36,333 nt of DNA from positions 1 through 36,333 of the forward strand of contig JASHQB010000346.1 of the NCBI GenBank assembly GCA_030037775.1, read 5' to 3'. The stretch is from Candidatus Acidiferrales bacterium (GTDB lineage Bacteria > Acidobacteriota > Terriglobia > Acidiferrales > UBA7541). The notes under the pieces were generated by a model, which was given only the letters and a program-made list of their open reading frames with translations, did no database searches and had not been told where the DNA came from. Below, one piece after another: positions 1 to 36,333 of this stretch; the first letter of the stretch is position 1; each line of letters begins with the position of its first letter. The position numbers and the translations under genes are program-made.

Positions 1-38
1 GCCATTCCTGCTATCCCAACGATCAGGAGTAGAGTCAT
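1..38 (-). CDS. Possible 5' end of a small membrane protein (cut by window edge)
   Basis: An ATG lies 9 bases past the leuC stop on the same strand and opens a frame running off the window, beginning MTLLLIVGIAGMA. The glycine-rich hydrophobic start resembles the first membrane helix of small integral membrane proteins such as CrcB-type fluoride channels, but 13 residues cannot identify a family. No clear ribosome binding site is visible. leuD often follows leuC, but this start does not look like LeuD, so either leuD lies elsewhere or this is not a gene. Confidence 0.3.
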   Translation of the reverse strand, partial: MTLLLIVGIAGM

Positions 39-47
39 TTCGCACCG

Positions 48-1472
48 TCAATTCGACTCGCGGCCGTTGCGCCATTTGCGAACGTCGACGAAATGGCCCT
101 CGATGGCTGCGGCGGCGGCCATTAGCGGGCTGACGAGATGCGTGCGGCCGTCTTTGCCCTGGCGCCCTTCGAAATTGCGATTCGAGGTGTTGGCGCAACG
201 TTCGTGCGGCTGAAGAACGTCGTCATTCATGCCGATGCACATGCTGCATCCGGCGTCGCGCCATTCGAATCCGGCATCGCGGAAGATCTTGTCGAGGCCC
301 TCGGCTTCCGCCTGTGCTTTCACGCGGCGCGAACCGGGAACGACGAGCGCTTGTTTGAGGGATTTCGAAACGTGCTGGCCGGCGACGAGTTTCGCAGCGA
401 GACGCAAATCTTCGAGGCGTGAATTCGTGCAGGAGCCGATGAAAACGCGGTCGAGGGTAATGTCGGTGATGGGCGTCCCGGGCTTCAAGTCCATGTAAAC
501 GAGGGCGCGCTCGGCGGCTTTGCGGTCTACGTCATTCGCGAAGGAAGCGGGGTCGGGCACACGCTGGGTCACGTCGGTGACCATGCCGGGATTCGTGCCC
601 CAAGTGACTTGCGGCGCGAGCTTCGCAGCGTCGAGTTCGACGGTTTCGTCGAATCTCGCTCCGGGATCGGAGGGCAGCGTCTTCCAGTGCTCGACGAGCC
701 TCTGAAATTCTTTTCCGCGCGGCACGAACGGGCGACCTTCGAGATAGGCGAACGTAGTGTCGTCGGGCGCGACCATTCCGGCGCGCGCGCCGCCTTCGAT
801 GGACATATTGCAGATGGTCATGCGCGCTTCCATGGAGAGAGCGCGAATGGCTTCGCCGGTGTATTCAAAAACGTGGCCGTTGCCGCCGGCGATTCCCAGT
901 TTTCCGATGATGGCGAGGATGATGTCTTTGGAGGCGAGGCCGCCGCCAAGTTTTCCTTTCACTTCGATGCGCGTGGTTTTCGATTTGAATTGCGAGAGGC
1001 ACTGGGTGGCGAGCACGTGCTCGATTTCGCTGGTGCCGATGCCGAAGGCCAGCGCGCCCATCGCGCCGTGGGTGGAAGTGTGGCTGTCCCCGCAAACGAT
1101 GGTGAAACCGGGCTGCGTAATGCCCAGTTCCGGGCCGATGATGTGCACGATGCCCTGGTTGCGGCTGTGCATGTCGAAGAGGCGCACGCCAGTTTCGGCG
1201 CAATTTTTCGCCAGGGCTTTGAACTGGCCGTCGGCGTCGGCGTCGAGGACAGGCAAGTCGCGATTCTTGGTGGAAACGGAGTGGTCCATCACGGCAAAGG
1301 TCAGTTCCGGGCGGCGGACTTTGCGGCCTGCGGCTTTCAGTCCCGCGAACGCCTGAGGGGAGGTGCCTTCGTGGATCAGGTGGCGGTCGATGTAAATCAG
1401 CGAGGGCTGACCGGGTACTTCGCGCACGACGTGCGCGTTCCAGATCTTTTCGTAGAGGGTTAACGCGGGCAT
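48..1472 (-). CDS. leuC: 3-isopropylmalate dehydratase large subunit
   Basis: LeuC isomerises 2-isopropylmalate to 3-isopropylmalate in leucine biosynthesis, in the cytoplasm, as a heterodimer with LeuD. The 474-residue product has the family length. It starts [11 protein letters not shown], carries the aconitase-type [10 protein letters not shown] motif near residues 128-137, and has the three [4Fe-4S] cysteines at Cys348 (GSCTNSR), Cys409 and Cys412 (GCSMCIGM), close to the spacing in characterised LeuC. I chose the ATG at 1472 because it matches the family N terminus and has GGGG seven bases upstream; a GTG at 1478 would add two residues. leuD is not seen in the window. Identification is secure. 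Confidence 0.97.
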
Positions 1473-1498
1473 GCGCACGCCCCAAGAAAGGCGCCAAA

Positions 1499-1631
1499 AT
1501 TGGCGATTAGAAATTGATTTGTGCTTTGTTTTGTGTGGCTTAGCTTATTTTCTAATTCTGGGGATTGGCGATTAGAATTTGCCCAAACGCTTGCGACGGA
1601 TTGGAAGAAAAAGGGCGCCGGCCGATTAGAG
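1499..1631. repeat. Spaced direct repeats upstream of leuC
   Basis: The intergenic stretch 1473-1717 between leuC and the upstream hydrolase gene holds two identical 14-mers, ATTGGCGATTAGAA, at 1499-1512 and 1564-1577, spaced 65 bases apart. A shorter related copy, GCCGATTAGA, is at 1621-1630. The stretch is more AT-rich than the flanking genes and would contain the leuC promoter and leader, read on the minus strand. The copies could be binding sites for a regulator or a chance local duplication. I see no confident promoter hexamers and no leader peptide rich in leucine codons. Confidence 0.5.
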
Positions 1632-1717
1632 CATTCTTCCCAGACCACCGTCGGTGCTGCCTCCAAAAAGTTACAAAGCATTAACACCAAAAGCGTAGCA
1701 CAAAGGAGGGCGAATTG

Positions 1718-2836
1718 TTAGGGGCGGAGGTCCGAGCCAGGGCGGTGCGCGGCGGCGGAGATCGAGCGGGAGGTAAGTTCCGCCTCGACATCGGCGGCCA
1801 GAAAGCGGCTGGCGCGGACATCCTGTTTGAGAAAGGCGTCTAAGTGGCAGAGGGTCAGCCCGCAAATGAATGAGTGAGCCTGCTCGCCGGAGCAGAGTTC
1901 GGCAATCGGCTTCATTTCCTGCTGAATCCAGGCAAGCGCCGGCGGCCATTGCATGGTGCGAATTTTTTCGTGCTCCTGCTCGACGTTGTCGACGAAGTGG
2001 AGATGGTCGGCGCGATGCAGAACGAACATTCGTTTTGTTGCGGGCGTTTTCTCAAAGAGTTCGTACATGCCAGAGAGAGGAAGCGAAACGTCGTTCTCGG
2101 CGACGAGGTATAGGGTGGGGACGTCGCGGCCCCAGGCGAACGTGAGCACGAGAGGAAGAATGCCGGGGCGTGGATTTGAAGCTCCGCCAGGAGCGAGGGC
2201 GACCACGGCACGGATACCCAGATCGGCCTCGGGCGCGGCGAGCGCAGTCCAACCACCGAAACTGTGTCCGACGATTCCGACGCGCGACGGATCGATAGCG
2301 GCTTCTGGGAGCGGGGAAGGCTCGGCGAGCAAATAGTCGAGAAGAAAGCGAATATCGGGCACGCGGCTGGAAATAAGCCCCTGGATTCGCGCGGCGACCC
2401 GCTCGGGAGTTTCGCCGTCCTTGCGCATCAATTCAGGAGCAACGATCTCCGAGTGATCGAGGGCGGCGACAAGATACCCGTGGCTAGCCACGTGGGTAGT
2501 CAGAAAAGTGGCGGCACGGCGATGCCCGCCGCTGTGATGGGAGAAAAGAATCAGCGGATAAGTCCCGTGCTCCGGGGCGGCGTCGCGTACCGCGGCTTGG
2601 CGCCGTGGAGTGTCGCTCGAAGGAAAGGTGAAAACGTCCTGGGTTGCCGGCGTGAGGTCCCGGCCGGCATGGCCCGACGCAGCGGGATACCAGATTTCGC
2701 AAGGGAAGAGGCGGTCGCGCGCCTCATCACGAATCTCGATGGTGCGCACACCCACGGGAAAACTTCCGCGGGCAAACGGGTCGTAGTCGCGGACAAAGGT
2801 CGCAGTGGAAGCGTGCGTGGGATTTGCGCGAGCCAT
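1718..2836 (-). CDS. Alpha/beta hydrolase (PAF-acetylhydrolase/dienelactone hydrolase-like)
   Basis: The 372-residue product is a serine hydrolase of the alpha/beta fold. Visible elements are the strand YPLILFSHHSGG (residues 93-104, oxyanion region), the nucleophile elbow GHSFGGW with Ser192, an acid in VAENDV (Asp249) and a histidine in HRADHLHF (His278 or His280). The arrangement recalls predicted dienelactone hydrolases and platelet-activating-factor acetylhydrolase-like esterases; the substrate cannot be read from sequence. No signal peptide is evident. The frame stays open to 3514, but that extension lies inside the upstream gene's coding sequence. The ATG at 2836 follows an AAGGGGG tract about 11 bases upstream. 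The 181 bases between it and the upstream gene hold nothing recognisable. The last 60 residues, past the usual hydrolase core, are unassigned. Confidence 0.85.
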   Translation of the reverse strand: MARANPTHASTATFVRDYDPFARGSFPVGVRTIEIRDEARDRLFPCEIWYPAASGHAGRDLTPATQDVFTFPSSDTPRRQAAVRDAAPEHGTYPLILFSHHSGGHRRAATFLTTHVASHGYLVAALDHSEIVAPELMRKDGETPERVAARIQGLISSRVPDIRFLLDYLLAEPSPLPEAAIDPSRVGIVGHSFGGWTALAAPEADLGIRAVVALAPGGASNPRPGILPLVLTFAWGRDVPTLYLVAENDVSLPLSGMYELFEKTPATKRMFVLHRADHLHFVDNVEQEHEKIRTMQWPPALAWIQQEMKPIAELCSGEQAHSFICGLTLCHLDAFLKQDVRASRFLAADVEAELTSRSISAAAHRPGSDLRP

Positions 2837-3017
2837 AAGCGAAACAGCCCCCTTCGCGGTTATCTTGGCACAATCGGAATGCGGCGGCAACGAGACGCCA
2901 GAAGTATTTGAACTGTAACTACCCCGAAGGACGGAGAGCTGGGCAAGGGGCGGGAAGGCAGAATGTGGCAGCGTCGAAAAGTGTTGCATTCGAATCGACC
3001 TTGACGGGCACAGCGAT

Positions 3018-6000
3018 TCATTGCCCAGACAGGGCGGATGAAGCGAGGGATAAGCGCAGGGTTTGTTCCGCTGGATACGCAACAAAAGAGCAGGACGGTT
3101 GTTTAATCGTGTCGCAAGAGAGCACGCCGCGCAGAAGAATCTTGCCGGACTCGCTCTGTGGAAACAAGTAGGGGAACTTTGCGTTGCGAAGCATGCTGGC
3201 ATAGTCGCGGAAGACGTCGCGCAGCTTGTCGTTGTTTTTTTCGTCGGTAACTTTGTCTGGAACAGCCGGTTTGGAGGTACTTTTGGGATTTTCGTCCAGG
3301 GTGATGAATTTGGCGTCGGCAGCCGGCTGCGCAGGGACGGGTGCGCCGGGAGTCGGCGTCGAAGACGAGAGCAAAACCCAGTACTCGGCGCTGGCGCTAA
3401 TCTTCTGCGGATTGGGAAGAGTGATGGAACGGCGCTGACTCGAGCGCGCTGCGTCGATTTGCTTATCGACATGCTTTTCGCCGACCAGGGCAGCGAGGCG
3501 GCCACGCGTCTCAACCGGCGGGCTGGGGTAGGTTAGTGCGAGCGCGTAGGCACGACCGGCGTCTTCGCGGCGGCCTTCCTTCTCGTAAATCTGGCCGAGA
3601 TGATCGCCCATGTCGGAGCGATCATCAAGCATCCATGCTGCCTGGATGTAGTCTTCGGCAGCCTTCAGGTTTCCTTGTTTGAATTTGATCCAGCCCATGG
3701 TGTCCCAAAAGGTCGCGATGGTTTGAACTAGCCCCGCCTGTGCAGGGCCAACCGTGTCGAGCGAAGCGGCGAGTAGCTGTGCTTCGACGGCGTGAATGGA
3801 ATTCTCGGAATATTGCTCGGCCAGGTCGAGATGGGAATTGTTGTCGGCCAGGTAGTAGGCGACGTTGTTCCAGGTCATGGGAGACGGCAGTTTTTCCAGG
3901 GCGACGTGGAAAGCAGCGAGCGCGGCCTCGTCCTGATGCAATCCTAGGTCGGCGGTTCCCAATCCGACGTTAAGATTGAAATTATTCGGCGTGATCTTGA
4001 GAGCGGTTTGATATTCCTTTTGGGCCGGGTCGTATTTTTTCTGCTGGAGATAAACGCTGGCGAGATTGGCGTGCGCGTACTGGTCGAGAGGGTTGACTTC
4101 GATTTGTTTTTGGAATTGCGTGATGGCGTCATCGTAGCGGCCAAGGCCTCGATAGGCCAAGCCAAGATTGTTGTAAGCATATTGATCATAGGCGTTCTTT
4201 GAGATTGCTTGCTGCAGCGCTGGAACAGCGTCCTTGTAATCTTCGGCTTCAAGGTAGACATGCCCGAGCGTGCCCCAGATGCCATCGCGGTCAGGGTCCT
4301 TTGCTGCTGCAGCGGCATAGAGTGTGGCCGCTTGCAGGTAGTTGTGACTGCGCTCTGCGTCGGCGGCGGCATTGTAGACATCGTCAGCGGAGGCTGCTGA
4401 GGGAATCGAACCGTTGCCGGGAGATGTGTTGGTAAGCTGGATACTCTGATTCTTATCGCCGATGATGGTATTGCGAAAAGCCTCCCAATCGTCATAGCGA
4501 GAGGACGCAAGCTCTGCATTTCGGAGCGTCAAATCGCGTTCGACCGTTACAGTGTCAGCGGTTGAGGAGTAGGACGATTCGTAACCAGCATAGTCGCGCG
4601 TAACGTGCACCGGTATGGGGAGCGTCGCTGAGAATTGCGAAGGGAGCGTAATCTTCCAGATTTCCTTGTCGCTCAGAATGGAGCCGATTTTCAGTGGATC
4701 CGTGGTGTCTTTGTCAGGCTTGTCGATGTCATTGGGGGTGATGGCGACAAACGGCACTCGGATGTCGACCTCTTTGCGCGACATATCGAGGAAGTTCGGC
4801 TCAGAGAACTGCGTGGTGAAGAGCAGCGGTTCATCGATATTTTCCGCATTGGCGAAATGAGGATTGGTGGTCTTGGCGGCTTCGTTTCCGAGCAACCCCT
4901 GCGCCAAGCGGTCGGCCATTTGCTGCCACTTGTCCTGCGGAACGAGGCGCAGAGCAGAGCGAATGAGGACGGCGAACTCTCCGCTATCTGAAATCGATAA
5001 CTTACCCTGAAGGCGGCCGAACGAGTCAATTTGGCCGTCGACGGAAATGGTGGTTGCAGGGGTAAAAGGCGGGTCCACAGGAGTCTTTTGCAGTGCAGCA
5101 GGTCCAGAAGGCGGCACAGCAAGCGCTTGCTTATCGCGTAGCGGTGGCAGCAGGAGGCCAAAGGGAGCGACCCCGGGAGTGGTATCAGCCCAATGAGGCT
5201 TGCCGTCGAGGACGACGATGTTGATAACGTGGTCGAACTGACCTGGCGAAGGCATGTCCGGGTCGACCTTACGCTGGGAGTTAATGAACGCCGGATAAGA
5301 TTCAATATTCTCGGCGGCGAGCAGGGCTTCAAAAAGAGTGGCCTTGTCTTTGCAGTCGCCGTACTGATTGGAAAGCACGTCGGCAGCGGAGTGCGGCTGG
5401 TATCGGCCCAGACCAAAGGATAGGCTGACGTAACGAATATTCCTGGAAACGTAATCGTAGATGGCTTTCGCCTTGTCGTCCGGAGTTGAAAGACCCTTGA
5501 CAAGCTCCTCTGCCTTGGCGCGGACAGGATCGGAAACGGCAGCGCGAGGTTTTTGCAGATCGGCGTACCACTGGCCCAAGTGCTCCCAGTCTGTGAAAGT
5601 CGAAACCTGAACGTCGGGAAGCTTTGGCTCTTCTTGTTTTTTCTTCTTGTCGTCGTCGGAATCATCGGGACGTTTCGTGAACGACGAGTGCCATGTATAG
5701 ATGCGACGATCGCCCTGATCCTTGATGTTGGGAGCGAGGACGCCGTTCGAAGTTTTGAGGTGAAGCTGGCGGGTGCGAGGAAGATTGACTTCAAAGGTCT
5801 CATCGAGAGTGATGACTTCTTTTGAAGCGTTCCATTGAGCAAAAAACTGCCCTGGTACCAACGGGTGAATGGTGACGCTATGGATCTGATATTCGAGGAT
5901 GTCGCCGACGTTGAGGTCGGGCACGGTGACGTGCATCTGCCGAATGTCCGTATACATCGGCGCAACGCGCTCGACGGGAGAGCTGAGATCCTGGATCGCG

Positions 6001-6368
6001 TCGGGACCTGCCGTGACCAGATGGCCGTCCGGTTTATGGACGCGGACGAAGTCGGCGGAGATTTTGTCGCTGGCTGCTGAGTAAGTGAAAACCAGCTGCC
6101 CAAAGGCTTGCACAGCTTGGGGAGTCTGGACGCGAATCCTACCGTACTGGATTTCTTCGCCAGAACCGTCGTTTTCAAATCTGAATGAAGTGCGTGCTTG
6201 CTCGATGACGGAGCCCTCGTTGGAATAGTTGGGCGGTGGTGAAGCGGCAGGGGCCTGTTTGGCGGCGGCCGCGGCGGACTCAGGTGGCTGCGTTTGGGCC
6301 AAGGATGTTGCGGCAAGAACGAGCAGACTGGCAGAGAGGAGAAGGAGCCGTGATAACCCAGGTCGCAC
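3018..6368 (-). CDS. Secreted DUF3857 / transglutaminase-like / TPR protein
   Basis: This protein of about 1116 residues starts with a signal peptide (MRPGLSRLLLLSASLL, cleavage probably near SLAQ), followed by a DUF3857 domain (about 60-270) and a transglutaminase-like domain (about 290-420). The papain-like triad is complete: Cys339 in YGDCKDKA, His380 in FDHV and Asp395 in WADTT. A beta-rich linker leads to at least four TPR units (about 680-870). A distinct last stretch of about 90 residues carries two cysteines (LSCDTIKQPSC). It probably acts in the periplasm as a peptidase or cross-linking-type enzyme on an unknown partner. I prefer the GTG at 6368 because it gives a clean signal peptide; a GTG at 6422 would add 18 residues. 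Neither has a good ribosome binding site. Confidence 0.88.
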   Translation of the reverse strand: MRPGLSRLLLLSASLLVLAATSLAQTQPPESAAAAAKQAPAASPPPNYSNEGSVIEQARTSFRFENDGSGEEIQYGRIRVQTPQAVQAFGQLVFTYSAASDKISADFVRVHKPDGHLVTAGPDAIQDLSSPVERVAPMYTDIRQMHVTVPDLNVGDILEYQIHSVTIHPLVPGQFFAQWNASKEVITLDETFEVNLPRTRQLHLKTSNGVLAPNIKDQGDRRIYTWHSSFTKRPDDSDDDKKKKQEEPKLPDVQVSTFTDWEHLGQWYADLQKPRAAVSDPVRAKAEELVKGLSTPDDKAKAIYDYVSRNIRYVSLSFGLGRYQPHSAADVLSNQYGDCKDKATLFEALLAAENIESYPAFINSQRKVDPDMPSPGQFDHVINIVVLDGKPHWADTTPGVAPFGLLLPPLRDKQALAVPPSGPAALQKTPVDPPFTPATTISVDGQIDSFGRLQGKLSISDSGEFAVLIRSALRLVPQDKWQQMADRLAQGLLGNEAAKTTNPHFANAENIDEPLLFTTQFSEPNFLDMSRKEVDIRVPFVAITPNDIDKPDKDTTDPLKIGSILSDKEIWKITLPSQFSATLPIPVHVTRDYAGYESSYSSTADTVTVERDLTLRNAELASSRYDDWEAFRNTIIGDKNQSIQLTNTSPGNGSIPSAASADDVYNAAADAERSHNYLQAATLYAAAAAKDPDRDGIWGTLGHVYLEAEDYKDAVPALQQAISKNAYDQYAYNNLGLAYRGLGRYDDAITQFQKQIEVNPLDQYAHANLASVYLQQKKYDPAQKEYQTALKITPNNFNLNVGLGTADLGLHQDEAALAAFHVALEKLPSPMTWNNVAYYLADNNSHLDLAEQYSENSIHAVEAQLLAASLDTVGPAQAGLVQTIATFWDTMGWIKFKQGNLKAAEDYIQAAWMLDDRSDMGDHLGQIYEKEGRREDAGRAYALALTYPSPPVETRGRLAALVGEKHVDKQIDAARSSQRRSITLPNPQKISASAEYWVLLSSSTPTPGAPVPAQPAADAKFITLDENPKSTSKPAVPDKVTDEKNNDKLRDVFRDYASMLRNAKFPYLFPQSESGKILLRGVLSCDTIKQPSCSFVAYPAEQTLRLSLASSALSGQ

Positions 6369-6482
6369 AGTAGCGCGAGAGTAACGCAGGCCAGGGCGAA
6401 TTGCAAGCTTATGGCGGCACACACGGTCACGGAGCGGACCGCGACGCGTGGACAGTGGGGGATGAATGTGCGAGCTATCTAA

Positions 6483-7010
6483 AGTGCAGGATGCCGGTAC
6501 GGTGGTACTCCAACGGATCCCCCGGACGGTAATGCGAGCTTCTTGATTACTACGTCCGCGTACGAAGCAGGATTCGAAGAGATCAACAATATCGCCGGGT
6601 TCACGAACGTGCCGGTGGACGCTTTGGTCGGGCTTTTCCTCGGCCCCGGCGGCGCGGTGTTGCCAGCGCCCGCTTCCATCAATTTCGGCTCAGGTGGTGT
6701 GGGTACAAATTTCGCTAGCCTATCCCCAGCGTTGCAGCAGCTTTTATTCATCGGCGACGGGCTGACGGGCACGGGTACGGGGTCAGTACAGAGCTTTGTG
6801 GTGCCAGCGGGCGCCACGACGCTTTACCTGGCCACGGTCGACGGTTTCGGCTGGTATAACAACACCGGGTCGTTCACCGTCACGGTCAATTCCCCCGGTG
6901 CCACTCCTGAACCAAGGTCGTGGCTGCTGCTCTTGACCGGGTTGGCAGGGCTAGCTTGTTCGCTCGCCGATCCGCTTAGGCGCGGCACGCGGCATCTGCT
7001 TCCATTCGTC
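6483..7010 (+). pseudogene. Decayed PEP-CTERM sorting-signal protein
   Basis: The frame open after a TAA at 6480 reads like the C-terminal two thirds of a PEP-CTERM exported protein: a GDGLTGTGTG motif, VPAGATTLYLATVDGFGWYN, NTGSFTVTV, then TPEPRSW, a hydrophobic helix (LLLLTGLAGLACSL) and an arginine pair. That is the anchor recognised by exosortase-type systems. What is missing is the start: no signal peptide and no ATG, only TTG codons. The frame also runs past the expected end near RR into about 85 residues of arginine-rich, non-protein-like sequence. I read this as a remnant truncated at the 5' end, with its stop lost or frameshifted. The alternative is a functional short gene from a TTG at 6543, which I think unlikely. 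Confidence 0.6.
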
Positions 7011-7260
7011 CGAAGCAGAAACGGAGATTTGCTGCGCGTCGGTTCCCAGCGGCCGACGCGCAGTCGTGTTAATGGCTGTATCCTCAGGAGTTCAAGAAAC
7101 CTCGCTCCAAACGCGGTAAGGCGTGCGTCTGCACTCTCATACGGAACTCGAAGTTGGTTACGAGTGGAGACTAAGGCATGGCTGTACCCGCGGACAGGTG
7201 ACACCGAGCGACGAAGCCAACGAGAATTAGTGATTGGAGCGGGGCAACTGCAACCGCCGG

Positions 7261-7269
7261 TGCTATAAT
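7261..7269 (+). promoter_or_regulatory. Extended -10 promoter for htrA
   Basis: TGCTATAAT at 7261-7269 is a perfect -10 hexamer with the TG extension, 51 bases before the htrA ATG. No good -35 lies at normal spacing (GGGGCA at 7241-7246); extended -10 promoters often dispense with one. The surrounding stretch from about 7010 to 7320 holds no other recognisable gene, repeat or structured RNA. Confidence 0.6.
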
Positions 7270-7320
7270 CCTATTTTCAGCCTGACATCGAGAAAAGGCA
7301 GGGTTGAAGGGAGCAGCATA

Positions 7321-8892
7321 ATGGGCATTCAGTTCCAGGAATTGGTGGCGTGGATTCGGCATCGGAAGATTTTCGCCAGCGTGCTGCTGGTTTTAACCTT
7401 GGGGCTGGGCATCATCATTGGAACATTGATCCCGGGCCACGTGGCGGCGAAGCGGGCCGTCAGCGACGCGGCGCCGGCGTTGATAGCCATTCCCGACCCG
7501 GTGAATTTGTCGAGCAGTTTCTCGAATATTGTGGGGCACGTCGAGCCGGCGGTGGTGAACATCTCGACGACACAAGTGTTTGGAACGCCAAAGGGCACAC
7601 CGGACAAACGAGGGCAGGATTCCTTCCAGGATTTCTTCAACAAGTTCTTCAAGCAGAATCCAGATGCGCAAGGCCCGGAAGAGGAAAAGAGCTTGGGCTC
7701 CGGCGTCATTGTGGACAAGAAGGGATACGTTCTGACCAATGATCACGTGATCGATGGCGCCACGAAAATCCAAGTCGCAGTGGATGGCGATCCGACGCAC
7801 TACACGGCGCGGGTTATCGGCGTGGATAAGCAAACTGATCTGGCGGTAATCAAAATTGATGCGGATCGCCCGCTGCCGACGGCGCGACTGGGGAATTCGG
7901 ATGGCGTGAAGGTCGGCGACTGGGTGCTGGCATTCGGTAGCCCGTTTTCACTGAATGGTACGGTAACGGCTGGAATCGTTAGCGCAAAAGACCGATCAGG
8001 AATGGAAATCGGGACTTCGCAGTTTCAGGAATTCATCCAGACCGATGCGGCCATCAACCCGGGGAATTCCGGGGGGCCGCTGGTAAACCTGGCAGGCGAA
8101 GTGATCGGAGTTAACACGGCGATTTATACGGGAAGCCGTGGGTTTGAGGGCGTGGGATTCGCGCTGCCGTCGAACACAGCGATCGGCGTTTACAACCAAT
8201 TGGTGACGACCGGGCGGGTGACGCGTGGGTCCATCGGGATTCGATTCCAAGAGGACCAGGTTCACGACGCGCTGCTGCACAAGCAGTTGGGTGCGCCGTA
8301 TGGGGTGGTTGTGGAATACGTGACGCCAGGAGGGCCGGCGGCGAAGGCGGGGATCCAGCCCGGCGACGTGATTACCCAAGTGAACAGTCGGCCCGTGCGG
8401 GTAAGCGCAGACTTGATTGACCCCATTGTGCAGACGCCCATCGGGCATTCCGTGGAGCTGACGTTCATGCATAACGGGAAGACCGCGAATGCGTCAGTAG
8501 GCGTGGCGGACATGGCGAAGACTTTCCCCGAAGATGCCGGAAACGAACAGCAGGTTTCCGCAGGAGTAGAAGAGGCCCCCTCGACGTTTGGGCTGCACGT
8601 GGAAACGCTGACGCCGGAGGTAGCGAAGCGGCTGCAAATGAGCGCGACGCAGACGGGAGTGATTGTTACAGGCGTGGACCCAGCGAGCTTTGCTGAAGAC
8701 GCCAATTTTCTGGAGCGCGACGTGATTGTGGAAATCAATCACGCCGCTATCAACAACGTTGAGGACTACAAGCGGGAAATCGCCACACTAAAGCCTGGTG
8801 AGGATGTGCTGTTCAAGGTAATCCATCCCGACGGCACGGGCCAGCAATTCACCGTGTTCAGGACCGGAACGATTCCGCAGCTCGAGAAATGA
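7321..8892 (+). CDS. htrA: HtrA/Do-family serine protease, membrane anchored
   Basis: This envelope protease of 523 residues degrades or chaperones misfolded exported proteins. One N-terminal hydrophobic segment (about 18-38) acts as an uncleaved anchor, as in DegS-like proteins. The trypsin-like domain has a full triad: His142 (TNDHVI), Asp173 (QTDLAVI) and Ser250 (NPGNSGGPL). Two PDZ domains follow, at about 330-425 and 450-515. The ATG at 7321 is preceded by AAGGGA at good spacing; the frame extends upstream to 7234, but that part would overlap the promoter. The stop overlaps the start of the next gene (ATGA), so the two are probably co-translated. Which paralogue type (DegP, DegQ or DegS) it is cannot be decided, although the two PDZ domains argue against a simple DegS. 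Confidence 0.94.
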   Translation: MGIQFQELVAWIRHRKIFASVLLVLTLGLGIIIGTLIPGHVAAKRAVSDAAPALIAIPDPVNLSSSFSNIVGHVEPAVVNISTTQVFGTPKGTPDKRGQDSFQDFFNKFFKQNPDAQGPEEEKSLGSGVIVDKKGYVLTNDHVIDGATKIQVAVDGDPTHYTARVIGVDKQTDLAVIKIDADRPLPTARLGNSDGVKVGDWVLAFGSPFSLNGTVTAGIVSAKDRSGMEIGTSQFQEFIQTDAAINPGNSGGPLVNLAGEVIGVNTAIYTGSRGFEGVGFALPSNTAIGVYNQLVTTGRVTRGSIGIRFQEDQVHDALLHKQLGAPYGVVVEYVTPGGPAAKAGIQPGDVITQVNSRPVRVSADLIDPIVQTPIGHSVELTFMHNGKTANASVGVADMAKTFPEDAGNEQQVSAGVEEAPSTFGLHVETLTPEVAKRLQMSATQTGVIVTGVDPASFAEDANFLERDVIVEINHAAINNVEDYKREIATLKPGEDVLFKVIHPDGTGQQFTVFRTGTIPQLEK

Positions 8893-9440
8893 AGCAAGGA
8901 GTGAAGAAGCAGATGCAAATCCGGCGGAAGCTCGCGAGCCGAAGCGTACTAGTCCTTTTGCTGGCGGCAGTGGCGTTGTGCTTCGGGCCGAGCGGAGTGC
9001 GCGCGGCGTCCGGACAACAGACGCAAGCAAAAAGCCGTAAAGCACAAAAGACTAAGGCGGCCGGTGAGTTACACAAGGCGCGTTTGCGAAACGCTGCGTA
9101 CAAAACCCCTACGCATAGGCGCCGCCGGCGAATCCGGCATCACGTCATCCTGCCTAAGGCCCCTTCGGTCCAGCGCACGCAGGAGATCCAAGCGGCATTG
9201 CAGCGCGGTGGATACTACCCAGGGGACCCAACAGGCAAATGGGATTCCGGCACGCAGGCATCGCTGCGACGTTTCCAGGAAGCGAACGGCTTGCCGCCCA
9301 CAGGGAAGCTCGATGCGCTCAGTTTGCAGAAAATGGGATTGGGTTCGGACGTGGCCGGTGTGAGCGCGCCAAGGCCGGTTGCAGCCAGCGGTCCACCAGC
9401 GTCTACCCCTTCTACGACTCCGAAAACTCCGGGGCGGTAG
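8889..9440 (+). CDS. Secreted peptidoglycan-binding (PG_binding_1) protein
   Basis: The 183-residue product starts inside the htrA stop (ATGA). It has a signal peptide or anchor (about residues 14-40, ending near VRAASG), a very basic low-complexity segment with a run of five arginines near 77-81, a single peptidoglycan-binding type 1 domain (about 95-152: QEIQAALQRGGYYPGDPTG, then GTQASLRRFQ and GLPPTGKLDALS), and a Pro/Ser/Thr-rich tail. There is no catalytic domain. It probably localises to the cell wall. Coupling to htrA suggests that it helps position or regulate the protease at the envelope, but this is inference. About 190 bases without a clear feature separate it from sthA. Confidence 0.85.
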   Translation: MKQGVKKQMQIRRKLASRSVLVLLLAAVALCFGPSGVRAASGQQTQAKSRKAQKTKAAGELHKARLRNAAYKTPTHRRRRRIRHHVILPKAPSVQRTQEIQAALQRGGYYPGDPTGKWDSGTQASLRRFQEANGLPPTGKLDALSLQKMGLGSDVAGVSAPRPVAASGPPASTPSTTPKTPGR

Positions 9441-9631
9441 TTCCGTAACACGACTTCAACAATCGGCATAAGCGGCCCCGGCACTTAGCTATGCGCTGGG
9501 AATGTGCTGTACGTTCAAATCTTCGAGCAAAACGTGACTGTTTCGAGCAGCAAAGTCGCAAGGTTCTTCGTTAAGCAATGTGTAACCGAATTTTAATTCC
9601 ACAGAATTCAGGGGGGCGGTAGGCTTGGCGC

Positions 9632-11023
9632 ATGGGCCTTTCGGAATTTGATCTGGTGGTCATCGGCTCGGGGCCGTCGGGGCAGAAATCGGCGGTCGCC
9701 GCAGCGAAGCTCGGCAAGCGCGTTGCGGTGGTCGATCGCAATCAGATGATTGGCGGCGTGTGCGTGCACACGGGGACGATTCCGAGCAAGACGCTGCGCG
9801 AAGCGATTCTTCATTTGAAAGCCTTCACAGAGGCGGTGCCCTACAGCAATAACGGACAGGACAAGACGGACGTTTCGGTGCAGGGCCTGGCGTTCCGGGT
9901 GCAATCGATCATTTCGCGGGAGACCACCGTCATCCAAGCGCAGCTGAAGCGCAATCGCATTGCCGTGTTCGAGGGCGCTGCGCGCTTTGCGGATCCACAT
10001 ACAGTGCAAGTGGAATCGCTCATTCAACAACCGGTGACGCTGCGCGGCGAGCACATCGTGATCGCTTGCGGAACGCGCCCTGCGCATACTCCGGAGATCG
10101 TCTGCGATGGGAAACGGGTAATCGACACGGACCAGCTTCCGGGAATGAATGGCCTGCCACGGGAGGCGATTGTAGTCGGGGCGGGCGTGGTGGGGATCGA
10201 GTATGCGTCGTTCCTGGCGACATTGGGTACGGAAGTGACGCTGATTGATCAGCGGCCAGGGATTCTGGACTTTGTCGACCGCGAGATTATCGAGGCGTTG
10301 TGCTATCACTTGCGGCAAGCCGGCATGACGTTTCGCCTGGGAGAAAAGGTGACCCGGGTGGGCATCGACGAGCAGCGCGACCGGGTCTTCGCCGAGCTCG
10401 AAAGCGGAAAACGAGTAGCAGCGGAAATGTTGCTATATGCGGTAGGACGCCAGGCGAATGGAGATCAGTTGAACCTCGAGGCGGCGGGATTGCAAGCGGA
10501 CTCGCGAGGGCGGCTATCCGTGAATCAGTCACTGCAAACTTCCGTACCACACATTTATGCCGTAGGCGATGTGATCGGCTTTCCGGCGCTGGCGAGCACG
10601 TCCATGGAGCAAGGGCGGCTGGCGAGTTGCCATATGTTCGGTGTGCCGTTCGCACATATGCCGGAGCTTTTTCCTTACGGCATTTATACCATCCCGGAGA
10701 TTTCGATGGTGGGACAAACGGAAGAGCAATTGACAGCGAAGAAGGTCCCGTATGAAGTGGGAATCGCAAAGTATGCGGAGCTGGCGAAAAGCATGATGCT
10801 CGGGGACAAGAACGGAATGCTGAAGCTCCTTTTCGAGCGCAACACGCATGAGTTGCTGGGAGTGCATGCGATTGGCGAGCGAGCCACGGAAATTATTCAC
10901 ATCGGGCAGGCAGTGCTTTCTTACGGAGGGAAAGTCGATTACTTCCGGGACGCCGTCTTCAATTATCCGACCTTGGCGGAAGCCTACAAAGTGGCCGCGT
11001 TGGACGGGCTGAACAAGCTTTAG
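9632..11023 (+). CDS. sthA: Soluble pyridine nucleotide transhydrogenase (Si-specific)
   Basis: SthA is a cytoplasmic FAD enzyme that transfers hydride between NADPH and NAD+, balancing the two pools. The 463 residues match the family throughout: an FAD-binding GSGPSG near residues 12-17, GTIPSKTLREA, an NAD(P)-binding VVGAGVVGIEYASF, YAVGDVIGFP, and the C-terminal dimerisation domain ending FNYPTLAEAYKVAALDGLN. Like known SthA, and unlike dihydrolipoamide dehydrogenase, the CxxxxC redox pair is broken: Cys44 is kept but the second position is Thr49. The ATG at 9632 sits some 15 bases after a GGGGGG tract, which is loose spacing. The gene is convergent with the next one, with only 25 bases between stops and no hairpin. 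Confidence 0.95.
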   Translation: MGLSEFDLVVIGSGPSGQKSAVAAAKLGKRVAVVDRNQMIGGVCVHTGTIPSKTLREAILHLKAFTEAVPYSNNGQDKTDVSVQGLAFRVQSIISRETTVIQAQLKRNRIAVFEGAARFADPHTVQVESLIQQPVTLRGEHIVIACGTRPAHTPEIVCDGKRVIDTDQLPGMNGLPREAIVVGAGVVGIEYASFLATLGTEVTLIDQRPGILDFVDREIIEALCYHLRQAGMTFRLGEKVTRVGIDEQRDRVFAELESGKRVAAEMLLYAVGRQANGDQLNLEAAGLQADSRGRLSVNQSLQTSVPHIYAVGDVIGFPALASTSMEQGRLASCHMFGVPFAHMPELFPYGIYTIPEISMVGQTEEQLTAKKVPYEVGIAKYAELAKSMMLGDKNGMLKLLFERNTHELLGVHAIGERATEIIHIGQAVLSYGGKVDYFRDAVFNYPTLAEAYKVAALDGLNKL

Positions 11024-11048
11024 CGCATTACACTCCTACTCGTATTTC

Positions 11049-12389
11049 CTATCCACTTAACTCCGGCCGTGTTTCTGAGCGATTTGAAAACTGTGCGAGG
11101 CGGAAGATTCCGGCGATGGCAATCGCTGTCAGCAGAAGGACGGCGGGTTCCATGGGCAGGCTATAGCGTGGAAGGGCGAGGGTAGCGTAGTAGGCGCAGG
11201 GGAAAATGACGGGAAAAACGGCGAGAGGAAACGCGTAGATGCTACGTCGAGACGCGAGAAGCATAATCCCGAGCAACGCGCCAATCCCGGAGAGAAGGTT
11301 GAAGAGCAAGACGTAGCGGAACCACGCGGAATCGTTGCTTTCGAAGTCGCGAAGAGGAGTGGACGTGCCGCCCGACCAGATGGAAACGAAGCGCTCGCCG
11401 AAAAGCGAGAGTTCGCGGAGCGGATGAGTCTCGATGTAGCGGAAGGCCTCGCGTTGTTTCACACGCATGTAATCGATTTCGCCCATCTCGATGTATTTCT
11501 CACGTTCCGATGAATCGTTGATGGGGTGAAGATTGCCGAGCCATGGGGGTTTCGCCTGGGGATTATTCCCAAGCCAGAGCTGCAGTCCCAGGACAGAGCG
11601 AAGCGGCACAAATCTGTGGAAGACGGAGTAGTTGCGCATGGTCCAGGGGACGCAGCAGAGCAACGCGACGCCGAGGGCGATGGTCGGCAGCGCGAGGAAC
11701 CCACGGTTTTCCTTAGGAGCGCGATAGGCAAGCCAGATAAGCAGGAAGGGCAGAAGCGAAGCAAGCGTGGGGTTGGTCATCAGCGTGAGGCCCCAGAGAA
11801 GGCCATAGCCAATCCAGTCGCGCGGGCGCGAAGATTCGGCGAGGGCAAGCGTGGCCCAGAAGATAATAGCGGCGAGGAGGGCCGAAAGGCAGGCGTCCCA
11901 CATGCTTTCGAAAGTGAGAAGTATAGCGTTGGGAAAGACGGCCCAGAGCCCTGCAGCGCTGGCGCCGAGCCCAGTGCCGGCGATGCGTTTACCAGCGAAG
12001 AAAATGGGTATGCACGCCAGGGTTGTGAACAGAATGTTCAGGCCAACCGCGGCGAGGTAGGAATCGAAAGTGTAGGTGCCGAAGACACGAAAAACGCCCG
12101 CGAGAAGGGCGGGATAGACTGGAGTCATCCACGCCGTCGGGCCGGTGGGGACGCGAAACGGAGACGCGAATCCGTGGCCCTGGGCGAGAGAAACAGCGAT
12201 GTTGGAGGATTCGAACATGAAAGGAATAACGCTCAGGGCTTGATGGGAGTTTCTGCCGACGTAGTTCCAGGTGAAAGCGACGCGCAGGCCCAGAGCGACG
12301 AAGAGAATCAGCGTGAGCGAAGTGAAAAAGCCGCGGAGTTTTCTTTGCACAAAGGATGGCTTGCGGTTGGACTTTTCGTCACTGCGCAC
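11049..12389 (-). CDS. GT39/ArnT-like membrane glycosyltransferase
   Basis: The 446-residue polytopic membrane protein has roughly ten hydrophobic segments from residue 22 onward. Its layout is that of dolichyl-phosphate-mannose mannosyltransferase-like enzymes (PMT_2/GT39, ArnT). After the first helix, FESSNIAVSLAQGHGF (Glu60) sits where the catalytic acidic residue of these enzymes lies, and TPVYPALLAGVFRVFG follows. Such proteins transfer sugars from polyprenyl phosphates to lipid or protein acceptors at the membrane; donor and acceptor are unknown here. The start is a GTG at 12389, supported by GGAG nine bases upstream. A short basic N terminus with a KRK-like pattern fits a cytoplasmic start. 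Confidence 0.82.
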   Translation of the reverse strand: MRSDEKSNRKPSFVQRKLRGFFTSLTLILFVALGLRVAFTWNYVGRNSHQALSVIPFMFESSNIAVSLAQGHGFASPFRVPTGPTAWMTPVYPALLAGVFRVFGTYTFDSYLAAVGLNILFTTLACIPIFFAGKRIAGTGLGASAAGLWAVFPNAILLTFESMWDACLSALLAAIIFWATLALAESSRPRDWIGYGLLWGLTLMTNPTLASLLPFLLIWLAYRAPKENRGFLALPTIALGVALLCCVPWTMRNYSVFHRFVPLRSVLGLQLWLGNNPQAKPPWLGNLHPINDSSEREKYIEMGEIDYMRVKQREAFRYIETHPLRELSLFGERFVSIWSGGTSTPLRDFESNDSAWFRYVLLFNLLSGIGALLGIMLLASRRSIYAFPLAVFPVIFPCAYYATLALPRYSLPMEPAVLLLTAIAIAGIFRLAQFSNRSETRPELSG

Positions 12390-12410
12390 GGGTTCTTTCT
12401 CCGCAATGAT

Positions 12411-12439
12411 TATTTACACTTTGCGTCGCTCTTCGTAAA
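12411..12439 (-). promoter_or_regulatory. Candidate promoter for the GT39-like gene
   Basis: On the minus strand, TTTACG (-35, 12439-12434), 17 bases, then TAAATA (-10, 12416-12411). The match is fair for -35 and weak for -10. It leads to the GTG at 12389 and occupies the same DNA as the rightward promoter, so the two would exclude each other. Confidence 0.35.
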
Positions 12440-12441
12440 CT
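12413..12441 (+). promoter_or_regulatory. Promoter for the 52-residue basic protein gene
   Basis: TTTACA at 12413-12418 (5 of 6 consensus) is 17 bases from TAAACT at 12436-12441 (4 of 6). Transcription would start near 12448, giving a leader of roughly 28 bases before the ATG at 12476. The dedicated promoter supports the small gene being real. Confidence 0.5.
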
Positions 12442-12475
12442 GAATTCACGAGGGCCGTAAGGATTTTAGGGAACC

Positions 12476-12634
12476 ATGACGCGGAAACGAAGGCCGAAGT
12501 TTGAGAAGGGAACAGAGGCTCGGCGAATCGCGCGCGAGAATGCCGGAACGCCGCCTCCGGCGCGTGTGATCGCCGACCAGCGGCGCAAGCCTCCCAAACA
12601 CAAGAAACGGCTACTCGAAGAAGATTCCTTCTGA
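12476..12634 (+). CDS. Small basic protein, 52 residues, function unknown
   Basis: An ATG preceded by AGGGA at proper spacing opens a 52-codon frame ending in TGA. The product starts MTRKRRPKFEKGTEARRIAR and ends in a basic stretch (RKPPKHKKRLLEE) with an acidic tail. It is very basic, has no hydrophobic segment and no cysteine, and has a Pro-rich hinge (GTPPPARVI). Its composition resembles nucleic-acid- or ribosome-associated small proteins. I recall no named family, although similar short basic proteins seem to occur in Acidobacteria. It is divergent from the GT39-like gene, has its own promoter, and is followed by a hairpin. Function: unknown. Confidence 0.62.
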   Translation: MTRKRRPKFEKGTEARRIARENAGTPPPARVIADQRRKPPKHKKRLLEEDSF

Positions 12635-12643
12635 TGGATTCTC

Positions 12644-12660
12644 AGGTTCCGACGGAACCT
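12644..12660. terminator. Short hairpin between convergent genes
   Basis: AGGTTCC-GAC-GGAACCT is a perfect 7-base-pair stem with a 3-base loop, 10 bases after the small-protein stop and 13 bases from the stop of the thioredoxin-like gene on the other strand. Its position suits a bidirectional terminator, but neither side has a U tract, so termination is uncertain. Confidence 0.4.
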
Positions 12661-12673
12661 AGCCTTTCGAACC

Positions 12674-13168
12674 TCAACCAGGACGGTGATCGGGAACTTT
12701 TTCACCGGGAAGAAAGACAGACTGCGCCGCTTTTCCGGAGACCTTGGCGAGTTCGGCACCGATGGTCTCCAGGTCGCGCTTGGTGAAGCCGACCGAGGCG
12801 GTGTGAACTGTGCCATCGGGTTGAATGAGGAAAATTGAGGGCACGTTGGTCAGGCCGTACTGCTTCGAGACTTTGTAGCCGTCGGCATCGATCAGAGAAG
12901 GAAACTTCACGCCGAATTCGTTCAGGAACTCGCGGGTGTCCGCGGCCTTATCCTGAGAAATGCCCCAGAAGCTCACCTTCGCGTCTCCGTAGGCTTCGTA
13001 GAGGCGTTCGAGAAAAGGGAAAGTGAACTGGCAGACCGGGCAACTGACTTTGAAGAAGGCTGCCAGAACCGGTCCTTTCTTCAGCGCATCGGCGAGAGCA
13101 TAGTTCTGTCCGCTGACGCTGCCGAGCGCGAATGTCGGGGCCGGTCTTCCGGCCTGAACCGTCTGCAT
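12674..13168 (-). CDS. Thioredoxin-fold TlpA/peroxiredoxin-like protein
   Basis: The 164-residue product has the AhpC/TSA-TlpA thioredoxin fold. An N-terminal segment (VQAGRPAPTFALGSVSG) is followed by the CxxC centre VSCPVC (Cys43, Cys46), a cis-proline segment (NVPSIFLIQPDGT) and a C-terminal helix. The CPVC pair suggests a thiol-disulfide reductase or peroxiredoxin-like role. There is no signal peptide or membrane helix, so it is probably cytoplasmic. I start it at the ATG at 13168 because GGGAGG lies seven bases upstream; the frame stays open to 13237 without another good site. Partner proteins are unknown. The gene is downstream of, but 102 bases away from, the VWA gene on the same strand. 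Confidence 0.85.
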   Translation of the reverse strand: MQTVQAGRPAPTFALGSVSGQNYALADALKKGPVLAAFFKVSCPVCQFTFPFLERLYEAYGDAKVSFWGISQDKAADTREFLNEFGVKFPSLIDADGYKVSKQYGLTNVPSIFLIQPDGTVHTASVGFTKRDLETIGAELAKVSGKAAQSVFLPGEKVPDHRPG

Positions 13169-13270
13169 AATCTTGCCTCCCAAAACCAACGAGAATAGAA
13201 ACTCTAAGCTAATTGTCCGTTCATTTGATTGTAACAAGGCGCCGCGCGATGCACAAAACGAGTGCGTTCT

Positions 13271-14545
13271 TTAGTGGATGTGCCTCGTCTTCTTCTGCAG
13301 GTAATCCATGAGCAGGTACTGGCCGAGGTTATACGGGGTAGTGAAGTAGGCTTTTCCGCGGCAGAGCTCGGTCACTTTCTGGACGAAGTGCACCAGGCTG
13401 TAATCGCTGGCGAGCATGAAAGTATTGATCAGGATGCCGGCCCGGCGGCATTTCGCAACTTCTTCGAGCGTCTGCGTGACAACGAGAGGATCAAGCCCGA
13501 AGGCGTTCTTGTAGATACGGCCGTCTTCGAGTGTGAGCGCAGAGGGTTTGCCGTCGGTGATCATGACGATCTGGCGCATGTCTTTTTTCTGGCGGTTCAG
13601 AATGCGCTGCGCGACGCGAAGGCCTTCGCGCGTGTTGGTGTAATAGGGCCCGACCTGCACGCGGGCCAGTTTGCCGAGGGGGATTTCCTCGGCGCTATCG
13701 TGAAAAAGGACGCAGTGCAGAGAATCGCCGGGATACTGCGAGCGAATCAGGTGCGAGAGCGCGAGCGCCACGCGCTTGGCGGGGGTGAAGCGGTCCTCAC
13801 CGTAAAGAATCATGCTGTGACTGCAGTCGAGCATCAGCACAGAGGCGCAGGAGCTGTGATACTCGCACTGGTGGACCATCAAGTCCTGATAGTCGATGTT
13901 GAGAGGGAAAGTGGGGGAGTCTGCGGCGGTTTGACGGCGCAGGGCATGGAAGAGGGTCTCGGGAATGTCGAGGTTCAGAGTGTCTCCGAACTCATAGGGT
14001 TTGGAGGCGCCGCTGGCTTCGATGCCGGTTGCGAGGTCGCGCGTGTCGTGGCGGCCAAAGCTGCTTTTGCCAAGCGAGGCGAGCAAATCGCGTAAGGTTT
14101 TGAATCCCAGGAAATCGAGAGCTTTGTCCGTGATTTCGAAGCGCGCGTGGACTTCTTGCTTGCCGGGAGCGCTGGCCTGCCCGCCGGGAGTTTGTTGCGG
14201 AGGCGGAGTGACATGCGGCGGCTGCGGTGAAACGTAGCCTTCCTGCGTCAGGCGGTCGATCAACTGGTCGACCAGGTCGCGAAGCTTCTGGTTTTGGTCC
14301 AGGTCAGGATTCTCGAGAAGCTGCTCCATCATTTCCGGAGGCAGAAGATCGCCCTCCTCCAGCGCGCGCAGAATGGCCTGGCGGAGCTGCTCCATGGAGC
14401 GCTCCGGGTCCATCTCCTGAAAGCCATAGTATTGCGAGGCGAAGCCGCTCTGCAGCAAGAAATCAGAGAGGCGATTCATCAATTCCTGCAAGTCGATGTC
14501 ATCGGCTTCTTGCCCGGAGTGCTTCTTGTAGCGGACGTATTTCAT
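13271..14545 (-). CDS. VWA-domain protein, partner of a MoxR/Mg-chelatase-like ATPase
   Basis: The 424-residue product has an acidic helical N-terminal half (about 10-105), a Pro/Gln-rich linker (about 106-130), a short helical region, and a C-terminal von Willebrand A domain from about 233. The metal-site (MIDAS) motif is intact: Asp240-Cys-Ser242-His-Ser244, with a later threonine (TNTREG) and aspartate (ITDGKPS). No signal peptide or membrane segment is seen. VWA proteins encoded beside BchI/MoxR-type ATPases usually act with them as metal-insertion or protein-remodelling machines, as BchD does with BchI. The start codon overlaps the stop of the methyltransferase gene (ATGA), so they are probably translationally coupled. 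The client protein or metal is unknown. Confidence 0.85.
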
Positions 14546-15081
14546 GACGAGAAAGGCGCAGAGCCGGTGCCGGGGATGCGCGGGAGCCAGCGCGCTACCG
14601 TGGCGAGATAGTTTTCGTACGGGCCGTCAAACTTGCGCTTGAGGATGGGCTCTTCGTAAAGCACCACTAGCAAATGGCACGCCGGCATGAGGACGAGGGC
14701 CATCAACAGGATGGAAATCGACCGAAGATAAAAAGCCAGCCCGAGCAGCAGGGCGAGGCCGCCGATATACATCGGATTTCTGACGTAGCAATACGGCCCG
14801 AAGGCGACGAATCGGCGCGGCGGATCAAAAAGCGCGGGCGTGCCGCGCCCTCGAACCACAAAGGTGGCGATGCAAAGAAGCGCGAGGGCCGCACCGGCGA
14901 GCATCAGGACTAAACCGAGCGCGACGGTCGCGGCGGGCAGGGTGAATCTGAGGTTGCGGTCGCAGACGCGAAGCTGCAGCGCGATCCAAGCGAAGAACGC
15001 TATGAAACCGGAGGCATAGAGGATGGAGCGGAAGGCGTTAAACCAAGTTTGAGCAAACAGCGGCTTCGCCGGCGCATTCAT
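14542..15081 (-). CDS. Isoprenylcysteine carboxyl methyltransferase-like membrane protein
   Basis: The 179-residue integral membrane protein has about four to five helices. Its C-terminal half carries the ICMT/PEMT-type signature: GPYCYVRNPMYIGGL (residues about 95-109), an EEP motif, then the KFDGPYENY segment and a VARWLPR end. Members bind S-adenosylmethionine and methylate lipids, isoprenylated cysteines or other membrane substrates; bacteria mostly lack prenylated CaaX proteins, so the true substrate is open. AAGGAGAG lies eight bases before the ATG. The gene begins 14 bases after the ATPase stop and overlaps the VWA start by four bases, so it is embedded in that unit rather than a chance neighbour. 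Confidence 0.82.
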   Translation of the reverse strand: MNAPAKPLFAQTWFNAFRSILYASGFIAFFAWIALQLRVCDRNLRFTLPAATVALGLVLMLAGAALALLCIATFVVRGRGTPALFDPPRRFVAFGPYCYVRNPMYIGGLALLLGLAFYLRSISILLMALVLMPACHLLVVLYEEPILKRKFDGPYENYLATVARWLPRIPGTGSAPFSS

Positions 15082-15095
15082 CGCAGCTCTCCTTT

Positions 15096-16571
15096 CTAAT
15101 TGAACTGGCGGCGCGGCATTCTGCTCTGGGCTTCACGCGGCTCGGGGACCTTGCGCGGTTCGGCGAAGAATCCGCGTTCCTCGCTGCGGTTGATACGTTT
15201 GTGGGCCCAGAGGCCTTCGAGAACAAATTCAGCGGCGGCCACGTGGATGCCAGGGTCATCCTTCGCGTTCACACCAAGAGCCGCGGCATGGTCGAAAAGA
15301 CCCTCGACTTTCCGGAGTTCCGCGAGATGCTCGGCCGTCTTGCCTGACGCTGCAAATTTCAGTTCACCGCCGGATTCAAACCACTGAACGACGGATTGGA
15401 GATTCGCGTCGCTGAAATATCTTGTGAATGTTTTTCCCACAGCCGAGCGGATCAGCTCGCGAGCGATATTTTCCGCGCCGCGCAGCTCTCCTTCGTATTC
15501 GAGCTCGAACTTTCCGGTCATGGACGGAATGGCGCCGTAGATGTCGGCCACGCGCGCTACGGCCGTTTTTTCGCCGTTACGGACGGCGCGCTGCTCGGCG
15601 CTGCTGACGACGTTTTCGAGGCATGAAATCGGCAGTCGCTGGCTGACACCGGAGCGGCGGTCGACACGCTTGTCTTCACGCGCTTGAAAAACGATTTCCT
15701 CCACTACTTCGCGGATGTACGGCGGAATTTCGATGGCGTGACCGTCGCGGCGGGTCCACGATTCCTGGGAGGTGATGGCGATGCCTTCCTCGAGAGTGGC
15801 AGGATAATGAGTGCGAATCTCCGAGCCGATGCGATCTTTCAGCGGCGTGATGATTTTCCCGCGCGCGGTGTAGTCTTCAGGATTCGCGGTGAAGACCAAC
15901 AGAACGTCCAGAGGCAGGCGCACTGGATAGCCTTTCACCTGAACATCCCCCTCTTGCATGATGTTGAAGAGGCCAACCTGAATTTTCCCAGCGAGGTCAG
16001 GCAGCTCGTTGATGGCAAATAATCCGCGATTGGCCCGGGGCAGCAGGCCGTAATGGATGGTCAGTTCATCAGAAAGGTCGCGGCCGCCTTTGGCGGCACG
16101 GATGGGATCGACGTCGCCGATAATGTCGGCGATCGTCACGTCCGGAGTGGCGAGCTTTTCGACGTAGCGGCGCTCGCGTGAAAGCCAAGTAATGGGCAGA
16201 TCGTCGCCTTCGGCTTTGGCGCGGTCGCGGCAAGCGCGGCAGATCGGATGGTATGGGTTGTCGTTGATTTCGCAGCCGGCCACGACGGGAATTTCCGCGT
16301 CCAAAAAGTTTACGAGGCCACGGAGGATGCGCGTCTTGGCCTGCCCGCGAAGGCCGAGAAGAATGAAATGGTGCCGGGACAAAATGGCGTTGGTGATTTG
16401 AGGAATCACCGTGTCGTCGTAGCCGCGAATCCCAGGAAAGAGTTCCTCGCCCGCGCGCAACTTGCGCAGCAGGTTTTCGCGAAGCTCGTCCTTCACGGTG
16501 CGAGCCGCTAATTTCTTTTCGCTCCATTCGCTCCTTCGCAATTCGCTGAGCGAAGTTGGTTTTGTGGTCAT
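15096..16571 (-). CDS. MoxR/magnesium-chelatase-like AAA+ ATPase
   Basis: The 491-residue AAA+ protein has an N-terminal helical region, then the P-loop GLRGQAKT (residues 73-80), in which the usual glycine before Lys79 is alanine. Walker B reads LFAINELPDL (about 184-193), with Asn in place of the usual first acidic residue. The sensor region is VFTANPEDY. A cysteine cluster, Cys100, Cys111 and Cys114 (PICRAC), lies between Walker A and B and could bind zinc. The C-terminal 150 residues are helical. It belongs with BchI/ChlI and MoxR helix-2-insert AAA+ proteins; the VWA gene two positions downstream supports this. The ATG at 16571 is chosen over a GTG at 16619 because the shorter protein matches the ATPase start and has AAGGG upstream. 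Confidence 0.87.
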   Translation of the reverse strand: MTTKPTSLSELRRSEWSEKKLAARTVKDELRENLLRKLRAGEELFPGIRGYDDTVIPQITNAILSRHHFILLGLRGQAKTRILRGLVNFLDAEIPVVAGCEINDNPYHPICRACRDRAKAEGDDLPITWLSRERRYVEKLATPDVTIADIIGDVDPIRAAKGGRDLSDELTIHYGLLPRANRGLFAINELPDLAGKIQVGLFNIMQEGDVQVKGYPVRLPLDVLLVFTANPEDYTARGKIITPLKDRIGSEIRTHYPATLEEGIAITSQESWTRRDGHAIEIPPYIREVVEEIVFQAREDKRVDRRSGVSQRLPISCLENVVSSAEQRAVRNGEKTAVARVADIYGAIPSMTGKFELEYEGELRGAENIARELIRSAVGKTFTRYFSDANLQSVVQWFESGGELKFAASGKTAEHLAELRKVEGLFDHAAALGVNAKDDPGIHVAAAEFVLEGLWAHKRINRSEERGFFAEPRKVPEPREAQSRMPRRQFN

Positions 16572-16652
16572 TGTATCGAAACCCTTTTCTAGAGTGCGCC
16601 CCTCCGCCTCGTGCGACACGAGGAGATTTGCGTCAGACCGTTCGCTCTCACC

Positions 16653-16682
16653 ATTATAGTCCGCTGCGCCTGTCCGCGCTAA
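16653..16682 (-). promoter_or_regulatory. Candidate promoter for the ATPase-methyltransferase-VWA unit
   Basis: On the minus strand a perfect TATAAT (16658-16653) lies about 80 bases upstream of the ATPase ATG. The best -35 at 18-base spacing is TTAGCG (16682-16677), only three of six. The -10 is convincing and the -35 weak. Confidence 0.4.
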
Positions 16683-16742
16683 TGCCGTTCAAGCCCGGCC
16701 AATGGTGCGCGCGCAAATTTTTGCCGAAGAACGCGGCTGCCA

Positions 16743-17360
16743 CTAATTGAGCGAATGGCCATTGCCGCGAGCGCGCTGGCGACGTTCGCTCAAATAAACC
16801 AACTGCGGCAACCATTCCTTCAACTGTTCGAACAATTGCTCCTGCCTTTCGGCTTCGCTGCGGTTCTCGAGGAGCAATTGCTTTTGCTCAAGCGGCAGCG
16901 GAAGTGAGCTGGCCATGGCATATGCAGGCGAGAGCCGACCCTTTTTCCGCGGGGTCTCCGGTCCACGATTGAATAGCAGCCAGTGGCATTGCTCGTAGGC
17001 CTCTGTCAATTCCTTGGATGCAGACGGATAGGCTTCAGAAGCCTCATCGAAACACTCGATTGCAGCCTCAAGATAGGGTTTGTCGTCGAAGACTTCCTTG
17101 ACCTGAAAAGGCGTCTCGCCGCGGGTGAGAATGTCCATCTTGCCGTCCGGATACTGCTTCACCAGCGAGACAATCACCGCGGTGCATCCGACGGCGGCCA
17201 TTCCTCGTTTCTGCGCAAGAATCACGCCGAATTGCAGTCTCATATTCAGGCAGCGGCGGATCATCAGCTTGAAGCGCGATTCGAAGATGTGCAATGGCAA
17301 AGAGCAGCCTGGAAACAGAACGACGTCCAACGGGAAGAGCGGAATGCGCTTGGGATTCAT
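16743..17360 (-). CDS. Stand-alone LON N-terminal (substrate-binding) domain protein
   Basis: The 205-residue product matches the N-terminal substrate-recognition domain of Lon protease: RIPLFPLDVVLFPGCSLPLHIFE at the start, then YPDGKMDI and a TRGETPFQV segment. The AAA+ and peptidase domains are absent and no stop-codon break suggests truncation, so this is the known stand-alone LON-domain family. The last 60 residues form a charged, Glu/Gln-rich helix, perhaps a coiled coil. Its role is unproven; proteins of this kind may bind substrates or act as adaptors. The gene lies 102 bases downstream of the TPR gene on the same strand. No good ribosome binding site is visible before the ATG. Confidence 0.87.
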   Translation of the reverse strand: MNPKRIPLFPLDVVLFPGCSLPLHIFESRFKLMIRRCLNMRLQFGVILAQKRGMAAVGCTAVIVSLVKQYPDGKMDILTRGETPFQVKEVFDDKPYLEAAIECFDEASEAYPSASKELTEAYEQCHWLLFNRGPETPRKKGRLSPAYAMASSLPLPLEQKQLLLENRSEAERQEQLFEQLKEWLPQLVYLSERRQRARGNGHSLN

Positions 17361-17462
17361 CTGAGCGGAACCGTCCTAGGATAACAGAATCTCCCGAATG
17401 TGCTGGCGGGAGAAGTGAGCGAACCGGGCAGCAGCAGAAGAAGGCGCAGCGAGCGCGATTTT

Positions 17463-17792
17463 TCAGGATAGTTCGTCGAGTGTGGCTTGCATTTCCTGTT
17501 GGGCATGGGCATCGCCGGCTTGCTCCGCGCGGGACACGCCTTGGATGAGGATCTTTTTCGCGTCCTCGGCGCGATTTTCGGCGGCGAGCATTCGCCCGTA
17601 TTGATAGTAGGCGGCGACGTAATCGGGATGATCGGTGATTAGCTTCTTGAAATGAACTTCCGCCCCGCCGATGTCTCCTTCTTTCATGCATTCCATCGCG
17701 AGACCGTAGCGGCCGAAGGCATCTCGGGGATTTTTCTCGACGAACTGTTCGAGCATTTGCCTGCGCTTTGCGCCTGCTTGGGACGCGCCCAT
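17463..17792 (-). CDS. Small TPR-repeat protein
   Basis: The 109-residue product consists of about two to three helix-turn-helix TPR-like units (for example RYGLAMECMKEGDIGGAEV and DYVAAYYQYGRMLAAE). There is no signal peptide or catalytic motif. TPR units mediate protein-protein contacts. It is probably cytoplasmic, and its position ahead of the LON-domain gene suggests that the two are expressed together. The ATG at 17792 has no ribosome binding site and lies almost at the predicted transcription start, as in leaderless mRNAs. The frame continues upstream to 18041, but that part lies in the divergent thioesterase gene and is not coding here. Confidence 0.75.
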   Translation of the reverse strand: MGASQAGAKRRQMLEQFVEKNPRDAFGRYGLAMECMKEGDIGGAEVHFKKLITDHPDYVAAYYQYGRMLAAENRAEDAKKILIQGVSRAEQAGDAHAQQEMQATLDELS

Positions 17793-17806
17793 ATGTGGCG
17801 TATTAT
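17778..17806 (+). promoter_or_regulatory. Promoter for the thioesterase gene
   Basis: TTGGGA (17778-17783), 17 bases, then TATTAT (17801-17806; 5 of 6). It would start transcription near 17813, 38 bases before the TTG start of the thioesterase. Its -10 shares bases with the leftward promoter. Confidence 0.45.
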
Positions 17807-17831
17807 AAGAGCCGAAGTTTGTAAACGCCAA
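17802..17831 (-). promoter_or_regulatory. Promoter for the TPR gene, apparently leaderless
   Basis: On the minus strand TTGGCG (17831-17826), 18 bases, then a perfect TATAAT (17807-17802). Initiation would fall at about 17797-17793, next to the ATG at 17792, so the mRNA would be nearly leaderless. Confidence 0.5.
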
Positions 17832-17850
17832 TTCCAATCGAGGGGTTGCA

Positions 17851-18408
17851 TTGAAAAAGAAGCCGGATTTGAAGGTGGTTGCGCATTCCAAGGGCGCTGT
17901 GTTGGCCAGAGACGACGAAGCGGCGCCGGCAGGAAAGCCAGTCAGCGGCTCACGGTCGCAGATGGTGGAGGTGGTGCTGCCGAACGATGCAAATCCGCTG
18001 GGGTATATGCTCGGCGGGCGCGTGATGCACCTGATCGACATCGCCGGGGCGATCGCCGGACACCGCCACGCGGGCAGTTACCTGGTAACGGCGTCGGTGG
18101 ATTATCTGGATTTCCGCTATCCGATCCGCATCGGCGACCTGATTGTGCTGAAGTCGAGCGTCAATCGCGTTTTTGATACTTCGATGGAAGTGGGCGTAAA
18201 GGTATTTTCGGAAAATATTCTGACGCGCGAACGGCTGCACACGTCGAGCGCATATCTGACTCTTGTCGCCGTCGATGCCAATATGCAGCGGCATTCGATT
18301 CCGCCGCTGATCCTGGAAAATGACGAGGACCGGCGACGCTGGAACGAGGCGGGTGAGCGGCGGAAGATACGGCTCGCCCACAGATACAGAAAGCCGGTTG
18401 CGGAATAA
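17851..18408 (+). CDS. Hotdog-fold acyl-CoA thioesterase (YciA/BACH-like)
   Basis: The 185-residue cytoplasmic enzyme is predicted to hydrolyse acyl-CoA to free acid and CoA. The family signature VLPNDANPLGYMLGG is at about residues 42-56, followed by VMHLIDIAGAIAGHRHA (58-74) and the second strand block TASVDYLDFRYPIRIGDL. One hotdog domain is present, with a basic C-terminal tail. The start is a TTG at 17851, supported by GAGGGG seven bases upstream; the next Met (residue 38) would remove conserved sequence before the hotdog core. It is divergent from the TPR gene and convergent with hemY, with 26 bases between stops. The chain-length preference cannot be read from sequence. Confidence 0.88.
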   Translation: MKKKPDLKVVAHSKGAVLARDDEAAPAGKPVSGSRSQMVEVVLPNDANPLGYMLGGRVMHLIDIAGAIAGHRHAGSYLVTASVDYLDFRYPIRIGDLIVLKSSVNRVFDTSMEVGVKVFSENILTRERLHTSSAYLTLVAVDANMQRHSIPPLILENDEDRRRWNEAGERRKIRLAHRYRKPVAE

Positions 18409-18434
18409 CCCGGGGTTTGGTTCGCACTCCTTCC

Positions 18435-19790
18435 CTAACGAGACAGATAGTCTTGCACGCCTTGCGCCGTTCGAAATCCCTGCAACACACAGCTTCCAAT
18501 GGATGGCCCCTCCAGATAATTCCCGGTAATGAAAAGCCCGCGAAGAGCAGAAAGATCGTCGCGAATCGCAGCGACTTTTTGCGCGTGACCGAGATTGTAT
18601 TGCGGCAAAGCGCGATTATGCCGCCAAACATGCTGAGCGACGGGCGGCGCGCTGATTTGCAGCACTCTGCCGATGTCTTGGTGCACTTGATTGGCGATTT
18701 GGCCGTCATCTAAGGCCAAGATTTGCGGGTCGGTTGCGCCGCCGAGGAAGCAGGTCATGAGGGCCGAGTCTGCGGGGCAGCGGCCCGGAAACAGAGAAGA
18801 GTTCCAAGTGACACCGAGGGTGCGCAGCTTTTCTGTGCGCGGCACAAGAAAGCCGAATCCGTTGAGCGCGTGGCGAACATGCTCGCGACGGTAACCCTGG
18901 GCAACCACAGCGACGGGAGCGTAAGGGATTCCAGCGAGGGTCTTCGCGAGGCCCTCAGCGGACGGCGCGACGAGCTTGGCGGCCGCGTAAGCTGGCGTTG
19001 CAAGCACCAAAGCGCTTGTCGACACCGTTTCGGCATTTGCGGAGCCAGAACAGCGAAGCATCCAGCCCTGCGGGCCATGTTGAATCGAGCTGACGGCTAC
19101 TCTGCTGGCGATGGCGTCGCCAAGTTCCTGGGCTATAGCTCTCAGAAGTGTGGCCATGCCCATCTTGAATGAAGCAAGCGTGGGTCGCACGTGCTCGCCC
19201 TGGCCGCGAGATTTCATCGCGCCACGTATCACGCTGCCGTACTCTTCTTCCCACAGGGCCAGCGAGGGAAAAGAGCTGCGCAAACTCAGCTTTTCCGGGT
19301 CGCCAGCGAACACGCCGGAGACGAACGGCCCGGCAAGGTGCTCGAGAATCTCCGTGCCAAATTTTCGGCGCACGAAATCCGCGAACGATTCATCTCCCGC
19401 GACTGGCTGTGATCGACGGAACGGTTCACTGAGGATGCGCACTTTTGAGCTCAAGCCCAAAAGCGAAGTGGTCAGCAGGGAAGGCGGCGACATCGGCGCG
19501 GGGCGCAGCTTCCCTCCGCGCAAAATGTAGCGTGGAGTGCGGGGATCGGCTTCGACCAGTTCGGAACCGCAGCCTGCGGAATGGATGAGCTCGCGGAGCT
19601 CCGAGGTGAGCTGGAAGCTCTGAGGTCCGCTCTCGAACAAGAAGCCTTCGTGCTGCACGGTGGAGATTAAGCCGCCGGGATTTTCGGCGGCGTCGAAGAC
19701 GCGGACGGTGACTCCGAGCTCCCTGAGGCGCAGCGCGCAGGCGAGGCCGGAGATTCCCGCTCCCACGACGATGACCTGGCGAGGATTCAT
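18435..19790 (-). CDS. hemY: Oxygen-dependent protoporphyrinogen/coproporphyrinogen oxidase
   Basis: This 451-residue FAD flavoprotein oxidises protoporphyrinogen IX (or coproporphyrinogen III in some lineages) to the porphyrin. The N terminus holds the dinucleotide-binding VVGAGISGLACALRLRELG (about 8-26) and the conserved GGLISTVQHEGFLFESGPQSF region. The C terminus has the FAD-contact segment LRGLFITGNYLEGPSIGSCV. It is the last gene of the hemE-hemN-hemY unit, 15 bases after the hemN stop. HemN in the same unit already makes protoporphyrinogen IX, which favours protoporphyrinogen as substrate here; this is inference. The gene has also been named hemG or cgoX in other organisms. No strong ribosome binding site is visible before its ATG. 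Confidence 0.93.
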   Translation of the reverse strand: MNPRQVIVVGAGISGLACALRLRELGVTVRVFDAAENPGGLISTVQHEGFLFESGPQSFQLTSELRELIHSAGCGSELVEADPRTPRYILRGGKLRPAPMSPPSLLTTSLLGLSSKVRILSEPFRRSQPVAGDESFADFVRRKFGTEILEHLAGPFVSGVFAGDPEKLSLRSSFPSLALWEEEYGSVIRGAMKSRGQGEHVRPTLASFKMGMATLLRAIAQELGDAIASRVAVSSIQHGPQGWMLRCSGSANAETVSTSALVLATPAYAAAKLVAPSAEGLAKTLAGIPYAPVAVVAQGYRREHVRHALNGFGFLVPRTEKLRTLGVTWNSSLFPGRCPADSALMTCFLGGATDPQILALDDGQIANQVHQDIGRVLQISAPPVAQHVWRHNRALPQYNLGHAQKVAAIRDDLSALRGLFITGNYLEGPSIGSCVLQGFRTAQGVQDYLSR

Positions 19791-19805
19791 GGGCGGGCGG
19801 CCACG

Positions 19806-21206
19806 TTAGAGCGTTTTCGAAAAAAGGGGTCGCGCGTCCATTTTTTGTTCACGCAGGTAGCGGTCAAACGGCATGGCAAGGTTGCGGATGAAAATCCGGC
19901 CCAGTGGCGTGACGCGGATTTCCACAGGCGAGAGTAGAACCAAACCATCATCGCGCATCGGCGCGAGTTCGCCGATCTCGCGCGAGAAATAGTCGTCAAA
20001 GTCAATGTGAAATTGCTCTTCAATTTCTGGTTTGAGAATCACAGCGTGGCATAGAAGCCGCGTGATGACGGCGCGACGGAGCAGATCGTCGTCATTCAGA
20101 CGATACCCGCGCATGGTGGCTGCTCCGCCAGCTTCGACAGCAGACTGATATTCCGAAATCACGCGATGATTTTGTGCGTAAGCTGCACCTACGCTGCTGA
20201 TGGCGCTAACGCCCATGCCGTACAGATCCGCGCCAGCCTTGGTCGTGTAGCCCTGGAAGTTTCGATGGAGCGTGCGCTCGCGCTGTGCCACAGCCAGTTC
20301 ATCGGAAGGCCGCGCGAAGTGGTCCATGCCGATGTAGAGATAGCCAGCATCCGTGAACTTGCTCACGCCGGCTTTGAAAATGTGAAATTTCTCCCTGCCC
20401 TCAGGCAAATGGCCCTGAAACGCACCTTGCTGCTTGCGCAGCCAGGGAACGTGAGCGTAGCTGAACATGGCGATGCGGTCGGGGGCAAGCTGCAGAATTT
20501 TTTCGGCCGTGTCAGAAAAAGACGCGGCGGTCTGATACGGCAGACCGTAAATCAAGTCGACGTTGATGCTGTCGAATCCCAGGGAGCGAGCGGACTCGAT
20601 CAAGTCGCGCGTGAGTTCAAAAGGCTGAACACGGTGGATGGTTTGCTGCACGAGAGGCGTGAAGTCCTGAATGCCCATGCTGAGGCGGTTGAAGCCGATT
20701 TTCCGCAGAACTTCGAGGTGTTCGGCCGAAGTGACGCGCGGGTCGATTTCGATGCCGATTTCCGCGTCGCGCGCGAGTGAGAATCGCTCGCGCGTGTACC
20801 CAAACAAATCCTCGAGCTGAGGAGGGTTTAAATAAGTAGGCGTACCGCCCCCCCAATGAAACTGAACAACTTCACGACGGTGGGAAACGGCGCGGCTGAC
20901 GTGGGCAATTTCCGATTTCAGCGACTGCAAATAGGGAATCGCGGCGGTCTTGTCTTTCTGAATGACCACATTGCAAGCGCAAAATAAACACAAGCTCTCG
21001 CAGAAGGGCAAGTGCATGTAAAGCGAAACGGGAGTGTCTGCGGCTTCCGCCGTTGCGTAGAAGCTCGCAAGATCCGTCTGTCGAAAATCCTCATTCCAGA
21101 CGGGAGCGGTCGGATAGCTGGTGTATCGCGGGCCAGGACGATTGTACTTTGCGAGGAAATCTTCGCTGACTTCGAGGTCGGGAATTTGGTTGGCGGTTTG
21201 CACCAT
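19806..21206 (-). CDS. hemN: Oxygen-independent coproporphyrinogen III dehydrogenase (radical SAM)
   Basis: HemN decarboxylates two propionates of coproporphyrinogen III to the vinyls of protoporphyrinogen IX without oxygen. The 466-residue product carries the radical-SAM cluster motif Cys69-x3-Cys73-x2-Cys76 followed by Cys78, as in characterised HemN, plus FHWGGGTPTYL and the N-terminal YNRPGPRYTSYPTAPVW that marks true HemN rather than the HemW paralogue. I start it at the ATG at 21206, not the TTG just before it, because AAGGAA sits seven bases upstream. The gene follows hemE by 21 bases, so both are probably on one mRNA. Confidence 0.96.
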   Translation of the reverse strand: MVQTANQIPDLEVSEDFLAKYNRPGPRYTSYPTAPVWNEDFRQTDLASFYATAEAADTPVSLYMHLPFCESLCLFCACNVVIQKDKTAAIPYLQSLKSEIAHVSRAVSHRREVVQFHWGGGTPTYLNPPQLEDLFGYTRERFSLARDAEIGIEIDPRVTSAEHLEVLRKIGFNRLSMGIQDFTPLVQQTIHRVQPFELTRDLIESARSLGFDSINVDLIYGLPYQTAASFSDTAEKILQLAPDRIAMFSYAHVPWLRKQQGAFQGHLPEGREKFHIFKAGVSKFTDAGYLYIGMDHFARPSDELAVAQRERTLHRNFQGYTTKAGADLYGMGVSAISSVGAAYAQNHRVISEYQSAVEAGGAATMRGYRLNDDDLLRRAVITRLLCHAVILKPEIEEQFHIDFDDYFSREIGELAPMRDDGLVLLSPVEIRVTPLGRIFIRNLAMPFDRYLREQKMDARPLFSKTL

Positions 21207-21227
21207 CAAGTCATTCCTTGAATCTTG

Positions 21228-22307
21228 CTATTCAGCACGATTGGCTGCCAGTTTCGGCTTCGCCTCGGAAAACTCGCGCGCTGAGCGAACGAACGCCCGG
21301 GCGTTTTCGACGGGCGTGGTGGGCAGAATTCCATGGCCGAGGTTCAGAATATGCCCGGTGCCTTTTGTCTTCGAAATTGCTTCGCGCACGACGGATGCAA
21401 TCCTCTCCTCTGTGCTCAGGAGCATAGTCGGGTCAACATTACCCTGAAGAGCGACACTCGCGCCGATTTCCGCGCGCGCTTCGGCCAGATCGGTTCGCCA
21501 ATCGACGCTCAACACGTTAGCTCCCGTTCGCGCCAGAGCGGCCAGCAAGTGCGCGCCGTTCTTAACGTAAAGAATCACTGGGGCCGGCCCGGCATGAATG
21601 TCACTGATCAGCTTTTGCGTGGCGGGCAGCTCGAAAACCTCGTAATCGTGTGCGGAAAGCTCTCCGGCCCAAGTGTCAAAAATTTGCACGGCTGCGGCGC
21701 CTGCTTCGAGCTGCATTTTCAGGTAGCAGGAAGTGACGCACGCGATCTTTTCGAGCAAACTGTACAGCAGCCCCGGCTCCGTATACATCATACGCTTGAT
21801 TGTGGGCAGCTCACCGCGCGTCTTGCCCTCGACCAAGTAGCACGCGAGCGTCCAGGGCGCAGCGGCGAAGCCGAGCACCGGAACGTCCGGTCCCAAGGCC
21901 TTCACTATCGCGCGAATTGCGTCGTCGACGAACTTCGTTTCGCGCGATGGATCGAAATCCTTGAGCGCTTCGATCGCGGCGCTGTCGGCAACTGGCTTTC
22001 CGAGCTTCGGGCCGTCGTCATTGATTTCGAGCGGCACGCCCATGGCCTCGGCAACCACGAGGATGTCGGAAAAAACAATCACGGCGTCGGCGTCCAGCAC
22101 CTCATAGGGCTCGAGTGAGACTTGCGCGGCCAGTTCGGGTGTTTTGGCCACCTCCAAGAAGGAAAACCGCTCGCGCATTCTTCGGTAGCCCGGAAGGTAA
22201 CGGCCAGCCTGGCGCATGATCCACACCGGAACGCGTTCGGGCCGCTCACCGCGTGCGGCGCATAGAAAGGTGTCTTTTTTCGTCGAAGATGCGCTTGTCG
22301 CGTGCAT
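21228..22307 (-). CDS. hemE: Uroporphyrinogen III decarboxylase
   Basis: HemE removes four carboxyls from uroporphyrinogen III to give coproporphyrinogen III, in the cytoplasm. The 359-residue product has the typical length. Substrate-binding motifs are clear: WIMRQAGRYLPGYR near the N terminus, FSDILVVAEAMG carrying the key aspartate, GFAAAPWTLACYLVEG, and FDTWAGELS. The C terminus has GHGILPTTPVENARAFV. I take the ATG at 22307 as start; a GTG at 22316 would add three residues, and neither has a good ribosome binding site. It heads the leftward hemE-hemN-hemY unit, divergent from hemX. A TAAGAT at 22332-22327 on the minus strand could be its -10, without a matching -35. Confidence 0.97.
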   Translation of the reverse strand: MHATSASSTKKDTFLCAARGERPERVPVWIMRQAGRYLPGYRRMRERFSFLEVAKTPELAAQVSLEPYEVLDADAVIVFSDILVVAEAMGVPLEINDDGPKLGKPVADSAAIEALKDFDPSRETKFVDDAIRAIVKALGPDVPVLGFAAAPWTLACYLVEGKTRGELPTIKRMMYTEPGLLYSLLEKIACVTSCYLKMQLEAGAAAVQIFDTWAGELSAHDYEVFELPATQKLISDIHAGPAPVILYVKNGAHLLAALARTGANVLSVDWRTDLAEARAEIGASVALQGNVDPTMLLSTEERIASVVREAISKTKGTGHILNLGHGILPTTPVENARAFVRSAREFSEAKPKLAANRAE

Positions 22308-22369
22308 GGTGAGCACTTAGGTAACCATCTTAACAGATGCGGCCTTGGGCGCACACCGGCTCTCCGAAG

Positions 22370-22398
22370 TTGTCGCCTCACACAATCGGCGCTAAGAT
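22370..22398 (+). promoter_or_regulatory. Candidate promoter of the hemXACDBL operon
   Basis: TTGTCG (22370-22375), 17 bases, then TAAGAT (22393-22398); each hexamer matches consensus at four of six. Transcription would begin near 22405, about 75 bases before the hemX start. It lies in the shared hemE/hemX intergenic region. I see no obvious operator palindrome there. Confidence 0.4.
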
Positions 22399-22481
22399 TA
22401 CACAATGCCTGCAAGTCGTTCGGTTGCTTGTTTGCGGCCGCATCGCTGCGTCTGGAACACTGTTTTGACATGAGGTACTCG

Positions 22482-23288
22482 ATGGGGATCGACGTTCTCG
22501 CGCTTGCACTCTACGCCGCAAGCTTTGCCGGCTACGCGCTTCACCTGTATCGTGACCGTCCGTGGAGCGGGCGCCTGGCGACATTGCTGCTCATCCTGGC
22601 GATTGTTGCGCACTACTATGCGCTCCTCGAGCGCTCTCGCGCGATTCACGCGATTCCCTATGATGATTTATACGGCTCGATGTCGCTTTTCGCATGGCTG
22701 CTCGCGGTTACGTATCTTGGTCTGGAGACGTACCACCGGCAGCGCGCCGTCGGTTCGCTGGTGGTTCCGTTTGTGATGTTCTTGTTGATAGCAGCGGTTG
22801 TTGCGCCCTCGAACGTCCATCATGAGCTACGGACCAATGGGGCGCTCTTCGCGCTGCACATTACCATTACAGTTCTTGCCTACGCCGCTTTTGCTATTTC
22901 GTTTTTGCTCAGCGTGATCTATCTGATCCAGAATCGCGGGTTGCGCCATGGGCGCCCGGGGCTCGCGTTCTGGCGTTTTCCGGCGCTGGAAGTGCTCGAA
23001 CGCATGAGCCGGTCGAGCGTTTGGGTAGGCCTGGTTTCGCTCGCGGTCGGGACGGCGCTCGGATTTGTGTGGGAGCATCGGCTCACCGGGCAGTTCGCCA
23101 TTGCCGATCCAAAAGTCCTCGTGACACTGATCGTTCTGGCCGTCTACGCGATTTACCTGGCTATCGTGCACGCTCCGGCGTGGCGGGGAGCGCGTGCGGC
23201 CATGGTGTGTGCGTGCAATTTTGTGATCGTGCTGTTCAGCTACACGATTGTGAACGTTTATTTCACCGGATTTCACCGGTTCTTCTGA
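22482..23288 (+). CDS. hemX: HemX/CcsA-like membrane protein (cytochrome c assembly family)
   Basis: The 268-residue polytopic membrane protein has about eight hydrophobic segments and belongs to the CcsA/CcmC/HemX cytochrome-assembly family. Conserved features include HITITVLAYAAFAISFLLSV, EHRLTGQFAIADPKV and the C-terminal VNVYFTGFHRFF with a histidine. The length matches HemX of Bacillus subtilis, which is encoded next to hemA and lowers HemA level there; heme or tetrapyrrole transport is also possible. The WWD motif of true heme handlers is not evident. I start it at the second ATG (22482) because GAGG lies six bases before it; an ATG at 22470 has none. The stop overlaps the hemA start (TGATG). 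HemX and CcsA/CcsB names cannot be separated by sequence alone. Confidence 0.83.
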   Translation: MGIDVLALALYAASFAGYALHLYRDRPWSGRLATLLLILAIVAHYYALLERSRAIHAIPYDDLYGSMSLFAWLLAVTYLGLETYHRQRAVGSLVVPFVMFLLIAAVVAPSNVHHELRTNGALFALHITITVLAYAAFAISFLLSVIYLIQNRGLRHGRPGLAFWRFPALEVLERMSRSSVWVGLVSLAVGTALGFVWEHRLTGQFAIADPKVLVTLIVLAVYAIYLAIVHAPAWRGARAAMVCACNFVIVLFSYTIVNVYFTGFHRFF

Positions 23289-24628
23289 TGGCGATCGATT
23301 CGATCGGCGAGCACAACGAAACCGCGCCTCGCGGGCGTGCGGAGGTTGCGCTGATTGGTTGCAACCACCTGACGGCGCCGGTGGAGCTTCGCGAGCGCGT
23401 GGCCTTCACGCCGGAGCAAGCGCTGCAGGCCGCCAAGGAGCTGTGCCAGTCGGGAACGATCGAGGAAGCCCTCGTGGTCTCGACGTGCAATCGGAGCGAG
23501 CTGTACGGAGTTGCGGAAGAGTCGGACGGGTCCCTGCCTGATGCGCTGGTCTCTTATTTCAGCGAGTTTCACAAGCTTTCGCCGCGCGAACTGAATGGCC
23601 GTATCTACCAGCATGCCGGACGACAAGCCGTGCGGCATCTGTTTCGCGTGGCGAGCGGACTCGATTCGATGATGCTCGGCGAGGCGGAAATCCTGGGGCA
23701 GGTCCGCGATGCCTATAACCGCGCGCTCGGAAACGGCTCAACAGGCCCGGTGCTGAACCGGCTATTTCAAGGTGCATTGGAAGTTGGCAAGCGAGTGCGT
23801 ACCGAAACCGAAATTGGCGCGCGGCCGATGTCGGTCGCGGTCGCGGGGGTGAAGCTGGCGGAGCGAATCTTCGGTGACTTGAAAGGGCGTTGCGCCTTGA
23901 TTGTCGGCGCCGGCGGAGTCGCCGAGCAAGTAGTGGAACACCTTCGCATGCGCGGGATCGGCGAACTGCAACTGGCGAATCGCTCGTATGCCCGGGCACA
24001 AGAGCTTGCGCTGAGGATGGGCGGAACAGCCCTGGAATGGAGCGCGCTCAAGATCGCGTTGGATCAGCCGGACATCGTTGTGACATCCGTGTCCGGCTCG
24101 GATCACGTGCTCACACGCACGATGTTCGAACGCTCGATGTCTGCGCGCTCGGGGCGCGCGATCTGCGTCATCGACTTGGGCGTGCCTCGCAACGTGGAAC
24201 CTACGGTCGAGGGCCTTTACAATGTCTATCTCTTCAACATCGACCACCTGGGAGAAATCGTCGAGCAGAACAAGAAAGCGCGCGAAGCAGAGGCGCCGCG
24301 GGCCGAGGCCATTGTCGATGAGCATGTGAGCAAATTTCTGGCTTGGCAATCGAGCCTCGAGGGCGCCGGGCTGCTCGAAGCTCTGCGCAGTCGCTTGGAA
24401 GTCGAGCGGCAATCGCTGTTCGCGGCTCACTTTGGGGATGTGTCTCGAGCCTCCGAGGCGGATCGCGAGCGATTGGAAAAACTCACGCAGGAACTCATCG
24501 ACCGCATTGTCCAGCTTCCGGCTTCCCGTTTACGCCGGGAGCGCAAGTTGCACCGGCCAGTAGAAGGGCTGGCCGCGCTGCGGGAGCTTTTTGGCTTGGC
24601 GGACTCGGATGACAAGGAGAAGCCTTGA
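23288..24628 (+). CDS. hemA: Glutamyl-tRNA reductase
   Basis: HemA reduces glutamyl-tRNA to glutamate-1-semialdehyde with NADPH, the first committed step of the C5 tetrapyrrole pathway. The 446-residue product has the catalytic nucleophile Cys67 in STCNRSE, the conserved GLDSMMLGEAEILGQVRDAY, and an NADPH-binding VGAGGVAEQVVEHL. A C-terminal dimerisation helix follows VIDLGVPRNVEP. Its ATG overlaps the hemX stop by one base. In some bacteria an N-terminal degradation signal or heme feedback regulates HemA; the extra N-terminal residues before LIGCNHLTAP (about 20) are worth noting but are not evidence of such control. The stop overlaps the hemC start. Confidence 0.97.
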   Translation: MAIDSIGEHNETAPRGRAEVALIGCNHLTAPVELRERVAFTPEQALQAAKELCQSGTIEEALVVSTCNRSELYGVAEESDGSLPDALVSYFSEFHKLSPRELNGRIYQHAGRQAVRHLFRVASGLDSMMLGEAEILGQVRDAYNRALGNGSTGPVLNRLFQGALEVGKRVRTETEIGARPMSVAVAGVKLAERIFGDLKGRCALIVGAGGVAEQVVEHLRMRGIGELQLANRSYARAQELALRMGGTALEWSALKIALDQPDIVVTSVSGSDHVLTRTMFERSMSARSGRAICVIDLGVPRNVEPTVEGLYNVYLFNIDHLGEIVEQNKKAREAEAPRAEAIVDEHVSKFLAWQSSLEGAGLLEALRSRLEVERQSLFAAHFGDVSRASEADRERLEKLTQELIDRIVQLPASRLRRERKLHRPVEGLAALRELFGLADSDDKEKP

Positions 24629-25557
24629 AGGCGCTGCGCATTGGGACGCGCGGCAGCAAGCTGGCGCTCTGGCAGGCTGAGCACATTCGCGCCAGACTTT
24701 TGCACGAGGCGGGAACTGAATCGCAAATTGTGGTGATCAAGACCTCGGGCGACCAGTTTGCTTCCGCTGCCATTCCGGATGTTGGAGGGAAGGGCATTTT
24801 TATCAAGGAAATCGAGGATGCTTTGCTTGAGGGGCGCGTCGACGTGGCGGTACATAGCATGAAGGACGTGCCCACGGCGACGTCTCGCGGCCTTTGTTTT
24901 GCGGCCATCTCCAAACGCGAGGATCCGCGCGATTGTCTGGTGTCGCGCTCGGGCAAGCCGCTGGCTGAATTGCCCGCCGCCTCCCTTGTCGGCACAAGCA
25001 GCCTGCGGCGGCAATCGCAGCTTCTCCACTTGCGGCGCGACTTGGAGGTGGTTAACCTGCGTGGAAATGTGGACACGCGAATACGCAAGCTGGATGCGGG
25101 CGAAGTTGACGCCATTGTGGTCGCCAAGGCGGGTCTCGACAGGCTTGGACTGAGCGGCAGGATCACGCAAGTTCTTCCGCCGAACATCATGCTTTCCGCC
25201 GTGGGTCAGGGCGCGCTGGCGATTGAAGCGCGAGAGGCGGATGCGCGCACGCTCGAAATCCTTGCGACGTTCGACGATGCGGATAGTCGCGCGGCAGTAA
25301 CCGCCGAGCGCGCGCTGCTGGCCGAACTCGAGGGCGGCTGCCAGGTTCCGCTAGGTGCCTGGGCGCGAATCGAAGAAGGAAAGATGCGGTTGGACGCGCG
25401 GGTGCTCAGCGCGGATGGCGCGGAGTGCGTTCATCGTCACGCAGACGGCTCACCACAGGAGGGAGAGCGTCTTGGACGGGCGCTCGCGCGGGAATTGCTT
25501 GACGCGGGGGCAGACCGTTTGCTGCGGCTGGCCGGAAGGAGCGTCGGTGGCGGATAA
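24625..25557 (+). CDS. hemC: Hydroxymethylbilane synthase (porphobilinogen deaminase)
   Basis: HemC polymerises four porphobilinogens to hydroxymethylbilane, in the cytoplasm. The 310-residue product has the dipyrromethane cofactor cysteine, Cys239, in LEGGCQVPLG, the substrate loop VGTSSLRRQSQL (about 122-133), NLRGNVDTR and VGQGALAIE. The start is a TTG at 24625 with AAGGAG just upstream; it overlaps the hemA stop by four bases. A TTG start behind a strong ribosome binding site, joined to the upstream stop, points to translational coupling. The last 10 codons are shared in another frame with the beginning of hemD or its leader. Confidence 0.97.
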   Translation: MKALRIGTRGSKLALWQAEHIRARLLHEAGTESQIVVIKTSGDQFASAAIPDVGGKGIFIKEIEDALLEGRVDVAVHSMKDVPTATSRGLCFAAISKREDPRDCLVSRSGKPLAELPAASLVGTSSLRRQSQLLHLRRDLEVVNLRGNVDTRIRKLDAGEVDAIVVAKAGLDRLGLSGRITQVLPPNIMLSAVGQGALAIEAREADARTLEILATFDDADSRAAVTAERALLAELEGGCQVPLGAWARIEEGKMRLDARVLSADGAECVHRHADGSPQEGERLGRALARELLDAGADRLLRLAGRSVGGG

Positions 25558-26470
25558 CGACATCGGTGAAGCGAAGCGAATCGTCATTACGCGCGCGCCG
25601 GGGCAGAACGAGAGCCTTCGCGCGGAGCTAACCAAGGCGCTGGGTGCGAGCGCCCGCATTATCGAGTTACCTTGCGTCGAGTTTCGTGAACCGGACGATA
25701 CCGCCGCGCTCGACAGCGCCATTGGCTCGATCGGCAATTTCGCGTGGATTCTTTTCACGAGCCAGAATGCCGCCAGATATTTTGCGCGCCGCATGCGTGC
25801 TCTTGGCAGCCATCCTGCACAAACCGGAAAGCCGCATCCGCGAATTGCAGCGATCGGACCAGCGACCGCCGAAGCGACCTCTGCGGAGGGTTTTTCTGTG
25901 GACTTCGTGCCCGCTCCCGGAACGGGAAGAAGTCTTGCGGGCAGCTTCAAAGACTCGGTTCGCAGCGTTGCAGGGATGGAGGTCAAGAATCCGACCGCGG
26001 GGTTCTTGCGCGGCGTCGCCGGGATGAAGATCCTGGTGCCGCGGAGTGATTTGGCGCTTCGCGATCGCGGCGCGACCGACTGGATGGAAGTCCTGCGCGA
26101 AGCGGGAGCGGAAGTCACCGCGGTGGCTGCGTACCAAACTTGTGCTCCGAAAGCGCTTGGCGGGCCGCAGCTAGCGGAAGTTGTGCGCGACGGCGCAGAC
26201 TGCGTTATATTTGCGAGCCCGTCGGCGTTCGAGAATTTTGCGCGCGCCGTGGGCGCCGAAAACCTCAGGCGGCTGGCGCGTGCGTCTGTTTTTGCGGCCA
26301 TCGGACCGACAACGGCGGCGGTGATTCGTTCCGCGGGCGTCGCCTGTGCGATCGAGGCCACGGAGCCTGACGCAAGGCTGCTGGCCGAAGCAGTTGCCGG
26401 CCAGTTAAAGAGTGGCCGCGGGACTGCTGCTACGACGAGCTTACCAGGCGAAGGAGCAAAATCCGGATGA
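25547..26470 (+). CDS. hemD: Uroporphyrinogen-III synthase
   Basis: HemD closes and inverts ring D of hydroxymethylbilane to yield uroporphyrinogen III. The family is poorly conserved, but the two-domain layout is visible: [10 protein letters not shown] at the start, [13 protein letters not shown] (about 67-79), [11 protein letters not shown] (100-110), [20 protein letters not shown], then [16 protein letters not shown] in the second half. The start is a GTG at 25547 with AAGGAG five bases upstream, and the coding region overlaps hemC by 11 bases. At 307 residues it is longer than usual (about 250-265). Part of the excess is a stretch at about 139-160 in which VAGME and VAGMK recur 16 residues apart. 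It ends by overlapping the hemB ATG (ATGA). Confidence 0.92.
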
Positions 26471-27444
26471 CTTTTCCCACGCACCGTCCACGCCGCCTGC
26501 GCAGGAACGAAGCGATACGCAGCCTTGTACGCGAAACGCGGCCATCCACCTCAGGGCTTGTGTATCCCATGTTCGTCTGCCCGGGACGCGGTGTTCGTGC
26601 GGAAGTGAGCTCGATGCCTGGTATCGCCCAGCAATCGGTGGACAAGCTATTGGAAGAAGCGCGAGAAGCCGCTGAACTGGGGATTCCCGCGGTCATTCTT
26701 TTCGGCCTGCCGGAGCATAAGGATGAAAAGGGAACGGAAGCCTACATCGCCTCCGGCGTGGTGCAACGCGCGATTGAAGGGATACGCACCGCGCGACCGG
26801 AGCTGTTGGTGATCACCGATGTTTGCCTGTGCGAGTACACCAGCCATGGGCATTGCGGCGTGATCGAGGGCAAACAAGTTGCAAATGATCCGACCCTGGA
26901 ACTGCTCGCCGAGATGGCGCTCTCGCATGCGCGTGCTGGAGCGCACATCGTAGCGCCTTCCGACATGATGGACGGCCGGGTCGCCGCAATTCGCAAACGG
27001 CTCGACGCCAATGGCTTCGCCGACACGGCGATAATGTCTTATGCCGCGAAATACTGTTCGGGCTTTTACGGGCCGTTTCGCGAAGCGGCACAATCGGCGC
27101 CGCAGTTCGGCGACCGCGCCAGTTATCAGATGGATCCGGCAAATGCGCGCGAAGCACTGAAAGAAGTGGCCCGGGACCTGGAAGAAGGCGCGGACATCAT
27201 CATGGTGAAGCCAGCGTTGCCATATCTCGATATTGTCTATCGCGTGCGCGAAGCATTCGATGTGCCGGTTGCGGCGTATAACGTGAGCGGCGAGTATGCC
27301 ATGGTGAAGTCTGCTGCGCAGAACGGTTGGATCGACGAGAAACGTGTGGTGCTGGAGATTCTAACCTCGATCCAGCGCGCCGGCGCCTCCATCGTGCTTA
27401 CTTATCACGCCAAGGACCTCGCGCGCTGGCTCAAGGCCTGCTGA
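26467..27444 (+). CDS. hemB: Delta-aminolevulinic acid dehydratase (porphobilinogen synthase)
   Basis: HemB condenses two 5-aminolevulinate molecules to porphobilinogen. The 325-residue product has both Schiff-base lysines, Lys195 ([14 protein letters not shown]) and Lys248 ([11 protein letters not shown]). The active-site metal segment is the cysteine-type zinc site, with Cys120, Cys122 and Cys130 in [14 protein letters not shown], so this is a zinc-dependent form rather than the magnesium-only aspartate form. The ATG overlaps the hemD stop by four bases; the AAGGAG 13 bases upstream is rather distant. hemL follows after nine bases. Confidence 0.98.
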
Positions 27445-27453
27445 AAACCCGCA

Positions 27454-28770
27454 ATGGCCTCCCCGTCGAAAATCAAATCTACAAGAAGCAAAGAAATTCT
27501 ACGCCGTGCACAGGAGTCTCTGGTGGGCGGCGTGAACAGCCCCGTCCGAGCATTCAAGTCCGTTGGCGGCGATCCGCCGATCATTGAGCGCGGCTTGGGA
27601 GCGCATCTGTGGGATGTGGACGGGCGCGAATATATTGATTTCATTGGCTCCTGGGGCGCGCTGATTCTTGGCCACGCGCATCCAGCGATTGTTGCGGCGA
27701 TTCAGGATCAGGCGGCGCTTGGAGCCAGTTATGGCATAACAACCGAACTGGAAGTCGAGCTCGCGGAGCGCGTCAAGCGCGCGATTCCTTCCGTTGAAAA
27801 ACTGCGTTTCGTCAGTTCGGGCACGGAAGCAACCATGTCGGCGATTCGCTTGGCGCGCGCGTTTACCAAACGCGATTTGATCCTGAAATTCGAGGGCGGC
27901 TACCACGGCCATGCCGATAGTTTTCTTTCGGAAGCGGGCTCGGGACTCGCAACTCTGGGGATTGCGTCGAGCCCGGGTGTGCCTGAGGCGCTCGCCGCGC
28001 TCACGCTTAACGCTCCCTATAACGACCTCGCTTCCGTGGAAAAGCTCTTCGCATCAAATAAGCGCGAAATCGCTGCTGTCATTGTCGAGCCGGTTCCCGC
28101 GAACATGGGAGTTGTGCTTCCTGCGCCCGGGTTTCTGAATGGCCTGCGGGAAATCACGAATCGAACGGGTTCTTTGCTCATTTTCGACGAAGTGATCACC
28201 GGATTCCGTCTGTGCTACGGCGGGGCTCAAACGTTGCAGGGTGTTACCCCGGATTTGACGACGTTGGGAAAAATCATTGGCGGAGGCTTGCCCGTGGCAG
28301 CCTATGGCGGACGCGCGGAAATCATGGCTCAGGTCGCTCCATTGGGTTCTGTATATCAGGCGGGAACGCTTTCTGGAAATCCATTGGCGATGCGTGCGGG
28401 AATTGAAGTGCTGAAGCTGCTGGAAACCGCGAATTTCTATTCGAAATTGAACGCGCGGGCGGAGAGATTCGTAGCGCAGCTCCATCGCGCCGTTCGTGAA
28501 TTTAGCATTCCCGCGCAAGTGAACTCGACCGGATCGCTTGCAACGTTGTTTTTCGTGCCGCAAACTGTGGGGAATTATGCGGACGCAAAAAAATCAGACA
28601 CGCGCCGCTACGCGGCGTTCTTCCGCGCCATGTTTGAGCGGGGCATCTTGCTGGCGCCGTCGCAATTCGAGGCCCTATTTCTTTCCGCCGCTCATACCGA
28701 AACGGATCTCGAGCGCACTCTCGGCGCAGTAAGAGAATCTTTCGGCTTGCTGGCAGCGGACCCGGAGTAG
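27454..28770 (+). CDS. hemL: Glutamate-1-semialdehyde 2,1-aminomutase
   Basis: HemL converts glutamate-1-semialdehyde to 5-aminolevulinate with pyridoxal phosphate, completing the C5 route begun by HemA. The 438-residue product has the PLP-lysine Lys273 in TTLGKIIGGGLP, the FDEVITGFR motif with the cofactor aspartate, VSSGTEATMSAIRLAR, and the N-terminal GGVNSPVRAF typical of true HemL rather than other aminotransferases. It is the last gene of hemXACDBL, nine bases after hemB. Presence of HemA plus HemL shows that aminolevulinate is made from glutamate, not from glycine and succinyl-CoA. No ribosome binding site of good spacing is visible; reading may depend on coupling with hemB. Confidence 0.98.
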   Translation: MASPSKIKSTRSKEILRRAQESLVGGVNSPVRAFKSVGGDPPIIERGLGAHLWDVDGREYIDFIGSWGALILGHAHPAIVAAIQDQAALGASYGITTELEVELAERVKRAIPSVEKLRFVSSGTEATMSAIRLARAFTKRDLILKFEGGYHGHADSFLSEAGSGLATLGIASSPGVPEALAALTLNAPYNDLASVEKLFASNKREIAAVIVEPVPANMGVVLPAPGFLNGLREITNRTGSLLIFDEVITGFRLCYGGAQTLQGVTPDLTTLGKIIGGGLPVAAYGGRAEIMAQVAPLGSVYQAGTLSGNPLAMRAGIEVLKLLETANFYSKLNARAERFVAQLHRAVREFSIPAQVNSTGSLATLFFVPQTVGNYADAKKSDTRRYAAFFRAMFERGILLAPSQFEALFLSAAHTETDLERTLGAVRESFGLLAADPE

Positions 28771-28850
28771 CGTTCGCTTTAGGAGCCGAACCACCACTGC
28801 ATGCCCTTGTCCGCCCCCTGGACACAGGTACTACATCAGAGATGGCCGGA

Positions 28851-28878
28851 AGTACTGGTAAATTTGCCTACCTGTACT
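28851..28878. promoter_or_regulatory. Near-perfect inverted repeat (operator or stem-loop)
   Basis: AGTACTGGTA, 8 bases, TACCTGTACT: the arms pair at nine of ten positions. A third half-site, ACAGGTACT, lies 27 bases upstream (28824-28832). It sits 56 bases before the secreted-protein gene and 80 bases after hemL. No T tract follows, so an operator or processing hairpin is more likely than a terminator. The rest of the 28771-28933 intergenic region shows no clear promoter. Confidence 0.55.
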
Positions 28879-28933
28879 ATTGGCCTGAAGGGCGCCGCTC
28901 TATTCAAATAGAGATGTCAGGGAGCGAGCGCGA

Positions 28934-29524
28934 ATGGTCTTGGCGATGGCAGTGTTGCTTTTCCAGTTTCCCGCGATAGGTGCCGGGAACTCGCCGCAAC
29001 CGCCTCTCGACCAGCCGGTAGCCGAAGCGCGGGCTTCTGTGCCAGCGAAAACGGATGCCACAGCAGCAAAGCTTTCTGGAACAGCTGTGGCAACAACCAC
29101 GGACGGTTCCAAATCGAATTTGCACCCTGCCACGCCTCTGACCGAATCAGCCGCGATCTCGATGTCCAATCTGTATTTGCCCCCTCCGCCGGCTTTCCGT
29201 CCTCCGAATGAAACTCCTGTAGTGCACCGAAACTGGTGGATTGTGCTAAGCGCAACGGAGCACGGCTCGGCTGAGTACGACGCATGGTCGACGCGCAACG
29301 CCCTTTCCAACGGCCGCGTCGAGGCAGATCCGATCATGCGTCCCTTCGCTGGTTCGAGCGCAATCTATAGCGCTATCCAAGTGATACCGATCGGGCTCGA
29401 CTATGTCGCCCATCGGTTCCAGCGCAGTTCCGGCTGGACGCGCCACATTTGGTGGGCGCCCCAATCGTTAGCCACGGCCACGTTCCTTTTCAGTGGTTCC
29501 TATAACGTGGCCCACACGCGATAA
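28934..29524 (+). CDS. Secreted protein of unknown function, tryptophan-rich C-terminal half
   Basis: I do not recognise a named family. The 196-residue product has a short hydrophobic N terminus (about 1-17, FQFPAIGAGN as a likely cleavage zone), then a low-complexity Ala/Thr/Pro segment to about 95. A structured C-terminal half follows: HRNWWIVLSATEHGSAEYD, AWSTRNAL, GRVEADPIMRPFAGS, LDYVAHRFQR and WWAPQSLATATF. That half has two or three weakly hydrophobic helices and looks like a conserved acidobacterial domain. AGGGAG is about ten bases before the ATG. It is monocistronic by spacing and lies behind the 28851 inverted repeat. About 150 featureless bases follow. Confidence 0.6.
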   Translation: MVLAMAVLLFQFPAIGAGNSPQPPLDQPVAEARASVPAKTDATAAKLSGTAVATTTDGSKSNLHPATPLTESAAISMSNLYLPPPPAFRPPNETPVVHRNWWIVLSATEHGSAEYDAWSTRNALSNGRVEADPIMRPFAGSSAIYSAIQVIPIGLDYVAHRFQRSSGWTRHIWWAPQSLATATFLFSGSYNVAHTR

Positions 29525-29678
29525 CCGCTTAACCACGCTTTGCATCGAAGTCCCTCCGCACGCACCCTTGGTCCTACCATACGTTTCATTGCTGACGCGC
29601 GTGTGATATGTTTTCGCGCTTGGCGACCCAGCAATCGAATCGTTTTGCCAAAGCGCGTCGCCGCACAAGGTAGGGCGT

Positions 29679-30110
29679 GTGAAAAAGCCAGGGAATCTCA
29701 ATAATGCCGATGAAGTTTCGCGGCGAGAATTTGCGCGCCGCGTCGCTTTGACCGTCGCGGGCGGCACCCTGGCCGCTGCGACCTTGCCGATCTCCTCGAA
29801 GGCCGCGCCGCGCCTGCCCTCGATTGCTCCGTTGCTGCAGGATGAGGACTCCTCGGGCCTGTCCTCCGATGCGCAGGCCGAAGTCGAGGCCAAACTGCAA
29901 AATATCTTCGCGAAGTACGGCGCGCGGTTCTCTGACGACCAAAAGAAACTGATGCGTCGAACAGTGACCTCCCACGTAAGGATGCTAGAAGCGATTCGGC
30001 CAATCCCGGTGGCCAATGGCGACACCCCCGCGACGGTCCTGAAGCTCATCGATGACGGAATTTCAGACTCAAAAGGCATGCCCTCCAGGCCGTCGAAAGA
30101 GGGAGCGTAG
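29679..30110 (+). CDS. Tat-signal protein of unknown function, paired with an amidase
   Basis: The 143-residue product begins with a twin-arginine signal: SRREFARRVALT (Arg15-Arg16), a hydrophobic stretch (VAGGTLAAATLPI) and cleavage near SSKAAPR. The mature part of about 100 residues is mostly helical and acidic (SSDAQAEVEAKLQNIFAKYG, SDDQKKLMRRTV) with no cysteines or metal motif. The GTG at 29679 sits after a purine-rich AGG..AGGG tract. Its stop is two bases before the amidase ATG, so the two are one unit. I do not recognise the family; it may be an accessory or export partner of the amidase. Confidence 0.7.
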   Translation: MKKPGNLNNADEVSRREFARRVALTVAGGTLAAATLPISSKAAPRLPSIAPLLQDEDSSGLSSDAQAEVEAKLQNIFAKYGARFSDDQKKLMRRTVTSHVRMLEAIRPIPVANGDTPATVLKLIDDGISDSKGMPSRPSKEGA

Positions 30111-30112
30111 CC

Positions 30113-31564
30113 ATGCTGAGTGAAGATGTCCTCTATCTCCCGATCCGGGAGCTTGGCGAGCACATCCGCACGCGGAAGATTTCTCCCGTGGAGCTCACAG
30201 AAAGCTATCTCGACCGCAGCAAGCGCCTAGGGCCGAGATTCAACGCATACGTCACGATCACCGAAGATCTCGCGCTCGACCAAGCGCGCGCCGCGGAAAA
30301 GGAAATCTCGGGCGGACATTATCGCGGGCCGCTGCACGGAGTCCCCTATGCAGCCAAGGATTTGCTTGCCGTCAAGGGATATGAAACCACATGGGGTGCC
30401 AAGCCCTATGCCGACCAAAGCTTTGACTACAACGCCACCGTCATCGAGCGGCTCAACCGCGCCGGCGCAATCTTGATCGGCAAGGCTGCGATGATCGAGT
30501 TGGCGGGCGGGCTCGGTTATGAGTCGGCGGAGGCGTCGCTCACGGGCCCGTGCAAGAATCCGTGGAATACGGATTATTGGACGTGCGGCTCATCGAGCGG
30601 CTCAGGAGCGATTGTCTCCGCGGGGCTCGCGAACTTCGCCCTTGGTTCCGATACCCGCGGTTCAATCATTTGCCCGTCGACTCTTTGCGGAATTTCGGGA
30701 ATGCGTCCAAGTTTTGGACGCGTCAGCCGTCATGGGGTGATGGCGATTGCCTGGTCCATGGATAAAATCGGGCCTATGGCGCGCACCGCTGATTGTTGCG
30801 GGCTGATTCTGTCGGTGATAGCAGGACACGACGAGAATGACCATGATTCGTTGCCTTCACCGCTCTCGGACTTTCACTATTCGGCGGCGCAAGTTTCACC
30901 TCGGCCCGTGCGGATCGGCCGGCTGACGAACGTTTTTCCGAACGTCGATCCAGAGCTGCACGCGGCTGCCGATGACGCATTGAGAATTCTGGAGCAAAAC
31001 GGCGCGAAAGTTTCCGACGTGGAATTGCCCGAAGGGCCCTTCGAGGAAGCTGCAGAACTGGTGATTTTGATCGAAGCCGCTTCGGCATTTTCGGAGTTGA
31101 TTGATTCAGGGCGCTGCGCCCAGCTCGCGGATCCGCTCGGGCAGATCAACGGGTACGCCAGCCGGGAATTCTCCGCGTCCGATTTGCTTCAGATCCAGCG
31201 AGTTCGCGTGTACCTGCAAAAGAAAATCGACGTGCTGTTTGATCGTTTTGACGTCATCGCCGCGCCTGGTGAAGACACGGCAGCGATTCCGCTGAAGCCT
31301 CCGCCGGAGCCTGCGCGCCAGCAACAGCAGCGCGAAGAGCACCTTCCACCACGCAATCGGCGCGGCAACAGCATGCAGCCAGACGCCATATCCAGCCTAT
31401 GCGGCTTGCCGGCGGTCACCGTGCCTTGTGGATTCAGCAAGGGGCGCATGCCGATCGGCGTCCAGTTCATGGCGCGAGCTTTGGATGATGAACGAGTAAT
31501 CGCCGCCGCGCGGCTGTTTCAGCAACATACGGACTGGCATACGAAACATCCGTCGCTCAGCTAA
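30113..31564 (+). CDS. Amidase of the amidase-signature family
   Basis: The 483-residue product has the Ser-cisSer-Lys catalytic set: Lys82 in YAAKDLL, the Gly/Ser loop CGSSSGSGA (about 158-166) and nucleophile Ser184 in GSDTRGSIICPS. Length and motifs resemble GatA-like amidases, but no gatB or gatC is nearby and the sequence is described best as a general amide or carbamate hydrolase. It has no signal peptide itself, yet the gene two bases upstream encodes a Tat-exported protein. AGGGAG lies about nine bases before the ATG. The 3' end overlaps the convergent pseudouridine-synthase gene by eight bases. The substrate is unknown. Confidence 0.88.
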   Translation: MLSEDVLYLPIRELGEHIRTRKISPVELTESYLDRSKRLGPRFNAYVTITEDLALDQARAAEKEISGGHYRGPLHGVPYAAKDLLAVKGYETTWGAKPYADQSFDYNATVIERLNRAGAILIGKAAMIELAGGLGYESAEASLTGPCKNPWNTDYWTCGSSSGSGAIVSAGLANFALGSDTRGSIICPSTLCGISGMRPSFGRVSRHGVMAIAWSMDKIGPMARTADCCGLILSVIAGHDENDHDSLPSPLSDFHYSAAQVSPRPVRIGRLTNVFPNVDPELHAAADDALRILEQNGAKVSDVELPEGPFEEAAELVILIEAASAFSELIDSGRCAQLADPLGQINGYASREFSASDLLQIQRVRVYLQKKIDVLFDRFDVIAAPGEDTAAIPLKPPPEPARQQQQREEHLPPRNRRGNSMQPDAISSLCGLPAVTVPCGFSKGRMPIGVQFMARALDDERVIAAARLFQQHTDWHTKHPSLS

Positions 31565-32372
31565 GCGTGTCAGGATGGGACTCGCGGGGTAGACGCGAGA
31601 TTTGTGTTGCGCTGGGGCGTTTCATCGATTCATCGAGCGCTCGCTTTTCTTCCGCTGTCAGCGGCCGATAATCTCCCTTCCGCAAGTCGCCCAGAGCAAC
31701 TGGCCCAATCGCCACACGCACCAAGCGTAGGACTTCGATTACCAAAGCTTCGAATATGCGGCGTATCTGGCGATTTTTCCCTTCGTCCAATACGATCACG
31801 ACCCATGTGTTTTTCTCGCCGTGGCGCAAGACCTCCGCGTGTTTTACCCGAAGCAACTCGCCATTCTCGCTGCGGACGCTTTTCTTGAGTTTTTCAAGGA
31901 GCGCCCCATCGGCTACCGCATTGATTTGGACGTGATAGGTTTTGTCGAGATGCGTTTCCGGCGCGGCGATTCGCGCGGCCCACTCTGAGTCGTTCGTCAG
32001 CAGCAGCAGGCCTTCGCTCGCTTTATCGAGCCGGCCGACGGGAGCAAGCCACGGCAATTGTTCGCCTAGTTTCGCATAAACCGTCGCGCGGCCTTTTTCA
32101 TCGGACGCCGTCGTCACCACGCCCCGCGGTTTGTTCATCATCAAATAAATCTTGCGTTCGGCGGCCGCCGTCTTGCCGTCCACTTCCAGACGGTCATGTC
32201 CAACCTGTACGGGCGCCTCCGGATCACGCCGCTCGACTCCGTTTAATTTCACGCGACCTGCGCGAATGAGCTCAGCGGCGCGCGAGCGCGAACAATAGCC
32301 GAGCTTGGAGAGCGCCCGCGCCAAGCCTACGCGGCGGCCATCGCTTCCTCGATGCAGTTTGCTTGTCACCAT
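31557..32372 (-). CDS. rRNA pseudouridine synthase (RsuA/RluB/RluE/RluF family)
   Basis: The 271-residue product has an N-terminal S4 RNA-binding domain (about 16-62: RALSKLGYCSRSRAAELI, AGRVKLNG) and a pseudouridine synthase domain. The catalytic aspartate is Asp116 in PVGRLDKASEGLLLLTND. It is expected to convert a uridine of ribosomal RNA to pseudouridine; which site, and whether RsuA, RluB or RluE/F, cannot be told from sequence. The ATG at 32372 lacks a strong ribosome binding site. The 3' end overlaps the amidase gene by eight bases, tail to tail. Confidence 0.93.
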   Translation of the reverse strand: MVTSKLHRGSDGRRVGLARALSKLGYCSRSRAAELIRAGRVKLNGVERRDPEAPVQVGHDRLEVDGKTAAAERKIYLMMNKPRGVVTTASDEKGRATVYAKLGEQLPWLAPVGRLDKASEGLLLLTNDSEWAARIAAPETHLDKTYHVQINAVADGALLEKLKKSVRSENGELLRVKHAEVLRHGEKNTWVVIVLDEGKNRQIRRIFEALVIEVLRLVRVAIGPVALGDLRKGDYRPLTAEEKRALDESMKRPSATQISRLPRESHPDTLS

Positions 32373-32527
32373 AAGTCCACTCAGGAATAGAGTCCTGTCG
32401 CTCGAAATAGCTCTTCCCGTTGGATGTTATCGCGGAAAAACAAGGGAAGGGAAGGCAGAGGCAGTAAGAGTTATGTTACGCTGTCGCGGTCGCACCCAGA
32501 CGATTCCATGCATTGACAGGGGCAGTC

Positions 32528-34708
32528 ATGAAGAGGTTTGTTCTTTTCCTTGTAGCGCTTTCCGTTTGTTCTGTTTCCCAGGCAGCCACCAATCCGGAAG
32601 TCGCCCGCTGGGAGCAAGAGGCTCACAACGTCACCATCATCCGTGATACTTGGGGCATCGCGCACGTCTACGGCAAAACGGACGCTGACGCCGTCTTTGG
32701 CATGGAATACGCGCAGGCCGAGGACGACTTCAACCGTGTTGAGACCAATTACATCAACGGAATGGGACGGCTGGCGGAGGCGGAGGGCGAGTCGAAAGTT
32801 TACCAGGATCTGCGGATGAAGCTCTTCATCGATCCGGTGATGTTGAAGAGGCAATACGCGGAGAGTCCAGCATGGCTGAAGACCCTGATGGACTCATTCG
32901 CTGATGGTCTGAACTACTATCTTTACAAACACCCGGAGGTCAAGCCGCGGGTAATCAAGAGATTCGAGCCGTGGATGGCGTTGAGCTTTACGGAAGGAAG
33001 CATCGGAGGCGATATCGAGCGAGCCAGCGTCGACCAACTCGCGGCCTTTTACGGACATCTGCCCGCGCCACAAACCGTGGCGGTGGATGACGACGAAGCC
33101 GAGACTGCCGAGCCGACCGGGTCAAACGGCGTCGCCATCGCCCCCTCGAACACCGCCGATCACCATGCGTTGCTGCTGATCAATCCGCACACCTCATTCT
33201 ATTTCCGCTCCGAGCTGCAGATGGTGAGCGATCAGGGCCTGGATGCATATGGAGCGGTGACTTGGGGCCAATTCTTCATCTATCAAGGATTCAATCCGCA
33301 CTGCGGCTGGATGCACACCTCCAGCGGCGTCGATGCCGTCGATGAATTTCTCGAGACGGTGGAGAAAAAAGCTGGCCGCTACTATTACAAGTACGGCAAA
33401 GAAGAGCGCCCAGTCATAACCAAGGAAATCACCGTCCCATATATGACCGGTCACGGAATGGCCGAGAAGAAATTCATAGCGTTTTACACTTCACATGGGC
33501 CGGTCATCGGCGAGCAGGATGGGAAATGGGTCACCATCAGCCTGATGCAAGAGCCAATCAAAGCGCTTATCCAATCCTACACGCGGACCAAGGCGACGAG
33601 CTTCAAAACTTTTCTGCAAACCATGGAACTGCGCGCGGATTCCTCGAACAACACACTCTTCGCCGATGCCGATGGCGACATTGCTTATTACCAAGCAAAC
33701 TTTATCCCCCGGCGGGATAACCATTTTGACTACACGAAGCCCGTTGACGGCCGCAACCCGGCAACGGCTTGGCACGGGCTTCTCACGCTCGAAGAAACGC
33801 CGCACTTGCTGAATCCCAAGAGCGGCTACGTCTATAACTCGAACGATGCACCCTGGAACGCCGCTGGGCCAGGCACACTGAAAAAAACGGACTTCCCTGC
33901 GTATGTGGAAAAAGGCGGTGAATCCGCGCGCGGGCTGCATGCCATCCGAGTTCTCAATAACAAGCATGACTTCACCCTTGACTCTCTGCTTTCTTCTGTG
34001 GCGTTCGATAGCTATCTCCCGTGGTTTGAAAAAACAATCCCTGCGCTGATGAACGCTTATGATCAGGCTCCCGCTTCCGATCCGCTGAAAGCCAAGCTGA
34101 CTGACCAAATCGCGACCTTGCGCAACTGGGATTTCCGCTGGGGAGTGAATTCGATTCCTACCTCGCTCGCCGTGTTCTGGGGAACGGATCTCATGCATCA
34201 CTTTTTCCGCGAGGCGAGAGACGCCAACATGCCCATCTACGACTATATCGCCAGCAAAGTGCCTCCCGAGCGCCTGTTGCAATCGCTCGCAGCGGCATCC
34301 GACCAGCTAGTGTCAGACTTCGGAACGTGGAAGACACCCTGGGGCGACATCAATCGCTTCCAGCGCCTTGACGACGATATCGATTCGCACTTCAACGATT
34401 CCGAACCAAGCATTCCCGTCGAATTTACTTCCTCCGCATGGGGTTCGCTCGCGTCCTTTGGCGCGCGCTCGTACCCCAATACGAAGAAATGGTACGGGAC
34501 CAGCGGAAACAGCTTCGTAGCCGCAGTGGAATTCGGCAAGACCATTCGTGCGAGAGCCGTGACCGCCGGCGGTGAGAGCGGCAATCCCGCATCGCCGCAT
34601 TTTGATGACGAAGCCGAGCGCTACGCCACGGGGAATCTGCGTGAGGTTTATTTCTATCGCTCGCAACTTCAAGGACACACCGAGCGAACCTACCATCCCG
34701 GAACCTAG
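32528..34708 (+). CDS. Penicillin-acylase-family Ntn hydrolase (secreted)
   Basis: The 726-residue product is a penicillin G acylase/AHL-acylase-like N-terminal-nucleophile hydrolase. It has a signal peptide (MKRFVLFLVALSVCSVSQA) and an alpha-chain region with DTWGIAHVYGKTDADAVFGM. The self-cleavage site is TGSNGVAIAPS, where Ser199 would become the beta-chain nucleophile after autoproteolysis. Later blocks (INPHTSFYF, SADTNN-type FADADGDIAYYQANFIPRR, then AGGESGNPASPHF at the end) fit the beta chain. Substrates could be acyl-homoserine lactones, beta-lactams or other N-acyl amides; sequence does not decide. I use the ATG at 32528 with AGGGG seven bases upstream; a TTG at 32513 would add five residues. 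Confidence 0.9.
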   Translation: MKRFVLFLVALSVCSVSQAATNPEVARWEQEAHNVTIIRDTWGIAHVYGKTDADAVFGMEYAQAEDDFNRVETNYINGMGRLAEAEGESKVYQDLRMKLFIDPVMLKRQYAESPAWLKTLMDSFADGLNYYLYKHPEVKPRVIKRFEPWMALSFTEGSIGGDIERASVDQLAAFYGHLPAPQTVAVDDDEAETAEPTGSNGVAIAPSNTADHHALLLINPHTSFYFRSELQMVSDQGLDAYGAVTWGQFFIYQGFNPHCGWMHTSSGVDAVDEFLETVEKKAGRYYYKYGKEERPVITKEITVPYMTGHGMAEKKFIAFYTSHGPVIGEQDGKWVTISLMQEPIKALIQSYTRTKATSFKTFLQTMELRADSSNNTLFADADGDIAYYQANFIPRRDNHFDYTKPVDGRNPATAWHGLLTLEETPHLLNPKSGYVYNSNDAPWNAAGPGTLKKTDFPAYVEKGGESARGLHAIRVLNNKHDFTLDSLLSSVAFDSYLPWFEKTIPALMNAYDQAPASDPLKAKLTDQIATLRNWDFRWGVNSIPTSLAVFWGTDLMHHFFREARDANMPIYDYIASKVPPERLLQSLAAASDQLVSDFGTWKTPWGDINRFQRLDDDIDSHFNDSEPSIPVEFTSSAWGSLASFGARSYPNTKKWYGTSGNSFVAAVEFGKTIRARAVTAGGESGNPASPHFDDEAERYATGNLREVYFYRSQLQGHTERTYHPGT

Positions 34709-34750
34709 ATTTCTCAGCGTGATTCGGCGAGGCGAAGAAAAACAGGTTCA

Positions 34751-35167
34751 TCACTTTTTATTTCTATGTACTTTCGCTCGAGTACCCGCGGGCGCTTTCT
34801 TCTTCAATTTGATCTGATTGTAATCGATGGTGGCACGGACAAGATTTGTTAAAGCACGCTCATTAATTTTATTGCCTTCGAAAAAATCGATCGCTCGCCA
34901 CACGTTGCCTCCGAAGCCCGCGTTGAAGAGCTTGTCAGGATCCGGCAGGCTCGCTCCGTGGGCAAAGGTAAGCTTCACCTTGTCCTTGTGGGCGTTGCCC
35001 ACGGCGATAATTCCGTTGCGAGACCACACTGGGCTTCCCATCCACTTCCATTCTTCGATGATTTCCTGGTCGGCTGCAAGGATACTCTTGCGGACGCTGG
35101 CGAGCGTTTCGCCGCGCCAGTCTGTGAGTCCAGCGATCAGCTCCTCAATACGTTCTGATGGATTCAT
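34751..35167 (-). CDS. DUF1801 domain protein
   Basis: The 138-residue product matches DUF1801 (YdhG-like, iron-chaperone-type fold): an N-terminal helix pair, then EEWKWMGSPVWSRNGIIAV, VKLTFAHGASLPDPDKLF and a C-terminal segment FFEGNKINERALTNLVRATI, ending in a very lysine-rich tail. Its biochemical role is unproven. It is the last gene of the ArsR-VOC-SRPBCC chain, 15 bases after the SRPBCC stop, and is convergent with the acylase gene, from which 42 featureless bases separate it. DUF1801 genes often sit with SRPBCC and VOC genes behind an ArsR regulator. Confidence 0.85.
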   Translation of the reverse strand: MNPSERIEELIAGLTDWRGETLASVRKSILAADQEIIEEWKWMGSPVWSRNGIIAVGNAHKDKVKLTFAHGASLPDPDKLFNAGFGGNVWRAIDFFEGNKINERALTNLVRATIDYNQIKLKKKAPAGTRAKVHRNKK

Positions 35168-35182
35168 TGTGCTCTCGTTGGT

Positions 35183-35734
35183 TCAGGAATTTTGACCTGT
35201 CTTGGGCGGCGTGTTGGGCTTTTCGATGCCGAATTGCTTGGCGTACTCAACGTTCAATCGCTGCCAGCCGCTTAGCTTCATCGCCTCGCCACCAACGATG
35301 CGGCCGATGGGCACCCCGCTGAGGAACCGATCGAGAACGTCGAAAGCAATGTGCCATCCCGCAGCGCCCCACGAGATGAAGCGGCGATCGATGTTGTGCC
35401 ACAGCGTCAGACGCGTGCCGGCACCGATGGCTTCGAGTTCCCATCGGGTATCGCCGTACTCAAGCACATTGGGTGCGTCGGCTCGTGTCACGCGCGTTTC
35501 AAGCGGTTTCGGCGTTCCCGCCCAGGTAAGGTTCACCGTTCCAACCTTGCCCAAGCTTCCATCGACCTCAAAGGGCGCCCACTCGCGCAGATGGGCTGGA
35601 TCGGTAAGCGCCTGCCAGACTTTTTCGGGCGGGTGGCGCAGTTCTCTCGTGAGAATGAGCGTCCACTTCTCGGCGCCCTTTCGTACCTGCGCTCCGCTGG
35701 CCGGACCCGGTACGTATTGCGGGTGCTCGCTCAT
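35183..35734 (-). CDS. SRPBCC (AHSA1-like) domain protein
   Basis: The 183-residue product has the START/Bet v 1-like fold typical of the Aha1 C-terminal (AHSA1) group: LTRELRHPPEKVWQALTDP (about 28-46), LREWAPFEVDG, WAGTPKPLETRV, and RLTLWHNID followed by the long helix AFDVLDRFLSG. Such proteins bind small hydrophobic ligands; the ligand is unknown. The ATG follows GGAGGGG closely (6 bases) and directly abuts the stop of the VOC gene, so expression is coupled. Confidence 0.9.
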   Translation of the reverse strand: MSEHPQYVPGPASGAQVRKGAEKWTLILTRELRHPPEKVWQALTDPAHLREWAPFEVDGSLGKVGTVNLTWAGTPKPLETRVTRADAPNVLEYGDTRWELEAIGAGTRLTLWHNIDRRFISWGAAGWHIAFDVLDRFLSGVPIGRIVGGEAMKLSGWQRLNVEYAKQFGIEKPNTPPKTGQNS

Positions 35735-36130
35735 CTATCCCCTCCATGCCAGCTGCGTGAGCTGAATGAGATTGCCGCAGGTGTCGTTCAGCATGGCGAT
35801 CTTGGAGGCGGTCACGTCCGTTGGTGGCATGGTGAACTCGGCGCCGCGCCCTTTCATGCGCTCGTAATCGGCTTGCAGGTCGTCGGTGTAGAACATGGTC
35901 GCGGGCTGGCCTTGCTGAAGCATCGCCTGCTGATAGGCTTTGGCCGCCGGGTTGTTGTTCAGCGCCAACTGCAGCTGAGTGCCGTCCGGCTCCTCGGGCG
36001 AGGCCACCGTCAGCCAGCGAAATGGGCCTTGACTGAAATCGGTCTTCTTGGCAAACCCCAGTACCTCCGTATAAAAGCGCAAGGCTTTGTCCTGGTCGTC
36101 CACATATACGCTGGTCACTTTGATTTTCAT
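35735..36130 (-). CDS. VOC-family (glyoxalase/bleomycin-resistance-like) protein
   Basis: The 131-residue product has the vicinal oxygen chelate fold: KVTSVYVDDQDKALRFYTEV (about 4-23) and a paired betaalpha-beta-beta-beta half at FYTDDLQADYERMKGRGAEF with the last strand KIAMLNDTCGNLIQL. The usual metal ligands are only partly preserved, so enzymatic activity cannot be assumed. The ATG overlaps the stop of the upstream ArsR-type gene (ATGA), which supports joint expression. Probable cytoplasmic protein; the substrate is unknown. Confidence 0.9.
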   Translation of the reverse strand: MKIKVTSVYVDDQDKALRFYTEVLGFAKKTDFSQGPFRWLTVASPEEPDGTQLQLALNNNPAAKAYQQAMLQQGQPATMFYTDDLQADYERMKGRGAEFTMPPTDVTASKIAMLNDTCGNLIQLTQLAWRG

Positions 36131-36333
36131 TTCGTTTCTCCTTTGTCAGGTTTGCGGTTGGACCGCGCTGCCTTCGTTCTGGTTTTATTCTTTATCGGTT
36201 TTGATTGATCCATGCGGTCGAGGTGGCGCTCGAGGGCATCCACGTGCGCCGACCAGAGCCGGCGGAACTGGGCGAGCCAGTCATCCACCTCCTGAAAACG
36301 CTCCGGCTTCAACCGGTACAGGCGGCGCTGTGC
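36127..36333 (-). CDS. ArsR-family transcriptional regulator, C-terminal part
   Basis: The frame is open to the window end and lacks its start. The visible 68 residues begin AQRRLYRLKPERFQEVDDW and continue through LAQFRRLWSAHVDALERHL into a basic Lys/Arg tail. YRL-KPE-RF-x-W followed by RLWxxxxDALExHL is characteristic of the C terminus of ArsR-type winged-helix repressors that head VOC-SRPBCC-DUF1801 units. The DNA-binding part, the promoter and any sensing residues lie outside the window. The stop overlaps the VOC start by four bases, so it is presumably autoregulated with the genes it precedes. Confidence 0.75.
   Translation of the reverse strand, partial: AQRRLYRLKPERFQEVDDWLAQFRRLWSAHVDALERHLDRMDQSKPIKNKTRTKAARSNRKPDKGETK

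Follow-up and report, generated by a model that had tools for sequence, protein, structure and literature searches.

A small basic protein gene of the class Terriglobia

In the window, that is, the whole stretch of 36,333 nucleotides from Candidatus Acidiferrales bacterium that we analysed, a short open reading frame on the plus strand (12476-12634) encodes a strongly basic protein of 52 residues, MTRKRRPKFEKGTEARRIARENAGTPPPARVIADQRRKPPKHKKRLLEEDSF. Judging from sequence comparisons, the frame is a genuine protein-coding gene under purifying selection, and the protein is restricted to the class Terriglobia within the genomes sampled. It belongs to an orphan family to which no library searched gives a name; this small-protein family is new, and its general kind is known.

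The frame opens with ATG at 12476 and closes with TGA at 12634, which confirms the ATG frame of 52 residues in the earlier note. Homologues were compared in a set of 81 members, in which identical proteins were counted once; L002, L003, L004, L005, L007 and L008 were left out as copies of whole-genome loci, a truncated copy or a chance match. Over 1898 codons, the differences at codon positions 1, 2 and 3 numbered 306, 240 and 783. The pooled pN/pS was 0.26, and pN was lower than pS in all 36 independent pairs of close homologues. The substitution pattern, which the earlier note had named as a check of the gene, thus speaks for purifying selection. Taken together with the class-wide homologues, the third-position bias and the pN/pS ratio indicate a genuine gene, and these two measures exclude a chance ORF. 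It is very improbable that the frame is no gene at all and either arose by chance in GC-rich sequence or represents a leader or an antisense ORF. Such an explanation could draw on the fact that some antisense frames are open in many homologues (69 of the 81 have no stop in frame -2), and because of this the openness of other frames was not taken as evidence. The substitutions stand against it, however, as does the retention of the protein motifs in 233 of 299 class genomes.

Distribution and absences

A search with the single sequence (E<=0.001) found homologues in 77 of the 89 genomes of the family and in 82 of the 95 genomes of the order; in the phylum sample it matched 11 of 297 genomes. 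Profile A1, built from 38 aligned rows, found homologues in 233 of the 299 genomes of the class (193 of 239 when the better-quality genomes were taken alone). The search for homologues suggested in the earlier note therefore succeeded at the level of the family, the order and the class. In the phylum sample, 35 of 297 genomes were positive with A1, of which 33 belong to the class itself and two to the 264 genomes outside it; no class genome is among those negatives of this sample that were listed. The two outside matches are marginal (E ~8e-4). A wider profile, A5, was run on 70 chosen genomes, comprising 13 class negatives or near-negatives and 57 genomes outside the class. Among these 57, no match fell below E 0.001; the best one (E 0.0012) lies within a frame of 293 residues. 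The E values of the two outside A1 matches rise to 0.026 and 0.044 with A5, and we rejected them as homologues; they are probably chance matches. A Geobacteraceae match (L008) was rejected as well, being a short chance match within a longer frame.

In the family, order and class searches, nearly all genomes with a match had a single copy of the gene. In the family search, G016 has two copies on two contigs (C39:2084-2224 and C154:13304-13450), which may reflect contamination or duplication.

Among the genomes listed, the gene was not found in class families f85 and f89 or in most of f88. Eight of the ten genomes that lack it in at least one search also lack a close match to the thioredoxin-like protein encoded next to it in the window (E<=1e-20), so many of the absences may represent missing or diverged sequence. 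The earlier note had taken the lack of homologues in relatives, or frame-breaking differences in close strains, as arguments against the gene. Homologues exist, and one frame-breaking case was found, in the draft genome G002 (L194), where a deletion takes out the C-terminal half of the gene together with the hairpin that follows it. This deletion fuses the middle of the small gene to the tail of the adjacent thioredoxin-like gene, and may be a true loss or a misassembly. With several class families lacking the protein and a draft genome in which it is truncated, it cannot be essential to every member of the class. In G444 (L196, family f88) we observed a diverged frame, KKKKKFDVVKQVKSLSR..VKTPPGKLIQSKKKK, which has the N-terminal half of the family and TPP, and does not have the KHK motif. 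This frame suggests that the family may be wider than the profiles reach.

Protein sequence and predicted structure

The window protein contains 17 K/R and 7 D/E among its 52 residues and has a pI of 11.46. For the 81 family members, the median pI is 11.4 (10.2-12.0), the median K+R content is 35%, and the length is 45-60 residues. The approximate consensus over A1 and A5 is MxxRKKKxFxxxKEARRxARxxxGxPPxxRVIPDKRRKPPKHKKxLxE, with a conserved core formed by the basic helix KEARRxAR and the following GxPPxxRVIPDKRRKPPKHKK. In the window, the basic helix segment EKGTEARRIARENAG covers residues 10-24 (12503-12547, plus strand); a helix at residues 10-23 is predicted there with low confidence. The extended Pro/Lys-rich segment TPPPARVIADQRRKPPKHKKR covers residues 25-45 (12548-12610, plus strand). 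Both segments are supported by conservation. R20 is invariant in A1, and R20, K41 and H42 are invariant in A5; A19, G24, P26 and K43 are nearly invariant in one or both of the profiles. All these most conserved positions are basic, Gly, Ala or Pro, and none is hydrophobic. After the basic arm comes an acidic tail, LLEEDSF.

AlphaFold2, run with seven sequences, gave a helix at residues 10-23, an extended arm and a helix at residues 41-51 (pLDDT 66, pTM 0.23). Such a low-confidence model of two helices and an extended arm is expected of a chain that needs a partner. A Foldseek search of the PDB with this model returned no structural match. Searches of Pfam, NCBIfam, PHROGs, PADLOC and the PDB sequences gave no family match beyond single weak hits. 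Two of them, to archaeal uL16 (0.0004) and to L36e (0.02), each came from one of 38 members, and we judged them compositional. Among the entries listed by the literature search there was nothing on the protein, and none of the papers searched contains the string KPPKHKK. The description of the product as undescribed and strongly basic with a Pro-rich middle thus holds.

Start signals and neighbouring genes

Upstream of the small gene, on the plus strand, lie a -35-like hexamer TTTACA (12413-12418; 5/6 of the consensus) and, 17 nt further, a -10-like hexamer TAAACT (12436-12441; 4/6). This is the sole sigma-70-like site with 9/12 matches in 2.4 kb, where 0.4 are expected. In upstream regions of the homologues, promoter-like sites with at least 9/12 matches occur in 9 of 80, compared with 1.9 in shuffles. 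The site announced as a promoter in the earlier note is found as described, and promoter-like sites are enriched across the family. Of three congeners, G038 alone has the same hexamers and spacing, the -35-like hexamer differing in the two others. It is plausible that the small gene has its own promoter, with this pair as a candidate sigma-70-like site. The gene probably has its own transcript, because it persists while the upstream genes vary and because promoter-like sites are enriched. The ribosome binding site stands less firmly: the purine-rich stretch at 12459-12472 (plus strand) offers two candidates, AAGGA (12459-12463) and AGGGA (12468-12472), but both are weak. At least 4 nt of AAGGAGG are matched in 22 of 81 family upstream regions, compared with 12.3 in shuffles, which is a weak enrichment.

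The small gene is flanked by a divergent glycosyltransferase-like gene (PMT_2; 11049-12389, minus strand) and, on the other side, by a convergent thioredoxin-like / AhpC-TSA family gene (12674-13237, minus strand), whose own reading frame may contain its true start. This thioredoxin-like gene forms a block with VWA and MoxR-type AAA genes (12674-16619, minus strand) that is kept across much of the order. Across 39 loci (the window and 38 others), the convergent thioredoxin-like gene is nearby in 15, VWA in 14 and MoxR-type AAA in 13. The thioredoxin-like gene lies directly downstream on the opposite strand in 14 of 21 own-order loci. In Acidobacteriaceae-like loci (Acidobacteriaceae being a guessed label for family f4), these three downstream genes of the order are absent beside the small gene; the neighbours there presumably include a SIMPL-like gene, an M50-like protease and TrpRS. 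The upstream genes vary while the small gene is kept, which argues that it is no operon-specific accessory. Across the loci examined, no constant gene partner hints at a function, and the gene is not part of a ribosomal operon.

Phage and plasmid collections, the latter searched with a class homologue instead of the window protein, gave no match, and an origin from phages or plasmids was rejected. A defence gene was rejected as well, PADLOC giving no match.

Possible function of the small protein

Positions fixed as basic, Gly or Pro, the lack of a hydrophobic core, the lack of a constant partner gene and retention in one copy by most of the class together fit a protein whose folding takes place on some abundant RNA. 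We tentatively favour the reading that the small protein may depend on RNA and serve Terriglobia as an accessory protein, probably bound to the ribosome; this agrees with the earlier note, which had likened it to RNA- or ribosome-binding small proteins. The ribosome is taken as the likeliest RNA partner, the precedent being bS22 and bL38 of Borrelia, which PMC10618245 describes as unannotated small basic proteins detected inside the ribosome by cryo-EM and mass spectrometry. The small protein, having no hydrophobic core, would become ordered on RNA, most likely ribosomal RNA. Its helix KEARRxAR would follow a groove in the RNA; at GxPPxxRVIP the chain would bend, and from there its KRRKPPKHKK arm would reach into the rRNA, as in the accessory ribosomal proteins bS22, bL37 and bL38. 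On this reading, the protein would bind RNA, reside in the ribosome and help to stabilise or assemble it, with no catalytic role. A so far unseen class-specific ribosomal protein of Terriglobia, an accessory subunit that folds on binding and is unrelated to bS22, bL37 and bL38, is a weaker possibility. In being small, basic, mostly single-copy and widely kept in its lineage, the small protein shows traits expected of lineage-specific ribosomal proteins. The ribosomal reading is weakened by the absence of any sequence or profile link to a ribosomal protein and by the position of the gene outside ribosomal operons; moreover, the basic composition would also fit binding to DNA or polymerase. The pooled codon usage is not ribosomal-gene-like (-0.04 log-odds per codon, 574 codons, 11 genomes), in a test with crude ORF picking and small ribosomal sets that barely separates ribosomal from other genes and is of no help here.

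We compared the family with known small ribosomal proteins. bS22 (AURKAIP1/COX24 domain, PF08213) is found in mycobacteria and Cutibacterium, with analogues in Borrelia and Flavobacterium; its binding site is the 16S h2/h27/h44/h45 pocket. Like the small protein, it is very small, very basic, lineage-restricted and missed by annotation, and by eye the two share a K[R/K]...KH[K/R]K stretch; unlike the small protein, bS22 has about 33 residues and is mostly basic. The profile comparison with bS22 covered 8 columns, and its score was reached by 19 of 100 permuted controls. In the Pfam scans, the small-protein family did not match PF08213, and this domain was above the cut-off in none of 13 own and related genomes. 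bL38 (Flavobacterium, Borrelia) is likewise lineage-restricted and was found as a ribosomal protein by cryo-EM and mass spectrometry; its description there comprises beta strands plus one short helix (PMC10618245), whereas the model of the small protein has only helices and an extended arm. In searches of the PDB, profiles A1 and A5 found no bL38-like chain. Among the 30S proteins, bS18 and bS21 are small and basic as well, and the bS18 pattern G..P.R[VI]...KH resembles the small protein by eye. A degenerate bS18 was rejected, since the hhalign score of 10.0 is exceeded by permuted controls, which reach 14.1. Canonical bS18 and bS21 are both present in all 13 own and related genomes, so the small protein does not replace them. 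Identity with bS22, ArfA, Sra, bTHX or bS21 was also rejected, as hhalign scores stayed at the level of column-permuted controls; several of these ribosomal-protein comparisons rest on one or few sequences (for bS21, one E. coli sequence).

ArfA and Sra are short, basic, ribosome-bound E. coli proteins of limited distribution, and act as a ribosome rescue protein and a stationary-phase ribosome-associated protein, respectively; ArfA recruits RF2 to stalled ribosomes. It is unlikely, though conceivable, that the small protein is a conditional ribosome factor of this kind (hibernation, rescue or stress) and not a constitutive ribosomal protein. Its size, its charge, the plausible own promoter and the patchy presence inside the class would agree with such a role, and its RV..[DN]K[RK].K...KH stretch bears what we take by eye to be a resemblance to part of ArfA. 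However, in profile comparisons with one E. coli sequence each, the scores for ArfA and Sra were reached by 46 and 21 of 100 permutations, and the ArfA family PF03889 was absent from all scans of the small protein. A basic protein associated with the nucleoid or with RNA polymerase is rather unlikely. DNA-binding tails look similar to basic, Pro-rich arms in which K/R and PP alternate, and the lack of ribosomal gene context would suit this explanation, but no known DNA-binding family was matched in Pfam or NCBIfam. The acidic tail that follows the basic arm could also mean that the protein is held by charge in some other complex (enzyme, membrane or stress) as a small subunit or regulator. Small regulators of enzymes exist; yet no gene partner is constant across the class, and we regard this explanation as quite improbable.

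Terriglobia are abundant soil bacteria. If the favoured ribosome-bound accessory protein does reside in their ribosome, it would be a subunit specific to the lineage and an example of ribosomes growing through small orphan proteins. If it is a class-specific ribosomal protein, the rRNA pocket that holds it would be peculiar to this lineage among acidobacterial ribosome features; no acidobacterial 70S cryo-EM structure was found among the titles and the beginnings of abstracts covered by the literature search. If it is not ribosomal, it would be a class-wide RNA- or DNA-binding factor. A protein that most of the class keeps and that no searched library names makes a clean target.

The hairpin between the convergent genes

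In the gap between the small gene and the convergent thioredoxin-like gene lies a hairpin, AGGTTCC-GAC-GGAACCT (12644-12660). The hairpin with its tail motif (12644-12676) was found in 48 of 81 loci, using as the sole anchor the tail motif, which closes with the stop codon of the convergent gene. All 48 loci can form 5 or 6 of the 6 hairpin pairs. In total, 275 of 288 pairs can form; exchanging arms among the loci left no more than 261, and shuffling the letters no more than 177. Pairs 3, 4 and 5 covary (GC/TA, TA/CG). Around the hairpin, Rfam gave no match at E<=1, and a known RNA element was thus rejected.

In the subset of loci selected for pairing, the distance from the hairpin to the stop of the small gene ranges from 8 to 177 nt. 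The distance to the thioredoxin-like stop is near-fixed; this is partly imposed by the tail-motif anchor and is also seen in the pairing-selected subset. The hairpin is also present 3' of the thioredoxin-like gene in G050, a genome in which the search gave no small gene. Among 14 mispaired or wobble cells, nine are A-C or C-A on the plus strand, which corresponds to G-U on the minus strand, and one is G-T, kinship between the loci inflating these counts. The near-fixed stop distance, the presence in G050 and the mispairs favouring a minus-strand transcript argue that the hairpin is tied to the convergent thioredoxin-like gene rather than to the small gene. The hairpin that the earlier note had assigned to the small gene is thus real, conserved and covarying, but its assignment to the gene's own unit is not supported. 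On the plus strand, a U-run follows the hairpin in most loci and is interrupted in the window (AGCCTTTCG). Given this U-run, the hairpin may also terminate the transcript of the small gene.
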